Assembly (NCBI RefSeq): GCF_014217855.1
Contig: NZ_CP059059.1
Location: forward strand, 1,240,001 to 1,304,000
Origin: Synechococcus sp. HK01-R
Lineage (GTDB): Bacteria; Cyanobacteriota; Cyanobacteriia; PCC-6307; Cyanobiaceae
Length of the DNA: 64,000 nucleotides
Direction of reading: 5' to 3'
Shown: one piece after another, positions 1 to 64,000 of the stretch
Position numbering within the stretch: position 1 is the first letter of the stretch
Layout: each line of letters begins with the position of its first letter
The notes under the pieces: generated by a model
Told to the model about the DNA's origin: nothing
What the model saw: only the letters and a program-made list of their open reading frames with translations
The model's database searches: none
Position numbers and translations under genes: made by a program

Positions 1-906
1 GTCTGATCGCTCGGGGATGGCTGTTGAGCTCGAGTGGCCTGTCGAGCTTGGGGGCTCCTCCTGGTGCAGCAGGGCATAGAGCTCCCGCTTGGAGCGGTCA
101 CCGCCGCTGGCTAGTTGTTTGGCGGCGGCATTGGCGCTGAGACCGCTTGCAATCAACACCTGCAATTGGTCGCGCCAGTACTGGTCATCATGCGTCTCCT
201 TGCGTGGCGCGGGCGCGCCTCCCAGCACCAGGGTGAACTCCCCCTGGGGCGCCAGGGCATGAAAGTGCAGACGTGCTGCTTCCACGGTGGGGCCCACCTG
301 TTGTTCATGGCGTTTGGTCAGTTCCCTTGCCACCTGCAGCGGCCGTTGCGGGCCGCAGAGTTCTTCGAGCTCATCCAGGAGCTGCAACAGGCGATGCGGC
401 GCTTCGTAGAGAACGCTGGTGCACGGTTGCTCGCTGATCTGCTGCAGCCGCTCCCGTCGTTCCCGCCCCTTGGCGGGCAGAAAACCCTCAAAGCAGAACC
501 TGGCGCTGGGCAGGCCGCTGCTCACAAGGGCGGTTGTTGCCGCGCAGGGGCCAGGGATGCAAATCACGTCATGCCCGGCGGCGCGCGCGGCGGCGACCAG
601 CTCCTCGCCCGGGTCGCTGATGCCCGGTAAGCCCGCATCACTGATCACCGCCACGCTTCGGCCCTGCTCCAGTTCTGCCAGCAGCTGGGGCAGGCGCGTG
701 CGGGTGTTGTGTTGATGAAAGCTGCAGCGGCGGGCTGTCGATCCAAGACTGCTCAGCAGCTGGCCGCTGTGGCGGGTGTCTTCGCAGGCAATGGTGTCAA
801 CGGCCAGCAGCAGCGCCTTGGCTCGAGGCGAGAGATCCCCGAGATGTCCGATCGGTGTGCCCACCACGTAGAGCACTCCGGCATCCGGTTCAGCCCGCTG
901 CTTCAC
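1..906 (-). CDS. rsmI: 16S rRNA (cytidine1402-2'-O)-methyltransferase RsmI, partial (3' end off window)
   Basis: Reverse-strand frame open from a GTG at 906 to the window edge without a stop, so the C-terminus is missing. The N-terminus reads VKQRAEPDAGVLYVVGTPIG, the opening strand and GTPIG loop of the tetrapyrrole-methylase fold. It is followed by ISDAGLPGISDPG and a PGPCA element near residues 95-125, both typical of RsmI (YraL). The enzyme methylates the ribose of C1402 in 16S rRNA using SAM. The 302 codons present already match the usual family length, so little is lost. It is divergent from cysQ with only a short gap. The GTG start was chosen because no ATG fits upstream of the conserved strand. 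Confidence 0.9.
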   Translation of the reverse strand, partial: MKQRAEPDAGVLYVVGTPIGHLGDLSPRAKALLLAVDTIACEDTRHSGQLLSSLGSTARRCSFHQHNTRTRLPQLLAELEQGRSVAVISDAGLPGISDPGEELVAAARAAGHDVICIPGPCAATTALVSSGLPSARFCFEGFLPAKGRERRERLQQISEQPCTSVLYEAPHRLLQLLDELEELCGPQRPLQVARELTKRHEQQVGPTVEAARLHFHALAPQGEFTLVLGGAPAPRKETHDDQYWRDQLQVLIASGLSANAAAKQLASGGDRSKRELYALLHQEEPPSSTGHSSSTAIPERSD

Positions 907-929
907 AATGGCTCCGCCCAGAGATCTCC

Positions 930-1847
930 ATGATGCCGAGCCCCCTGACCTTGCCCGCCGGGATCGATCAGGAGGCCCTGTTGCAGGCCCTGCGTCCCCT
1001 CTGCTGGGGAGCCGCTGACATCCTGCGGGCCTATGCCCGCGGCGAGCAGCCCCCGCATGGTTTTCCCAAGGCGTTGAGTGTTGATGACGGCGGGGAGGGC
1101 CCGGTGTCTGCGGCTGACCTCGCCGTGAACAAGTGGTTGCTGGACGGTCTGTCCGCCGCGTTCCCCGATGCCGATTGGACGCTGCTCAGTGAGGAGACCG
1201 CTAAAGAGCAGCTCACGGAGGGGCAACCTGTGCCGGCCGAATGGCTGTGGATTCTCGATCCCCTGGATGGCACCAAGGATTTTCTGCAGGGCACAGGCGA
1301 ATACGCCGTTCATCTGGCTCTGGTGCGCGACAAGCGGCCGGTCGTTGGTGTTGTATTGCTGCCGGAAGCTGATGAGCTGTGGATCGGCATTGTTGGTGAG
1401 GGTGCCTGGTGTGAAGACCGTCAGGCTGAGCGGTCACCGGTGCGTTTCAGCGACAGAACCGCGGTTTCGGATCTGATCTTGGTGGCCAGCCGCAGCCACC
1501 GCGATGACCGTCTGGTCAGGTTGATTGAGGCCTTCGAGCTCGGCGGTTCCAAAGCCGTGGGCAGCGTTGGCTTCAAGGTGGCCACGATCCTGAGAGGCGA
1601 AACCGATCTCTACATCTCCCTGTCCGGTCGGAGTGCCCCCAAGGACTGGGACATGGCGGCTCCCGAGGCCGTCTTGCTGGCCGCTGGTGGCGCTTTCACG
1701 CACGCCGATGCTCGTGCCCTCGGCTACAACACGGGCGACGTGCGTCAGGCCGGCTGCCTGATCGCCAGCCATGGGAAAGCCCATGCCGCGCTTTGTGAGC
1801 AGGCGACATGGGCGATGGCCTCGATTGATCCTGGCTTTCAGGTCTGA
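930..1847 (+). CDS. cysQ: 3'(2'),5'-bisphosphate nucleotidase CysQ / inositol monophosphatase family
   Basis: About 305 residues of the lithium-sensitive phosphatase superfamily. The metal-binding signature is visible: SEE near residue 87, DPLDGTKDF near residues 111-119 and WDMAAPEA near residue 240. The DPLDGT loop followed by KDF is the CysQ/BPNT form and predicts dephosphorylation of PAP (3'-phosphoadenosine 5'-phosphate) during sulfate assimilation. An inositol-phosphate substrate cannot be excluded from sequence. Two adjacent ATGs (930 and 933) could start it; the frame is open further upstream, but that part overlaps rsmI antisense and lacks family resemblance. It converges on pnp with a gap of only about 23 bp. 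Confidence 0.9.
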   Translation: MMPSPLTLPAGIDQEALLQALRPLCWGAADILRAYARGEQPPHGFPKALSVDDGGEGPVSAADLAVNKWLLDGLSAAFPDADWTLLSEETAKEQLTEGQPVPAEWLWILDPLDGTKDFLQGTGEYAVHLALVRDKRPVVGVVLLPEADELWIGIVGEGAWCEDRQAERSPVRFSDRTAVSDLILVASRSHRDDRLVRLIEAFELGGSKAVGSVGFKVATILRGETDLYISLSGRSAPKDWDMAAPEAVLLAAGGAFTHADARALGYNTGDVRQAGCLIASHGKAHAALCEQATWAMASIDPGFQV

Positions 1848-1870
1848 GGGAAGGCTGAGGTGTGCGCCCC

Positions 1871-4036
1871 TCAGGTCAGTGGCGCAACGGGGGTGGGAGC
1901 GGGTTCAGGCTCGGGCTCTTCCCCGTTCTGAGGAACACCGCGTAGCGTGAGGTTGATGCGGCCGCGATTGTCGATTTCGCGGACGCGCACGGTGACCTCG
2001 TCGCCCACCTTCACCACGTCTTCCACCTTCTCCACCCGAGCTTCGGAGAGCTGGGAGATGTGGATCATGCCCTCCTTGCCGGGGAGGATCTCCACGAAGG
2101 CACCGATCGGAATGATCCGGGTGATGGCGCCGCTGAACACCTCGCCCTCGTTCACTTTGCGGGTGAGGCCCTCGATGATCTTCTGGGCTTCTTCAGCGGC
2201 AGCTCCGTCGTGGGAGGCGATGGTGACAATGCCGCTGTCTTCGATGTCGATCTTGGTGTTGGTGCGCTCGGTGATGCCCTTGATCGTGCGACCACCAGGT
2301 CCGATCACCGTGCCAATCAGCTCAGGATCGATGCGGAAGCTGAGCAGACGCGGCGCATGGGGAGAGAGGCCCTCCCGTGGCGTGTCGATCGCCTCCATCA
2401 TTTTTTCGAGGATGTGCAGACGGGCCGGGCGTGCCTGATTCACCGCTTCGGCGATGGTGTTCACGGCCAGACCGGTGATCTTCATGTCCATCTGCAGGGC
2501 GGTGATGCCCTTGTCGGTGCCGGCCACCTTGAAGTCCATGTCGCCGAGGAAATCCTCGATGCCCTGGATGTCGGTGAGGATGCGCACCTCATCGCCTTCC
2601 TTGATCAGACCCATGGCCGCGCCGCTCACCGGGGCCTTGAGCGGAACGCCGGCGTCCATCAGGGCGAGGGTGCTGCCGCAGACGGAGCCCATGGAGGTGG
2701 AGCCGTTGGAGCTCAGCACCTCGCTCACCACTCTCACCACATAAGGGAAGGTGTCCTTGGCGGGCAGCACGGGGATGATGGCCCGCTCCGCAAGAGCGCC
2801 GTGGCCGATCTCGCGGCGGCCTGGGGAGCGCATCGGCTTGGTCTCACCGACGGAATAGGGGGGGAAGTTGTAGTGATGCAGATAGGTTTTTTCGGTGCTC
2901 GGGTTGAGATCGTCCATCTCCTGGGCATCGCTGGGGGTGCCCAGGGTGGCGGTGGAGAGCACCTGGGTCAGCCCACGCTGGAAGAGCCCGGAACCATGCA
3001 CGCGCTTGGGCAGCACTCCTGCAGCGGCGCTGATCGGACGCACCTGGTCGAGGCTGCGGCCGTCCACGCGCTTGCCATCCTTGAGGATCTGCTGGCGCAT
3101 CAGCTTCTTGGTGAGGGCCTTGAAGCTGGTAGGCAGTGCCTTGCCGTTGGCGCTCACGGCCAGCCGCACCGGGTCATCGTCCTTGAGCCCTTGGATCGTT
3201 TCGGCTGTGGATGCCTTGATCGCATCGAGCTTCTCGTCCCGTTCGCCCTTGGTTTGCTCAAACTGCTTGAGCACTTCACCAATGGCCTTGCTGCACTGCT
3301 TCTCCAGATAAGTGGGAAGTGTGCTGTCCTGTTCGGGGGCCGGAGGGATGACCTGCTCGATCCCGGCCTGCTTGAGAATGTCCTGCTGGGCTTTGATCAG
3401 TTCACAGACAGCCTCGTAGCCGAAGTCGATGGCTTCGATCACATCCTGTTCAGGCAGCTGGTTGGCTCCCGCTTCCACCATCACCACCCCTTCGGGCGTT
3501 CCGGCCACGACCAGATCGAGATCACCTCGCTCGATCTCCCGATAACTGGGGTTGAGCACGAAGTCATCGCCGAGCAGCCCCACGCGCACCGCTGCCATGG
3601 GGCCATGGAACGGGATTCCGGCCAGCAGGGTCGCCATCGAGGCCCCGGTCACCGCGAGCACATCAGCAGGGACCCGCTCATCCAGAGACATGCAGGTGGC
3701 AACGATCTGCAGGTCGTCACGGAGCCAGCCCGGGAAGAGGGGCCGCATCGGTCGGTCGATCAGCCGGGAGATCAGCGTGGCCCGCTCAGGAGGGCGGCCT
3801 TCACGACGCATGAAGCTTCCAGGGATGCGACCGGCGGCATAGAGCCTTTCCTCGTAATCGCAGATCAGCGGAAGGAAATCAATTCCTTCGCGGCCGGCAG
3901 AGCGCGTCGCCGTCACCAGCACTGAGGTGTCGCCGCACTCGATCATGACCGAGCCGCCGGCTTGGGGGGCAAAACGCCCTGTCGTCAGTCGAATCTCCCG
4001 TCCGTCAAAGGAGATCGACTGGGTTTGTCCTTGCAC
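1871..4036 (-). CDS. pnp: Polyribonucleotide nucleotidyltransferase (PNPase)
   Basis: Full-length 721-residue PNPase, which performs phosphorolytic 3'-5' RNA decay and can add heteropolymeric tails in cyanobacteria. Two RNase PH domains flank an alpha-helical linker. The first contains the [20 protein letters not shown] region and the second [19 protein letters not shown] and [16 protein letters not shown] domain follows with the [12 protein letters not shown] loop near residues 570-585, then an S1 domain near residues 640-705 and a short acidic, proline-rich tail. The start [15 protein letters not shown] agrees with cyanobacterial homologues. rpsN lies upstream on the same strand, separated by a strong terminator-like hairpin, so pnp probably has its own promoter. 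Confidence 0.97.
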
Positions 4037-4095
4037 GTGTGTTTATGTCTTTCTGTCAACCGTCATTCTGTCATTTGACGTGAACGACTGGCCAT

Positions 4096-4121
4096 AAAAA
4101 AGGAGGCAACACGTTGCCTCC
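4096..4121 (-). terminator. Rho-independent terminator after rpsN
   Basis: On the minus strand an 8-bp perfect stem (GGAGGCAA/TTGCCTCC) with a four-base loop is followed at once by six T residues. It lies 23 bases beyond the rpsN stop and about 60 bases before the pnp start, so it probably ends or attenuates the rpsN transcript before pnp. Confidence 0.85.
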
Positions 4122-4143
4122 AGTGCATCAGCAGTGAACAAAA

Positions 4144-4446
4144 TCACCAGCTGGACTTGACCACGCCAGGAAGTTCACCCTTGTGGGCCCGTTCCCGCAG
4201 TTGGTTGCGGCACAGACCGAAATCGCGATAGACGCCCCTGGGCTTTCCGGTGGCCCAGCAGCGATTGCGCATGCGGGTGGGGGCACTGTTGCGTGGCAGG
4301 GCCTGGATCTTGCGATGGATTTCCAGACGCTCCATGGGGTCGGCTGCCTTGTCGAAGGCTTCCATCAGTGCCGCACGCTTCGCCGCATAGCGCTCGACCA
4401 TTTTCTTCCGCTTCACATCGCGGGCGATCATCGACTTCTTAGCCAT
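4144..4446 (-). CDS. rpsN: 30S ribosomal protein S14
   Basis: One hundred residues beginning [20 protein letters not shown] and ending [11 protein letters not shown], the bacterial long form of S14. The C-terminal half contains the conserved [20 protein letters not shown] segment. The zinc-binding CxxC pairs of the short S14 form are absent, as expected for the zinc-free type. The frame is open upstream, but the internal ATG matches the universal S14 N-terminus and gives exactly the family length. S14 helps assemble the 30S head. Unlike in many bacteria it is outside the spc ribosomal operon, the usual cyanobacterial arrangement. Confidence 0.97.
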
Positions 4447-4507
4447 GCGGGCGAGATAAACGGGCGAACTAATCCACAACCTTACCTTGTGGCCGGTCGC
4501 GCATGGC

Positions 4508-5593
4508 TCAACGGCCGCTGAGCTGCTGCACAAGGGGCAGCTGGCTGGTGTCACGCACGATCAGCACCAGGCTCAGGCCCAGCAGCAGCAGCAGGCCTGA
4601 TTGCATCACGGCCATCTGGAAACGCTCAGGCAGCGGGCGGCCTCGCACAGCTTCAAGCAGAAGGAACACCAGTTGACCTCCGTCGAGCAGGGGCAAGGGC
4701 AGGGCGTTCAGCACGGCCAGGTTCACAGAGATCAGGGCGGTGAACAGCACAAGCCCCCCCTGGCCCTGGCTGCTGAGCTGGGCTCCCATCTCAACGATCT
4801 TCACCGGGCCACTCACCTGCTGGGCGGTCTGACCAAAGTGGGTCACCAGTCCGCCGTAGCCCGCCACGGTGCTGCGAAGCAGGCCGGTGAATTCACCGCT
4901 GCCAAAGCGGATCGCCTCAAGCGGACTCCTCGCCGGGCGCAGGCTGCCCATGCGATTCACCTGCAGCTGAGCGCCGATCCGCCCCAGGCCATCACGATCC
5001 TCTGGGATCAGGACCAGGGTCTGCTCAGAGTCCGCATCGCGACGGGTCAGCAGTTTCAAGGACTGACCAGGTTCACTTTGGATCCGATCCACCAGAGTCT
5101 GGACAGCGTCCTGGCCGGGGCCGAGGGGCTGGTCATTCAGTCGCAGAATCCTGTCGCCAGGCTTCAGGCCTGACTTGGCGGCCGCTTCCCCTGGCTGCAC
5201 TGCCACCACGAGGACCCCTGGATCCGGGTCGGCGGGAAGTCCGGCGAAGGCCGATTGGCCCACCAGCAGCAGCCAGGCCAGAGCCAGATTGGCCAGCACT
5301 CCAGCGCTGATCACCAGGACCCGTTGGGGAATCGGGCGGTTGCGCAACAGATCCGGGTCATCCGCTGGGATTGGGCTGTCCTCCTCGTCGTCCGGGAAGG
5401 ACACGAAACCGCCCAGAGGAAGCAAGCGCAGCGCGTAGGTCACGCCACGAATCTGTCGCTTGATCAGGGCCGGACCGAAGCCCACCGAAAAGCCATTGAC
5501 GCGGATGCCTTGGCCCACGGCCGCCAAGAAATGGCCTGCTTCATGGATCACCACCAGGAGGCCCAGGGCGATCAGAGCTGCAAGAACGTTCAC
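4508..5593 (-). CDS. rseP: RIP metalloprotease, site-2 protease family (RseP-like)
   Basis: A 361-residue M50 intramembrane protease. The zinc motif HEAGH sits in the first transmembrane helix at residues 17-21. A PDZ domain follows (approximately residues 110-190, containing [17 protein letters not shown]). The C-terminal membrane helices carry [13 protein letters not shown], which provides the third metal ligand. Such enzymes cleave membrane-bound anti-sigma factors or remnant signal peptides; the substrate here is unknown. It lies between serS (about 20 bp upstream on the same strand) and rpsN, an arrangement suggesting co-transcription. Length and topology are normal. Confidence 0.93.
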
Positions 5594-5612
5594 ACCGCCT
5601 TGGTCAATCGGG

Positions 5613-6890
5613 TCATTCTGGCTGGAGACGCTCGCGACCGAAGTACGGCACGAGCGCGGCCGGTAGTTTCACGCTGCCGTCGCTCTGCTGGCCGTTCTCC
5701 AGAAGCGCCGCCATCGTGCGCCCGATGGCCAGGCCGCTGCCATTGAGCGTGTGCACCAGACGGGTGTTTTTGTCTTCTTTGGTGCGGATCGAGGAGCGCC
5801 GTGCCTGGAAATCGCTGCAGACGCTGCAGCTGGAAATCTCTCGGTAGGCGCCTGCACCAGCAAGCCACACCTCCAGGTCGTAGGTGCGTGCCGCTGAGAA
5901 ACCGAGATCGCCGGTGCAGAGCTCCAGCACCCGGTAGGGAAGCTCAAGGGCCTGCAGGACCGCTTCGGCATCGGCGGTGATCTGGGCGTGGGCCTCCGCT
6001 GAATGGTCGGGGTGGGCGAACCAGTAGAGCTCCACCTTGTTGAACTGGTGCAGGCGGATCAGTCCCCGGGTATCCCGGCCGTAGCTGCCTGCCTCACGGC
6101 GGAAGCAGGGGCTGTAGGCCACATAACGCAGCGGCAGTTGGTCTGCCGGGATGATTTCGTCTCGATGCAGGGAGGTCACTGGCACCTCTGCGGTGGGCGT
6201 CAGCCAGAGGTCATCGTCAGCGCAGCGGAAGCTCTCCTCCGCAAACTTGGGGAGCTGTCCCGATCCCGTGAGGCTGGCGGTGTTGACCAGCACGGGTGGC
6301 AACACCTCCCGATACCCCTTGCTGGTGTGGAGATCCAGCATGAAGTTGATCAGGGCCCTTTCCAGGCGCGCCCCCTGGCCGAACAGGGTGACGAACCGGC
6401 TTTGGGCAATGCGTACCGAGCGCTCCGTGTCGAGCAGTCCCAGGCGATCAGCAATCGCCCAATGCTCCTCCAGTCCGCTCTGCTCTCGCGGGGTGCCCCA
6501 GCGACGCACCTCGCGGTTGTCGTTCTCATCACGCCCATCTGGGCAGTCGGGTGAGGGCAGGTTGGGCAGGGTGAGCAGCTGATCCCGCAGGCGGGTGTTC
6601 AGTTGCTTCTCCTCGTCTTCGAGCACCGCAACCTTTTGCTTGATCGCATTGCCCTGCTGACGCAGCTCCGCGACCTCCTCGCCTTTTGGGTCAGCCCCAC
6701 CTTTGATCCGCAGGCCAACCTCTTTGCCGATGCGGTTGCCTTCAGCTTGAAGGGAACTGCGCTGTTCCTCGAGATCCCGCTGTTGCTGGGCGATCAACTG
6801 CAGACCGGTGAGGTCCACATCCATGCCCCGCCGACCGAGCTCCCGGGCGATCAGGTCGGGGTTGTCACGCACTAGGCGCTGGTCGAGCAC
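5613..6890 (-). CDS. serS: Serine-tRNA ligase
   Basis: A 425-residue class II aminoacyl-tRNA synthetase starting [20 protein letters not shown]. The N-terminal antiparallel coiled-coil arm that binds the long variable arm of tRNA-Ser occupies about residues 30-100. Class II motif 2 is seen as [20 protein letters not shown] and motif 3 as [18 protein letters not shown] near the C-terminus. The enzyme charges tRNA-Ser and also supplies seryl-tRNA where needed for other pathways. It is immediately upstream of rseP with about 19 bp between them. Confidence 0.97.
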
Positions 6891-6931
6891 GGCGGTTGAG
6901 GAACTGGCGCCGGCAGCCTAGGTGCTGGTGC

Positions 6932-7093
6932 TCAGAGGACCTGGCCGACCATCACGGCTGCGACGGCGGAAAAGAGGGTGATTCCCAGGGCAGTGATCGG
7001 GTTTTGACCTTGGGCGACAGCCACAGTGGTGATCACGCCGGCTCCCAGGCAGGCCACAGCCAGCTGGCTGGTGAGATCGCTCGAACGGTTCAA
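6932..7093 (-). CDS. Small predicted membrane protein, TTG start
   Basis: A 53-residue frame: (TTG)NRSSDLTSQLAVACLGAG at the start, then TVAVAQGQNPITALGITLFS and a hydrophobic end VAAVMVGQVL. It would form two short membrane segments separated by a QGQNP turn. An in-frame TAA lies ten codons upstream and no ATG or GTG occurs between, so TTG is the only common start. An AGAAGGG Shine-Dalgarno-like stretch sits just before it, somewhat close. I recognise the style as a conserved picocyanobacterial hypothetical, but cannot assign a function. It occupies the gap between ycf46 and serS on the same strand. Confidence 0.6.
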   Translation of the reverse strand: MNRSSDLTSQLAVACLGAGVITTVAVAQGQNPITALGITLFSAVAAVMVGQVL

Positions 7094-7174
7094 GGCCCTT
7101 CTGTCGGTATTGCAGCGAACTTACGGAGCGTGTTGGAGGCTGTCCTGCCGCGTCTGAGGCTTCGTTACGCCGCG

Positions 7175-8686
7175 TCAGGCTTCTTCACCCTGCGCAACAT
7201 GCAAAGAGGCTCCCTGGCTGGATGCGGCCCGGGCTCGGCCGCTGCTGGCCCAGCGCTGCAGGGCATCCAGCTGCTCCCGTGCCGTTCTTGAGAGAGGAAC
7301 CAGCTGGTTTGCGGCACGAATCAAATCACTTTCCGCTAGCTCCCGCCGTTCGGCGAAGGCAAGGTGCATCGCCTCGATCACCGTCTGCTCGAGTTCAGCT
7401 CCCGAATAGCCCTCCGTGCGATCGACCACGGTCTGGAGCGGCAGGGTCAGGCCAGGCCGGCGGCGCTCCACATGCAGGGTCAGGATGCTGCTCCGCTCTT
7501 CCACTCCGGGCAAATCCAGCAGGAAGATCTCATCGAAACGCCCCTTGCGCAGCAGCTCGGGCGGCAGGCGATCGACTGCATTGGCCGTGGCGACCACGAA
7601 CACGGCCGATCGTTTCTCCGCCATCCAGGTGAGCACCGTGGCCAGCACCCGCTGACTGGTGCCTCCATCGCTGCGGGCATCACCGCCGAAGCCCTTATCG
7701 ATTTCGTCAATCCAGAGCACGCAGGGGGCCATGGCCTCCGCGCGCTGAATCGTTTCCCGTGTACGTGCTTCGCTGGCGCCGACCAGGCCGGCGAAGAGCC
7801 GCCCGACATCAAGGCGCAGCAGCGGCATGGCCCAGCTGTGGGCAATGGCCCTGGCCGTGAGTGACTTGCCTGTTCCCTGAGGCCCCACCAGCAGCACGCC
7901 CCGGGGCAAGGGCAGGCCGAAGCGTCTGGCTTCATCGCTGAAGGCCTGATGGCGCTGCTCAAGCCAGTGCTTCAAGGCATCGTGCCCACCGATGTCGGCT
8001 GGATCGGCGTCCGTATGGCAAAACTCGAGCACTTCGCTGCGGGCCAGGCAGCGTCGCTTCTCCTCCAGCACATCGTCCAAGTCGAGACGGCTCAGTTGCC
8101 CCCGCTGGGCCAAGGCCCTTGCCGCCACATGGCGCACCCTGGCCTCTGTCAGGCCACTGCAGGCATGGGTGAGCTCTTCGAGCACCACGTCATCCAGTCC
8201 CTGCCCCCCCGCCCTGGCGATCGACTGGAGCAGGGTCTTGATCTCTTCCTCCCGCGGGAGGGGGAGATCAAGAAGCGTGAGGCATTCCTCCAGCTCCGCC
8301 GGCGGCGACCAGGCTCCGCTGCAAAGCACCAGGGTGTGGGGGCGTTCCCTCAGGCCGACGGCCAGATTGCGAAGCATCCGTGCGATGCCGGGGTCGTCGC
8401 AGAAGCGATGAAAGTCTTTGAGCAGCAGCAGGGTTGGTCGACTTGCCTCTAGATCCTGCAGCCACTGGAGCACAGCCATCGGCTGCCGAGCACCGGTGCC
8501 TTCCTGGTTGAGGGCTCCTTGCAGTCCGCTGATGAAATCCCAGCGGCTGAGCTGCCGCCCAGGGAGCCGTTGAACCACGCTGGCGAGTAGCGCCTGAACC
8601 CGCTCTTCCTCCGTGCTGCGGATCCAGATCAGGGGCGTACCTGCTCGGATCAGCAGGTCGAGCTGATCACTCCATTCAGGAAGCAT
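7175..8686 (-). CDS. ycf46: Ycf46-like AAA+ ATPase
   Basis: A 503-residue protein with an N-terminal domain starting [22 protein letters not shown] and a C-terminal AAA+ module. Walker A is [11 protein letters not shown] near residue 270, Walker B is [12 protein letters not shown], and a second-region-of-homology arginine segment ([14 protein letters not shown]) follows. This matches the Ycf46 family found in cyanobacteria and red-algal plastids, whose role has been linked to carbon utilisation and photosynthesis but is not firmly defined. Its start overlaps the preceding DUF177 gene by 11 bp, indicating translational coupling. Two Ala/Ser-rich stretches near the C-terminus look variable. Confidence 0.88.
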
Positions 8687-9245
8687 CGTCGTCTCCGCCC
8701 GCCAGTTGCTGCAGGGCCTTCCATCGGGGATCGATCGCTCCCTGGTTGAGGGCCTCGCTGCTGGCGTCTGTGCTGCTGGGGTCTGTGCTCAGGGTGTTCG
8801 TTGACGCACCAGGCATGCCTGGACACTCTGCACCGCAACGGTTGACCACCGGGAGCTGCAGGCTGAGCTGCTCAAATACCCAGCGCTCGGGTTCAAAGTG
8901 GCTGCGGGGATCAAGGGATTCCACGAGTCCCTCTGGGGCGTCCATGTCCAGACCGGCCTCGGTCATCGCGTCGGCACTTGGCTCGGCACCAAGCCAGATC
9001 AGTTCTTTCACCTCCGCGCTCAGGCGATGGTTGAACTGACCAAGGCAACGGTCACAACAGAGGGTCACAATCGTTTCGAGGGAGCCCTCCACCTCAAGAA
9101 CGTTGCCGCGATGCTCGGCCTGAAGGTGCCCCCTCACGGGAGTCAGGCTGGGCAGATCGTCGAGACTGCCCTCCACAGTCCATTCCTTCGCGACTCCAAG
9201 GGCCTGAAGTTCACGCAGGGGGATGGGCTCGAGCCCTGGGATCAT
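8676..9245 (-). CDS. YceD/DUF177 family protein
   Basis: A 189-residue DUF177 (YceD) protein. The family-typical zinc-like CCDRC and a later CGAEC pair are visible near residues 63-67 and 137-141. YceD proteins are usually coupled to ribosomal protein L32 expression or 23S rRNA accumulation; the plastid and cyanobacterial members are implicated in 23S rRNA maturation. Function here is inferred only from family. It is sandwiched by overlap with yidC (4-bp ATGA) upstream and ycf46 (11 bp) downstream, forming the tail of the rpmH-rnpA-yidC cluster. The C-terminal 40 residues are Ser/Thr-rich and low in conservation. Confidence 0.8.
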
Positions 9246-10387
9246 TTGCTCCTGGGCTCGAAGGGAAGACGACCCGCCTGACCGGCAGAGCCAGAGGCCC
9301 CCGCAGTGGCGGTCGATGCCTGCTGACGCAGCTGATCATCGAGGATCGTCTGCAGGTTCTCGGGCAGGGTTTCGCGGGTGAGCAGAAAGGTCTGCGCCGC
9401 TTGGAAGATATTGGCGATGACCATGTAAAGCAGAACGCCCGCCGGCAAGGGGAAGAACAGGAACATGCCGGTGATCATCACGGGTGTGATCTTGTTGGCG
9501 GTGGCCTGCTGGGGGTTGGCGGGCATGCCCATGCCTGAGAGCAGCTGGGACGCAAACAGGCTGAGGCCGAAGGCTCCAACAAGGATTGCGATATCCCAGT
9601 TGATTGCGCCATCGGTGTAGAAGCCCACCTGGCCTAACGCTTTGATGAAGAGGAAACCGCTCCGGGCTGCCAGGCCAGGAATCTTTCCTTCAACCGTGGC
9701 ATCACCCGCGGCAAGGGCCGTGATCGTTCCGTCCTGAGACACCGAAACGATTGAATCGCCCTTGGTCACCGACCAGGTCGGAAGGAACGTCTGTCCGTTC
9801 TCAACGCCGCTGAGAACGTTGCTGAAGCTTTCTCCGCTCTTTGTATGCAGCTGGATAGTGGCTGACTCACCCTCACCGAGCTTCGTGCCTCCAGGCAGGC
9901 TGGCGATCACCGGCACGTGGTTGGTTTCGCTGATGAAGATCGAGTGGCTGGCGCTGTTGAAGGGCTTCGGTTCCACAGCAGCGATCTGCTCTGCCGGCAG
10001 CACCTTCAGGTTCAGGGTGTAGGGCACATCCGCGAACGGTGATCCCCGCAGGGTCGCGAACAGGGCGAACAGAATCGGCATCTGCACCAGCAGGGGCAGG
10101 CACCCCGCAAGCGGGCTGCCGAACTCCTTCATCAGTTTTCCAAGTTCTTCCTGCTGCTTCTGGGGGTTGTTGGCGAAGCGCGACTTGATTTCGGCTTGTC
10201 GCTTCTGCATCACCGGTTGGGCAATGCGCATGCGCCGGGCGCTGCGGATTGAACCGGCGCTCAGTGGGAAGAGGGCCAGGCGGATCACCACCGTGAGCGC
10301 CACGATCGCCAGGCCGTAGCTCGGCACCAATCCATAGAAGAAATCCAGGATCGGGATCAGCAGGTTGTCGGAGATGTACCCGATCAC
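9242..10387 (-). CDS. yidC: Membrane protein insertase YidC/Oxa1/Alb3
   Basis: A 381-residue YidC1-type insertase. The first transmembrane helix (residues about 1-40, ending in the arginine-rich [19 protein letters not shown]) leads to a cytoplasmic helical hairpin around [20 protein letters not shown]. Further membrane helices follow with the [19 protein letters not shown] signature near residues 310-330. The region around residues 150-245 is a hydrophilic insertion on the lumenal or periplasmic side. YidC inserts thylakoid and plasma-membrane proteins, alone or with Sec. The protein lacks the large N-terminal periplasmic domain of proteobacterial YidC, as expected for cyanobacteria. Confidence 0.96.
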
Positions 10388-10457
10388 GTTGGTTCAGTCC
10401 TTGGGGAGGGGCAAAACGTGCTGCCAGTGTGCAACAGCGGCAGCGGATTGTTGGAGC

Positions 10458-10868
10458 TCAGGCAGCGAAGCCCTTGGCATCCTCGCTCTTGTCAGCGGTG
10501 CTCCGCGTTTGGATGCGCTGCAGCACATAGGCCTCTGCCTCGCGGAACCGCGGTACGGAACGCATCTCGAGGCGGGAGCCATCGTTGAGCACCAGCACCA
10601 TGTCGCCCCAGGCTCCAAATCCGCGGGGCACGCTGCGCACCTCCCGAATCTGGCTGTAGACCACCTGACTGCGGTCGCGGCCCATCCAGCCACCGCTGAC
10701 GGAGATTCTGCGACTGGTGATCGTGAAGCGCAGCCAGAGGGCCCGCACCACAGCCCCAACGGCAAAGGGCAGGCCGATCAGGGTGAGGCCGAACAGGAGA
10801 TTGATGAGGAGATCTCCCCGGGCGGGACCACCCTCGTAGAAGGTCTCTTCGGACAGGGAGGCGGTCAT
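10458..10868 (-). CDS. PH-domain (bPH2/DUF304) membrane protein
   Basis: About 136 residues starting MTASLSEETFYEGGPARGDL. One hydrophobic segment spans residues 20-45, followed by a bacterial PH-like domain: FTITSRRISVSGGWMGRDRS, then QVVYSQIREVRSVPRG. The start was set by a 4-bp ATGA overlap with the rnpA stop codon; a longer upstream frame is antisense-like and unneeded. Function is unknown; such proteins are routinely found between rnpA and yidC in picocyanobacteria and may support membrane protein biogenesis, which is inference from location only. Confidence 0.8.
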   Translation of the reverse strand: MTASLSEETFYEGGPARGDLLINLLFGLTLIGLPFAVGAVVRALWLRFTITSRRISVSGGWMGRDRSQVVYSQIREVRSVPRGFGAWGDMVLVLNDGSRLEMRSVPRFREAEAYVLQRIQTRSTADKSEDAKGFAA

Positions 10869-11263
10869 GGCAGCAGGCCGGCGTTCTTGAGCAATCTGTC
10901 GCATTCTTCTAGCAGCGGGGCTTCGAGGAGCTGGACTCCCGGCCGAAGACTGATCAGCAGCCATTGTTCACCCTGCTCAGCAGCCTGTTCAAGCCGTCGG
11001 CGCAGGTGCTCGTGGAGGCGGCGTCTCAGCTTGTTCCGCACCACGGAGCGCTTGCTCACCTTGTTGCTGATCACGACGGCACAGCGGCAGCGACACGACT
11101 CAGGTGCCTGCTGTTCCCAGCGTTGGAGCACTGGGTTCAGCAATCTGGGTTCGGCTTGCACCACGCGGAGCACCATGTGCTCTCCATCAAGACGTCGACC
11201 GCGTCGGTGCAGACGGTTGAAGCAGCGGTGGCCCCGCAGGCGCATGGGTGCCGGCAGAACCAT
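10865..11263 (-). CDS. rnpA: Ribonuclease P protein component
   Basis: A 132-residue basic protein beginning MVLPAPMRLRGHRCFNRLHR. The signature RNR region is present as SNKVSKRSVVRNKLRRRLHE near residues 66-86. RnpA binds the catalytic RNase P RNA and assists 5' maturation of tRNA precursors. The gene follows rpmH by 14 bp and overlaps the PH-domain gene by 4 bp, the standard rpmH-rnpA pairing. An internal ATG at residue 7 is an alternative start. Confidence 0.95.
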   Translation of the reverse strand: MVLPAPMRLRGHRCFNRLHRRGRRLDGEHMVLRVVQAEPRLLNPVLQRWEQQAPESCRCRCAVVISNKVSKRSVVRNKLRRRLHEHLRRRLEQAAEQGEQWLLISLRPGVQLLEAPLLEECDRLLKNAGLLP

Positions 11264-11277
11264 CGCTCAGCGGTTAA

Positions 11278-11415
11278 TCAGACCGAGACCCGCGCCCGAC
11301 CACGCTTGCGGCGGCTGCGGATCACGCGGCGGCCGGTGTGGGTGCGCATGCGAACACGGAAGCCGGAGACGCGCTTGCGCTTACGGCTGGTGCCGCCGAG
11401 TGTTCTCTTGGTCAT
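11278..11415 (-). CDS. rpmH: 50S ribosomal protein L34
   Basis: Forty-five residues reading [20 protein letters not shown] and continuing [16 protein letters not shown] to the end RGRARVSV. This is unmistakable L34, in the full cyanobacterial length. It begins the rpmH-rnpA-PH-yidC-DUF177-ycf46 cluster. The 58-bp space upstream contains an AT-rich stretch around 11445-11458 that is the most likely promoter region in an otherwise GC-rich neighbourhood. Confidence 0.97.
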
Positions 11416-11473
11416 GGATTTTCGGCGCCCGGCCTGTCGTCAATTCGATAATTTATCAGCCGGGATGCCTGGG

Positions 11474-12100
11474 TCAGTCGATGTCGATCAGCCAGCTGCC
11501 CAGGTAGCCAGCCACGGGGACGTCTCCCGGAGCCTGGGCGAGGGCATTGAACTGGAACATGCCACCGCGGTTCGGATTGAAGATGTTCATCACCACCGCA
11601 TAGGTCCCGCCAGTCGGGATGGGGGTGTCAGGGAACACCTCGATGGCCGTCTGCTTCTCATTCACCTCGAACACCGCTGGCAGCTTCTCCTTGCAGCGGC
11701 TTCGCGAAAGCATGCCGCCAAGTTCCATGCGGCAGAGAGCCAGGTCGTCAGGCCTGATTTTTGAGTTGAAGTAGTCGGGGACCCCAATGCTGAGCTTGAG
11801 GATCGCGGTCTTGCGGTCCTTCGGACGGAGCATCAGGAAGTACTCCGCTCTCTCCAGCTGCCTCGTGGAGCTCTGGAAGTAATAGAGCTTCCTGTAGTCG
11901 CGGCTGTTCTCCCAGCGAAATTCCAGCAGGGCCGGCGTTCCCTGAGCTTGAACCTGGCGTGGAGCAGTGGCGTCCAGGAGCGAAGCCCCCCCGAGAAGCC
12001 CTGCGGCTGCAACACCGCTGGCGAGGCCGAAGCCCCCAAGGGCCTGTCGAAGGGGAGTCATGAATCGGTTGTGCATCGGGAAGCGGATGGCGACGGCCAT
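11474..12100 (-). CDS. DUF2808 secreted protein
   Basis: About 208 residues or slightly fewer, depending on which of several Met codons near the start is used (MHNRF or MTPLRQALGG are likely). The N-terminal hydrophobic run GGFGLASGVAAAGLLGGAS ends in an AxA-like VQAQG site, suggesting Sec export to the periplasm or lumen. The mature part has the DUF2808 pattern: SIGVPDYFNSKIRPDDLALC and a TYAVVMNIFNPNRGG ending. Its function is unknown; the family is cyanobacterial. It is transcribed toward rpmH but a gap with AT-rich promoter-like DNA separates them. Confidence 0.8.
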   Translation of the reverse strand: MAVAIRFPMHNRFMTPLRQALGGFGLASGVAAAGLLGGASLLDATAPRQVQAQGTPALLEFRWENSRDYRKLYYFQSSTRQLERAEYFLMLRPKDRKTAILKLSIGVPDYFNSKIRPDDLALCRMELGGMLSRSRCKEKLPAVFEVNEKQTAIEVFPDTPIPTGGTYAVVMNIFNPNRGGMFQFNALAQAPGDVPVAGYLGSWLIDID

Positions 12101-12174
12101 CGGCGGAGGTCATGAAATCGATTGTCCTGAGCCTGAACGCGGGAACGACGATCCCTGGGCCGGCCCTGGAGCTG

Positions 12175-12555
12175 TCAGTTGTGACCGGATCGGTCTGGTC
12201 GCAGTCGACTGGCCTCGCCGAGATAGGCATGACAAGGCGTCTGATCGGCTGGTAGCCACACGTGAGCCAGTAGACGGATGCAGCGGGCTAGATCCCCCTG
12301 AACCGCCATCTGCTGGCAGTCGAGCAGAGCAACGCTGTCCCAGCCGGCATGGCGCCGGGCGATGGCTGCGGGAAAACAGGCGTCGAGATCGGCGGTCACC
12401 GAGAAGGTGACCGACACGATCCGTTCAGGGGAGAGCCGGTTGCGTTCCACCATCGCCGTCACCAACTCCTGCACCGAGGCCTCGATGGCGTCAACGGTGT
12501 TGGCCGGACAGGTGGTCGCTCCACGCAGCCCTTGCAATCGCAGTGATTCGCTCAT
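12175..12555 (-). CDS. aroH: Chorismate mutase, AroH type
   Basis: About 126 residues starting MSESLRLQGLRGATTCPANT. LRGATT and the VSVTFSVTADLDACFPA stretch, including Arg near residue 11 and the TxDLDAxFPA segment, are the AroH active-site signature. This trimeric enzyme converts chorismate to prephenate for Phe/Tyr synthesis. The start was chosen because it forms a 4-bp ATGA overlap with the sppA stop. The C-terminal tail (SRLRPDRSGHN) is longer and more basic than in most AroH proteins and may be disordered. Confidence 0.93.
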   Translation of the reverse strand: MSESLRLQGLRGATTCPANTVDAIEASVQELVTAMVERNRLSPERIVSVTFSVTADLDACFPAAIARRHAGWDSVALLDCQQMAVQGDLARCIRLLAHVWLPADQTPCHAYLGEASRLRPDRSGHN

Positions 12556-13370
12556 GGGCGATACAGCCAGAGGGCCTGGCCGCAGAGCAGAAGTTCGCTT
12601 TCCAGCGCCGACCCCAGGCGGCTGAGCCATTCGGATCCTGGGAGCAGCCCCATCAGTTGCTTGCGCGGTTTGCCGAGGGTCACCGGTCGACAGTCCTCAT
12701 CCAGGTCGGCCAGTTCCGCTGCGATGGTTCGGGCCGCCTCCTCATCACCCAAGACATCCACCAGACCGAGTGCCTTCGCTTGGGCGCCGCTGAACACCCG
12801 TCCATCAGCGAAGCCGCGCACCACTGACGGCTCGAGATTTCGACCCTGTGCCACGGCCTCCACGAACTGGTCGTAGCTGCTGTCAATCAGCTCCTGCAGC
12901 AGCTGTCGTTCCTCGCTGCTGAGCGCGCGATCAGGGGACAGGATGTCTTTGAAGGCACCACTTTTGACCGTCTCGAAGCGGATTCCGATCCGTTCCAGGA
13001 GCTTGGAGAGATTGTTGCCTCGAAGAATCACGCCGATGGAGCCGGTGATCGTGCCTGGATTGCTCACGATCGTTTCCGCGGCCACTCCGACATAGACCCC
13101 ACCGGAGGCGGAGATGTTGCCGAAGCTGGCCACCACACGGCAGCCCTTCTCCCGCAGACGCAGCAGCGCCGCATGGATCTCCTGGCTGTCGCCCACCGTG
13201 CCTCCAGGGCTGTCGATCCGCAGCAGCAGGGCGGGGAATTCCCTCGTCTCCACCTCGCGAAGAGCCTTCAGCACGCGCCGTCGCGTGGTGGCCGCAATGG
13301 GGCCCTCGATGGCAATCCGCGCCATCCGTCGGCGGGATTTGCGGCGCCAAGGCCAGACCATATGCGTCAT
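12552..13370 (-). CDS. sppA: Signal peptide peptidase SppA, short form (S49)
   Basis: About 272 residues, the short archaeal/Bacillus-like SppA. The nucleophile Ser lies in NISASGGVYVG near residue 100; the general-base Lys is in the region after TGSIGVILRGNNLSKL. It degrades signal peptides released in the membrane. The start MTHMVWPWRRKSRRRMARI was chosen because the open frame further upstream overlaps the divergent transporter gene antisense; MVWPW nine bases downstream is also possible. The N-terminus is strongly basic and lacks a clear membrane helix, so membrane attachment may be peripheral. Confidence 0.92.
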   Translation of the reverse strand: MTHMVWPWRRKSRRRMARIAIEGPIAATTRRRVLKALREVETREFPALLLRIDSPGGTVGDSQEIHAALLRLREKGCRVVASFGNISASGGVYVGVAAETIVSNPGTITGSIGVILRGNNLSKLLERIGIRFETVKSGAFKDILSPDRALSSEERQLLQELIDSSYDQFVEAVAQGRNLEPSVVRGFADGRVFSGAQAKALGLVDVLGDEEAARTIAAELADLDEDCRPVTLGKPRKQLMGLLPGSEWLSRLGSALESELLLCGQALWLYRP

Positions 13371-13414
13371 CCGTTGTCGTTCGGATCTTAAAAAGGAGCC
13401 TGCTGGATGGCCCC

Positions 13415-14374
13415 ATGGTTTCTCTCCGCCTCGGGCTTCTGCTGGTCTTGCCCTTTGCTCTTTGGGGCACGGCGATGGCCGCGATGGCGCCCCTCCTCGA
13501 TTCAGGAGGGCCATTGTTGGTGGCGGCGCTGCGTTTGCTGCCGGCTGGGGTCGCCCTGTTGCTGAGTCTCCCCTTCCTCGGGGCCTCCCCTCGGGTGGCG
13601 CCCGCCGATCTGGGCTGGTTTGTGCTTTTCACACTGGTGGATGCCACCGTCTTTCAGTTCTGCCTGGCCCGTGGACTCGCAGGCACCGGTGCCGGTCTCG
13701 GCTCCGTGCTGATCGATTCCCAGCCTCTGATGGTTGCCCTTCTGGCCAGGGCTCTCTTTGCCGAGGCGATCAATCCCGTCGGCTGGATCGGATTGCTGCT
13801 GGGTCTCGCAGGCATCCTCTGTTTGGGTGTTCCGGCTGACCTTCTCCACCATTGGTGGTTGCTCGGTGCCTCGGTTCCCGCCTCCGGACTGCTGGATGGT
13901 GGGGCGCTTTGGATGCTGGCGGCGGCCGTGGCCATGGCCCTGGGCACCGTTCTGAGTCGTTTCGCTTGCCGCGACAGTCACCCCGTCACCGTGACCGGTT
14001 GGCACATGATTCTTGGGGGGACCCCTCTGCTGCTCGTTCACGCTGCCGATGCCGGCCGCCCCTTCCTGCCGCCTTGGACTCTTCCCCAGTGGGGGCTGAT
14101 GGCCTACGCAAGTCTTTTTGGTAGTGCCCTGGCCTACGGGCTCTTTTTCTGGTTCGCCACCCGCCGAGAGCTCACCGGTTTCACCACCCTCGGCTTCCTC
14201 ACCCCGGTGTTTGCTCTCATCTCTGGTGGACTCTGGCTCCAGGAGCGGCTCGAACCGCTTCAGTGGGTGGGTGTGATGCTCGTGCTGCTCTCCGTTGTCT
14301 TGGTCAGTCAGCGCCGCCGTCTTTGGGAGCCTCTTGGCCCCGCGCCCCTCATTTCAACCGGAGAGTCCGGCTGA
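13415..14374 (+). CDS. EamA/DMT-family transporter
   Basis: A 319-residue polytopic protein with about ten predicted hydrophobic helices in two EamA repeats: the first around GTAMAAMAPLLDSGGPLLVA and the second around ALGTVLSRFACRDSHPVTVT. The conserved second-repeat end YGLFFWFATRRELTGFTTLG is clear. Drug/metabolite transporter substrates vary (amino acids, sugars, nucleosides), so none is assigned. The C-terminus is basic and cytoplasmic. It overlaps the glycosyltransferase downstream by a single base (TGATG), indicating coupling. Confidence 0.85.
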   Translation: MVSLRLGLLLVLPFALWGTAMAAMAPLLDSGGPLLVAALRLLPAGVALLLSLPFLGASPRVAPADLGWFVLFTLVDATVFQFCLARGLAGTGAGLGSVLIDSQPLMVALLARALFAEAINPVGWIGLLLGLAGILCLGVPADLLHHWWLLGASVPASGLLDGGALWMLAAAVAMALGTVLSRFACRDSHPVTVTGWHMILGGTPLLLVHAADAGRPFLPPWTLPQWGLMAYASLFGSALAYGLFFWFATRRELTGFTTLGFLTPVFALISGGLWLQERLEPLQWVGVMLVLLSVVLVSQRRRLWEPLGPAPLISTGESG

Positions 14375-15486
14375 TGGCCAGCGTTCCTCGCGATCTCGTG
14401 CTCGTCAGCACCCCGATCGGTTATCTCGGCAGTGGGCGGGGCGGAGGCGTGGAGCTCACCCTGGCCTCCTTGACCCAGGGCCTGCTGGCGCGTGGCCATC
14501 GCCTCACGCTTGTCGCACCAGAGGGTTCGTCTCTCCCAGCGGGTTGTGATGGCGTGGCTCTGCATACCGTTGCCGGCGGAGACCAGCCCAGCTGGCAGCA
14601 CGCTGATGCCGACGGCCCCGTGCTGATTCCCGCCGATGCCGTGCTGCCCCGTCTCTGGGAGAGGGCCCTCGCGCTCGGGGAGAAGGCCGATGCCGTGCTC
14701 AATTTCAGCTACGACTGGTTGCCGTTGTGGCTCACTCCCCGAGTTCAGCCAAGGATTTTTCATCTGATCAGCATGGGGTCCGTGGCCCGGGTCATGGACC
14801 AGTTGGTCGCAGACCTGGCCCGCTGGGATCAACGACGGCTTGCCTTCCACACCCATCGCCAGGCGGCCGATTTCAGCTTGCCGGCAGCGGCGCAAGTGGT
14901 CGGCAATGGCTTTGATCTCAGCCGCTATCAGTTCCAGCTCGAAGCCGGGGGGGCCTTGGGCTGGGCAGGGCGGGTCGCGCCTGAAAAAGGACTGGAGGAT
15001 GCTGTTGCCGTGGCCGCTGCCCTGCAGGAGCCACTGCAGGTGTGGGGTGTGGTCGAGGATCCCGCCTATGCCGCCCGGGTGGAACGTGCTGTGCCGCCCG
15101 GCACGATCGTTTGGCGTGGTTTCCTGCCGACGGCAGAACTCCAGAAGCAGCTGGGGCGTTGCCGGGCCCTGATCAACACGCCCAAATGGAATGAGGCCTA
15201 CGGCAATGTGGTGGTTGAGGCACTCGCCTGCGGAGTGCCAGTGGTGGCCTATGACCGCGGGGGGCCAGGAGAACTGCTGCAGAACGGAGTGACGGGCTGG
15301 TTGGTGTCTCCCGACGATCGCGACGCGTTGTTGGCCGCGACTCGACAGGTCGATGCAATCGATCGCCAGGCTTGCCGACGCTGGGTTGAGGCCCATGCCA
15401 GTCAGGCCGTGTTCGCCGAGCGGGTGGAGCAATGGCTGGATCTCACCCTTGCGGCAGGGGATGGCAGCATCTCTCGATGCCCATGA
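14374..15486 (+). CDS. Glycosyltransferase family 4
   Basis: A 370-residue GT-B glycosyltransferase. The N-terminal domain has a glycine-rich loop (GSGRGGGVELTLASLTQGLL) near residues 18-38. The C-terminal GT1/GT4 domain has GWAGRVAPEKGLEDA near residue 200 and the nucleotide-sugar binding end WNEAYGNVVVEALACGVPVV, including the Ex7E motif. It probably adds a sugar to a cell-surface glycan; donor and acceptor are unknown. Start at the TGATG overlap with the transporter gene; the open frame upstream is shadow sequence. Confidence 0.88.
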   Translation: MASVPRDLVLVSTPIGYLGSGRGGGVELTLASLTQGLLARGHRLTLVAPEGSSLPAGCDGVALHTVAGGDQPSWQHADADGPVLIPADAVLPRLWERALALGEKADAVLNFSYDWLPLWLTPRVQPRIFHLISMGSVARVMDQLVADLARWDQRRLAFHTHRQAADFSLPAAAQVVGNGFDLSRYQFQLEAGGALGWAGRVAPEKGLEDAVAVAAALQEPLQVWGVVEDPAYAARVERAVPPGTIVWRGFLPTAELQKQLGRCRALINTPKWNEAYGNVVVEALACGVPVVAYDRGGPGELLQNGVTGWLVSPDDRDALLAATRQVDAIDRQACRRWVEAHASQAVFAERVEQWLDLTLAAGDGSISRCP

Positions 15487-17342
15487 CCCCCTCGGCAGTG
15501 TCGCCAACCCCCACGCCGCGGCTCTCTCCTCGTCAACGCCGTCGCGGCCTGCTGCTGGTTCTGGCCCTCGGGCTGCTCCTCTGCGTCTGGCAGCTTGGTG
15601 GCACTGGCCTTGTGGATGAAACGCCGCCTTTATTCGCCGCCTCTGGGCGGGCCATGGCCCGAACCGGCGACTGGCTGACGCCCCGGGTGAATGGCTTGCC
15701 GCGCTTTGACAAGCCTCCTCTTGTGTACTGGTTGATGGGTCTTGGTTATGCCCTTCCAGGGCAGGCTCAGTGGGACTCTCTCGGTACCTGGGCCGCGCGC
15801 TTGCCTTCGGCACTGGCGACCATCGCGGCCATGCTCATGCTCGCCGATACGGTGATGGGGCATCCACAGGCTGGGGATGGGCAGCCGCGTCGTACCGCTG
15901 TTGCGGTTGCTTTGGCCTTCGCGCTCTCACCCCTGGTGCTCCTCTGGAGCCGCACGGCCGTCAGTGATGCCCTGCTCAGCGGCACCCTCGCTGTCAGCCT
16001 GCTTGGTCAGTGGCGCTGTCATGTCACTGGCGGTCGTCGCTGGTGGCTTGCCTGGGTGGTGCTGGGCTTCGCGGTTCTGACCAAAGGCCCGGTTGCCGTG
16101 GTGCTGACCGGACTCACCCTGGGACTGTTTGCGTTGTTGCGTCGCGATCTCCCCTCCCTCTGGAGACAGCTGCGCCCCCTCCCCGGTCTCTTGATCACCG
16201 CCCTGATCAGCGTGCCCTGGTACGTCGCGGAACTGGTGGTGGAGGGGCAGCCCTTTTGGGACAGTTTTTTCGGCTATCACAACCTGCAGCGTCTCACCTC
16301 CGTGGTGAATGACCACCTCCAGCCCTGGTGGTTTTTTGGTCCGGTGATGTTGATTGCCGCCCTCCCCTTCACACCGCTTCTACTGCTCGGGCTATGGCAG
16401 GTCATTCCCCGCCAGGTTCTGCGCCGTTCTGACGCCCGCCCCGACCAGACGCTCCAAACTTTCGCTGCCTGCTGGCTGCTGTCGGTGCTGCTGTTGTTTA
16501 CGTCGGCCGCCACCAAGCTGCCCAGCTACTGGTTGCCAGCGACCCCCGCAGCTGCCTTGCTGATCGTTCTCTCTCTGCGGGCGGACCCCATGCGCTCCCG
16601 GTCCGCCCAGTGGTGGGCCTGGATCGCTGCTGTCGGACTCACCCTGGTGTTGGCGGCGGGTCTCTGGGCTTCGCCCCTCTGGGTTCCGCTGATCCAGGAT
16701 CCGGAGATGCCCACCCTGCCTGCAGAGTTGCTGGCCAGCGGTCTCGTGTTACGGGCAGCGGTCTGTTTCAGCGTCGCTGCCCTTCTCGGGCTTTGGTTGG
16801 CCCGCCGCAGGCCTGCTCCTGAGGGATTGCTGGCGATGCAGGGGCCCCTGGTGGTGTTTCAGCTGGTGGCCCTGTTGCCGATGAGCTTCCTCGGAGACCG
16901 GGTGCGTCAGCTTCCCGTTCGCGAGGCCGCGGCGGAGATGCTCAGGCAGCAGCGTCAGCAGCCCCAGGAGCCGTTGGCGATGGTGGGAGCCATGAAGCCG
17001 TCCCTGCACTTCTATACCGGTCAGGTCGTCGTCTATGAGGGGCGATCCAAGGGTGCCCTGGTGAACCTGGCAGACCGGTTGCGATTCGAGCAGCGGCGAG
17101 GCTGGAGCGGCACGCCGGTCGAGCGCCCGACGGATCACCCCCCCGCCACCGTGCTGGTGCTGATCGATCAGGGCACCACAGAGCGGGAGCACTGGAGGGG
17201 CCTGGAGCCACAGCGTTTGGGACGCTATGGAATCTTCCAGCTCTGGCGGGTCGATCGGCGCCGTCTGGAGCAGCGGGCCCGTCGCCTCGCGGCCGACGGC
17301 AACGCCCCTGACTGGCGTCGCCCCAGGCCGGAGCGCTACTGA
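15483..17342 (+). CDS. Polytopic GT39/ArnT-like glycosyltransferase
   Basis: About 620 residues with many hydrophobic helices. The conserved first lumenal loop is present: DETPPLFAASGRAMARTGDW followed by RFDKPPLVYWLM, as in ArnT and lipid-linked sugar transferases. A soluble C-terminal domain of about 150 residues follows. Such enzymes transfer a sugar from a polyprenyl-phosphate carrier to lipid or protein on the outer face of the membrane. Start placed at the ATGA overlap with the GT4 stop; an ATG two codons earlier is equally possible. Pairing with GT4 suggests one surface-glycan pathway. The 3' end overlaps the convergent DUF721 gene by 7 bp. Confidence 0.85.
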   Translation: MTPSAVSPTPTPRLSPRQRRRGLLLVLALGLLLCVWQLGGTGLVDETPPLFAASGRAMARTGDWLTPRVNGLPRFDKPPLVYWLMGLGYALPGQAQWDSLGTWAARLPSALATIAAMLMLADTVMGHPQAGDGQPRRTAVAVALAFALSPLVLLWSRTAVSDALLSGTLAVSLLGQWRCHVTGGRRWWLAWVVLGFAVLTKGPVAVVLTGLTLGLFALLRRDLPSLWRQLRPLPGLLITALISVPWYVAELVVEGQPFWDSFFGYHNLQRLTSVVNDHLQPWWFFGPVMLIAALPFTPLLLLGLWQVIPRQVLRRSDARPDQTLQTFAACWLLSVLLLFTSAATKLPSYWLPATPAAALLIVLSLRADPMRSRSAQWWAWIAAVGLTLVLAAGLWASPLWVPLIQDPEMPTLPAELLASGLVLRAAVCFSVAALLGLWLARRRPAPEGLLAMQGPLVVFQLVALLPMSFLGDRVRQLPVREAAAEMLRQQRQQPQEPLAMVGAMKPSLHFYTGQVVVYEGRSKGALVNLADRLRFEQRRGWSGTPVERPTDHPPATVLVLIDQGTTEREHWRGLEPQRLGRYGIFQLWRVDRRRLEQRARRLAADGNAPDWRRPRPERY

Positions 17343-17878
17343 TCGGTTGACGCGATCTCTGGAGCGGCCAGTTCCAGACGTCGACAGAAACCGCAATGCC
17401 CCCACAGGGCCATCTCCCCGGCCGGAGCAGGGCTCTGGCAGCGGGGGCAGCGGGCCAGTCCATGCACATCGATGCGGCTGGGATGGCGTTGCCAGATCGC
17501 GTCCTCGCTTTCCAATTCGGCTCTTTGGGCCGGATGGTGCTGCTGGATGCGCAGGTCCTTGATGCTGTGCCCGGCACTACGCAGGGCGGCCATGAGCTGG
17601 GGCCGGCTGTATTGGAGGGCCTGTCGCCATTGGGGGTGGCTGGCACCGATCGTCAGCAGACCGTTGTGTAGGGAGAGTGGCCTGCAGTGCGGAGCCAACT
17701 GGGAACCTGCCAACCGGGGCCAGTCTTCCCAGATGGCAGCCAGGGATCCCTCCATCCGCCAGTGCCGCTGCAGGTCCTCCAGGCAGCTGGCGAGGGCTTG
17801 GGCCGGTGCTGGTGCAGGCGGCTGGAGCAGCTCGCCGCGGCCGAAACGGCGGCGCTGGGATTGGGGTGCCCTTGCCAT
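17336..17878 (-). CDS. DUF721 (DciA-like) protein with C-terminal zinc ribbon
   Basis: A 180-residue protein. Residues about 30-110 form a DUF721 domain (WEDWPRLAGSQLAPHCRPLS, then HPQWRQALQYSRPQLMAALR), the fold shared with DciA, a helicase-loading factor. The C-terminal part adds two CxxC pairs, CPRC and CGFC, about 18 residues apart, forming a probable zinc ribbon. The N-terminus is basic and proline/alanine-rich. A DciA-like role in replicative helicase loading is an inference; nucleic-acid binding is the safer statement. It converges on the GT39 gene and is divergent from vipp1. Confidence 0.8.
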   Translation of the reverse strand: MARAPQSQRRRFGRGELLQPPAPAPAQALASCLEDLQRHWRMEGSLAAIWEDWPRLAGSQLAPHCRPLSLHNGLLTIGASHPQWRQALQYSRPQLMAALRSAGHSIKDLRIQQHHPAQRAELESEDAIWQRHPSRIDVHGLARCPRCQSPAPAGEMALWGHCGFCRRLELAAPEIASTDQ

Positions 17879-17954
17879 GGGGTCATGCTAGTCAGCTTCT
17901 TCGCCTCCTCTCGCTAGCCTCCGGGGGCCGCCTCACTCGCTGCTCGTCCCAACC

Positions 17955-18731
17955 ATGGGTTTATTTGATCGGCTCAGTCGTCTGCTGCGCGCCAACCTCA
18001 ACGATCTGGTGAGCAAGGCGGAGGATCCGGTGAAGATCCTCGATCAGTCTGTGGCCGACATGCAGGCCGACCTGGTCAAGTTGCGCCAGGCGGTGGCGAT
18101 GGCGATTGCGAGTCAGAAACGACTTCGCAACCAGGCAGAACAGGCTGAGTCTCAGGCCGTGACTTGGTACGAGCGGGCCGAGCTGGCCCTCAAGAAGGGC
18201 GAGGACGGTCTGGCTCGGGAGGCCCTCGCTCGACGCAAGACCTATCAAGAGACTGCGACGTCTCTCTCTGGCCAGCTGCAAGGCCAGGATGCCCAGGTGG
18301 AGACCCTCAAGAAGAGCCTGGTGGCACTCGAGGGCAAGATCGCCGAGGCGCGTACCAAAAAGGACATGCTCAAGGCTCGAGCCCAGGCGGCCCAGGCGCA
18401 GCAGCAGCTCCAAAGTGCCGTGGGCAATCTCGGCAGCAATTCCGCCATGGCTGCCTTCGAGCGCATGGAGGACAAGGTGCAGGCGATGGAGGCCAGCAGC
18501 CAGGCCGCTGCCGAGCTCGCCGGGGCCGATCTCGAGAGTCAGTTCGCCGCCTTGGAGGGCGGAAACGATGTTGACGACGAGCTTGCGGCTTTGCGGCAGC
18601 GGCTGGAGGGAGGTCCGGAGGCGGTGGCTCTGCCATCAGCCGCAGCGGCTCCGGCTGATGTGGAGCCGGTGAAAGTTGAAGAGGTGGATGCAGAGCTCGA
18701 GGAGCTGCGTCGCTCGATCGACAAGCTCTGA
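17955..18731 (+). CDS. vipp1: PspA/IM30 family, Vipp1 membrane-remodelling protein
   Basis: A 258-residue almost entirely helical protein starting MGLFDRLSRLLRANLNDLVS, the amphipathic N-terminal helix that docks to membranes. A long coiled coil with the PspA hairpin spans residues 25-185. A C-terminal extension ending EELRRSIDKL distinguishes Vipp1 from bacterial PspA. Vipp1 forms rings and rods that maintain thylakoid membranes. An intervening acidic Ala/Pro-rich linker near residues 215-240 looks flexible. Start chosen from the invariant MGLFDR. It is followed 35 bp later by thioredoxin. Confidence 0.93.
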   Translation: MGLFDRLSRLLRANLNDLVSKAEDPVKILDQSVADMQADLVKLRQAVAMAIASQKRLRNQAEQAESQAVTWYERAELALKKGEDGLAREALARRKTYQETATSLSGQLQGQDAQVETLKKSLVALEGKIAEARTKKDMLKARAQAAQAQQQLQSAVGNLGSNSAMAAFERMEDKVQAMEASSQAAAELAGADLESQFAALEGGNDVDDELAALRQRLEGGPEAVALPSAAAAPADVEPVKVEEVDAELEELRRSIDKL

Positions 18732-18766
18732 GTCCCCATAGGATCGGAGCTATTCGTGCCTTCGCC

Positions 18767-19093
18767 GTGGCTCAAGCCGTCTCCGATTTCACCGATGCCG
18801 TCTTTGCCCAGGAGGTGCTTCAGGCCCCCACCACTGTGCTGGTGGATTTCTGGGCTCCCTGGTGTGGTCCCTGTCGCCTGATGGCACCCCTGATGGACTG
18901 GGCGGCTGAGACCTATTCCGGCCGGCTTCAGGTGGGCAAGCTCGAAGTGGATGGCAATCCTGCAACCCGGGACGCCTATCAGGTTCAGGGCATTCCCACC
19001 CTGATCCTGTTCCGGGACGGTGAGGTGCTGGCACGCCATGAGGGCGCCATCGCCAAGCCACAGCTGCAGGCCTTCCTGGATGCTCACCTCTAA
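18767..19093 (+). CDS. Thioredoxin
   Basis: A 108-residue thioredoxin with a GTG start. The active site WCGPC follows VDFWAP near residues 27-36, and the cis-proline is in GIPTLILFRDG. It is a typical m/x-type thioredoxin fold for disulfide reduction; which photosynthetic or biosynthetic targets it serves cannot be told from sequence. The only alternative start would delete the first beta strand, so GTG is accepted. It overlaps the aminotransferase downstream by 14 bp. Confidence 0.93.
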   Translation: MAQAVSDFTDAVFAQEVLQAPTTVLVDFWAPWCGPCRLMAPLMDWAAETYSGRLQVGKLEVDGNPATRDAYQVQGIPTLILFRDGEVLARHEGAIAKPQLQAFLDAHL

Positions 19094-20273
19094 ACGCCTG
19101 CAACGCCTCGGCAGCGGCGTCTTTGATCGCAACGATCAGCGCAAGCAGCGCTACCGCGAGAGTGCTGCCGCCAGCAGGCTGCCCCTGGTGGATCTTTCGC
19201 TCGGATCCACCGATTTGGATCCTCCGCCTCAGGCGGTTGCCTCCATGGCCGCCGCTCTGCAGCGTCCAGGCAGTGCCACCTATTGCCTTCATGCCGGAAC
19301 ACGTCCCCTGAGAGAGGCGGTGCGTGCTTGGTGCTGGTCGCGGTTTGAGGTTGAAGTGGATCCCGATCGGGAGGTGCTGCTGTTGGTGGGTTCCCAGGAG
19401 GGCACCGCCCATCTGCCCCTGGCCGTGCTCAACCCGGGTGATGCCGGTCTGATTCTCGATCCCTCCTACCCCTCGCATCAGGGAGGACTGCTTCTAGCCG
19501 ATGCTCGGATCGAGCGGCTCGGCCTTGAGGCCGACCAGGGCTGGCGTCCTCGCTGGGATCAGTTGAGTCCTTCCGTCTGGGATGAGCTTCGGCTGATGGT
19601 GATGGGATTTCCCCACAACCCCACCGCTCAGGTCGGCGAGCAGATCTGGCTGGATGAGGCGATGGACCGTGCCCGCCGCCATGATCTCGTGCTGGCCCAT
19701 GACAATCCCTACCTCGATCTCGCCCTGGATGGAGAGGCTCCAGCCCTGCTGCGAACAGCAGGCTGGAGGGAGCGCGGCATTGAATTCTTCTCCCTGTCGA
19801 AGGGATGGTGCCTGGGGGGCTTTCGATTGGCGTTCGCCGTCGGGGCAGAGCCACTGATCACCGCCTTGCGTCAGCTCAAGGGGGTGGTCGACTTCAACCA
19901 GTCTCTCGCTCTCCAGCAGGGGGCGATCACGGCCCTCACCGAGGTGCCGGATTGGCCGCGGCGGATTGTGCCGGTCTACCGCGAACGGCGGGACCGCACT
20001 CTGACGGCCCTGCAGCGCCTTGGATGGCAGGCGCCGGTTCCCTCGATGGCGCTTTATCTCTGGTTGCCGGTGCCGCCCTGGGCCAGGGAGCGTGGCTGGA
20101 GTGATGAGGATCTAGCCGCAGCCCTCCTGGATCATGGTGGCCTGGCGCTCACTCCGGGATCCGGGTTCGGTTCCGCAGGTGCCGGCTGGCTGCGGCTGGC
20201 CTTGGTTCAGCCGGCGGAGGAGCTTGAAGCTGCTGTGGCTCGACTCGAGCCCTGGTGGCGTCAGCAGTGCTGA
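19080..20273 (+). CDS. Class I/II PLP-dependent aminotransferase (LL-DAP/succinyl-DAP aminotransferase-like)
   Basis: About 397 residues. The PLP-lysine is in FFSLSKGWCLGGFRLAFAVG near residue 240. GFPHNPTAQV (the Asn contact) and HDNPYLDLALDG are also typical of fold-type I enzymes; the N-terminal LSLGSTDLDPPP motif is the family's substrate-binding loop. The closest families act on diaminopimelate precursors (DapC/DapL-like) or broad amino acids; the substrate is not decided by sequence. Start MLTSKRLQRL overlaps the thioredoxin gene; the open frame upstream is antisense shadow. Confidence 0.85.
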   Translation: MLTSKRLQRLGSGVFDRNDQRKQRYRESAAASRLPLVDLSLGSTDLDPPPQAVASMAAALQRPGSATYCLHAGTRPLREAVRAWCWSRFEVEVDPDREVLLLVGSQEGTAHLPLAVLNPGDAGLILDPSYPSHQGGLLLADARIERLGLEADQGWRPRWDQLSPSVWDELRLMVMGFPHNPTAQVGEQIWLDEAMDRARRHDLVLAHDNPYLDLALDGEAPALLRTAGWRERGIEFFSLSKGWCLGGFRLAFAVGAEPLITALRQLKGVVDFNQSLALQQGAITALTEVPDWPRRIVPVYRERRDRTLTALQRLGWQAPVPSMALYLWLPVPPWARERGWSDEDLAAALLDHGGLALTPGSGFGSAGAGWLRLALVQPAEELEAAVARLEPWWRQQC

Positions 20274-21034
20274 GCCCCTGCAGGTCGGCGTCTCTGGCGC
20301 GGCGACGGCACCAGGCCGGTCTGACTCCCTGGCGCCTGCGGGTCCTGCCGGTGTGCGCGAGCACCGAGATCGAATTGAGTCGTTGGCTGGCGCGGACCCC
20401 CTGGCAGGGGGGCGTGCCACGGGCCGTGGTCGCCCGTCGGCAGACCCATGGTCAGGGGCAATGGGGGCGTCGATGGCAGTCGCCTGCGGGGGGGGTCTGG
20501 CTCAGTGCTGCCTTGCCCTGGTCTGCTGCTCATGGGGCCCCGGGGCTTCTGGGACTGGCCGTCGCTCTGGCCCTGGCGGAACGTCTGGAGCGTCAGGGTT
20601 TGCCGGTGGCGATCAAGTGGCCCAATGATCTGCTCATCGGCGAGGACAAATTGGCGGGGGTGTTGCCACGGATGGTGCACCGCGGAGGCAGGCTGCGCCT
20701 GGCCCGGGTGGGTGTGGGGCTCAATGTTTGCAATCCCGTTCCGGATGGTGCGGTGGCGCTGCGGCAATGGTTGCCGCTCGGCCGTTGTGATCCCGAGGCC
20801 TGGACGGCGGAGTTGCTGCTGGCCCTCGATCGGAGTATTGCGTTGGCGGCTGCACCCCAGGCGGTGTGTCAGGGGGTGGAGGGGCGGATCTGGACCAGGA
20901 CGGTCCGTGATCCCAGTGGTTCGGGGGTCTGGGAGGTGGAGGGGCTGTCGGCTGATGGTTCCTTGCGCCTACGTCAGGGAACCCGGACCAGCAGCTGGAC
21001 CCGATGGCCAGCTGAGCCGGCCGCCGATCTCTAG
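20267..21034 (+). CDS. birA: Biotin-[acetyl-CoA-carboxylase] ligase, HTH-less BirA
   Basis: A roughly 255-residue biotin protein ligase. The catalytic loop appears as THGQGQWGRRWQSPAGG, then KWPNDLLIGEDKLAGVLPRM; both are diagnostic. There is no N-terminal helix-turn-helix, so it should act as ligase only and not as a repressor. The C-terminal SH3-like cap is present. Two GTG codons (12 bp apart) could start it; the one overlapping the aminotransferase stop was chosen. It attaches biotin to the acetyl-CoA carboxylase carrier protein. Confidence 0.88.
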   Translation: MLSPCRSASLARRRHQAGLTPWRLRVLPVCASTEIELSRWLARTPWQGGVPRAVVARRQTHGQGQWGRRWQSPAGGVWLSAALPWSAAHGAPGLLGLAVALALAERLERQGLPVAIKWPNDLLIGEDKLAGVLPRMVHRGGRLRLARVGVGLNVCNPVPDGAVALRQWLPLGRCDPEAWTAELLLALDRSIALAAAPQAVCQGVEGRIWTRTVRDPSGSGVWEVEGLSADGSLRLRQGTRTSSWTRWPAEPAADL

Positions 21035-21058
21035 AGTCTCGCCGTCTGAGATTCCTGT

Positions 21059-22027
21059 GTGCTCCCTCGCTGGCTTGCTGCTGCCTGGCTGCTGACCCTG
21101 CCGGCGGCGCCTGAGACCGCTGGTGACCTGCCTTCGGTGCAGGCTCCGCTGCGGCCTCCGGCTCAGTTGGAGGTGCAGGAACCACTCCGGTTTGATCGCT
21201 CCCTCGAGAGTCTGGAGCGCAATCGGGTGATTACTCCTTTGGAGAGGCGTCAGCTCGAGACTGAGGCCATTGGCCAGCCGATTGACGTGCCGGCACTGCA
21301 GCAGGCGTGCCGCAGCGGAGCCCTGTCCAAGCAGGAGTGTTCGGCAGGGGTCGCTTTCCGCGGCCGCGTGCGACGCCCGGAGGATGCCCGTGTGGCCCGG
21401 CGTGCTCGGGGGGATGGTCAGCCGCTGCCACCGATCACTGTGCCCGTGTCGGCGTTGCTGGCCGGTGGAGGTGGCGGTTTCCGACTGGAATCGGTTTTCG
21501 CCGTGTCGCCCCGTCCTCTGCCGCTGCCTGGCAACGGCGATCGGACTCTGTTGTTCCCGATCATTGGCTCGGCGATCACGACCAGTGAATTCGGCATGCG
21601 CCTTCACCCGGTGATCGGCAATTGGTTAATGCATGCCGGTAAGGATCTGGCGGCTCCTGAGGGCACCCCTGTGGTGGCGGCACTCTCCGGAACCGTCACC
21701 AGCAGTGGACTGGCAGGTGGTTACGGCATCGCCGTGGAATTGGAGCACCGTCAACCGCTGCGGCGCACTCTGTACGGCCATCTCTCCGAGCTTTATGTGA
21801 AGGCGGGTCAGACCGTGCGCCAGGGGGAGGTGATCGGCAGGGTGGGAAGCACGGGCCTGAGTACTGGTCCTCACTTGCATTTTGAGCTGCGCCGACCGGA
21901 GGCGGCCGGCTGGGTGGCGATCGATCCCGGCGAGCTTGATCTGCGTCCGCTGACGGCCGGTGGGGTCGATGCCGTGTCCTTGCTGATGGCTCAGCTGATG
22001 GAAGGCCTGGAGCGGAAACGCAGCTGA
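21059..22027 (+). CDS. Secreted M23 (LytM) family metallopeptidase
   Basis: A 322-residue protein with a GTG start. The first 15 or so residues (LPRWLAAAWLLTLPAA) form a short signal peptide. A variable helical region follows, then an M23 domain from about residue 170: HAGKDLAAPEGTPV holds the H-xxx-D zinc ligands and GPHLHFELR near residue 275 the HxH. All catalytic ligands are present, so it should be an active peptidoglycan endopeptidase or an amidase activator with activity. It lies 24 bp after birA and converges tail-to-tail with the response regulator. Confidence 0.88.
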   Translation: MLPRWLAAAWLLTLPAAPETAGDLPSVQAPLRPPAQLEVQEPLRFDRSLESLERNRVITPLERRQLETEAIGQPIDVPALQQACRSGALSKQECSAGVAFRGRVRRPEDARVARRARGDGQPLPPITVPVSALLAGGGGGFRLESVFAVSPRPLPLPGNGDRTLLFPIIGSAITTSEFGMRLHPVIGNWLMHAGKDLAAPEGTPVVAALSGTVTSSGLAGGYGIAVELEHRQPLRRTLYGHLSELYVKAGQTVRQGEVIGRVGSTGLSTGPHLHFELRRPEAAGWVAIDPGELDLRPLTAGGVDAVSLLMAQLMEGLERKRS

Positions 22028-22028
22028 A

Positions 22029-22760
22029 TCATTGCGTTTCGGTGGCATCCCGCAGGATGAAACCGACGCCGCGCACGGTATGGATGAGGCTCGGTCGATC
22101 ATCCGCTTCGATCTTTTGGCGCAGATACCGGATGTAGACTTCGAGAAGGTTGTCGTCGCCGTAGAAGTTCTCCCCCCAGACGCCGCGCATGATCTCAGCC
22201 CGCTCGAGCACACGGCCTTGGCCGCGCATCAAAAATTGCAGCAGGTCGTATTCCTTCACCGAGAGCTGAATGGAGCGTTCGCCCCGGCTCACATCGCGGG
22301 TGCCGGTATGCATGCGTAGGTCGGCGACCTCCAGCACCAGGGGCTGATCGCCGGCCGTTGCTTCGGAAAAGGATTCGGCGCGACGTTGCATCGCGCGCAA
22401 CCGAGCCATGAGCTCTTCGATGGAGAAGGGCTTGACCAGGTAGTCATCAACTCCAGCATCGAGTGCCTTGACGCGATCGGCGATGTCGTCGTGGCCGGTG
22501 AGCATCAGGATCGGCGTCGTGACACCACTGCTGCGCATGCGCTGGCAGATGTCGACCCCCGAGAAATCGGGAAGATTCCAGTCGAGAACGATCAGATTCG
22601 GCGTCGGCTCCTGCCGGGCCTTGAACAAGCCGCTGGCCCCGTTGCCGGCGACCTGCACCGAATAGCCCTCCAGTTCGAGCTCAAGTCGAAGCAGATCTGT
22701 CAGCCGCTTTTCATCGTCGACCAGCAGCACCCTGGTGCTGGAGCCTGCGGCGTCTGGCAT
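22029..22760 (-). CDS. OmpR/PhoB-family response regulator
   Basis: A 243-residue two-domain regulator. The receiver domain (residues 8-125) has the acidic pair DDE, the phosphoacceptor Asp in IVLDWNLPDFSG, and the conserved Lys in YLVKPFS. A winged-helix DNA-binding domain follows with VKEYDLLQFLM and the recognition helix in NLLEVYIRYLRQKIE. The kinase partner is not in the window. Several cyanobacterial OmpR regulators (RpaA, RpaB, NrrA, RppA-like) share this plan; the sequence does not decide which. The start is immediately upstream of the AT-rich gap toward the ABC ATPase. Confidence 0.9.
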   Translation of the reverse strand: MPDAAGSSTRVLLVDDEKRLTDLLRLELELEGYSVQVAGNGASGLFKARQEPTPNLIVLDWNLPDFSGVDICQRMRSSGVTTPILMLTGHDDIADRVKALDAGVDDYLVKPFSIEELMARLRAMQRRAESFSEATAGDQPLVLEVADLRMHTGTRDVSRGERSIQLSVKEYDLLQFLMRGQGRVLERAEIMRGVWGENFYGDDNLLEVYIRYLRQKIEADDRPSLIHTVRGVGFILRDATETQ

Positions 22761-22821
22761 GCAAATGGCATCATCCTACCCGAACCTTAGACAGCCTTAG
22801 GATCAGGATCTTGAACAACCT

Positions 22822-23529
22822 TCAGTTGGATTGCCGTTCCAGGCGCTCCACCCGGCCATCCCGGAAATGAGCCACCGTCTCAGCCCTGGCGGCCACCTCG
22901 TCCTCGTGGGTCACCATCACCAGGGTGATTCCCTGGCGATGCAGATCATCAAAAAGATTGAGCACATCGTCCGTGGTGCGTGAATCCAGGGCGCCTGTGG
23001 GTTCATCCGCCAGCAACAGGGCTGGTTGGTTGATGATCGCCCGGGCGATAGCGACGCGCTGCTGTTGCCCGCCAGAGAGTTGATTCGGACGGTTCTGCAT
23101 GCGATCGGAGAGGCCAACGCGCTCCAGGGCCTCAGCAGCCCGTCTGCGGCGTTCCGTTGCGGAAACCCCCGCATAGATCATTGGAAGCATCACATTGTCG
23201 AGGGCGGTGGCGTGGGGCAACAGATGGAACTGTTGAAAGACGAACCCAAGCTCCTGATTGCGCAGATCGGCCAGGGCATCGTCATCGAGGGATTCCACGG
23301 CGACCCCGTTCAGGCTGTAGCTGCCGCTGCTGGGTCGATCTAGGCAGCCAATGATGTTCATCGCCGTGCTTTTGCCGGATCCACTGGCGCCCATCACCGC
23401 CAGATAATCGCCCTGGTGAACGGTGAGATCGAGATGGTCGAGCGCCCGCACCGTTGCCTCTCCACTGCCGTAGAGCTTGCTGACGTCACTGAGACGTGCG
23501 ACCTCCCGCTGAGCTGTTGGATCAGCCAA
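22822..23529 (-). CDS. ABC transporter ATP-binding protein (MacB/LolD/DevA type)
   Basis: A 235-residue ATPase. Walker A is GASGSGKST, the signature is [14 protein letters not shown], Walker B is [12 protein letters not shown], and the H-loop is [10 protein letters not shown]. The Q-loop [21 protein letters not shown] is typical of the MacB/LolD/DevA group of lipid or peptide exporters. The only workable start is a TTG that overlaps the ndhB stop by 8 bp. No permease partner is encoded next to it here. It may be co-transcribed with ndhB. Confidence 0.9.
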
Positions 23530-25093
23530 TGCTGTGAAGGCCTGCCCTGGCGATGGCCTGTTGCAGCAGGGGAGTGCCGGCTACGGCACTGTTCGCCCAC
23601 TGGAAGAGAGGGTTGGAGAGGATGCCACCCACTGCTGTGACCAGGACACAGGCGATCAGAGCGAAGCGGAGCGGAGGGAGTCCAAGGGTGGACCACTGGA
23701 TGGGTGGGTAATCGCGGACCACTTCAGAAGCTTCCTGAGGTTCCTTGACCACCATCATCTTGATAACCCCGATGTAGTAGTAAATCGAGACGACTGAAGT
23801 GATCAAGCCCACCACAACCAGCAGGTATTGGTGATCAGCCCAGCCGGCGAAAAAGAGGTAGATCTTGCCGAAAAAGCCCAGCATCGGAGGAATGCCCCCG
23901 AGGGAGAGAAGGCAGAGACTCAGCCCCAAGGTGATCAGTGGGTCTTTCTGATAAAGACCGGCATAGTCGCTGATCCGATCGCTGCCGGTGCGGATTGAAA
24001 AGAGAATGATGCAGGCAAACGCCCCCAGATTCATGAACAGGTAGGCCGCCATGTACAGCACCATCGCTGCGAAGCCATCTTCGGTGCCGCAGACGAGTCC
24101 GATCATCACAAAGCCGGCCTGGCCGATCGAGCTGTAGGCCAGCATTCGCTTCATCGATGTTTGAGCCAGGGCGACCACGTTGCCCAGGGTCATGCTGAGG
24201 AGAGCCAGCACCGTGAACAGCAGCTTCCACTGGGTGTCAAAGGAGCCGAAGCAGCCCACAAGGATCCTGAGTGCCAAGGCGAAACCGGCTGCTTTGGATC
24301 CCACCGACAGGAAGGCCACCACAGGGGTTGGTGAGCCCTCATAGACATCGGGAGTCCACTGGTGGAAGGGCACCGCTGCAATCTTGAAGGCCACTGTGGC
24401 GAGCACAAACACCAGGGCCAGAGCTGCGAGGGGCGTCGGGCTGGTGAGCAGGGCATTGCCGATCACCTCAAGGCTGGTGGATCCGCTGAGTCCGTAGAGC
24501 AGAGAGGAGCCGTAGAGGAACACGGCTGCGGCCGCGGACCCCACCAGCAGATATTTAAGAGCTGCCTCGGAGCTGCGGGCATCCCGCTTCATGTAGCCCG
24601 ACAGCAGATAACTGGCGACGGAAAGGGTCTCGAGGGAGACGAAGACACTGACCAAATCAGTGGCTCCGCAGAGCAGCATCCCGCCAAGGGTTGCGGCCAG
24701 AAGGATGGCGGCGTATTCACCCACCGGAGTGCCGCTCTTCTCGGCGTAACGCCAGCTGATCAGAAGCGAGAGCAGGGTGGAGGTGGCCACAACCGCACGG
24801 AAGGCGATCGCCAGGCGGTCCGAAAGGAATGCGCCCAAAAATGAGGGCTCCAGAGGGGCGTTCCACTGGAGGGCCAGCAGCACAAGGGCGCCGCCGAGAC
24901 CGAGGTAACAGATCGGCGGAACCCAGCGCACAGCAACGCGTTCTCCGGCCAGATCCACCAGGAGAGTGGCCAGCATGGCCAGTAAGACAGCACCCTCTGG
25001 GGCTACGGCCCCGGCATTCAGAGCGAGATTGAGCAGCTCTCCCGGAGCGGCCATCGCCTGGGTGGTTAGAAGCAGTGCACCCAACTCGGGCAT
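23522..25093 (-). CDS. ndhB: NAD(P)H-quinone oxidoreductase subunit 2 (NdhB)
   Basis: About 523 residues with 14 or so membrane helices, an antiporter-like subunit of the cyanobacterial NDH-1 complex used in respiration, cyclic electron flow and CO2 uptake. The family markers [15 protein letters not shown] and the proton-channel Lys region [20 protein letters not shown] are present. The start [20 protein letters not shown] fits homologues; the upstream open frame overlaps the divergent topA promoter and is not part of the protein. Other ndh genes are not in the window, as usual for the scattered cyanobacterial ndh genes. Confidence 0.97.
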
Positions 25094-25227
25094 GGTGCGC
25101 GTGGGATCCGTCCTGTGCGGCGACTGTAGCTGCGCTGCCGGGAGGCGAACGGGACCACGGGATTTCGACTGTTTCGCTGCCGAGGGAGCCACGGTGCGAT
25201 AAAGAAGGGGACGGTTACCTGCCGCCT

Positions 25228-27939
25228 GTGGCGAACACCCTGGTCATTGTCGAGAGCCCTACGAAGGCCCGCACCATCCGTGGTTTCCTCCCCAAGGGCT
25301 ACCGGGTGGAAGCGTCGATGGGCCATGTCCGTGATCTCCCCAACAACGCCAGCGAGATTCCAGCGGCCCAAAAAGGGCAGAAATGGGCCAATCTCGGCGT
25401 GAACACCGAAGCCGACTTCGAGCCCCTCTACGTGGTGCCGAAGGACAAGAAGAAGGTGGTGCGCGAGCTCAAAGATGCGCTGAAGGGTGCGGATCAGCTC
25501 CTGCTGGCGACGGACGAAGACCGGGAGGGGGAGAGCATCAGCTGGCACCTGCTGCAACTTCTTGCGCCGAAGGTGCCCGTCAAGCGGATGGTCTTTCACG
25601 AGATCACCAAGGAGGCCATCTCCAGGGCGCTTGATGAGACCCGAGAGCTCGATATGGAGCTGGTGCATGCCCAAGAAACCCGTCGGATCCTCGATCGCCT
25701 CGTCGGTTACACCCTCTCCCCCCTGCTCTGGAAGAAGGTGGCCTGGGGGCTGTCCGCCGGTCGCGTGCAGTCGGTGGCGGTGCGACTGCTGGTGCAGCGC
25801 GAGCGGGCCCGCCGGGCGTTCCGCAGTGGCAGCTACTGGGATCTGAAGGCTCGCTTAGAGCAGGCAGGGGGCGGGTTTGACGCCAAGCTCACCCATCTCG
25901 CCGGTCAGCGAATCGCGACTGGCAACGACTTCGACGAGAGCACCGGTGGCCTCAAGCAGGGCAGCAGCGTGCGCCTGCTTAGCGAGCAGGAGGCCCGCAC
26001 CCTGGTGGAGACCGTGCGCTCCTCCCCCTGGCTGGTGGAGGCGGTGGAAGAGAAGCCCACCGTGCGCAAGCCCGTCCCGCCCTTCACCACCAGCACCCTC
26101 CAGCAGGAAGCCAATCGCAAGCTGCGCCTTTCGGCTCGCGAGACGATGCGCTGCGCTCAGGGCCTCTACGAACGCGGTTTCATCACCTACATGCGCACCG
26201 ATTCGGTGCATCTCTCCGACCAGGCGATCAGCGCGGCGCGAAGCTGCGTCGAGACTCGCTACGGCAAGGACTATCTGAGCAAGGCGCCGCGGCAGTTCAG
26301 CACCAAGTCCCGCAATGCCCAGGAGGCCCATGAGGCCATTCGCCCCTCGGGTGAGAGCTTTCGTGCTCCTGCCGAAACCGGTCTCGATGGCAGGGATCTG
26401 GCCCTCTACGAGTTGATATGGAAGCGCACCGTTGCCAGCCAAATGGCTGAAGCCCGGCTGACGATGCTGGCGGTGGATCTGACCGTGGCGGATGCCCGTT
26501 TCAGAGCCAGTGGAAAGCGGATCGATTTCGCCGGTTTCTTCCGCGCCTATGTGGAGGGAAGCGATGACCCGGATGCCGCGCTCGAGGGGCAGGAGGTGCT
26601 GCTTCCGGATCTGAAGACCGGAGATTCCCCCACGCCGAAGGAGGTGGAGGCCCTCGGTCACCAGACCCAGCCGCCAGCTCGCTACAGCGAGGCCTCTTTG
26701 GTGAAGATGCTTGAGAAGGAGGGCATCGGGCGCCCCTCCACCTACGCCAGCATCATCGGCACGATCGTGGATCGTGGCTACGCCTCGCTCCAAAACAATT
26801 CTCTGACCCCCAGCTTCACCGCTTTTGCCGTGACCGCCCTGCTGGAGGAGCACTTCCCAGACCTGGTCGATACCAGCTTCACGGCCCGGATGGAATCCAC
26901 CCTCGATGAGATCTCGACCGGCAAGGTGCAGTGGCTTCCCTACCTGGAGGGCTTCTACAAAGGGGAGGAGGGGTTGGAATCTCTCGTGCAGAAGCGCGAG
27001 GGAGACATCGATGCTGGCGCCTCCCGCACGATCGACCTGGAGGGCTTGCCCTGCGTGGTGCGCATCGGTCGTTTCGGGGCGTATCTCGAGGCCAAACGGG
27101 TCGCTGATGACGGTGAAGAGGAGCTGATCAAGGCCACGCTTCCTCAGGAAATCACCCCTGCAGATCTGGATGCAGAGAGAGCCGAGCTGATCCTCAAGCA
27201 GAAGGCAGATGGCCCTGAAGCGCTTGGCGAGGACCCGGAAACTGGTGATCTCGTTTATCTGCTCTTCGGGCAGTACGGCCCCTACGTTCAGCGCGGTCAG
27301 GTCAGTGATGAGAACCCCAAGCCGAAGCGGGCCTCCCTGCCGAAGGGGGTGAAACCGGAGGATCTGTCCCTCGAGGATGCGCTTGGTCTGCTGCGCTTGC
27401 CCCGTTTGCTCGGTGAGCATCCCGATGGCGGACGGATCCAGGCAGGTCTCGGTCGCTTCGGGCCCTATGTGGTTTGGGATAAGAGCAAGGGTGAGAAGGA
27501 CTATCGCTCCCTCAAGGCTGAGGACGACGTGCTGATGGTGGGTCTCTCCCGTGCCCTGGAGCTGTTGGCCATGCCCAAACGCGGTCGCGGTGGCCGCACC
27601 GCTCTGAGGGATCTCGGGGTGCCTGAAGGCTCGGAGGAGACCGTGCAGGTCTTTGATGGTCCCTATGGCCTCTATGTGAAGCAGGGCAAGGTGAACGCGT
27701 CCCTTCCGGAGGGCAAGGGAGCTGATGACATCACCCTGACTGAGGCCATGGAGCTGCTGGCGGCCAAGGCTTCCAGCAAGAAGACGAGCAAGCGCTCCAC
27801 CAAGAGCAGCACCACCAAGAGCACAACCGGCCGCAAGGCAGCCGCCGCCAAACCGGCAGCCAAGAAGCCCCCTGCCACCACGAAGACAGGGCGTCTGCGG
27901 GCCAGCGCCGTGCGGGTGATCAAACCTGGAGACACTTGA
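25228..27939 (+). CDS. topA: DNA topoisomerase I
   Basis: About 903 residues with a GTG start at [20 protein letters not shown], the TOPRIM opening. The acidic TDEDREGE motif, the [13 protein letters not shown] segment and the catalytic tyrosine region [13 protein letters not shown] are visible. Instead of zinc fingers, the C-terminus has several repeated GxFGxYV-type (TopA C-terminal repeat) modules, e.g. [30 protein letters not shown] and DGPYGLYVK, and a Lys/Thr/Ala-rich basic tail of about 50 residues. It relaxes negative supercoils. The open frame upstream of the GTG overlaps the ndhB start and was excluded. Confidence 0.96.
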
Positions 27940-28406
27940 TGGCTCTGCGGCGCCTGGGTTGGTTGCTTCTGCCCCTGGTACTGCTGCAGGCCTGCAGCAG
28001 TACCCCCTTCGGTCGCCAGCTTGCGGACAGCTTTGACTCCCCCGGAGCTTCCCCAGCATCAGCTCCGGCAGCGAATGGTGAGAGCAGGCCCAAGCCACCG
28101 TCTCCGCCCAAGACTGGGTCTGCGGCCAAGACTGGCCAGGAGGCTCCTGCGCCGATGTCTGCCCCGATCGCTGAGAAGCCTGCTGCACCGTTGCAGTCGC
28201 AGCCCAGGCCCGTGCCGCAATCGGCTGCTCCCCAGCCCTACCGCATCATCCTGCGGCTCTCCTCGGCGGATCCAGCCGCTCCTGCCGAGCAGGTCACGCG
28301 GTCCCTGCGCGAGGCGGGCATTGCCTTTGAGGTGGAGACGATTGAACGGATCCAACCCCCTGAACGGCTGACGGTGACCCCGGAGCGCAAGGGGGCCACG
28401 CCGTGA
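27939..28406 (+). CDS. Putative lipoprotein
   Basis: A 155-residue protein whose N-terminus [20 protein letters not shown] is a signal peptide ending in a lipobox (L-x-A-C), with Cys near residue 19 the predicted lipidation site. A proline/alanine-rich, probably disordered linker of about 70 residues leads to a C-terminal basic segment (LRLSSADPAAPAEQVTRSLR then EAGIAFEVETIERIQPPERL) that looks like a small alpha-beta domain. Function is unknown. Its ATG shares bases with the topA stop and its TGA overlaps the next start, so it is in a coupled gene run. Confidence 0.75.
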   Translation: MALRRLGWLLLPLVLLQACSSTPFGRQLADSFDSPGASPASAPAANGESRPKPPSPPKTGSAAKTGQEAPAPMSAPIAEKPAAPLQSQPRPVPQSAAPQPYRIILRLSSADPAAPAEQVTRSLREAGIAFEVETIERIQPPERLTVTPERKGATP

Positions 28407-29074
28407 CGCCGCCCTCGCGGTCATCCGCTTCCCCAGCGCCGACAAGCCGCCGACAGGCTTTGCGCATGATGGAAACCTCCTACCTGGCTGCTGCTGCTGC
28501 CCTGATCTGGCTGGCGCTGTATTACTTGCCGGTGGGGGGTGCCCTGTTCCGTCTGGCCCTGCCCCTGCCCCTTGCTCTGCTGCTCATTCGTCGTGGCTGG
28601 AGGGCCGGCCTCGAGGGGGTGGCGGTGTCGTTGTTGTTGCTGACCGCTCTGATGGGACCGGTGCGGGGACCGCTCATGCTGTTCCCCTACGGCCTGCTGT
28701 CGCTCTGGCTGGGTTGGTGCTGGAGTCAGCAGAGGAGCTGGTGGCTGAGCTGGGGAATCGGTCTCGTGCTGGGTGCGGTGGGTTTTCTCGTGCGAGTGCT
28801 GGCGCTTTCCCTGCTTCTGGGTGAAAACCTCTGGATCGTGATCACCCGCGCTGGGGCCGGATTGCTGGATCGTCTGGTGGATCTACTAGGGCTTCCTCTG
28901 TCTCCCGATCTCGCGGAGGTTCAGCTGATGGCCCTGGCACTGGTGTTGTTTCAGCAGCTGGTTTATGTGCTGGCTCTGCATGCGCTCGCCTATTGGATCT
29001 TTCCGCGTCTACAGGCTCCGGTGCCCGCTCCCCCTCCTCAGCTCAAGGGGTTGGTGGCATTGGATCCCCTCTGA
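28403..29074 (+). CDS. DUF2232 membrane protein
   Basis: A 223-residue protein with a GTG start overlapping the lipoprotein stop by 4 bp. A 20-residue Ser/Arg-rich head precedes 6-7 hydrophobic helices; residues after RQALRMMETSYLAAAAALI match the DUF2232 (YybS-like) family, including the PLMLFPYGLLSLWLGW segment. YybS-like proteins are membrane proteins of unknown role, possibly transporter-like ECF-S components; I cannot assign a substrate. The following cobT gene begins 27 bp later with a strong Shine-Dalgarno site. Confidence 0.78.
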   Translation: MTPPSRSSASPAPTSRRQALRMMETSYLAAAAALIWLALYYLPVGGALFRLALPLPLALLLIRRGWRAGLEGVAVSLLLLTALMGPVRGPLMLFPYGLLSLWLGWCWSQQRSWWLSWGIGLVLGAVGFLVRVLALSLLLGENLWIVITRAGAGLLDRLVDLLGLPLSPDLAEVQLMALALVLFQQLVYVLALHALAYWIFPRLQAPVPAPPPQLKGLVALDPL

Positions 29075-29100
29075 GACTCAACCCTCCAGGAGGTGTCGCC

Positions 29101-30306
29101 ATGGCAGCGTCCGTCCCGTCACCGCCTCTTCCCGTCGGCTGCCAATGGCTCAGCCCACTGCCGCTGCCAGCCTCCTGGCCCGAGCGGATCGAGTCGGCAC
29201 TCGCTCCCTGGCGCGATTCCAGCCAACAGCCTGATCTGTTGTTGCTGTTGGCGGCCACGGCCACGGCGGAGGTGGAGGGCATTTCGGCGGCCGGCTCGTC
29301 GGCCGCCTCACGCCGCTACACCGCACTCGCCGATGCCGAGTTGCTTCTGTACGGACCGGCCCACCGTCCCCAGTGGCCCCTGCCGCCTCTGCCAGCAGGC
29401 GTATCACCGGCGTTGATCAGCTGGGTGGCCAGCCAGAGGCTTGGCCTGCAGCCCCTGGTGGCGGCCCTCGGGTTGGCGGAGCCGCCTCCTTTTGTTCACT
29501 TGCGCCTGGAACCGCTCAGCGAGGGGCCGGCGGCCTGCCTGAGTAGTGGCCAGGCCATGTCATCAACACGCGTGGAGCGTCTCTGGAGTCGGGGGATGCA
29601 GATGGGCCGCGGCTTGCGGCGTCCATTGCTGCTGGCGGAATGCGTGCCGGGGGGCACCACCACGGCTCAGGCGGTGCTCCAGGGTTTGGGCTTGTCCGTT
29701 GCCGGTTTGGTGGGAGGCAGCGCTTTGCATCCCCCCATGGTGTTGAAGCAGCGGCTGGTGGCGGAGGGGTTGAGGCGGGCGGATCTGGGCGCAGCTCCGA
29801 CCCCGGGCTTGCTTCTTGCGGCTGTGGGGGATCCCTTTCAAGCTGTAGCAGCGGGGCTGCTGGTCGGGGCCTTGGAGAGCGGTCAGCCCCTGTTGCTGGG
29901 TGGGGGCAGCCAGATGGTGGCTGTGTTGGCGCTTGCCTTGGCGGCCCTGCCCCCTCGCGGACGCGCGGCTTTGGCTGCTCAGGTGGTGCTTGGCACCACC
30001 GCCTGGCTGGGGAGCGAGCAGCTTGAGGGCCTGCAGCCTGGGAGCCTGCAGCCTGGGAACCCGCCCGCGCTTTCCCGACTGCTGAACTGTCTGCAGGGGG
30101 CCATGGGGGTGGAGCTCCTGGCCCTGACCAGTGGCCTGCGATTCGTGACCAGTCGGCACCAAGCCCTGCAGGATTACGAGCATGGCCATGTGAAGGAGGG
30201 TGTCGGCGCCGGTGCGCTTGCTTTGCTGGCTCAGTTGCGCGGCGTCAGTCCTGCTGAGCTTCAGGAGAGCTGCGAAGAGGGTTTGGATCGACTGCAGCGC
30301 CAGTAG
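29101..30306 (+). CDS. cobT: Nicotinate mononucleotide:5,6-dimethylbenzimidazole phosphoribosyltransferase-like (CobT, TIGR00303-type)
   Basis: A 401-residue protein of the archaeal/cyanobacterial CobT-like family rather than the standard CobT. GCGPLL-type sequences are replaced by RPLLLAECVPGGTTTAQAVL; a glycine-rich LLLGGGSQMVAV segment and the C-terminal HVKEGVGAGALA are characteristic. It should activate the lower axial ligand base of cobamides; picocyanobacteria make pseudocobalamin, so the base may be adenine. A strong AGGAGGTG precedes the ATG. A 15-bp duplication encoding LQPGS-LQPGN is present near residue 313. cobM for cobamide synthesis lies elsewhere in the window. Confidence 0.82.
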   Translation: MAASVPSPPLPVGCQWLSPLPLPASWPERIESALAPWRDSSQQPDLLLLLAATATAEVEGISAAGSSAASRRYTALADAELLLYGPAHRPQWPLPPLPAGVSPALISWVASQRLGLQPLVAALGLAEPPPFVHLRLEPLSEGPAACLSSGQAMSSTRVERLWSRGMQMGRGLRRPLLLAECVPGGTTTAQAVLQGLGLSVAGLVGGSALHPPMVLKQRLVAEGLRRADLGAAPTPGLLLAAVGDPFQAVAAGLLVGALESGQPLLLGGGSQMVAVLALALAALPPRGRAALAAQVVLGTTAWLGSEQLEGLQPGSLQPGNPPALSRLLNCLQGAMGVELLALTSGLRFVTSRHQALQDYEHGHVKEGVGAGALALLAQLRGVSPAELQESCEEGLDRLQRQ

Positions 30307-30315
30307 GGTCGGGCC

Positions 30316-31338
30316 ATGACCAGGTTGCGCGTTCCTTCGACCCCAGGGCTCCGGCGTCGCCAAGTGCTGCAGCTTGGAGGCGTTTTGGGGCTCACAGCCC
30401 TAGCCGGTTGTACGCGTGGTGCATCGGCTCCCCTGCTTCAGGCTGCTCCGGAGATCCTTCCGGCCCTGTGGCGTCGCCGATTGCCCAAGCCCTGGCGCTT
30501 CGAGCCTTTGGAGCTGGCTGGGGGCCCGGGAATGGCCCCCTGGCGTCTGGATCGCTCCGCCGATCTGCTCGCTCTGAGCGATGGCTGGTTGCCGACCACC
30601 ACGGATGCAGACTTCCAACCGATTGCAGCAGCGCCCCTTCAGGCTCGACTGGCCGGGCAGGCCAGGCGCTACCTGGAGTTGCTGGGGGCCGAGCGCGCCT
30701 CCCGTGTGCTTCCAGTGGCTGTCACTCCCTGGGTGATGCTCTTCCTGGGCTTGGATGGCCTGGATGGTGCATCGGAGCGCGGATGGCAGCTCCTGCTTGA
30801 CCCGGACTTCAAAGGGCAGGTGGTGCTTCCCGCCAGTCCACGGTTGGTGATCGAGCTTGCCGATCAGATCCCTGGTGCGGAAAGTCTTGCCCGGCTGCGC
30901 TCCGCGGCGCTCACCCTTGATGATCAGCAGGGCCTGAACTGGTTGCTTCAGGGAAAGGCGAGGGTGGCGGTGCTTCCTCTTCAGCGTTGCATTCAGGCTC
31001 TTCGCCGGGACCCTCGCTTGCGCGCCGTCTTGCCCGACTCCGGTGCACCGTTGCACTGGACCTTGCTCATGCGTCCCGCATCCAGCCGCGAGCCTCTGCC
31101 CCAGGCCTGGGTCGAGGATGCCTGGGGGACACCCTTGCTTCGACCGCTTCTTGGGCGCGGCTGGCGTCCGCCGCTTGCGGAGGAGCTTCTGGATGCACAG
31201 CGCGATGCCGTTCCGGCCAGTTTTCGTGCGCTCGTGCTGCCGACAGCGGCGGTGTGGGCACGTTGCTGGAGCCTTCCCCCCTTGAAGACGGCGGCCGCTG
31301 AGCAGCTCAGTCAGCGCTGGCGGGATGCCGCTCCCTGA
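30316..31338 (+). CDS. Tat-exported lipoprotein, periplasmic substrate-binding-like protein
   Basis: A 340-residue protein. The N-terminus has a twin-arginine motif (RRRQVLQLGG) and a lipobox LAGC with Cys32, so it should be exported folded by Tat and then lipidated. The rest resembles PotD-type extracellular binding proteins (polyamine/iron type), with PVAVTPWVMLFLGLDGLDG near residue 135. No transporter permease or ATPase lies next to it. Ligand is unknown; a polyamine-binding annotation would be a guess. It begins 9 bp after cobT and converges with the aldo/keto reductase, whose stop lies 2 bp away. Confidence 0.75.
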   Translation: MTRLRVPSTPGLRRRQVLQLGGVLGLTALAGCTRGASAPLLQAAPEILPALWRRRLPKPWRFEPLELAGGPGMAPWRLDRSADLLALSDGWLPTTTDADFQPIAAAPLQARLAGQARRYLELLGAERASRVLPVAVTPWVMLFLGLDGLDGASERGWQLLLDPDFKGQVVLPASPRLVIELADQIPGAESLARLRSAALTLDDQQGLNWLLQGKARVAVLPLQRCIQALRRDPRLRAVLPDSGAPLHWTLLMRPASSREPLPQAWVEDAWGTPLLRPLLGRGWRPPLAEELLDAQRDAVPASFRALVLPTAAVWARCWSLPPLKTAAAEQLSQRWRDAAP

Positions 31339-31339
31339 A

Positions 31340-32479
31340 TCAGCCCCAGAGGCGCCGTCTTGGTGCTGCTGCAAGCAACTGGTGGGTCTCCGCCAATAAC
31401 TCGGGAATCGGGAGCTGGTGAGGGCAGCGGGGCAGGCAGTCGCCGCAGCGGTTGCAGAGGCTGGCATCCACCTCCTCCCACCAGTGGCCTGCACGGCCGA
31501 TCAGGTTGTAACGCTCCTCGCAGAAGGCTTGCATGTCATGCCCCAGCCTCAGATTGCGCAGCCGAAGCAGCTCGGGGATCGGCACCTCCCTGGGGCAGGG
31601 CAGGCAGGCGCGGCACTGTTCACAGTGCTGGCTGCCGAGCCGCTCCCGCCTTCGTATCCCAAGCTGATCAAGCACCGCCTGTTCCGTGCTGGTGAGCGTG
31701 CCGTCGGCATGGGCTAGCCGTTTGGCCAGAGCCAGCTCCCCTGGACGGCTGGCACCCACGGTCAGGGTGGAGATCCCCTCCGCCAGCAGGAAGCGGTAGG
31801 CCAGTTCGAGGGGAGAGATGGGCGCGCAGTCCTCCACCATGGTGGGGCTCGGATCCCAGAGCCGACCGCCCTTGTCAGCCGGTGAGATCGCCAGCACTCC
31901 CATCCCGTGAGCGAGAGCTCCGCGGGCCAGATCCAGGCGGCTGGGGTCGAGCAGATGCAGATGCAGGTTGCAGAAGCCGAAGACGCCGCTGTCGATCGCT
32001 TTGGCAATCAGGTCGTGGGATCCATGGCTGCTGAAACCCACCTGGCCCACCAGTCCTTCCGCCTCGGCCCAGATCAGCAGCTCCTGTCCATCCCCCTCAA
32101 GGGCCCATCGCAGGTGCTCCTCCCGGTTGATGCCGTGCACCGCCAGGTTGTCGAGTCGGGTCTGCCCCAGTCGTTTCAGGCTGGCGAGCAGCTGACGACG
32201 GCCCTCCGCCAAGCCCGCGCCCGGCAGGATCTTGCTGGTGATCAGCCAGCCTCCCTCCGGTGCCACTCCTTCGCGCATCAGACGGGAGAGAGCAGCGCCG
32301 AGAAAGGTTTCAGCAGGGCCGTAGGCGGGTGCCGTTTCGAGGTGATTGATGCCAGCGTCGATCGCGGCTCGCACGATCGCTTCCATCTGATCCGGAGCGG
32401 CGAGCGCCCGCATCGTTCCAAGTGTGAACAGGCTGACGGCGGGCCCTCTCCCGAAGGGGCGTCGCACCGCCGTGGTCAT
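31340..32479 (-). CDS. Aldo/keto reductase with C-terminal 4Fe-4S cluster region
   Basis: A 379-residue protein. Residues 1-270 are a TIM-barrel aldo/keto reductase (LGTMRALAAPDQMEAIVRAA start; catalytic Tyr in NHLETAPAYGPAE). The C-terminus adds two Cys-rich segments: CEQCRACLPCPREVPI and CNRCGDCLPRCPHQLPI, matching 4Fe-4S binding patterns. This architecture occurs in YgjR-like/Fe-S aldo-keto reductases of cyanobacteria and suggests coupling to a ferredoxin-like electron path, though the substrate is unknown. The start overlaps the DUF151 stop by 4 bp. Confidence 0.88.
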   Translation of the reverse strand: MTTAVRRPFGRGPAVSLFTLGTMRALAAPDQMEAIVRAAIDAGINHLETAPAYGPAETFLGAALSRLMREGVAPEGGWLITSKILPGAGLAEGRRQLLASLKRLGQTRLDNLAVHGINREEHLRWALEGDGQELLIWAEAEGLVGQVGFSSHGSHDLIAKAIDSGVFGFCNLHLHLLDPSRLDLARGALAHGMGVLAISPADKGGRLWDPSPTMVEDCAPISPLELAYRFLLAEGISTLTVGASRPGELALAKRLAHADGTLTSTEQAVLDQLGIRRRERLGSQHCEQCRACLPCPREVPIPELLRLRNLRLGHDMQAFCEERYNLIGRAGHWWEEVDASLCNRCGDCLPRCPHQLPIPELLAETHQLLAAAPRRRLWG

Positions 32480-33126
32480 CCTTCGGCGGCAGGGTCCGCC
32501 CCAGAGCCTTCCTCTGGCTGGCGGGATTCGAGGTGGCGGACCAGAGCGGCGGGACTCACCTGATCGAGGAAGCGGCGGAAAGCGTCTTGCTCCTCGCTAT
32601 CGGCTTCGGCATCCACTGGGATGGAGGCTTCCGCCACGACTTCCTCCAGCATCCAGATGCCGCTGCCCGTGCGGATTGCCAAGGCAATGGCGTCGCTGGG
32701 ACGCGCATCCACTTCCTGGATCTTGGCAGTGTTCTGGACGCTTTCGTCATCCGGGCGGGATTGGGCCTCTGCCTGGTCAGCGTCCTTCATGACGCTCTCG
32801 CCTTCGCCTTCGGTGGCGTCGCCGGACGGTTCGCTCCCGGCTCCGCTCACACCGAGTTTCAGCACCGCCCGGAAGGTGTTCTCCTCAATCGCATGGATGA
32901 TCACCCGCTCCAGGGAGAGGCCACCGGCCTCCAGCAGCGCCACCATCAGGTCGTGGCTCAGGGGGCGCGGGGGGGGCTCGTCTTGGATGCCGGCCATGAT
33001 GTTGTGGGCCTGCGCCTGGTCGATCCAGATCGGCACCTGGCGCCTGCCGGAGGGATCGCGCAGCAGCACGATCGGGCTGCGGCTGGCCGCATCCAGGGCA
33101 ATTCCGGCGACGTGCATCTCAACCAC
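32476..33126 (-). CDS. DUF151 (bifunctional nuclease) domain protein
   Basis: About 216 residues, beginning at a GTG that gives VVEMHVAGIALDAASRSPIV and is preceded by AGGAG with good spacing; the longer upstream frame is not needed. Residues 1-85 and 130-165 make the DUF151 fold (DPSGRRQVPIWIDQAQAHNI; VDARPSDAIALAIRTG). A charged, acidic loop of about 40 residues (SGDATEGEGESVMKDADQAE...) splits the domain, a variable insertion. Family members are bifunctional RNase/DNase-like proteins in plants and actinobacteria; activity here is unproven. Divergent from ribE. Confidence 0.83.
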   Translation of the reverse strand: MVEMHVAGIALDAASRSPIVLLRDPSGRRQVPIWIDQAQAHNIMAGIQDEPPPRPLSHDLMVALLEAGGLSLERVIIHAIEENTFRAVLKLGVSGAGSEPSGDATEGEGESVMKDADQAEAQSRPDDESVQNTAKIQEVDARPSDAIALAIRTGSGIWMLEEVVAEASIPVDAEADSEEQDAFRRFLDQVSPAALVRHLESRQPEEGSGADPAAEG

Positions 33127-33181
33127 TGTCACTCCTGCCCTGATTCGATTATGACCAGGCGAGGGGCCGCAGGTGGGTGCG

Positions 33182-33823
33182 ATGTTCACGGGTCTGGTGC
33201 AGGCAGTGGGCCAAGTGGAGCGGCGGGGTGCAGGTCTGCTGGTGACCGGCTGCCAACCCTTTGCTCCTTTGCAGCTTGGAGACAGCGTTGCGGTGGATGG
33301 GGTCTGTTTGACGGTGGCGTCTCTGGTTGCCGACGGTTTTCTGGCGGATGTCAGTGAGGAGACCCTTCAGCGCACCACGCTTGGCGCGAAGGCGTCCCGC
33401 TGTGGATCAGTGAATCTGGAGCCGGCGCTGCGTCTGGCCGATCGGCTGGGGGGGCACTTGGTGACTGGCCATGTGGATGGGGCTGGTGAGGTGATGGCGG
33501 TGGAGGCTCTTCCCCAGTCATGGCGTGTGGAGTTGCGCTGGCGCGATCCCGGCCATGAGCGTTACATCTGTGAAAAGGGCAGCATCACGGTGGATGGCAT
33601 CAGCCTCACGGTGGCGGGCACTGCCGAGGAGGGGCGGCGTTTCTGGATCGCGGTGATTCCCCATACCTGGGCATCAACGGCTCTGCGGCACCTGAAACCT
33701 GGTGATGCAGTCAATCTGGAGGTGGATGTGATCGCCCGCTACACCGAACGCCTGCTCGCAGGGCGGTCCCATGCTGGGGAGGAGCTCACGGCTGCCTGGC
33801 TGGCAGGCCATGGCTGGCACTGA
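33182..33823 (+). CDS. ribE: Riboflavin synthase, alpha subunit
   Basis: A 213-residue protein of two tandem lumazine-binding barrels, the classic start being MFTGLVQAVGQVERR. The paired domain signatures are LGDSVAVDGVCLTVASLVAD and GSITVDGISLTVAGTAEEG. It dismutates 6,7-dimethyl-8-ribityllumazine to riboflavin. A GTG three codons upstream is an alternative start but the ATG matches the invariant MFTG. Length is normal. No FMN riboswitch is visible in the short space to the divergent DUF151 gene. Confidence 0.96.
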   Translation: MFTGLVQAVGQVERRGAGLLVTGCQPFAPLQLGDSVAVDGVCLTVASLVADGFLADVSEETLQRTTLGAKASRCGSVNLEPALRLADRLGGHLVTGHVDGAGEVMAVEALPQSWRVELRWRDPGHERYICEKGSITVDGISLTVAGTAEEGRRFWIAVIPHTWASTALRHLKPGDAVNLEVDVIARYTERLLAGRSHAGEELTAAWLAGHGWH

Positions 33824-33896
33824 GAAACGATCACAGGTCCTGGTCGATTGCTGAAATCGTCAATACCTTGCAGTGATTGTTCATTCCGAACGTTTC

Positions 33897-34487
33897 ATGA
33901 CTGCCGACGGCCGCCCCGATTCTCTGGGCAGCTTCAAAGCCTTCGCCATCGCCGAAGGCATTCTTCTGATTGTGCTGGGGATCCTGGCGCTGATCTTCCC
34001 AGTGATCGCCTCGTTCTGGACCACCGGCGTCATTGCCGTGCTCTTCCTCATTGGTGGAGTGGTCGGCTGGATCAGCAACCTGGCCCGCTCAGGACGCATG
34101 GGCCGCTGGGTGTGCTTCTGGCGCCTTGTGGTGTCGACCCTGTTCATCGTGGCCGGTGGCTCGATGATCAGCAATTTCCGCGATCCCGTGGAGGCAGCGG
34201 AGCAGGTGGCGGCTTTTGCTCTGGCGATCGGCATCGTCTTCTTGGTGGAAGGCGTGGTCGCCTTCTTCAGCGGCCTGGCCAGCAGCAATCGTCCTGGCGC
34301 AGGCTGGGCGATCGCGAACGGTGTGATCACCTTCATCCTGGGCCTGCTGATCGTCACCCTCAAGTTCTGGGGGCTGCTCTGGGTGCTGGGGACCCTCGTG
34401 GGTATCAGCTTCCTGTTCAGTGGCATCGAACTGATTGCGTTCAGTTCGGTGATTCACGATGACCAGGACCCTCCGGCCCTGGCCTGA
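33897..34487 (+). CDS. HdeD-family (DUF308) membrane protein
   Basis: About 196 residues with six hydrophobic helices in pairs, matching HdeD (acid-resistance membrane protein) family: FKAFAIAEGILLIVLGILAL in the first pair and GWAIANGVITFILGLLIVTL in the last. The ATG at MTADGRPDSLGS was chosen; a GTG 24 bp upstream could extend it. Function outside enteric acid tolerance is unknown. It converges with the cyAbrB gene, and a GC-rich CTGGCC/GGCCAG inverted repeat lies between them without a clear T-run. Confidence 0.85.
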   Translation: MTADGRPDSLGSFKAFAIAEGILLIVLGILALIFPVIASFWTTGVIAVLFLIGGVVGWISNLARSGRMGRWVCFWRLVVSTLFIVAGGSMISNFRDPVEAAEQVAAFALAIGIVFLVEGVVAFFSGLASSNRPGAGWAIANGVITFILGLLIVTLKFWGLLWVLGTLVGISFLFSGIELIAFSSVIHDDQDPPALA

Positions 34488-34506
34488 TGACCACTGCGGC
34501 CAGGCC

Positions 34507-34899
34507 TCAGGCGTTCTCCTGATCCTGGCCGCCCCGTGGCTCTGCTGCCGGTTCATCGAGCGGCAGCAGCCAGATCGAACCGGAGTCGCGGTGCAGCTCA
34601 ATCCGGAACTCCTGCCCGGGCTCCAGGCCCAATCGTCGCGTATAGGCATGGCCGATGAGCAGATTGCCATTGCCATGCACCCGTGTGCGGAATTCAGCCT
34701 GGCGTCCGCGGGTGCCATCGCCGCCACTGCCTGAATTGGACGGCAGTTTGTAGCCCTTGGCTTCGACAAGGGCGCGATAAAAACTCTTGCGAAGCACCCT
34801 GCCGCTTGGGCCGACGTATCCGCAACCCCGAGCAATTTCATCCTCAGGACGGTTACTGAGGGCCCTTGCCTTATCGAGCAGTTCCTGACCGACCAGCAT
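34507..34899 (-). CDS. cyAbrB-family transcription regulator
   Basis: About 130 residues starting MLVGQELLDKARALSNRPED. The N-terminal GCGYVGPSGRVLRKSFYRAL segment is specific to cyanobacterial AbrB proteins; the C-terminal GNLLIGHAYTRRLGLEPGQE is the AbrB beta-fold DNA-binding part, in inverted domain order typical of cyAbrB. Such proteins adjust nitrogen and carbon gene expression. The subtype (cyAbrB1 or 2) is not settled. It lies downstream of ctaE on the same strand, separated by about 80 bp. Confidence 0.87.
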   Translation of the reverse strand: MLVGQELLDKARALSNRPEDEIARGCGYVGPSGRVLRKSFYRALVEAKGYKLPSNSGSGGDGTRGRQAEFRTRVHGNGNLLIGHAYTRRLGLEPGQEFRIELHRDSGSIWLLPLDEPAAEPRGGQDQENA

Positions 34900-34981
34900 C
34901 TGAGCGATGGAATTTGTATGAATTGTGGCTGGAGATCGCAACCCAGGCAAGCGATTCAGCCCTTCCTGATCTCCTAGGGGC

Positions 34982-35581
34982 TTAGAGCAGGTAGAGAATC
35001 ACAAACAGGATCACCCAGATGCCATCAACGAAATGCCAGTAGAGCTCGGCCGCTTCGAGGGGGAAGTGGTTCTGCGCTGTGATTCGGCCTGACGGTGTGC
35101 GGCACTGCCACCAGACAATCAGAATCATCAAGGCTCCAAGTGTCACGTGAAGGCCGTGAAACCCTGTGAGGGCATAGAAGGTGCTCGCGTAGAGATTGTC
35201 TGTTAGCCCGAAGGGCAATGTGAAGTATTCGAGCATCTGGCTGACCAGAAAGGCAAAGCCCAGGGCCGCTGAGATCAGGAGCCACAGACGGCAGCGCTGA
35301 TGCATGCTGCGACGAAGATTGGCGCCGGCCCGGTGAAACGTGAAGCTGCTCACTAGCAGCAGCACGGTGTTGAGAATCGGTAAAGGCAGTTCCAGCTCGT
35401 AAATCGCGCCAGCCGGCAATGGATTCACCGCCTTGAAGGTGAGATAGGCGGCGAAGAAACCCGCGAAGGTCATGGCATCCGCCACCAGGAAGGTGGCTAG
35501 CCCGAACATGCGGTGATCGGCGTGTGTCTCGCCGGCATGGTCGAGGTTCAGGTCGGTTTCGGATGGGGTGAGTGTCGTCAT
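34982..35581 (-). CDS. ctaE: Cytochrome c oxidase subunit III
   Basis: A 199-residue membrane protein with about five helices; the family marker LTGFHGLHVTLGALMILIVW contains the conserved HGxHV region, and HFPLEAAELYWHFVDGIWVI near the end is the second hallmark. The usual first two helices are absent, as in cyanobacterial five-helix subunit III. It overlaps ctaD by 4 bp. It stabilises the aa3 oxidase core and has no redox centre of its own. Confidence 0.96.
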   Translation of the reverse strand: MTTLTPSETDLNLDHAGETHADHRMFGLATFLVADAMTFAGFFAAYLTFKAVNPLPAGAIYELELPLPILNTVLLLVSSFTFHRAGANLRRSMHQRCRLWLLISAALGFAFLVSQMLEYFTLPFGLTDNLYASTFYALTGFHGLHVTLGALMILIVWWQCRTPSGRITAQNHFPLEAAELYWHFVDGIWVILFVILYLL

Positions 35582-37248
35582 CGGCCGTTGCTCCAGAGGT
35601 CACGGCCGCTGGCGGCCTGAAGATCAAGTTGTTCTGCCGGAACGCCGTAGCCATAGGGTTCGGTTACCAAAGGGGCTTCCCCTCTCCAGTTCTCCACTGG
35701 AGGTGGGGAGCTGGTGAGCCATTCCGGAGTGAGGGCCCGCCAGGGATTGTCTCCAGCGATTTCCCCGTTGAAGGCACTCATGATCACGTTCCAGAGGAAG
35801 GGAAGGGTGCTGATCGCCATCAGCAAGGCTCCGACACTGCTCAATTGATTGATGAAGGCGAATTGCGGGTCGTATTCGGCCACGCGTCTGGGCATGCCGT
35901 TGAGACCGAGCCAGTGCTGGGGGGCGAAACAGAGGTTGAATCCGACGAATGTGAGCAAAAAGTGCAGGCGGCCGATCGACTCATTCAGCAGCCGGCCCGT
36001 GACCTTGGGATACCAGTGGTAGATCGAGGCGAAGATCACAAAGACCGAGCCTCCGTAGACGATGTAATGGAAATGAGCAACAACGAAGTAGGTGTCATGC
36101 ACATGCACGTCGAATGGCACCTGGGCGAGTGCCACGCCTGTGATGCCTCCAAGCACGAAATTGATGATGAAGCCGCAGGAAAAGAGCACGGCACTGTTGA
36201 GTGAGATGCGTCCGCCCCAGAGAGTTGCAAGCCAATTGAAGAATTTGATTCCCGTCGGGACGGCGATGAAGGCTGTTGCGATCGTGAAGAACAGGCGCAT
36301 CCACGGTGGTGTGCCACTCGTAAACATGTGATGGGCCCAGACCACCAGCCCCAGCACAACAATCGCCATGATTGATACCACCATGGTGGCGTAGCCGAAC
36401 AGAGGTTTGCGGCAGTGCACCGGCAGTATTTCACTCACCAGCCCGAAGGCAGGCAGCACCATGATGTAAACCGCTGGATGAGAATAGAACCAGAAGAGAT
36501 GTTGATAGACCACGACGTTGCCCCCAAGCCCCGGATTGAAAAAACCGGTATGAGCGACAATGTCAAAGCTCAAGAGAATCAGTGTGCCAGCCAACACTGG
36601 GGTGGAGAGCACGACGAGAATGCTGGTACCCAGCATTGCCCAGCAATACATGGGCAATTGCATCATCTTGAGGCCTGGGCGCCTGAGCTTCAGGATCGTC
36701 GCGATGAAATTGATCCCGCCAAAAATGGAACTTCCCCCCAGTAAAAGGACGCTCAGGATCCAGATGATCTGACCACTGGCTGGGGTTGTGATGCTCAGAG
36801 GGGGATAGGCGGTCCATCCTGACTGGGCGGCACCGGTAATGAAATAACTGCTGATCAGCAGCAGGCCTGCTGGAGGGATCAGCCAAAAGGCCACGGCATT
36901 CAGCCTTGGAAAGGCCATGTCGCGTGCGCCCACGTAGAAGGGAATCAGATAGTTCCCGAAAGCACCGTTCACCACGGGAACGATCCAGAGAAAGATCATC
37001 ACCGTTCCGTGCAGGGTGAGCACCTGGTTGTAGACCTCTCTGGGCATAAAGTCGGAGAGAGGGCTGACCAATTCGGTGCGAATCGCTCCCGCTAAGGCGC
37101 CACCAATCAGGTAAAACGCAAAGCCGCACACCAGGTACTGGAGGCCGATCACTTTGTGATCAACACTGAAACTGAAATATCGCAGCCAGCCCTGCGGTTG
37201 CAGGGAAGGTGATGGATTCTCGCTTTGAGCTGGAAGAGTGGCGGTCAT
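35578..37248 (-). CDS. ctaD: Cytochrome c oxidase subunit I
   Basis: A 556-residue catalytic subunit with 12 helices. The heme a ligand appears early in LTLHGTVMIFLWIVPVVNGA. The binuclear-centre Cu(B) region is WFYSHPAVYIMVLPAFG, in which the His and Tyr of the cross-linked pair lie, followed by the HHMFTSG segment. Further markers are GTPPWMRLFF and HDTYFVVAHFHYIVYG. It oxidises cytochrome c6 or plastocyanin and pumps protons. It forms an operon ctaC-ctaD-ctaE with 4-bp overlaps. Confidence 0.98.
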   Translation of the reverse strand: MTATLPAQSENPSPSLQPQGWLRYFSFSVDHKVIGLQYLVCGFAFYLIGGALAGAIRTELVSPLSDFMPREVYNQVLTLHGTVMIFLWIVPVVNGAFGNYLIPFYVGARDMAFPRLNAVAFWLIPPAGLLLISSYFITGAAQSGWTAYPPLSITTPASGQIIWILSVLLLGGSSIFGGINFIATILKLRRPGLKMMQLPMYCWAMLGTSILVVLSTPVLAGTLILLSFDIVAHTGFFNPGLGGNVVVYQHLFWFYSHPAVYIMVLPAFGLVSEILPVHCRKPLFGYATMVVSIMAIVVLGLVVWAHHMFTSGTPPWMRLFFTIATAFIAVPTGIKFFNWLATLWGGRISLNSAVLFSCGFIINFVLGGITGVALAQVPFDVHVHDTYFVVAHFHYIVYGGSVFVIFASIYHWYPKVTGRLLNESIGRLHFLLTFVGFNLCFAPQHWLGLNGMPRRVAEYDPQFAFINQLSSVGALLMAISTLPFLWNVIMSAFNGEIAGDNPWRALTPEWLTSSPPPVENWRGEAPLVTEPYGYGVPAEQLDLQAASGRDLWSNGR

Positions 37249-38114
37249 GTGTCAGTGGCTGTGATCTTGTTGTTCTGAGCAAACCAGTTGTCGAAAGCGT
37301 CCTGTTCCTCCACGACCACCGTGGATCGCATGCCGCCGTGATAAGGCCCGCAGAGTTCGGCGCAGACGATTGGATAACGGCCCGCCCTGGTAGGCGTGAA
37401 GTTCAACACGGTGGGCTGTCCTGGAATCACGTCTTGCTTCAGCCTGAATTCAGGAACCCAGAAGGCATGGATCACATCCTTGGCTTCCATGCTGAGGCTG
37501 ACGGGTTGGCCGACGGGGACATGCAATTCGCCTGAGATGAAGTCACCTTTTGGGTAGCGAAAGAGGAACGCGAACTGCATGGCGGTCACCTCCACTGGGA
37601 GAGCTGATACGGGTGTGCCCTGCTCGGATGCGGTGAGTACCGGTGTGCCGATTCCACCCCACACCCGTTGTTCAGCACCGCTTCCTTGGTTCGAGGAGGC
37701 GTGATCCATAGCGGCGTGATCCATTGCGGCATGGTCCATGGCGGCATGGTCCAAGGGCGCCATTCCACCCATGCGTTCATAGATGTCGTAACTGAACAGT
37801 CCGATGAACAGCACGACAACAGCAGGAACGGCAGTCCAGAAGATCTCGAGCGGAAGATTGCCTTCGATCGCAAGACCATCAGACAACTCGCCAGAGCGTC
37901 TGCGGAAGCGGATCAGGCTGAAGACCACCAAGCCAACGATCCCAAGGAACAAGATCGTGCCGATGCTGAAGAGAACGCGGAAAAGTTCGTCGTAAATCGG
38001 CGCATTCGCGCTTGCATCAACAGGCAGAAGGTTGACGTTCTGTCCGATCCACAGGCCTCCAAGCACCAGGATCATCCCCAGCACAAGCGTGATGATCGAT
38101 GGAGGGATCGGCAC
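37245..38114 (-). CDS. ctaC: Cytochrome c oxidase subunit II with internal His/Met repeat
   Basis: A 289-residue protein with two N-terminal transmembrane helices (residues about 7-28 and 48-68) and a further hydrophobic stretch near 92-107. A cupredoxin domain follows; the CuA ligands are in CAELCGPYHGGM near residues 247-258. Between the membrane part and the cupredoxin lies an unusual four-fold DHAAM repeat (residues 122-139), preceded by MGGM. Homologues normally have a shorter loop there. It takes electrons from soluble donors and passes them to subunit I. It is divergent from ctaA across about 270 bp. Confidence 0.96.
   Translation of the reverse strand: MPIPPSIITLVLGMILVLGGLWIGQNVNLLPVDASANAPIYDELFRVLFSIGTILFLGIVGLVVFSLIRFRRRSGELSDGLAIEGNLPLEIFWTAVPAVVVLFIGLFSYDIYERMGGMAPLDHAAMDHAAMDHAAMDHASSNQGSGAEQRVWGGIGTPVLTASEQGTPVSALPVEVTAMQFAFLFRYPKGDFISGELHVPVGQPVSLSMEAKDVIHAFWVPEFRLKQDVIPGQPTVLNFTPTRAGRYPIVCAELCGPYHGGMRSTVVVEEQDAFDNWFAQNNKITATDT
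37698..37751 (-). repeat. DHAAM-encoding 15-bp tandem repeat inside ctaC
   Basis: Three full 15-bp units and a partial fourth encode DHAAM-DHAAM-DHAAM-DHA in the loop before the CuA domain. On the plus strand the repeated core is GCATGGTCCATGGCG with small variations (GCGTGATCC in the degenerate copies). The last copies toward the 3' end of the gene are less alike, so the repeat has grown by slippage and then drifted. Confidence 0.9.
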
Positions 38115-38388
38115 GACTCATCCGTGAGTTGTTTCAGGCTATGGAGGCTGCCGGGTGATCACCACGCGTGGATTCTTAAGACGGTTGGAAATTCCCGGGC
38201 AACCCTTTGTGTGGCTTCGGTTTTGAGCCCTTGCCCCCGATTGTTCATTGAAACAAGCGACGGTCTCTTGTCAGGGAAGAGAGACGTTTGTGTGGTCTTG
38301 GTGTTGCAGTAGGCCACACAACGTGCACGCAGGACGGCAATCGCTACGTTCCGGAAACACACCACTCCCTACCAGGAGGGATCGATCC

Positions 38389-39375
38389 TTGATCAGCTCA
38401 TCCCTGGTTCCGATCCGTCGCCGGTTGGCACTGCTCGCCTGTCATCTCGTCGTTGCCCTGGTTGCACTTGTGGTTATCGGTGGTGCCACTCGCGTCATGG
38501 AGGCAGGCCTTGCCTGCCCTGATTGGCCCCTTTGCTACGGCTCTTTCTTGCCGGGGCGGCAGATGAATGTGCAGGTGTTTCTGGAATGGTTTCACCGGCT
38601 CGATGCCTTCGTCGTGGGCATGGCTCTTGTGGTGCAGCTCGCTGTTGCCTGGTGGTGGCGCCGACAGTTGCCGGGATGGTTCCTTCCCCTGAGTGCCCTG
38701 TTGCTGGTTTTGGTGCTTGCCCAGGGAGGCCTGGGTGCACTCACGGTCCTTCAGCTTCTGCCTTCCGGTGTTGTGACCGCTCATCTGGCCCTGGCTCTGA
38801 CCCTCCTGGCCTTGGTCAGTGGCAGCAGTCAGCTGTTGCTTGCTCCCATCGAGCTCAGGGCCTTCGAGCTCAAGGCATCGAGCGATCAGGTCTCCCACGG
38901 TTCACGTTTTGAGGCTGCCCCCCTGTGGTGGCGGTGTCTCGCCGCGCTCAGTCTTCTGGCCGTCGTCAGCCAGTGCTTGCTCGGAGGCCGTATGGCGACC
39001 TCCTGGGCTGCCCAACGCTGCCTCGAGGCCGGGCAGTCCTGCCAATGGCTGCACTGGCATCGCAGTGCAGCCACCCCCGTGGCGATCTGTGTGCTGGGTT
39101 TTGTGGCCATCGCTCTGCTGGCAGGGGGCTGGGCCCGGCGTCAGTGGCCGCTGCTGCTGGGGCTGGCCGCTCTTGTCAGCACCCAGATCACCCTTGGGGT
39201 CCTCACACTCCGCCTTGGGCTCTCTCAGCCGGCCGTGACTGTGGCCCATCAACTGGTCGCCTCTCTTCTGGTGGCCCTGCTGGCGGCCTTGCTTTGCCGC
39301 CGTCAGACCTGCTTGTCCCCGGGGCCGCTCCCCGTTGTCCTTGATCCCTCCATTCTGGAGCCCGCGCATGGTTAG
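38389..39375 (+). CDS. ctaA: Heme A synthase CtaA
   Basis: About 328 residues with seven or eight membrane helices. [21 protein letters not shown] near residue 30 matches the CtaA signature, including a Cys pair in the first loop; conserved His residues are seen in EWFHRLDAF and in [10 protein letters not shown], with [10 protein letters not shown] and [10 protein letters not shown] in the second half. A TTG is the probable start: it sits eight bases after a strong AGGAGGG, and no ATG or GTG follows before conserved sequence. It oxidises heme O to heme A for the aa3 oxidase encoded divergently. The first 12 codons after TTG are [12 protein letters not shown]-like and basic. Confidence 0.92.
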
Positions 39376-40372
39376 TTCCACCGCTCCTGCATCCGCTGCC
39401 CTCACGCGCGAGGACGTCGTGCCCTCACGCCGGCGGGTCAAGTTGCCCGCTTGGCTGGAAGTGGCAAAACCCCGTTTGATCCCTCTCCTGCTGGCCACCA
39501 CCTTGGGCGGGATGGCCCTCACGGAGGGATGGCCTCTCTCCTCCCCCCGTTTGGCCTGCACCCTGGGAGGCGGTGCGCTTGCCGCTGCGGCAGCCGGAGT
39601 TCTCAATTGCCTATGGGAACAGGAGCTCGATGGACGCATGCAACGGACCAGCGGGCGAGCTCTCCCCTCCGGACGTCTGTCTCCCACTGCCGCTTTCTTC
39701 GGTGCTGTGTCCTGCACGCTGGCCGCAGCTCTGCTGTTGGTGAGTGGCGTGAATTGTCTCGCCGCCGGCCTCTCCCTGCTCGGGCTTTGCAGCTACGTGC
39801 TTCTCTACACCGCCCTGCTGAAGCCGAGAACCTCTCAGAACATCGTCATCGGCGGGGTGGCCGGGGCGATTCCTCCCCTCGTGGGCGCTGCTGCTGCCAC
39901 CGGTCATGTGGGTCTCGGAGGTTGGTGGCTGTTCGCTCTTGTCATGGTCTGGACTCCCGCGCATTTCTGGGCCCTGGCGCTGCTGCTCCGCGAGGACTAC
40001 CGGGCGGTTGGAATCCCGATGCTGCCGGTGGTGAAGGGGCCTGCGGTCACGGCCAGGGCGATTCGTCGCTACGGCCTCGCCACGGTCTTGCTGAGCACCC
40101 TCGGCGTTCTCGCCCTACCGGAAGGGGGGCTGCTCTACGGGCTGCTCTTGCTTCCTTTTAATGGACGACTGCTGCAGATGGTGGAGAACCTGGCGGCTGC
40201 TCCCGACAACATCGAGCGGGCCAAGGGGTTGTTCCGCTGGTCGATTCTTTATCTCTTTGGGATCTGTTTGCTGCTGGTGATCAGCCGTCTGCCTGCTGCG
40301 GCTCACTTCGATGCCCAGCTCCAGGCTGCGATCGGTCACTGGCTTGTGAGCCTCTCGCCCACCTCTGCCTAG
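39368..40372 (+). CDS. ctaB: Heme O synthase (protoheme IX farnesyltransferase) CtaB
   Basis: A 334-residue UbiA-family prenyltransferase overlapping ctaA by 8 bp. The first Asp-rich motif is replaced by the typical CtaB form [20 protein letters not shown], and the second region is [21 protein letters not shown] 30-residue basic N-terminal tail precedes the first helix. It adds a farnesyl group to heme B, giving heme O. Its place between ctaA and an ABC exporter is a conserved picocyanobacterial order. Confidence 0.95.
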
Positions 40373-40404
40373 ATTCCACCCAATTCGCTGCAGGCAAAGG
40401 CCCG

Positions 40405-41418
40405 ATGCCCGTGTTGGAGCTCACTCAGCTTGAGAAGGCCTACGGGGCGGTCAAGGCTCTCGATGGCTTGAGCCTGACGGTTCCTGAGGGCTGTCTTTAC
40501 GGGTTGCTCGGACCCAATGGAGCCGGCAAGACCACCACCCTGCGGATCCTGGCCACTCTGCTGGCCCCCGACGCAGGCCGTGTGAGCGTTGCAGGGGTTG
40601 ATGCCCTCAAGGATCCCCGAGGGGTTAGGCGTTTGCTGGGTTATGTCGCCCAGGAGGTGGCGATCGACAAGATCCTCACCGGCCGTGAACTCCTTCAGCT
40701 GCAGGGTGACCTGTATCACCTGCAACGCGGTGTGCGTGATGCACGGATCGCAGAGCTCGTGCAGCGGCTGTCCATGGCGGAGTGGATTGACCGTCGTTGC
40801 GGGACCTATTCCGGTGGCATGCGTCGCCGCCTCGATCTCGCAGCGGGACTGCTCCATCAGCCTCGGGTGCTGGTTCTTGATGAGCCGACGGTCGGTCTGG
40901 ATATCGAAAGCCGCGCTGCGATCTGGCAGGTGTTGCGGGAGCTACGCCAGCAAGGCACCACCGTGTTGCTGAGCAGTCACTACCTGGAGGAGGTCGAGGC
41001 CTTGGCCGATGCAATGGCCATCATTGATGCCGGCCGGGTGATTGCGGAGGGCACCCCTGAGGCCCTCAAGCAGCAGCTTGGTGGTGATCGGGTCACCCTT
41101 CGTGTCAGGGAGTTCAGTGATCAGAAGGAGGCTGATCAGCTTTGCGCGCTGCTCGAACCGGTTGAGGGGGTGCGGCAGATCGTCGTGAACCGTTCCCAGG
41201 GTTATTCGCTCAACCTTGTTGTTGAGGGAGAGTGGGTCCTGCAAGGCCTGCGGGCCAAGCTCGAGGCTGCGGGCCTGCCCGTCTTTGCCCTCGCCCAGAG
41301 CCGGCCGAGCCTGGATGACGTTTACCTGCAGGCGACCGGGAGGACTCTGATGGATGCGGAGCTTGCCGTCGCTGGTCAACGCGACCCTAAGCAGGAGCGC
41401 AAGCAGTCCATGCGTTGA
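40405..41418 (+). CDS. ABC transporter ATP-binding protein (DrrA/CcmA-like)
   Basis: A 337-residue ATPase. Walker A GPNGAGKTT, signature YSGGMRRRLDLAAGLLH, Walker B VLDEPTVGLD and the H-loop SSHYLEEVEALADAMA are all present, with the C-terminal extension common in the DrrA/NatA exporter group. It should drive the ABC-2 permease that follows 40 bp later. Substrate unknown: members export drugs, lipids or polysaccharides. Its location after ctaAB is probably functional or at least conserved, but no heme role can be claimed. Confidence 0.92.
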   Translation: MPVLELTQLEKAYGAVKALDGLSLTVPEGCLYGLLGPNGAGKTTTLRILATLLAPDAGRVSVAGVDALKDPRGVRRLLGYVAQEVAIDKILTGRELLQLQGDLYHLQRGVRDARIAELVQRLSMAEWIDRRCGTYSGGMRRRLDLAAGLLHQPRVLVLDEPTVGLDIESRAAIWQVLRELRQQGTTVLLSSHYLEEVEALADAMAIIDAGRVIAEGTPEALKQQLGGDRVTLRVREFSDQKEADQLCALLEPVEGVRQIVVNRSQGYSLNLVVEGEWVLQGLRAKLEAAGLPVFALAQSRPSLDDVYLQATGRTLMDAELAVAGQRDPKQERKQSMR

Positions 41419-41458
41419 GTTCATTCGTTCTTGATCTGTTCCCCGCCTGCTTCCACTG

Positions 41459-42286
41459 ATGACCCGACCCGAACCATCCGCGCTCGCTGAACTGCTGCAG
41501 GAAACCATGGCCCTGACCCGGCGCCTGTTTCTGCAGTTGCAACGCCGTCCTTCCACGCTGGTCGCAGGCGTGTTGCAGCCCCTGATCTGGCTGGTGTTAT
41601 TCGGTGCACTCTTCTCAAGGGCGCCAGAGGGGCTCCTCCCTGGCGGGATGAGCTATGGGCGCTTCCTTGGCGCCGGTGTGATTGTGTTCACCGCTTTCAG
41701 TGGGGCGCTCAACGCCGGTTTGCCGGTCATGTTTGACAGGGAATTCGGCTTTCTGAATCGTCTGCTGGTCGCCCCCCTGCGCAGTCGCAGCTCGATCGTG
41801 CTCGCTTCGGTTCTGTACATCACCACCTTGAGCCTTGTTCAGAGCTTGGCGATCATGGTGACTGCCTTCTGCTTGGGCTATGGCTGGCCCGGGACAGCAG
41901 GCCTGGCTCTGGTGTTACTCACTCTGTTGCTGCTGGTGTTTGCCGTCACGGCCCTCAGTCTTGGGCTTGCCTTCGCGTTGCCAGGGCACATCGAGCTGAT
42001 CGCCGTGATCTTTGTGGCCAATCTGCCGCTCCTGTTTGCCAGCACCGCCCTGGCCCCGCTCTCCTTCATGCCGCCCTGGATGGGCTGGCTTGCGGCGCTG
42101 AATCCACTTACCTTCGCGATTGAGCCCATTCGGGCGGCCTATGCAGGCCCCCTCGACCTCTCAGCAGTTCTGCTGGAGGCTCCTTATGGGGCGGTCAGCG
42201 GCACAACCTGCCTGCTGGTGCTCACCGTCCTGACCGCGGGTCTGTTTCTCCTGATCCGTCCCCTGTTGAATCGCAAACTTGCCTGA
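41459..42286 (+). CDS. ABC-2 type permease
   Basis: A 275-residue membrane protein with six hydrophobic segments. The ABC-2 signature region FLNRLLVAPLRSRSSIVLAS, containing the conserved LRSR, precedes the third helix, and LAPLSFMPPWMGWLAALNPLT near residue 200 is the second landmark of the family. It pairs with the ATPase upstream as an exporter. The tail ends in RPLLNRKLA. The start MTRPEPSALAELLQETMALT is supported by the length of homologues. Confidence 0.9.
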   Translation: MTRPEPSALAELLQETMALTRRLFLQLQRRPSTLVAGVLQPLIWLVLFGALFSRAPEGLLPGGMSYGRFLGAGVIVFTAFSGALNAGLPVMFDREFGFLNRLLVAPLRSRSSIVLASVLYITTLSLVQSLAIMVTAFCLGYGWPGTAGLALVLLTLLLLVFAVTALSLGLAFALPGHIELIAVIFVANLPLLFASTALAPLSFMPPWMGWLAALNPLTFAIEPIRAAYAGPLDLSAVLLEAPYGAVSGTTCLLVLTVLTAGLFLLIRPLLNRKLA

Positions 42287-42290
42287 CCCC

Positions 42291-42896
42291 GTGACCGATC
42301 TCTCCTTCCGTCAGCCCCATCAACGTCAGGAGTCCCTGCGTCGGCGTCTTCTGGCTGCTCGCGACCAGGGCGATCAACGCGTGATCGCTCTTCTGGAGAT
42401 GCAATGGGTGCATCGCTTTGGTGTCGCCAGCCTGCATGGGGCTGAGGCCGCTCCCGCCACCAAGCCATGGGGTCCTCAGGCGGAGCAATCGTCTGTCGTG
42501 GAGCCCCCTGCACGTGAGACTCCAGGGCCGGTCAGCCCTTCGTTGGCCCCGAGCGAGGAGAACGCTCTTGAGAAGGCGCCGAACGAACAAGAACCGCTTC
42601 AGCAAGAACCGCTTCAGCATGAAGCGGTTGGTCAGATGGAGCTGAAGGAGGTTCCTGACCAGGTCCCCATGGATTCAGCGCTGAATCGCTTCCGCTCGCT
42701 CCTGCGTGACGGCTTTGATTCAGTCAGCGCCACGGTCCAACCCCTTCCCCGCAACGCTGATCCGATCAGCACCACAACCGTCACATCGACGACGGCGATG
42801 GAGCGATCCGAATTGCCTCCTCCCCCTCCGCCGAGCCTGAAGCGCCTGCGTCGTTGGTTGCCATCCGACGGCCGCGATCTGCCCAAGGCCTCCTGA
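42291..42896 (+). CDS. Hypothetical low-complexity protein
   Basis: About 201 residues with a GTG start four codons after the permease stop region. Residues 5-45 form a basic helical segment (RQPHQRQESLRRRLLAARDQ then GDQRVIALLEMQWVHRFGVA). The middle is Glu/Pro/Gln-rich and holds two QEPLQ repeats near residues 100-113. The end has a PPPPPP run and then basic LKRLRRWLPSDGRDLPK. No known domain was recognised. It lies between the ABC pair and nanE in one orientation. The coding sequence contains a perfect inverted repeat within the duplicated segment (separate entry). Confidence 0.7.
   Translation: MTDLSFRQPHQRQESLRRRLLAARDQGDQRVIALLEMQWVHRFGVASLHGAEAAPATKPWGPQAEQSSVVEPPARETPGPVSPSLAPSEENALEKAPNEQEPLQQEPLQHEAVGQMELKEVPDQVPMDSALNRFRSLLRDGFDSVSATVQPLPRNADPISTTTVTSTTAMERSELPPPPPPSLKRLRRWLPSDGRDLPKAS
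42588..42629 (+). repeat. 15-bp direct repeat plus 9-bp perfect hairpin in coding sequence
   Basis: CAAGAACCGCTTCAG occurs twice in tandem (42588-42602 and 42603-42617). The arm AACCGCTTC at 42607-42615 is followed by a 5-base loop and its perfect complement GAAGCGGTT at 42621-42629; the same arm occurs in the first repeat copy at 42592-42600, so two alternative hairpins can form. Confidence 0.9.
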
Positions 42897-42899
42897 ACC

Positions 42900-43604
42900 A
42901 TGGCTTTTCCTGATCCGGCAACCTTGCGCGGTGGCCTCATCGTGTCGGTGCAGGCGCCGGAAGGTTCGCCCATGCGCCATCCGGATGTGATTGCAGCCAT
43001 GGCTGAAGCGAGTCTCGATAACGGCGCTGTAGGCGTTCGCCTTGAGAGTCCGGAGCACATCGGTGCCGTCCGTCGCCGCTGCCCTGAAGCGCTGATCATT
43101 GGCCTCTGGAAACGCACCTTTACGGGCAGCAGTGTTTACATCACCCCTCGCTGGGAGGAAATCCGTGCCGTCTGGGCGGCTGGTGCCGATGTGATTGCCC
43201 TCGACGCGACCGAGCGACAGCGACCCGATGGGGAGGAGCTGGCTGACCTCGTGCAGAGGGCCCGATCTGAGCTGGATGCCCCTCTGATGGCCGATGTCGA
43301 CAGTGTGGACAACGGTTTGAGGGCTGCAGCCATGGGATTTCACTGGGTCGGAACCACGTTGTATGGCTACACGGAAGCGACCCAGAGCTGTCGACCGCCT
43401 GGATTCAATCTGCTTGCGCCCTTGCGAGAGAAGCTGCCTGAGACTGTTTCCTTGATTTGTGAAGGTGGTATAGCGTCAGCCGATGCTGCCGTGGAGGCCC
43501 TTGACGCTGGAGCCGACTTGGTAGTCGTGGGCACGGCGATCACGGGTGTTGATCTTCAGGTGCGTGGGTACTGCAATGCCCTAGGCAAGCGAGGGCCGAA
43601 ATAA
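42900..43604 (+). CDS. nanE: Putative N-acetylmannosamine-6-phosphate 2-epimerase
   Basis: A 234-residue TIM-barrel protein. The NanE-type sequence features LRGGLIVSVQAPEGSPMRHP, the phosphate loop SLICEGGIASADAAVEALD and the catalytic-region GLWKR are visible. It would interconvert ManNAc-6-P and GlcNAc-6-P; sialic acid catabolism is not expected here, so it may function in amino-sugar or surface-glycan metabolism. No nanA, nanK or nagAB neighbours are present. It starts three bases after the upstream hypothetical. Confidence 0.88.
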   Translation: MAFPDPATLRGGLIVSVQAPEGSPMRHPDVIAAMAEASLDNGAVGVRLESPEHIGAVRRRCPEALIIGLWKRTFTGSSVYITPRWEEIRAVWAAGADVIALDATERQRPDGEELADLVQRARSELDAPLMADVDSVDNGLRAAAMGFHWVGTTLYGYTEATQSCRPPGFNLLAPLREKLPETVSLICEGGIASADAAVEALDAGADLVVVGTAITGVDLQVRGYCNALGKRGPK

Positions 43605-43662
43605 AAGCGACCTGCCCATCCTGTTGCGTGCTCAGAATGGGTCAAGACGCGTGAGATGGGCG

Positions 43663-43845
43663 ATGGGTCATCGTTTCTTTGCGCCACTCCTGCTTGGAGG
43701 GGTGCTTTTGGGGATGCCGATTGCAGGTCTACCCATGGGAGAACTGCAAGCGCTTAATGCAGAGCTCGGAAGACTGTGCAAGCGCCCCCCTCGGGAAGCG
43801 CTCACGGTCTGCCGTTTGCATGCTCGGCTGGTGCATTACCTCTGA
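43663..43845 (+). CDS. Small predicted secreted protein
   Basis: Sixty residues starting MGHRFFAPLLLGGVLLGMPI, a signal-peptide-like hydrophobic head. The rest reads GELQALNAELGRLCKRPPRE then ALTVCRLHARLVHYL, with two Cys about 12 apart that might form a disulfide outside the cytoplasm. An ATG 39 bp upstream is an alternative start but gives a basic head without added similarity. Function unknown; it lies in the gap between nanE and groEL2 and I recall similar small proteins from picocyanobacteria, not verified. Confidence 0.6.
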   Translation: MGHRFFAPLLLGGVLLGMPIAGLPMGELQALNAELGRLCKRPPREALTVCRLHARLVHYL

Positions 43846-43853
43846 GCTCTGAA

Positions 43854-45524
43854 TCACATCATTCCGGGCATGCCCATTCCTCCCATGCCGCCCATTCCTC
43901 CCATGCCGCCCATGCCGCCCATGGGATCGCCGCCGCCAGCCGGGGGTGCCGGAGGTTCTGGTTTGTCGGCGATCACCACCTCGGTGGTGATCAGGAGGGA
44001 GGCGATGGAAACCGCATCCTGGAGGGCGAGGCGAATGACTTTGGCCGCATCGAGAATGCCTGCCTGAAGCAGGTCTTCGAAGGCTCCAGTGATGGCGTTG
44101 AAGCCAAGGTTGTTGCGGAGCACCTCTTCAACCACCACATCACCGTTTGCGCCGGCATTGATGGCGATCTGACGCAGGGGAGCAGACAGGGCCCTCTGCA
44201 CGATCTCCACGCCGGTGCGCTGATCACCCAGGAGTTGATCCGCCAGGGCATTCAGTTCCCGGGAGAGCTGGAGCAGTGTGCAACCGCCTCCAGCGACGAT
44301 GCCTTCTTCCACGGCAGCCCGGGTCGCATTGAGGGCATCCTCGATCCGCAGCTTCTTGTTCTTGAGCTCCGTTTCCGTTGGGGCTCCCACCTTGATCACC
44401 GCCACGCCACCGGCCAGCTTGGCGATCCGCTCATTCAGCTTTTCGCGGTCGTACTCAGACTCTGTGTTCTCCAGTTCACGGCGGATGGATGCCACCCGTG
44501 CTGCCACGGCGTCCCGGTGGTCATCGTTGGCCACAATCGTGGTGCTCTCCTTGGTGATCGTGATCCGACGGGCTCGGCCCAAGTCTGCGATGGTCACCTT
44601 GTCGAGGGTCATGGCCCGGTCTTCACTAATGACCGTGCCGCCCGTGAGCACTGCGATATCCGCAAGGGCTGCCTTGCGGCGCTCGCCAAAGGAGGGGGCC
44701 CTGACTGCCGCAACTTGGAGCACACCGCGGTTCTTATTGACCACCAGAGTGGCGAGGGCTTCTCCATCGACTTCCTCGGCCAGGATCACCAGCGGGGAGC
44801 CGGTCTTCTGCACGGTCTCCAGCACCGGCACGAGGTCGGCGACGGCGCTCACTTTGCGGTCGGTGAGCAACAGGAGTGCATTCTCAAATTCGCACACCTG
44901 ACGGTCGCCATCGGTGACGAAGTAGGGGGAGGAATAGCCGCGATCGAAGGCCATGCCTTCAGTCACTTCCAGCTCGGTGGCCAGGGACTTCGATTCTTCG
45001 ACAGTGATCACACCGTCGACGCTCACTTTCTCCATGGCTTCAGCCACCATGCGGCCGACTTCCTCATCACCACCGGAACTGACGGTGGCGACCTGCTGGA
45101 TGGCAGAACCGGAGACGCTCTGGCTGCGCTGCTGAAGGCCGGCCACCACCTGAGCGACGGCCTTCTCCATGCCACGACGTAGCTCGATCGGGCTGGCGCC
45201 AGCTGCCGTATTGCGCAGGCCCTCCTCGACCATGGCTTGGGCCAACACGGTCGCCGTGGTGGTTCCGTCACCGGCTTTGTCTTTGGTTTTCGCCGCCACC
45301 TGCTGGATCAGCTTGGCTCCGAGGTTCTCAAACGGATCCTCGAGGGTGATTTCTTTGGCGATCGTGTCGCCGTCGTTGACGATGTCGGGTGCGCCGAAGC
45401 TTTTCTCGAGCACCACATTGCGCCCACGCGGGCCGATCGTCACGCGCACCGCATCGGCGAGAGCATTCATGCCCCGCTCGAGGGCGGCACGGGAGTCATC
45501 CGAAAAACGTAGAAGTTTGGCCAT
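43854..45524 (-). CDS. groEL2: Chaperonin GroEL, second copy type (no groES partner)
   Basis: A 556-residue chaperonin subunit starting [20 protein letters not shown]. The nucleotide-binding motifs [15 protein letters not shown] and [14 protein letters not shown], the GDGDR-type region and [14 protein letters not shown] near the end are present; the C-terminus is a long GGM repeat ending MGMPGMM. No groES lies before or after it and no CIRCE element (TTAGCACTC repeat) was seen upstream, which matches the GroEL2 copy of cyanobacteria. Such copies may have specialised clients or membrane roles. The frame is open eight codons upstream, but MAKLLRF is the conserved start. Confidence 0.93.
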
Positions 45525-45653
45525 GGTGGTCTGATACCCGCAGGTCAATGTCCCACAGGGAGGGAACCATTCGAATCCGCGGATTGGTGGGGAAAGCCGA
45601 ATCGAGGCCGTTTCAATCGTGCTCGCTTGGTTGTCGCTCGTTATGGTCCGGGA

Positions 45654-45830
45654 ATGAATGAATCAGGGACCCTCTTCTTCGTGTTGATGGCGGGTCTGGC
45701 TGGCGCCATGGCCCTCGTTTACGTGCCGCTGAGGATTTTTCTGACCGCCACTGCCCGCAGCCGCAGGTTGCGACTGCTGCAGCGGATCCGTCGCCTGCGG
45801 GATGAACTTGGCCAGCCCTTGGAGTCTTGA
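45654..45830 (+). CDS. Small membrane protein of unknown function
   Basis: Fifty-eight residues: [20 protein letters not shown] starts a single transmembrane helix of about 22 residues, followed by a basic cytoplasmic amphipathic tail [20 protein letters not shown]. The ATG follows GGAAT-type sequence, not a strong Shine-Dalgarno site. It is divergent from groEL2 and converges with fabG. Likely a conserved cyanobacterial single-span protein; no function can be assigned. Confidence 0.65.
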
Positions 45831-45856
45831 GCTCCCGTCACTCAGCGATCGATGGT

Positions 45857-46609
45857 TCAGCCCATCACCATGCCGCCATCGACCTGAAGCACCTGGCCGG
45901 TGATGTAAGCAGCGGCAGGATCGGCCGCTAGGAAACGCACGGCACCGGCCACCTGCTCAGGGGTACCGAACTGGCCGAGGGGAATGGCGGCAAGGATGCC
46001 CTCGGCATTCAGATCCTTCGTCATGTCGGTGGCGATGAAACCGGGGGCCACGGCATTCACGGTGATTCCCCGGCTGGCCATCTCTTTGGCGGCACTGCGG
46101 GTCAGTCCGACCACTCCAGCCTTCGCAGCGGCGTAGTTGGCCTGGCCGGCATTCCCCATCAGCCCCACAACGGAGGTGATGTTGATGATCCGGCCGCTCT
46201 TCTGTTTCAGCATTGGTCGGGTGACGGCGCGGGTGCAAAGGAAGACGCCGGTGAGGTTGAGATTGATCACGGCCTGCCAGTCCTCTGTCTTCATGCGCAT
46301 CAGCAGTCCATCGCGGGTGATGCCCGCGTTGTTCACCAGCACATCGATACGGGCGCTGCGTTCCAGCACGGTTTTGATCAGCCCCTCAACAGCCTCCTCG
46401 TCAGCCACGTTGGCCTGCAGTGCATAGGCCTTGCCTCCTGCTGCAGTGATCTCAGCCACCACAGCCTCTGCGGCATCAGGAGAGCTGGCGTAATTCACCA
46501 CCACGTCCGCTCCGGCTTCAGCGAGAGTCAGGGCCACAGCCCGGCCAATGCCACGGCTGGCACCGGTCACGATCGCTGTCTGGCCGGTCATGGGAGCGGG
46601 CGAACTCAT
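45857..46609 (-). CDS. fabG: 3-oxoacyl-[acyl-carrier-protein] reductase
   Basis: A 250-residue short-chain dehydrogenase. The cofactor loop [12 protein letters not shown] is near residues 14-25, NNAG near residue 92, and the catalytic [20 protein letters not shown] contains Ser and the YxxxK pair near residues 145-162. It reduces beta-ketoacyl-ACP with NADPH in fatty-acid synthesis. Residues 1-6 before [10 protein letters not shown] may be an upstream start artefact. Family assignment is FabG because of the [20 protein letters not shown] motif. Confidence 0.95.
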
Positions 46610-46686
46610 GGGCGAGGCCTCGATGGAGGGAAGAACCGGGGCTGATCGTAGGCAGCACCCGGATCCAGCCCCCTGAGCTGCGGTGT

Positions 46687-47781
46687 CTAACGCCCCATCG
46701 TCTCGACCATGTCCACGGCTTCGCCCAGGAGGTCACGCAATTCGCAGAGCTGCTGTTTGCTGCCGAGCACCACCAGAAGTTGGCCAGGTTGAAGCGTCAC
46801 ATCACCGCCCGGATTGGCGATCAGTCGTCCACCATCACGGATTGCAATCACCATCGCGCCGGTGCGCCGACCGAGTTCCAGTTCTGCCAGGCTCCTCCCT
46901 GGCAGGTTGTGAAGCAGAAGTGGATCACGGCTGAGTCGAAATTCCTCGATCTCGCAATCGGATCCGGCCAGCAGCTCCATGAAATCCACCGCCAGTGGCC
47001 GCAGGGCTGTGGCCGCCATCATCCGGCCGCCAGCGACGTAAGGACTGACCACAACGCTGGCGCCCGCCAGCCGGAGTTTGGCGGCCGATTCCTCGCTGTC
47101 GGCCCTCGCAATCAGGCGGCAATTGGGCTCCAGTCCTCGGGCACTGAGCACCACATAGAGATTCGCGGCATTGCTGGGCAGGGCCGCGACCAGGCTGCGG
47201 CAGCGTTCCAGGCCTGCTTCCAGGAGGGTCTCATCGAGGGTGGCATCCGCCTGAAGCACCCGAAGGCCACTGTCCTCAGCGGCTTGCCGGCGTTCCGGAT
47301 CCATTTCCACCACCAGCACCGGAACATTCTCGAGCTGGAGCTGCGCTCCGATCTCCCGGCCGATGCGGCCGTAGCCGCAGAGGATCACGTGATCATGCAT
47401 GCGACGCAGAACCCGGCGGAAACGAAGTTCGCGAACCTGTCGGAAGTAGCCCGATTCTGTCAGTCCGAGCACCCGTTGGATCGAGAGCTGCACGACCACC
47501 ACACCGCCAGCGATGATCAGCACCGTCACCAGCCGCCCAGCCTGCGAGAGGGGTTCAACCTCCCCATAACCGATGGTGCTGATCGTGATCAGCACCATCC
47601 AGAGGCAGTCACCCCAGTCCCAGCCCTCGGTGATGCGATAACCAACGGCACCCGCCAAGATCACCGCCGAAAGCGCCAGCACCGGCAGGCGCCAAGGTCG
47701 GGCCAGCATCCGCAGCCTCGGTTGGAGCGGGCTCCGATGCCGTCGCGACGGATGACCTGGTCCGCGGCGTTGGCTGGGCAT
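46687..47781 (-). CDS. TrkA-N / two-helix K+ channel protein
   Basis: A 364-residue protein. After a 25-residue basic tail, two transmembrane helices flank a pore loop with the K+ selectivity filter ISTIGYGE near residue 70. A cytoplasmic RCK (TrkA-N) domain begins at [15 protein letters not shown], whose GxGxxG binds NAD or another ligand; a TrkA-C domain follows ([20 protein letters not shown]). This is a MthK/KtrAB-like gated potassium channel. It overlaps the GT9 gene upstream on the same strand by one base (TGATG). Confidence 0.9.
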
Positions 47782-48617
47782 CAGAAGCCCAGGGCGTTCA
47801 GGACATCCTGCGGGGTGAGGTTGGTCAGCCCTCCAGCTGGGGCTTGAACCACCCGCAGACCTTCTCGGCTGGGCAGTTGGTCTGCGTCCGCTCCCAGGGC
47901 GACGAGCGGCACTCCGCTATAGACGGCAAGGAGTTGGGTGATCGGGCAGCTGCTGAGCACGACATCGGCGCTGGCAACCTGAGCGGCCCTCGACGTCACA
48001 GATCCGCCAGGTGGAAGCACGACGGTGCGCAGACTGGCCAGTTTTGAGCGGATCGTTTCCGGCAGCTGCTGCCATTGCTCGGGGGGCCAGTCACTGCTGA
48101 TTCCGCTTGCCGCCAACAGCAGCAGCGGACCATCTCCGGCTGGCTGGCGGCTCCGCGCTTCCTCAAGGGCTTTGGCTGGCAGTGACAGGCGGAAGCGTTC
48201 TGCATTGAGGCTCAGGCCGATGGCCTGAAGGAAGCCCTCCTGACGCTGGGCGAGCCAGCCTTCGCCAGGACGAGCGGTGGTCGTAGCGGAGAAGCCGCTC
48301 GTGGCCACCCGCGTGGGGATGTGGCTCATGGAGAGCATCAGGTTCACCTGACGGCCTTCGGCGAAGTTGAGGCTGAGTTGGAAATCCGGTTCGCGCACGG
48401 ATCCGAGAAGGTTGGCCCAGTCGGCCAGGGTCGAGCCCGCCTCAAATTCGAAGGGGATCACCTTGTCCACCGCCGGCAGCAGGCTCCAGACCTGGCGGGA
48501 CCTGGCAGGGCAGGCCACCTGAAGCGTCGCATCGAGTTGCTCGGCAAGGCTCGCCAAGGCCGGCAGCCGTTCGAGTTGCTGCTGAACGGTCCCTGGACTG
48601 AGGGCGAGAACGCGCAT
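47781..48617 (-). CDS. Glycosyltransferase family 9 (heptosyltransferase-like)
   Basis: A 278-residue protein of the ADP-heptose:LPS heptosyltransferase fold but shorter and divergent. The N-terminus reads [20 protein letters not shown], followed by [20 protein letters not shown], and the C-terminal sugar-binding domain has [20 protein letters not shown] and [20 protein letters not shown]. The usual basic residues of waaF/waaC are not all obvious, so donor and acceptor are undefined. It precedes the K+ channel gene and is divergent from ispD. Confidence 0.82.
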
Positions 48618-48690
48618 GAACCAGCGTCACAGGTCGTTGCGTGCTGATTGTATGGAGGACGTTTCACCCTGCCTGTTGCAGGAGTCGCTT

Positions 48691-49368
48691 GTGCATCTGT
48701 TGATCGCCGCCGCCGGGAGTGGTCGTCGCATGGGCGCAGACCGCAACAAATTGCTCCTGCCCCTTGCCGGTCGACCGGTGCTGGCTTGGACCTTGGAGGC
48801 TGCATTGGCAGCCAAGGCGATTGCCTGGATTGGTCTTGTCGGTCAGCCGGTGGATCGTGCTGAGATCGCCCCTTTGATGGCAGGTGTCGCTAAGCCGGTG
48901 GTCTGGATCGAGGGGGGCAGCACCCGACAGGAGTCGGTTCAGCGAGGGTTGGCGGCCCTGCCGGCAGCAGCCACCCATGTCTTGATTCACGACGGAGCTC
49001 GCTGTCTTGCGGAGCCCTCTTTGTTCGATCGCTGTGCGGCTGCAGTGGAGTCGGGTGATGCGGTGATTGCGGCCACCCCCGTGACCGACACGATCAAACG
49101 GGTCAACACAGAAGGCTTGATCCTTGACACACCTGATCGCTCGGAGCTCTGGGCCGCCCAGACCCCCCAAGGGTTTGCGGTTGAGCAGCTCCGGGAGGGA
49201 CACCGCCAGGCCCTGGCGAGGGGATGGAGCGTGACGGATGACGCATCCCTCTTTGAGCGCTTGGGATGGCACGTGCAGGTGCTTGATGCTGGACCCGCCA
49301 ACATCAAAGTCACGACTCCCTTCGATCTCACCGTCGCGGAGGCGGTTCTGGCTCTTAGAGCAGTCTGA
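48691..49368 (+). CDS. ispD: 2-C-methyl-D-erythritol 4-phosphate cytidylyltransferase
   Basis: A 225-residue enzyme of the MEP pathway. The CTP loop is [20 protein letters not shown], the DGARC motif is at residue about 105, and TDTIKRV and WAAQTPQGF are characteristic. It forms CDP-methylerythritol, which supplies carotenoids, chlorophyll phytol and quinone tails. The start is a GTG with an ideal AGGAG seven bases upstream; an earlier ATG gives a non-homologous head. Its last 14 bp overlap the convergent S66 peptidase gene. Confidence 0.95.
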
Positions 49369-50278
49369 GACAGCCCTGGGCGGGATCGAGTTCAGCGAGC
49401 CGCCCCATCGGCAAGGCCGCATTCCCCCCTGGGCCATGTCCCACGGGCAGTCCGCTGAGCACAGGAATGCCCAAGTCGCTGCAGCGCTCCCGCAGGACCT
49501 GCTCGAGGCTGAAGCCGCCGCGCTCGGGATCTTGGTCGTTGCAATCGCTAAAGCGGCCAAAGCAAAGACCGCCAAGCTTCTGCAGCAACCCCAGCAAGCG
49601 CCATTGGGTGAGCATGCGATCGAGGCGGTAGGGGGCCTCGGCCACATCTTCCAGCACGAGGATCGCCCCCTGCAGGGCAGGAACGTGTGGGCTGCCAAGC
49701 AGGTGAGTGGCCACGGTCAAATTGGCCGCCACGAGCGGTCCTCGGACTGCACCCGTGCTCACAGACGCTGCGCTCCAGGTTTCCCCCCGGAGATCGGGCA
49801 GCGCACGCCCGAACAGAAGATCCTGTAGACGTTGCTGACTCCAGAGCGGCTCTCCCGCGAGGGTGGTGAGCAATGGGCCATGGATTCCTCCATCGATGCC
49901 TGCTGCCAAGCGCGCCCAAAGCAGGGCTGTCACGTCGGAGAAGCCAAGCAGCCAGCCCGGTTGCCATCGGATGGGCTCTTCCAGCAACCTGGCAGCGCCC
50001 CAGCCGCCGCGGGCGCAGGCCAGCAGTGGGGCTGTCGGGCTGGGGTTCAGATCCGTCCGGCGCTGATCATCCGTGCCGGCCAGGTAGCCCCAGCGTCGCT
50101 TGCTGGCATCCCAAGGCAAAGGCTGAAGGCCCCAGGAGCTGAGGAGCTCCAGCCCCTCCTGCAGTCGGCTCGCATCGTCGATGGCTGAGCTGGCCGCCAC
50201 CACAGCCACAGCATCACCGGCTTGAAGGGGTGGGGTGAGCTGACTGGATCCGCGAGTCGGCACCAGGGATCTCCGCAA
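49355..50278 (-). CDS. LD-carboxypeptidase, S66 family
   Basis: A 307-residue serine peptidase. The nucleophile is in [18 protein letters not shown] near residues 110-116, the oxyanion region [11 protein letters not shown] precedes it, and the C-terminal [20 protein letters not shown] has the catalytic His. S66 enzymes recycle peptidoglycan tetrapeptides (LdcA) or, as MccF, inactivate microcin C-like compounds; sequence does not separate the two. It overlaps ispD's 3' end and lies 4 bp upstream of the prenyltransferase gene on the same strand. Confidence 0.9.
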
Positions 50279-50281
50279 CGC

Positions 50282-51178
50282 TCAACCGATCCTGCCGAGG
50301 ATCACCCCCAGCAGCAGCAAGGAGCCGAGCCACACCTGATGGCGGAAGTGGGTGCCGTAGATGGCCATTGGCTGGGGTTGGGTGCTGCGCAGGCCTTTGG
50401 TGGATCGTTCCATGCCAATGGCTGCCACAAACCAGCAGAGCCAGAAACCAGCAGCGAGTCCAGCGCCCCAGGCCGCGAAGGCCAGACTGAGTGCCGCCAG
50501 GGCGTAGCAGCAGCGCACTGCGACGACACAGTGCGGCCCAAGACTGAGAGCACTGCTGCGCAGGCCGAGCCGGGCGTCATCCGTCCGATCCGCCATGGCG
50601 TACACCGTGTCGAAGCCAAAGGTCCAGAGCAGCGTGGCCAGCCAGCAGCCCACGAGGGTGATCGATCCGACAAGCGGAGCACCGGTGGCTGCCCAGGGAA
50701 TCAGCACTGCAAAGCCCCAACAAAGGGCCAGCACCATCTGGGGATAGGCGAACCAGCGTTTGGCTGAGGGGTACAGAAGAATGGGCGGCAGGGCCAACAG
50801 CGCCAGCCCCAGGCAGGTGAGGCGATGCCGGTCAGGGAGAGCCAGCACCACCAGCAGGCTCAGAAGCAGCAGCAGCACGAGGGCGACGAAGGCGGCTTGC
50901 AGCGGGATCATTCCCTGGGCCAGGGGGCGTTCTCGGGTCCGGGCCACCTCCCTGTCGAAGCGTCGATCCCAGAGGTCATTGGCGATGCAGCCTGCAGCGC
51001 TCACGCTCAGACCTCCCAGCAGGATCAACAGCACAAGCGATGCAGGAGGTGGTCCCGCAGGAGACAACCAAAGGCTCCAGCCCGCAGGGATCAGCAGAAT
51101 CAGCCTTCCGCTCGGTTTGTTCCAGCGAAGCAGTTGAACCCAGGGGGTGAGAGCCGGGCGTGAGGTCGGGCCGGTCAC
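50282..51178 (-). CDS. ubiA: UbiA-family polyprenyltransferase (4-hydroxybenzoate, plastoquinone pathway)
   Basis: About 298 residues with nine membrane helices. The first Asp motif is NDLWDRRFDREVARTRERPL near residue 65, the second DTVYAMADRTDDARLGLRS near residue 185; both are of the UbiA form, in contrast to the MenA or chlorophyll-synthase forms. It attaches a solanesyl-type tail to 4-hydroxybenzoate in cyanobacterial plastoquinone synthesis. A TTG 36 bp upstream gives a longer head, but the GTG giving MTGPTSRPALTPW was preferred; neither has a good Shine-Dalgarno site. Confidence 0.9.
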   Translation of the reverse strand: MTGPTSRPALTPWVQLLRWNKPSGRLILLIPAGWSLWLSPAGPPPASLVLLILLGGLSVSAAGCIANDLWDRRFDREVARTRERPLAQGMIPLQAAFVALVLLLLLSLLVVLALPDRHRLTCLGLALLALPPILLYPSAKRWFAYPQMVLALCWGFAVLIPWAATGAPLVGSITLVGCWLATLLWTFGFDTVYAMADRTDDARLGLRSSALSLGPHCVVAVRCCYALAALSLAFAAWGAGLAAGFWLCWFVAAIGMERSTKGLRSTQPQPMAIYGTHFRHQVWLGSLLLLGVILGRIG

Positions 51179-51297
51179 AGCGCTGAGCAGCTGCAAAACC
51201 TTAGGCGGTGGCAAAGTGGTGCGGTTTGCTCTCCCGGTGCTTCATGGCGGCTGCCGAGCCCACCGCGCTGCACGAGTTGGAGCCCCCAGGAGTGGAG

Positions 51298-52905
51298 ATG
51301 ACGGAAAGCGCTCAGGGGCTGCAGAGTCATGGCCGTCGGATTCGCCGGGTGGCGGCTATCGACATCGGGACCAACTCCACCCACTTACTCGTGGCGGCGG
51401 TGGATCCGAGCCTGCGCACGTTCAGCGTTGAGCTTGCGGAGAAATCAACGACCCGTCTCGGTGAGCGGGACCCTGACAGCGGTCACCTCACTGATGGGGC
51501 CATGACCCGCGCCCTCGAGACCCTCCGACGCTTCCGGGAGTTGGCTTCCAGCCATCAAGTGGAGCAGATCGTCACAGCGGCCACCAGTGCCGTTCGCGAG
51601 GCGCCAAACGGGCGGGACTTTCTCCAGCAAATTAAGGATGAGCTGGACCTGGATGTGGATCTGGTCAGCGGGCCGGAGGAGGCTCGACTGATTTATTTGG
51701 GGGTGCTCTCCGGCATGCCCTTCGGCGATCGCCCCCACTTACTTCTTGATATCGGGGGGGGGTCCACCGAGTTGATCTTGGCGGATGGGCGTGATGCCCG
51801 GGCCCTCACCAGTACCCGCGTCGGTGCAGTTCGCCTGCAGCGCGATTTCGTCAAAGATGATCCGATTCCGGCCCAGCGCCGGGCCTTTCTGCAGGCTTTC
51901 ATTCAGGGCTCCCTTGAGCCTGCAGTCGACAAGGTGAGGAGGCGGATTAAGCCAGGGGAGACCCCCGTGATGGTGGCCACCAGCGGCACGGCGATGGCGA
52001 TCGGTGCCTTGGCTGCCAATGAAGAGGAGCGTCCTCCCCTCAAGCTGCATGGCTACCGGATTTCACGCCAGCGGCTGGACCGGGTTGTGGAAAAGCTGGT
52101 TTCGATGACTCCGGAACAGCGTCGCGCTTTGGCCCCGATCAATGACCGTCGCGCGGAAATCATTGTTCCCGGGGCCTTGATTCTCCAGACCACCATGCAG
52201 ATGCTGGCGGTTGACGAGATGGTGCTCAGTGAGCGGGCCCTGCGCGAGGGTCTGATTGTGGATTGGATGCTCAGGCATGGATTGCTTGAGGACCGGTTCA
52301 GCTTCCAGAGCAGCATCCGTCAGCGCACGGTGATCCATCAGGTGCAGCGCTTTGCTGTCAATCAGCTGCGGGCGGAGCGGGTGGCTTCCCATGCTCTGAG
52401 CCTCTATGACTCGACGGGCGGTCAGCTGCATCAAGACGGTGGTGCTGGGCGCGACCTTCTCTGGGCTGCGGCGATGCTCCACACCTGCGGCCAACACATC
52501 AACCTGAGTGCTTATCACAAGCACTCTTGGTATCTGATTCGCCATGGGGAGCTGCTCGGGTATTCAGAAGCCGAGCATCTGATGGTGGCTGCGATCGCTC
52601 GTTACCACCGCCGCAGCTTGCCGAAGAAACGCCACGAGGCTTGGCAAGCTCTGCAGTCGAGGGACAACCGAACCACCGTGTCGGAGATGGCACTGCTGCT
52701 GCGTCTTGCGGCTGCCCTTGATCGTCGTCCTGAACCGGTGGTGGCTTCAATTCGGGCGGACTTGTCCGGGCGTGTCTTGAGTCTGGAACTGGTCCCGGAG
52801 CGGCTGAATCAAAACATCAGCCTGGAGCAATGGAGCCTGGAAAGCTGTGAGCCAGTGCTCCGTGAGGTTACAGGTCTTGCTTTGAACGTGACGGTGCGGC
52901 AGTAA
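51298..52905 (+). CDS. ppx: Exopolyphosphatase / pppGpp phosphohydrolase (Ppx/GppA)
   Basis: About 535 residues. Two ASKHA phosphate loops are visible: AIDIGTNSTHLLVAAV and LLLDIGGGSTELILADG. An all-helical C-terminal domain of HD-like type (LRAERVASHALSLYDSTGGQ, HTCGQHINLSAYHKHSWYLI) completes the long Ppx form. It degrades polyphosphate and possibly pppGpp. The ATG was chosen because CCAGGAG precedes it by seven bases; an ATG 54 bp upstream is possible. The 3' 38 bp overlap the convergent RodZ-like gene, an unusually long tail overlap. Confidence 0.93.
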   Translation: MTESAQGLQSHGRRIRRVAAIDIGTNSTHLLVAAVDPSLRTFSVELAEKSTTRLGERDPDSGHLTDGAMTRALETLRRFRELASSHQVEQIVTAATSAVREAPNGRDFLQQIKDELDLDVDLVSGPEEARLIYLGVLSGMPFGDRPHLLLDIGGGSTELILADGRDARALTSTRVGAVRLQRDFVKDDPIPAQRRAFLQAFIQGSLEPAVDKVRRRIKPGETPVMVATSGTAMAIGALAANEEERPPLKLHGYRISRQRLDRVVEKLVSMTPEQRRALAPINDRRAEIIVPGALILQTTMQMLAVDEMVLSERALREGLIVDWMLRHGLLEDRFSFQSSIRQRTVIHQVQRFAVNQLRAERVASHALSLYDSTGGQLHQDGGAGRDLLWAAAMLHTCGQHINLSAYHKHSWYLIRHGELLGYSEAEHLMVAAIARYHRRSLPKKRHEAWQALQSRDNRTTVSEMALLLRLAAALDRRPEPVVASIRADLSGRVLSLELVPERLNQNISLEQWSLESCEPVLREVTGLALNVTVRQ

Positions 52906-53689
52906 CGCGGTACCAACGCACTTGATCAATGGTCCCGAGCGGCGTCCCCGCCTGGCTGACGCCCTCCTGGCTTGTTGACACAAGATCAGGCCGGCCGGCG
53001 TAGATCTCAAGCCCCCGCTCCCCATTGAAGGTTTTGCTGGTGTTCAGGGTCCCCTCGAACAACACACCACCTTCACCATCACGGATCACCACCCAACTGG
53101 GCTCCTGTGAGCGCACAACGATCGATTGGCTTGCTGTCGAGGTTGGGGGTGATGGTTCAGCGGAGACTTCCTCCGTTCCGGAGACGGTCTGCGGTTGCGC
53201 TTTGGGTTCCGGAGCGCTGGGCATCGCGGCGAACTTTCTGGCGATCGGCCCCAGCTGATCAAGATGAAACGCTGCCAGCAGGCAAGCCGCCAGCGCTGCC
53301 AGCCCTGAGAGGGGCAGCAGCAGATTCGGGCGGGCTTTTGCGTCTTGGGTTTCCTGGGTGTCCCAACGGCTTGCCGTGGAGGTTTTCAGCCTCGGACTGC
53401 TGCTGAGTCCCTGCACCAAGGGCTCCGGGTCGATCCCCAGCTTGCTCGCCACCCGACGCACCATCGCCTTGATGAAGACCGGCTCGGGCAGATTGTCGAG
53501 CTGAGCTGCCTCTAGGGCTTCGAGTTGCTCGTCTCCCATGTGGAGAGAGGCGGCAAGCTGATGAATGGTCAGCCCTTTGGCTTCACGTGCACGCCGCAGG
53601 ACTTGACCCGCCAGCTCCAAAGGAGAGATCGATTGCTCGGAGCCGTGGCTCGGCTTCAGAGAGATCGGCTCACTCTGCTCCGGTCCCAT
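52868..53689 (-). CDS. RodZ-like helix-turn-helix membrane protein (DUF4115)
   Basis: A 273-residue protein. Residues 25-90 form a RodZ HTH_25 domain (LELAGQVLRRAREAKGLTIH, then QLAASLHMGDEQLEALEAAQ). A single transmembrane helix (LLLPLSGLAALAACLLAAFHL) near residue 130 follows a charged linker, then a proline/serine-rich region and a C-terminal DUF4115 domain (SQEPSWVVIRDGEGGVLFEG). RodZ links MreB to the membrane in rod-shaped cells; coccoid picocyanobacteria often lack MreB, so the role may differ. It converges on ppx and is followed upstream by the tandem-repeat region and tRNA-Val. Confidence 0.85.
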   Translation of the reverse strand: MGPEQSEPISLKPSHGSEQSISPLELAGQVLRRAREAKGLTIHQLAASLHMGDEQLEALEAAQLDNLPEPVFIKAMVRRVASKLGIDPEPLVQGLSSSPRLKTSTASRWDTQETQDAKARPNLLLPLSGLAALAACLLAAFHLDQLGPIARKFAAMPSAPEPKAQPQTVSGTEEVSAEPSPPTSTASQSIVVRSQEPSWVVIRDGEGGVLFEGTLNTSKTFNGERGLEIYAGRPDLVSTSQEGVSQAGTPLGTIDQVRWYRVTAAPSRSKQDL

Positions 53690-53704
53690 CTGGGTTAAAC
53701 AATT

Positions 53705-53740
53705 ATTCGACCGGACATTAGACCGGACATTAGTCCGAAT
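53705..53740. repeat. Tandem 12-bp repeat with nested hairpin between rodZ-like gene and tRNA-Val
   Basis: GACCGGACATTA is repeated exactly twice (53709-53732). The second copy runs into CGGAC-ATTA-GTCCG, a perfect 5-bp hairpin, and the block is bracketed by ATTCG and CGAAT. It sits 15 bp from the RodZ-like start codon, where an operator or a leader structure would be, and about 38 bp beyond the 3' end of tRNA-Val, where a terminator could be; the lack of a T-run argues for a regulatory role. Confidence 0.8.
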
Positions 53741-53777
53741 GGCAACACTTGTCAGTTCATCAGGACAAGCGTTCAGA

Positions 53778-53849
<72 letters not shown>

Positions 53850-53893
53850 GCACAAGCGAATCTTAAACTACCACCGGCAGGTGAATCTGGGCT

Positions 53894-54673
53894 TCAACGC
53901 CCCGGGCGGAAGAGGTGGTCGTGGTCTGGCGAATAGAGCTTGGATCGCTGCCCCTGGGCCTTGAGGGCAGGGCTGACCACGTAGAGCGTGGTGCGGATGA
54001 GGTCCCGTTGTTTCGAGACGGTTGCCATCTCTTGGAGTGGGACCACCTGAAGCCACTGATCGGGCCAGCTGACGCGGTAGCCAATGGCGACCGGGGTGTC
54101 GGCGGGGTAGTGCTCCATCAGAGTGGCCTGCACCTCATCGACGTGGCGGGCGCTCAGATAAAGACAAAGGGATGCTTGCAGGCGGGCCAGGTTGGCGAGT
54201 TGCTCCCGCTCTGGAACACCAGTGCGTCCCCCGGCTCTGCTGAGCACGATGGTCTGCACCAACCCGGGGATGGTCAGCTCAGCACTCAGCGCTGAAGCGG
54301 TGGCTTGATAGGCGCTGAGGCCTGGCACCACGTCCACGTCAATGCCTGCATCGGCAAGGCCGCAGACCTGTTCAGCGAGGGCTCCATAAAGACAGGGATC
54401 ACCATCGTGCAGGCGAACGACCCGCAGGCCTGCGTGGGCCCGCTCGATCATCAGTGGCAGCACCTCTTCAAGCGTGAGAGTGCTGGTGCGAATTCGTTCG
54501 CATCTCTCTGGAGCCAGGGCTGCAATCTGCGGTGAGACCAAGGAGTCGGTCCAGATCAGCACCTCTGCAGCCCGCAGGCGATCCTCGGCTCTTCGGGTCA
54601 GAAGATCGGGAGCACCCGGTCCGGCACCCACGATTGAAACCTGCGCAGGGTTGGGTGAGACGGAGCTGTTCAT
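53894..54673 (-). CDS. cobM: Precorrin-4 C11-methyltransferase
   Basis: A 259-residue SAM-dependent tetrapyrrole methyltransferase starting [20 protein letters not shown]. The [18 protein letters not shown] element, [18 protein letters not shown] and [20 protein letters not shown] are the CobM/CbiF signature blocks. It methylates C11 in corrin synthesis, supporting the cobamide route with cobT. The long upstream open frame is not part of the gene: the ATG overlaps the lgt stop by 4 bp. Ends in a basic, low-conservation tail. Confidence 0.94.
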
Positions 54674-55524
54674 GCCGGATCTCCCCGTCGAGCGGAGCCA
54701 AGATCGGGCAAGGCCCGTTTGCGTCCATACAGCCACCAGAGCCCAACAGCGGCAAGTCCCATGAGAGCAAGGCTCATCAGTTGGGCAATGCGCAAGCCTC
54801 CATCGCAGAAGGGTGGTTGACCTCCGAGGCAAAGCGGATCGATGCGGAGTCCCTCAATCCAGACCCGGCCAATGCTGTAGGCCAGCAGGTAAACGCAGCT
54901 GAGCGCTCCCGCCGGCAGATTGATGCGCCGCTTTCGTCCTTGCAGGAACAAGCTCATCAGCAGGGCGAACACCAGCAGGTTCCAGATTGATTCGTACAGG
55001 AACGTTGGATGGAAGTAATCGGCATCAGCGAAGACGGCCGGGCGTTGCGGATAGGCGATGAACAGCTTCCAGGGAAGATCAGTGGGTACGCCAAAGGCCT
55101 CCGAGTTAAAAAAGTTGCCCCAGCGGCCGATCGCTTGGCCCAGGGCAACGGATGGCACCAGTACATCGAGCACATCCCAGAACGACTGCCGCCGCCATCG
55201 ACAGAACAGGATCACGGCCATGGTGCCCGCTAGCAGCGCACCATGGATGGCAATACCTCCACGCCAGATGGCGAACGCTTCCCACCAGGCGCCTTGATAG
55301 TTGCGCCATTCAAAGGCCACGTAATAAATCCTGGCGCCAATAACGGCCGCCAACACCAGGATCGGCAGTAGGTCGCTGATCAGTCCTTGTTCCAGGTCTC
55401 GCTGACGGGCTAACCAGCTGGAGAGGTTGAGACCGATCAGGACGGCGAGCGCAATCAGCAGGCCATACCAGCGCAAGGCAAAAGGCCCGAGCTGGAACAG
55501 CTCGGGCCCGGGTGATGTGAACAT
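54670..55524 (-). CDS. lgt: Prolipoprotein diacylglyceryl transferase
   Basis: About 284 residues with seven membrane helices. The Lgt signature [13 protein letters not shown] is near residue 135 and the early [18 protein letters not shown] is conserved; the C-terminal [17 protein letters not shown] contains the Arg region of the second motif. It adds diacylglycerol to the lipobox Cys of lipoproteins, of which several are in this window. The ATG (MFTSPGPE) was preferred; a GTG five codons earlier is possible. It lies between petA and cobM. Confidence 0.95.
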
Positions 55525-55544
55525 CGCGAGGAATGACACGGAAA

Positions 55545-56477
55545 TCAGACGCCCTCAGCGGCCTGAACTTTCTCCACCTGCTTCTTCTTGAGGACCAGCA
55601 TGATCTGGGCCAGTGCAACCGCGGCGAAGAAGGCAAGCAGACCGTAGATGCGAACAGGGTTCTGAAGAACGATTTCACCGTCCATCTGGCCGAAGCCACC
55701 CACGTTGGGATCGTTGGTCAGAGCTTCACCTGCTTCGATCTGGTCACCCACGGCAACGATGAGCTCTGGGCCGACAGGGATGGTTTCGTCGGTTGTGCTG
55801 CCGTCAGCTGCTTGGATCGTGACGATGCTGGCGCCGTTTTCGCCAGGGGCAATGGCGCTAATGGTGCCTGCTGCAGGAGCGGTGAAAATGGTGTTGTTGC
55901 TCTTTTCACCGGTGGGATAGACCTGACCGCGTCCGCGGTTGCCACCCACGAAAACCTGGTATTTGCCGAAGTGAATGTTGCTGTCGGCAGCAGGGTCAGG
56001 GGAGAGGATCGGGAAGACGATCTCCTGATGCTGGTCACCGGGGATAGGACCAACGAGAAGAATGTTGGGTTGGTCGTCGCTGTACTGCGTGAAATAGACG
56101 CCTTCGGTCTCTTCTTTGATTTCGTCGGTCCAGCGATCCTGGGGAGCCAGGGTGAAACCGTCCGGGAGTTGCACAACGGCACCAACCTGCAGAGGAACCT
56201 GGCTGCCATCGGCGCCGATTTCCTGCAGGCCCTGCTCGTAGGGAATCTTCACGGCTGCGGTGAAGACGGTGTCAGGCAGCACGGACTGGGGGAGCTCCAC
56301 CTGGGTGAGCTTCTTGGCTAGGTGGCAGTTGGCGCAAACGATTTTGCCGGTAGCTTCCCGTGGGCTGGCGTAGTTCTGCTGAGCCCAGAAGGGGTAGGCC
56401 CAGCTGGCGGCCGGAGCGGTAAAGACGGAAACGCCGACGATCAGAGCGGCGAGGAGAGGGGAGAGGAGGCGACGCAT
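55545..56477 (-). CDS. petA: Apocytochrome f
   Basis: A 310-residue protein. Signal peptide residues 1-27 end in SWA; the mature N-terminus is Tyr28, the axial heme ligand through its amino group. CANCH (Cys48, Cys51, His52) binds heme c. A long lumenal beta-rich domain and a single C-terminal transmembrane helix ([20 protein letters not shown]) end in the stromal [13 protein letters not shown] tail. It passes electrons from the Rieske protein to plastocyanin or cytochrome c6. petC lies 42 bp upstream as the usual petCA operon. Confidence 0.98.
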
Positions 56478-56519
56478 CAGAGCAGGGAGACGGGAGAGAG
56501 GGAGGAAGCGCTGAACGAA

Positions 56520-57056
56520 TCAGACCCACCAGGGCTTCTCGCCCGTGCGGAAGTCGGTGTCGGTCCACTGGCTCACGAACACGTTGTCGTTATCGACGCT
56601 GACGTTGGCGAGGGCCAGGGACAGGGGAGCGGGACCACGCACCACCTTGCCGGTGGCGTCGTACTGGCTGCCGTGGCAGGGGCACATGAACTTGTTGGCG
56701 CCACTGTTCCAGGGCACAACGCAGCCCAGGTGGGTGCAGATGGCATTGATTCCGTAGCTGCCGATGGCGTCGTCGCCTTCAACAATCAGATAAGTGGGAT
56801 CGCCTTTGAGGCCCTGCACCAGGCTGCGGTCACCGCTGGGGTGGCTGCTCAGCCAGCCGGTCGCGGTGATCGGGTTGCCGAGCTCGTCTTTGGCCGTGGT
56901 GCCGCCGCCGCCACCTGCCGCCCGGGGCGGGATGAAGTAGTTCACCACTGGGTAGAGCGCGCCGAGCGCAACACCGGTCACAGATCCAAAGGTCAGCAGA
57001 TTCATGAACTGCCGACGACCCATTCCGGGCACATCGCTCGAGGAGGCTTGGGTCAT
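56520..57056 (-). CDS. petC: Cytochrome b6-f complex Rieske iron-sulfur protein
   Basis: A 178-residue protein beginning [20 protein letters not shown], with a twin-arginine-like N-terminus and one transmembrane helix near residues 18-40. A glycine-rich hinge [13 protein letters not shown] precedes the globular domain. The 2Fe-2S ligands are in [10 protein letters not shown] and CPCHGSQYD. An ATG 18 bp upstream exists, but this one gives the normal 178-179 residue length. It is the first gene of petC-petA, divergent from the DUF3067 gene across about 100 bp. Confidence 0.98.
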
Positions 57057-57157
57057 GGCGGAGGCAACCGTCACTGAATGGCGACCATTATGGACGTTGA
57101 AGTGCCCATCACGCTTTGCAACGACTGGGCTTTAACGTGTGTTGACGGCCTGTTTCC

Positions 57158-57502
57158 GTGCTTGAAGCAACTCCCTCCAGTCCCCCTGAGCCTCTGACGG
57201 TCGAGGAGGTGATCGGCTGTTTACGCCAGCGTTGGCAAGCGAGTTACGACCTTCAGTTGGTCGTTCGCCAGGGTCGGCTCTATGTCCAGGTGATGTGGGC
57301 TTACCTGGAACAGCAATCGTTTCCCCTCGATGAAGCGGCCTATCGGGAGCACCTTGCTGAGGTTATCGAGGTGGTCAATCGCTTGGCCCAAGCCAATGCC
57401 GTGCGCACCTGGCTGGAGAACACCAGGGATCGTCCCCGGCTTGGCAAGGCACTCAGCCTTCAGCTGCAGGGGGCTGAGCGTCTGGAAGAGTTTCTGCTTT
57501 GA
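57158..57502 (+). CDS. DUF3067 protein
   Basis: A 114-residue soluble protein with a GTG start. The conserved core is QRWQASYDLQLVVRQGRLYV, then VMWAYLEQQSFPLDEAAYRE, a cyanobacteria/plastid-specific family of unknown biochemical role. The N-terminus is Pro/Ser-rich. Its 3' 50 bp overlap the convergent tatC, which is a large overlap for conserved genes. No regulator is evident in the short divergent spacer to petC. Confidence 0.8.
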   Translation: MLEATPSSPPEPLTVEEVIGCLRQRWQASYDLQLVVRQGRLYVQVMWAYLEQQSFPLDEAAYREHLAEVIEVVNRLAQANAVRTWLENTRDRPRLGKALSLQLQGAERLEEFLL

Positions 57503-58193
57503 AGCCCTGGGTGACGGCCACCAGTCCAACGCCGACAAGAAACAGGGCGGTGATCGCTCCTCCCAGCAGCAGCATCGTGATCGGGTCTGTGGACGGGGTG
57601 AGCACGGCGCCGGCGAGGGCTGCTGCCAGCACGACCCATCGCCAGGCCGCCAGCATTCGCTTCCAGGTGATCAGGCCGAAGAGACCGAGCAGCAGCTGGA
57701 GCACAGGCAGCTGAAAGGCCAGACCGGTCGCCAGCATCAGCAGAAGCACGAAATCGAGATAGCGCTCAATCGACCACAGGGGTTCGACCACATCAGCGCC
57801 GTAGCTCACAAGGAAGCGAAGCGCTGCCGGCACCAGGGCCCACCAGGCAAAGGCAAGACCGGCCAAGAACAGCACAGCTGATCCCGCCACTGCCGGCGCG
57901 ATCAGTCGTCGCTCCTTCCTTGTGAGCCCTGGAAGTACGAAGGCCAGGCCCTGATACAGCACGAAGGGCAGCGCCAGGGTGAGACCGGTGTAACCAGCCA
58001 CCTTGAACGATACGAACAGAAATTCACCGGGAGCTAGCTGCAGAAAGTGAATCGACCCCGCCGGCGCTTCGAGAAGGCGGACCAGAGGCTTGACCGCCAC
58101 CAGGCATCCCAGGGCTGCGATCACCACGGCCAGCAGGCTTTTCAGCACCCGCTGGCGCAGCTCCTCCAGGTGATCCGTCAGCGGCATCTCCAC
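57453..58193 (-). CDS. tatC: Sec-independent translocase TatC
   Basis: A 246-residue protein with six membrane helices. The conserved N-terminal MPLTDHLEELRQRVLKSLLA contains the Glu of the twin-arginine binding site; APGEFLFVSFKVAGYTGLTL and TRKERRLIAPAVAGSAVLFL are later family landmarks. It transports folded proteins such as the Rieske subunit and the Tat-signalled lipoprotein in this window. The GTG giving VEMPLTD is the only normal start codon, but the frame is open for 42 codons further upstream back to the rqcH stop; see findings. The 3' end overlaps DUF3067. Confidence 0.93.
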   Translation of the reverse strand: MEMPLTDHLEELRQRVLKSLLAVVIAALGCLVAVKPLVRLLEAPAGSIHFLQLAPGEFLFVSFKVAGYTGLTLALPFVLYQGLAFVLPGLTRKERRLIAPAVAGSAVLFLAGLAFAWWALVPAALRFLVSYGADVVEPLWSIERYLDFVLLLMLATGLAFQLPVLQLLLGLFGLITWKRMLAAWRWVVLAAALAGAVLTPSTDPITMLLLGGAITALFLVGVGLVAVTQGFKAETLPDAQPPAAEG

Positions 58194-58319
58194 ATCGCCG
58201 GGCAGCTCAGCCGCAGGCCTGCTGATCCGAATGGGCGGAGGGGGAGCCTGGGGGGAGGCTGCCGCGGCTTTGGGCTCGTTCGGGTCGACGGGGCTCAGGA
58301 GGGCAGGTTCTGGCTGGGG

Positions 58320-60056
58320 TCAGGCTAGAAGTTCTCCGGCGCTCAGTCGCTGTTCCGCCCGTTCCGGCTCCGCCCAGCGCACGGCTCCGCCTCGGTGACG
58401 CACCGTGCCGGGGCCGGCGCCAGCGATCCTCTGCAGCTGCTCCACTGGCACCATCACCACAGGCACCTTGCGGTTCCGCCGGGCACGGCTGAACAGGGCG
58501 GCCAGATCGGCGGCCAGCTCCAGGTCCGCTTCGCCGGCGAGGCCTGTGGAAGCCTTGAGCACCACATGACTGCCTGGGCATTCCTGGGCGTGAAACCAGA
58601 GGTCCCCTGGCCGTGCCTGGCGCAGGCTGATCCAATCGTTCTGGCGGTGATTGCGACCGACCTGAATGGTGAGGCCAGCGGGACTGCGCAGTTCCAGGGG
58701 CTCCGGGCTGCCGTCCCGACGCTGGGGGGAGCCCGTGCGCTTGCTGCGTTGGCGTGGCTGAAGCAGCTCCTCCAGCTCTTGTTTCAGTTCCTTCAGGCGT
58801 GCCACCCGCTCGAGGGCTCCGTCCCAGCTGGCTGTGAGGAGATCCTCGAGAAAGCCATCACTGCCTTCAATCAGCTGCAATCGCTGCTGATGGTGCCGTT
58901 CACGCTCTTCAAGTTGGGGAACCGCACGGCGGAGCTTGCGCGCGCGCCGATAGAGCTTCTGGGCTTCATCGATTTGTGTGCGCTTCGGTTCCGACAGGCA
59001 GAGCAAAGCATCAGCCTGATGCTGCAGGGCGGAGGCCTGCTCGGTTTCTTTCAGCTTCAGCAACTGCTCTGCGAGCTGCCGCTCCTCCCGCTCCCGCCAA
59101 TGGTCGAGGCTTTGTCGCAGCTCTCTGGCGATCTGCTCCAACTGTCGGCGTTCCAGTTGGTCCCGGTAGTGCCGTCCCAGGCGGAGGCTGAGCGGCTCCT
59201 CAGCCACCGGATTGGCTCCCTCCTCCCCTGACCAGACCTGGTAACGGCCCGCACGATCGATCCGTAACTGGAAGTGCTCATCCTCCAGTTGCCTCAGCCA
59301 GCTGTGCCAGCGGCTGTGCAGAGCACGCCATTCAGGCTCGCTGAGCTCCTGCACCGATTGGTTGAGGCGCTGCTTCGACACTTCTGGATCGTCATGCGCC
59401 AGTTGCCGTGCCAGGGCGGGGCTGATGCCCTGGTAGCTCTGGCGTAAAGCATCCCCGAGGGGAACCGGCAGCAGCATCAGACGCTCATGCCAGCGTTCGA
59501 AACTCTCCTGCGTCGATGGAGGGATTCCTTGCAGCGGTGGGGGCGGTAGGTAGGGATCACCGGTGCTGATCGGTCTGACCCTGGATTGGTGATCACGAAC
59601 CTGTCGCCCCAGGGCAATCACTCGCTCCTGTTCGTCGAGAAGCATCAGATTGCTGTGGCGGCCCATGAGCTCCAACACAAGCCAGCGTTGGATCTCAGCT
59701 CCAGGACGTGGCGCGAATCCGAAGCGCACCACCCGTTCGAATCCGTCCTGCATGAGGCTGACGAGAGCCAGCTGCTTCAGGCTGTGCTGGATCTGTTGCG
59801 CCAGGGTGCTGCCACTGCCTTCGCGCCGAGGGGGGGGGATCTGCACCAGCCTGGCCAGCTCGGCCTGCCAGCTCAGCTCGAGCCACACCATGCCTTTCAG
59901 CGTGCGAAAGCCCAGCTGGAGACCATGGGCGTCTGGCTGCTGGGCCTTCTCAAAGCGGCTGGGCAGGATGCGTCCGCGTAGGTCGCTCAGAACAGCCCGT
60001 AGAGCTGTGAGGTCCATCACCTGGGGCGAGGCACTGAGCGGAAAGGGCTTGACCAT
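58320..60056 (-). CDS. rqcH: Rqc2/NFACT family RNA-binding ribosome-rescue protein (RqcH)
   Basis: About 578 residues beginning [20 protein letters not shown]; the ATG at MDLTALRAV 39 bp downstream is equally possible. NFACT-N domain ([20 protein letters not shown]), a long coiled coil around residues 270-420, and the C-terminal NFACT-R domain with [20 protein letters not shown] are all visible. Bacterial RqcH adds Ala tails to stalled nascent chains on 50S subunits; the fibronectin-binding (FbpA) name is historical. It is divergent from gmk. Its stop codon is in frame with the following tatC frame. Confidence 0.88.
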
Positions 60057-60119
60057 GGCGGCGGCCGAGTTCTGCCGAGCGGATGCCTTCCTACCCTGCG
60101 GGTCGATCGGAAGCAATCC

Positions 60120-60692
60120 ATGGTCCCCCCTGACACATCCGCCAGGCTCACGGTGCTCACCGGGCCCAGTGGTGTCGGTAAGGGCACATTGGTGGCCCGT
60201 CTGAGGGAGCGCCATCCCAATCTCTGGCTCTCCGTTTCCGCCACCACCCGATCGCCGCGGTCGGGGGAAGAGGAGGGGGTTCATTACTTCTTCCACAGTC
60301 GGGCCGCGTTTGATGCCCTGGTGCAAGCCGACGGCTTACTCGAGTGGGCGGAGTTTGCAGGACATTGCTATGGAACTCCCCGGCAGCCGGTGCAGGAGCG
60401 TCTAGCTGAGGGAGTGCCAGTGCTGCTGGAAATTGAGCTTGAGGGCGCCCGCCAGGTGCGACGCAGCCTTCCAGATGCGCTTCAGATTTTCCTTGCCCCT
60501 CCCAGCCTGGAGGAGCTGGAGCGGCGGATTCGTGGGCGAGGAACAGAGGCCGAGGAGGCGATTCAGCGCCGACTAGCGCGGGCCCGTGAGGAACTGGACG
60601 CTCAGTCGGAATTTGATGCCGTGGTGGTGAATGCTGATCTGGACAAGGCTCTGTCCGAGCTTGAGCGGCTGATGGGGATGCACAGCCATTGA
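60120..60692 (+). CDS. gmk: Guanylate kinase
   Basis: A 190-residue enzyme. The P-loop [10 protein letters not shown] is at residues 15-24; [20 protein letters not shown] and the GMP-binding [20 protein letters not shown] follow, then [20 protein letters not shown]. It converts GMP to GDP. The last residues HSH and the stop codon are part of the tandem repeat that follows. It converges on psaJ with the terminator between. Start [18 protein letters not shown] is the only ATG before the P-loop. Confidence 0.96.
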
Positions 60693-60748
60693 GGATGGAC
60701 AGCTATTGAGGATGGACAGCTATTGAGGATGGACAGCCATTGAGTGAG
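60682..60748 (+). repeat. 17-bp tandem repeat starting in the gmk stop codon
   Basis: The unit ACAGC(C/T)ATTGAGGATGG occurs three times without gap (60682-60732) with a partial fourth copy (60733-60743). The first copy overlaps the gmk codons for Ser-His-stop, so the stop codon and its context have been duplicated downstream. The partly similar GGGGATGCACAGCC just before may be the ancestral template. Confidence 0.95.
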
Positions 60749-60753
60749 CCATG

Positions 60754-60780
60754 AAAAAAGGAGGGTCTTCACCCTCCTTT
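60754..60780. terminator. Bidirectional terminator between gmk and psaJ
   Basis: A 7-bp perfect stem GGAGGGT/ACCCTCC with loop CTTC. On the minus strand it is followed by six T, which suits termination of psaF-psaJ; on the plus strand it is followed by only three T (TTTC), a weaker signal for gmk. Confidence 0.85.
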
Positions 60781-60817
60781 CATCGTGATGGGATTGGCTC
60801 GATGCCTCGGAGGGCGA

Positions 60818-60937
60818 TCAACCCATCGGGTGGAAGAGAAGATCGGGGAAGAATCGGTTCCACTCGATCAGGATGCCGGCGGTCAGGGTGAACCAGATCG
60901 CGGCAACGACGGGAGCGGTGGTGAGGAATTTCTGCAT
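60818..60937 (-). CDS. psaJ: Photosystem I reaction centre subunit IX (PsaJ)
   Basis: Thirty-nine residues: [20 protein letters not shown], then [19 protein letters not shown]. One transmembrane helix and the conserved WNRFFPDLL-like end identify PsaJ. It stabilises PsaF in photosystem I and binds carotenoid/chlorophyll at the complex edge. It lies 37 bp downstream of psaF in the standard psaFJ operon and is followed by the strong terminator. Confidence 0.97.
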
Positions 60938-60974
60938 CGGATCAGGGCGCTTGGATGGAATAAAAACGGAGATC

Positions 60975-61454
60975 TCAGCGGGGCGAGACGGTGACCTTGT
61001 TGTCGCTTTCCAGCAGCTTGCCGCTGGTGAGCTCGCCGAAGGCAGCCAGAGGCCAGGTGGCCGCGGCGATGCAGCTCTTCAGAGCGAGGGGGAGATCAAT
61101 CTGGATCTCCTTGGTGTACTGCTCCTTGGTTCCGCGGGTGGCTTTCAGGTATTCGCGACCGGCCCAGCCGATGCAACCTGCGATGTAGAGGAACATCAGG
61201 CCGGGATACACGAAATCACCGGCGTGGCTCCAGCGACCATCAACGATCAGGTGAGGCAGGCCATCGTCACCGCACACAGCCTCGCTGTACATCTCGAAAC
61301 GAGCCTTGGCTTGGGGGGTGGTGGCTGCCGCAGCACGCTGCTGGAAGCGGGCGCTTTCAGCGCAGGGGGTGAGACCTGCCACATCAGCCTTGGCAACGGG
61401 GGCGAAGCCGAAAACGAGCAGGGCCGAAAGCGCAAGGGCAAAGAGACGACGCAT
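60975..61454 (-). CDS. psaF: Photosystem I reaction centre subunit III (PsaF)
   Basis: A 159-residue precursor starting [20 protein letters not shown] with signal peptide ending [10 protein letters not shown]. Mature PsaF has the lumenal [20 protein letters not shown] and [20 protein letters not shown] segments with two Cys, then two membrane stretches ([20 protein letters not shown] and the C-terminal region). It contributes to docking of plastocyanin/cytochrome c6. The long upstream open frame is antisense to tsaD and not part of it. Confidence 0.98.
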
Positions 61455-61530
61455 CGGATCGATTCCTGGTTGGGCCTGCCCCAGACGGCAGGATGTCACT
61501 AGCGGACAGTAGGGGAGGCTGACCAACCGG

Positions 61531-62601
61531 ATGACAACACTGCTGGCCCTCGAAACAAGTTGTGACGAGTCGGCCGCCGCCATCGTGCGGCAGACAGACC
61601 TAGGAATCGAGGTTCTGGCCCACGGCATCAGCTCCCAGGTGGAGGAGCATGCCCAGTGGGGTGGGGTGGTGCCCGAGATCGCTTCGCGAAGGCATGTGGA
61701 GGCGTTGCCCTTTCTTGTCGAGCAAGCGCTGGCGTCCTCGGGGCTCTCCATGGATGCGCTGGATGCAGTGGCCTCGACTGTTGCTCCCGGGCTCGTGGGG
61801 GCGCTGATGGTCGGTTCGATCACGGCGCGCACCCTGGCGGCTCTCCACGGATTGCCATTTCTAGGCATTCACCATCTGGAGGCTCATCTCGCATCCGCTG
61901 CCCTTGGGGAGGCTCCGCCGGAGCCTCCCTACCTGGTGTTGCTTGTGAGTGGTGGTCATACGGAGCTGATCCGGGTGGATCTAGAGGGGCGCATGCATCG
62001 GCTTGGCCGCAGCCACGATGACGCTGCTGGCGAGGCTTTCGACAAGGTGGCCCGCCTTCTGGGTCTCTCCTATCCAGGTGGGCCAGCGATCCAGGCCTTG
62101 GCAGTGGCCGGGGATTCCTCCAGCTTTCAGCTGCCCAAGGGTCGGGTGTCGAAACCCGGTGGTGGCTATTACCCCTATGACTTCTCCTTCAGCGGTTTGA
62201 AGACGGCGATGTTGCGGCAGGTGGAGGCCTGCCGCGCCGATGGCGCCGAGCCTCCCTGGGCTGATCTCGCGGCCAGCTTCGAACAGGTGGTAGCCGATGT
62301 GTTGGTGGAACGGAGCCTGCGCTGTTGCCGCGACCAGGGGCTTCATCGCCTTGTGATGGTCGGTGGGGTTGCCGCCAACCGTCGTCTGCGTGCACTCATG
62401 GCCGACCGGGGCCAGGCCTTGGGGGTCTCGGTGCAGATCGCCCCGCTCGCTTACTGCACCGATAACGCCGCCATGGTGGGAGCGGCAGCGCTCCAGCGCC
62501 TGCAACGCTCCACTGCGGCCAGTCGCCTTGGCCTCGGCGTGGCAGCCCGCTGGCCGCTGGAGGATGCGGATGCCCTCATGGCTTCGCCACCACCGTTCTG
62601 A
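61531..62601 (+). CDS. tsaD: tRNA threonylcarbamoyladenosine synthase TsaD
   Basis: A 356-residue ASKHA-fold protein. The N-terminal [16 protein letters not shown], the metal-binding [10 protein letters not shown] at residues about 111-120, [32 protein letters not shown] and SGLKTAM regions are all present. With TsaB and TsaE it transfers threonylcarbamate to A37 of ANN-decoding tRNAs. Length is normal. It is divergent from psaF with an intergenic spacer of about 75 bp and is followed by hli after 38 bp. Confidence 0.97.
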
Positions 62602-62639
62602 TCCGTCGTCCTTAGACTTTCTTTCACCGCAGCGGAGTC

Positions 62640-62867
62640 ATGGCATCAGCACCTAGACCTGATTCCGCTTCTTCTGAGCAGGATCATTCCTCCACTGACG
62701 CTGGCGGACCTGGGCCCAGCACGGTGGCTGGTGGTGAGCTCAACGCTTGGCGTCGTGGCTTTACGCCCCAGGCGGAACTTTGGAACGGACGCTTGGCGAT
62801 GCTTGGCCTGTCCGTGGGCATTGCCCTGTTGTTGATCCTGCGTGTGGTCGGCGGCTCCCACTCCTGA
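62640..62867 (+). CDS. hli: High light-inducible protein (HLIP/SCP family)
   Basis: A 75-residue one-helix chlorophyll-binding protein. The Ser/Pro-rich N-terminal 35 residues precede GFTPQAELWNGRLAMLGLSV, in which E-x-x-NGR-x-AM is the chlorophyll-binding helix signature; the helix continues GIALLLILRVVGG. HLIPs dissipate excess energy and help chlorophyll recycling and PSII assembly. The proline-rich head is longer than in the smallest HLIPs. It is in line behind tsaD and convergent with pilT. Confidence 0.93.
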   Translation: MASAPRPDSASSEQDHSSTDAGGPGPSTVAGGELNAWRRGFTPQAELWNGRLAMLGLSVGIALLLILRVVGGSHS

Positions 62868-62882
62868 TCGAGGACCCGTCCT

Positions 62883-63977
62883 TCAGCTACGGCCTCTGAG
62901 CGCCTGGGCCAGTTCGTTCGGTCGAAGGCTCACCGCCACCGCCTCGGGTTCCCCTACACGACCCGAATCGACCAGGGCCTGAAGCGATTGATTGATGGTG
63001 ACCATCCCATCGAAGCCGCTCCTGGCCATGATCTCCTCCACCTCGTCGAGGGCCCCCCGCTGGATGTAATCGCGACAGGCATCGGTGTTGATGAGGATGT
63101 CGTGATAGGCGGCCCGCTTGCCATCGGTGGTGCGGATCAGCCCTTGGGCGATGACCCCCAGCAATGCTTCCGAAAGGGCGCGACGCACGCTCTCCTGTTC
63201 TTCCGGGGGGTGCATGCCGAGCACGCGTTCAACGGTTTTGACCGCTGAATTGGTGTGCAGGGTCCCAAACACCAGGTGGCCCGTCTGAGAGGCCTCCAGA
63301 GCGGTGCTGAGGGTCTCTCGGTCACGAATCTCGCCGACAAGAATGACGTCCGGGTCCTCCCGGAGGGAGGCGCGTAGAGCGTTCTGAAACGTGAGCGTGT
63401 GTTGCCCCACTTCGCGATGGCGGATCAGCGACTGGCGGCTTTCATGCACGAACTCGACTGGATCTTCGATCGTGAGGATGTGGCGGGTCTGGTGGCGATT
63501 GATCCAGTCGATCATTGCGGCCAGGGTGGTGCTTTTGCCCGACCCTGTGGGGCCGGTGACCAGCACCAGTCCCTTCGGTTTCGAGGCGAGTTCCCGAAGC
63601 ACCGCCGGGAGCTGCAGCTCTTCAAGGCTCAGGATCCTCTGGGGGATCAGACGCAGCACCATCGCTGGCCCGCGCAGGGAATCGAGAAGGTTGATGCGCA
63701 CCCGTACGAAGGGAAAGGCATGGGAACCATCGAATTCCTTGCTGCGATGAAAGGCATCGATCTGATGCGGCGTGAGGACCTCCTGCAGCCAGCCCTGGAA
63801 GTGCTTGTGGTCTGTAATCGGCCAGTCGGTCGAGATCATTTCACCCCTTGACCGGTAGCGGGGCACCTCTCCCACCCCGAGGTGGACATCGGAGTGCCCC
63901 CGTTCATTGGCGATGCGGACGAGCACCTCAAGCGTGGGCATGGTGCCCGGATCGCTGGATGAGGGTGGGGCCGCCAT
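62883..63977 (-). CDS. pilT: PilT-family twitching motility ATPase
   Basis: A 364-residue secretion ATPase with PilT domain order. The N-terminal PAS-like domain contains SDVHLGVGEVPRYRSRGEMI. Walker A is GPTGSGKSTTL near residue 148; the Asp box is ILTIEDPVEFVHESRQSLIR, and the His box GHLVFGTLHTNSAVKTVERV. Instead of the AIRNLIRE motif of retraction ATPases the C-terminal region reads INTDACRDYIQRGALDEVEE. It may power type IV pilus retraction or be a PilT2-type paralogue. pilB, if present, would lie beyond the window. An ATG 36 bp downstream (MPTLEVLV) is an alternative start. Confidence 0.88.
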   Translation of the reverse strand: MAAPPSSSDPGTMPTLEVLVRIANERGHSDVHLGVGEVPRYRSRGEMISTDWPITDHKHFQGWLQEVLTPHQIDAFHRSKEFDGSHAFPFVRVRINLLDSLRGPAMVLRLIPQRILSLEELQLPAVLRELASKPKGLVLVTGPTGSGKSTTLAAMIDWINRHQTRHILTIEDPVEFVHESRQSLIRHREVGQHTLTFQNALRASLREDPDVILVGEIRDRETLSTALEASQTGHLVFGTLHTNSAVKTVERVLGMHPPEEQESVRRALSEALLGVIAQGLIRTTDGKRAAYHDILINTDACRDYIQRGALDEVEEIMARSGFDGMVTINQSLQALVDSGRVGEPEAVAVSLRPNELAQALRGRS

Positions 63978-64000
63978 GGGCGCCCCTGGTGCCGTGCGGG

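Follow-up and report, generated by a model that had tools for sequence, protein, structure and literature searches.

The tatC locus

The 64,000-nucleotide stretch analysed here (the window) belongs to the genome of Synechococcus sp. HK01-R, which is a single contig of 2.48 Mb. On its minus strand rqcH is followed by tatC. RqcH is an NFACT protein (Pfam NFACT_N, E 2.1e-84), and the tatC product matches the TatC family profile PF00902 with an E value of 2.5e-60, residues 42-245 aligning with positions 1-205 of the 208-position profile. The features around the junction of the two genes, in the order in which they are read, are listed below together with the kind of evidence on which each assignment rests.

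58322..58327, minus strand: TAGCCT (TAnnnT), proposed promoter -10 box of tatC, sharing one base with the rqcH TGA (last T of the box, first base of the stop)
58322-58320, minus strand: TGA, stop codon of rqcH
58299..58319, minus strand: spacer from the rqcH stop to the CTG, most of it probably 5′ UTR rather than protein (pN/pS of the seven codons before the CTG in 36 related loci)
58296..58298, minus strand: CTG, proposed tatC start codon (column counts, anchored column test and selection boundary)
58194..58298, minus strand: proline-rich 35-codon N-terminal TatC leader, proposed to be translated (leader pN/pS in 36 related loci; ATG-started leaders in other families)
58191..58193, minus strand: GTG, first standard start in the tatC frame
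57453..58298, minus strand: tatC as proposed here, 281 codons plus stop (PF00902 match, translation)

A first-pass annotation, made from the letters alone, had taken the GTG at 58193 as the TatC start (an ATG at 58187-58185 comes next in the frame) and had pointed out that upstream of it the frame stays open for 42 codons (126 nt, 58319-58194) back to the rqcH TGA, without any ATG, GTG or TTG. This description is exact. The upstream reading, PQPEPALLSPVDPNEPKAAAASPQAPPPPIRISRPAAELPGD-VEMPLTDH, came out the same when the tatC frame was re-read, and no Shine-Dalgarno sequence was seen in the window at the inner GTG. An open run of 42 codons would be met by chance with a probability of about 0.13, i.e., (61/64)^42, and openness alone is therefore unremarkable. 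What goes beyond chance is the conservation of the leader: a TatC with an open leader is found in 31/31 genomes of the genus, and these leaders are alike as protein.

Start codons of TatC leaders among relatives

TatC is present in 31/31 genomes of the genus, in 375/400 genomes of a family sample and in 57/59 of a class sample; the three sets share members, and the window's own genome is counted in them. From the named genome collection, the best 80 of 190 relatives were kept. In total, 200 loci plus the window were gathered, and 143 were left once identical 5′ regions had been merged (single loci are referred to below by L numbers). The leader pattern P-x-P-I is present in 109 of the 143 unique loci, which served as the anchor set, with columns counted in codons from the motif Ile (I).

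Starts were called by a fixed order of rules. CTG was accepted at I-17 or I-16 and, for the window, L003, L004, L005 and L007, at I-22; the I-6 codon was taken in L006 and L008, and for a hand-made list (L057, L151, L156, L168, L176 and L181) the first leader CTG was used where the rule gave no CTG. Next in order came GTG or TTG at fixed offsets and, failing these, the first ATG. As a consequence of this order, CTG is favoured over an upstream standard codon in seven loci; the uncertain ATG calls include L159, L164 and L193.

The calls for the 143 unique 5′ regions were CTG in 64, ATG in 55, GTG in 16, TTG in 2 and none in 6. CTG is present in all 31 genomes of the window's genus and also in many Prochlorococcus, and it is kept across species (26 of 44 clusters at 85% TatC identity). 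GTG is found in a marine clade. An ATG starts the leader in Cyanobium- and Vulcanococcus-type relatives and in RCC307, and in other cyanobacterial families an ATG lies in the leader in 25/25 loci inspected. The acidic junction before VEM that the first-pass annotation had ascribed to related TatC proteins is real, an xEM junction such as ELPDEVEMSLFDHLE being present in the same 25/25 loci. Relatives that begin at an MEMPLTD-like position with no leader, which would have spoken for a leaderless TatC, were not seen: only L108 of the 143 lacks a leader, and its frame, taken from a single-cell assembly, looks broken.

When leaders are anchored on the motif Ile, CTG accounts for 46 of the 49 Leu codons found at I-17, versus 35 of 85 at I-6, a Leu column inside the leader. 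In the 28 anchored leaders with low GC (GC3 <0.42), CTG makes up 17 of 19 Leu codons at the start column versus 1 of 19 at the internal conserved Leu; in the TatC core of low-GC CTG loci, CTG accounts for 85 of 1,332 Leu codons (6.4%). CTG stands at I-17 or I-16 in 23 of these 28 leaders, and the remaining five are L041 (CTA, with a TTG four codons earlier), L069 (TTG), L079 (nothing clear) and L159 and L164 (ATG elsewhere). The product of probabilities is 10^-31.8, a value that ignores kinship. Between clades, the start column switches to GTG, TTG and ATG and not to Leu synonyms, which is unlike the behaviour of an ordinary leucine.

In 57 of the 64 CTG loci there is no in-frame ATG, GTG or TTG upstream of the CTG, and in 31, including the window, there is no standard start anywhere from the in-frame stop to the V column of the VEM junction. 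In the remaining seven (L006, L029, L047, L084, L151, L176 and L177) an in-frame ATG, GTG or TTG lies 3-6 codons upstream, and translation could start there. A standard start codon inside the leader is found in 28/64. Within the 31 genomes of the genus, a standard start lies six (L006) or four (L029) codons upstream, and one lies inside the leader in 14. Exceptions at the start column are L041, with CTA, and L181, with CTC and an adjoining CTG; no start could be called in L079, L087, L108, L109 and L158.

Prochlorococcus-like loci L055, L081, L091, L165, L167, L170, L184 and L194-L200 have ATG-started leaders that are shorter or devoid of the proline motif, showing that in some members of the group the leader itself was shortened. 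The shortest called ATG leader is of 8 codons, some Prochlorococcus leaders being short.

Other genes of the window were searched for non-standard starts in two scans with four relatives. The first flagged many genes, probably owing to overlapping neighbour frames; the second missed even the tatC CTG column, owing to the change in leader length. A separate observation in the window concerns a 17-bp tandem repeat at 60676-60744 (4.1 copies, consensus GGATGGACAGCCATTGA), which runs over the end and the stop codon of a guanylate-kinase-like gene (60120-60692).

Selection on the leader

Coding constraint was estimated from eight groups of close relatives comprising 36 of the 64 CTG loci; these were picked by hand and have gap-free leaders, and the window and L029 were omitted for their length. 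The pN/pS ratio is 1.33 in the seven codons before the CTG, 0.31 in the leader and 0.07 in the first 30 codons of the core. Likewise, differences at the first, second and third codon positions number 132/105/78 in the upstream codons, compared with 146/168/485 in the leader. In this set the start codon is unchanged by construction, which is not true of the anchored column counts given above. The boundary is less sharp in some groups: upstream pN/pS is below 1 in S3, S6, S7 and S8 (two of these four consist of a single pair), and constraint on the leader is weak in S6 (pN/pS 0.79, one pair) and S7 (0.60, ten pairs). Since the boundary of selection falls at the CTG, translation in the tatC frame would begin at the CTG or next to it.

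The comparative case for a CUG start of tatC is thus strong. The codon is none of AUG, GUG and UUG, and comparison finds it kept across species (64/143 unique loci). We conclude that TatC translation very probably starts at the CTG at 58298-58296, which would yield a TatC of 281 residues with a proline-rich leader of 35 codons. One of the explanations offered by the first-pass annotation, a CTG or other rare start, is in this way strongly supported and its codon specified. Another, loss of the leader, is contradicted and can be rejected, the leader being under purifying selection in the tatC frame.

Upstream box and initiation context

In 63 of the 64 CTG loci a TAnnnT sequence, mostly TAGCCT, is found with its end 22-26 nt ahead of the CTG; shifted slots contain it in 0-5 of 64. 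The box is kept where rqcH is hundreds of bases away, and hence it does not merely reflect rqcH coding. It is probably the -10 element of a tatC promoter. Among ATG loci, 26/55 have a stricter version, TA(G/A)nCT, 17-19 nt ahead of the ATG; among GTG loci, 10/16 have it 43-47 nt upstream of the GTG.

Shine-Dalgarno-like 4-mers are present in just 4/64 CTG loci. RNA structure that could serve as a helper was not found either when the region from -16 to +29 was compared with mononucleotide shuffles (mean fold z +0.37, s.d. 0.98).

The bases flanking the CTG are biased. T occupies position -1 in 38 of the 64 CTG loci, and G never does; among internal CTG codons of the same genes, T precedes 210 of 865. 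Position +4 is A in 56 loci and G in the other 8, and A follows 147 of the 865 internal codons. With one locus per 85% cluster, T is found at -1 in 16/26 and A at +4 in 20/26. At ATG starts the corresponding counts are 3/55 and 47/55, and at GTG starts 1/16 and 0/16. ATG starts thus share the frequent A at +4, which leaves U at -1 as the one feature specific to the CTG loci. Base -1 can pair with A37 of the initiator tRNA. The flanks of the CTG fit such pairing beyond the codon; for A4, a pair with U33 is discussed in PMC9841429.

A mechanism may be put together from these observations as follows. The tatC gene would have its own promoter, with the -10 box TAGCCT overlapping the rqcH stop, and its transcript would carry a 5′ UTR of ~16 nt with no Shine-Dalgarno sequence. 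Initiator tRNA would read the CTG at 58298-58296 as formyl-methionine, and U at -1 and A at +4 may extend pairing with its anticodon loop (A37 and U33, respectively), partly offsetting the mismatch at the first base of the codon. The weak CUG start might then hold TatC output low, which is the least certain step of this scheme.

Alternative starts

In tobacco chloroplasts and E. coli, CUG gave no detectable reporter activity in one study (PMC9845219). A CUG start of tatC would therefore call either for a contribution of the native context or for very low output. This weakness, and the presence of a standard codon close by, give some room for a second start, at which the internal GTG or ATG would yield a short TatC in the same cells in which CUG yields the long one. 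Such an arrangement includes the CUG start and adds a second product to it. The ATG at V+2 is present in 137/137 loci with a called start, which speaks for two starts. However, the V column shows no conservation of a start codon, and no Shine-Dalgarno sequence was seen at the inner start of the window, so that we regard a second start as possible but rather doubtful.

The same codons, GTG 58193 or ATG 58187, could be the only starts in use, which would give just the short TatC and leave the leader untranslated. In line with this, the GTG is the first standard start of the frame in the window, and the V+2 ATG is universal among called loci. Nevertheless, purifying selection acts on the leader in the tatC frame, and the V column is ATG, GTG or TTG in just 32/64 CTG loci, the other 32 having 13 kinds of non-start codon there (CTT in two loci). 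Loci whose leaders start with ATG retain the V+2 methionine too, and a role as a protein residue accounts for it. It is therefore very unlikely that only the short TatC is made.

Initiation at another near-cognate codon, or a frameshift from an out-of-frame ATG, is more improbable still. ATT and ATC do occur in the PPPPIRI motif of the leader, and AUU starts are known in bacteria for infC (a reference in PMC9845219), but selection begins at the CTG, before the motif. An ATG in any frame is sporadic between -45 and +44 (at most 4/64 loci at one position); with no conserved ATG near the CTG among the 64 CTG loci, the frameshift was rejected.

Finally, readthrough of the rqcH TGA, which the first-pass annotation had considered and which would give an RqcH-TatC fusion, can be practically dismissed: the TGA of the window is indeed in the tatC frame, 42 codons away, but of the 64 CTG loci 29 have the rqcH stop in the tatC frame and 20 have it in another frame, while in 14 it lies 421-823 nt upstream and in one no such stop was found. 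The codons that separate the stop from the CTG show no conservation as protein. The locus does not qualify as a stop-codon readthrough gene, the upstream stop not being kept in frame among relatives; judged by these loci, the in-frame relation of rqcH stop and tatC is a feature of the window's clade and not a general one. Thus, of the first-pass interpretation the rare start stands, and leader loss and readthrough fall.

Discussion

Use of CUG at the head of tatC invites comparison with infC, which encodes IF3 and starts with AUU. Autoregulation by IF3 is the reason for that start. As with tatC, a conserved gene keeps a start other than AUG, GUG or UUG, and the weak start may limit output; the two differ in that the tatC codon is CUG, its product is a membrane translocase, and, of these two genes, it is infC for which an autoregulatory loop is known. 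Closer at hand, tatC of the Cyanobium/Vulcanococcus type has the same gene order and the same kind of leader as the window but starts with ATG, which in 31 loci overlaps the rqcH TGA as ATGA. This overlap was seen only in those ATG loci; in the window, the rqcH stop lies 24 nt before the CTG.

Annotated bacterial CUG starts amount to 20 ORFs, or 0.024%, in 69 genomes, as quoted in PMC9845219. Those rest on single-gene annotation, whereas the CUG of tatC rests on conservation over many species. PMC5487733 deals with a fungal case. Our literature search covered titles and the openings of abstracts, subscription papers and supplements lying outside its reach, and found there no CUG start of tatC or of any marine cyanobacterial gene. 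Bacterial CUG starts are thus already known and very rare, and tatC appears to provide an unusually widespread case.

On a TatC tree (FastTree, 137 rows, 58 of 130 inner branches open, root not inferred), the CTG label needs nine changes, and CTG rows are found in most marine branches. The well supported branches force at most one change of the label, many branches being weak. The simplest reading would be that CTG was established early in the marine group and later gave way to GTG, TTG or ATG. Tentatively, and with less confidence than we have in the start codon itself, one may imagine that CUG took the place of the tatC ATG early in marine Synechococcus/Prochlorococcus and was retained as a dosage or regulatory device, in which a UCUGA-like context lengthening the contact with initiator tRNA and a very short leader RNA with no Shine-Dalgarno sequence would keep TatC output low and dependent on initiation-factor levels, and that it was later adjusted to GTG, TTG or ATG.

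Should the CUG start hold true, annotation that admits only ATG, GTG and TTG cuts a selected leader from a core export gene of very abundant ocean phototrophs. A CUG start kept over many species would also be a natural test of why bacteria retain poor start codons, with ready-made controls in those lineages that have GTG, TTG or ATG at this column.
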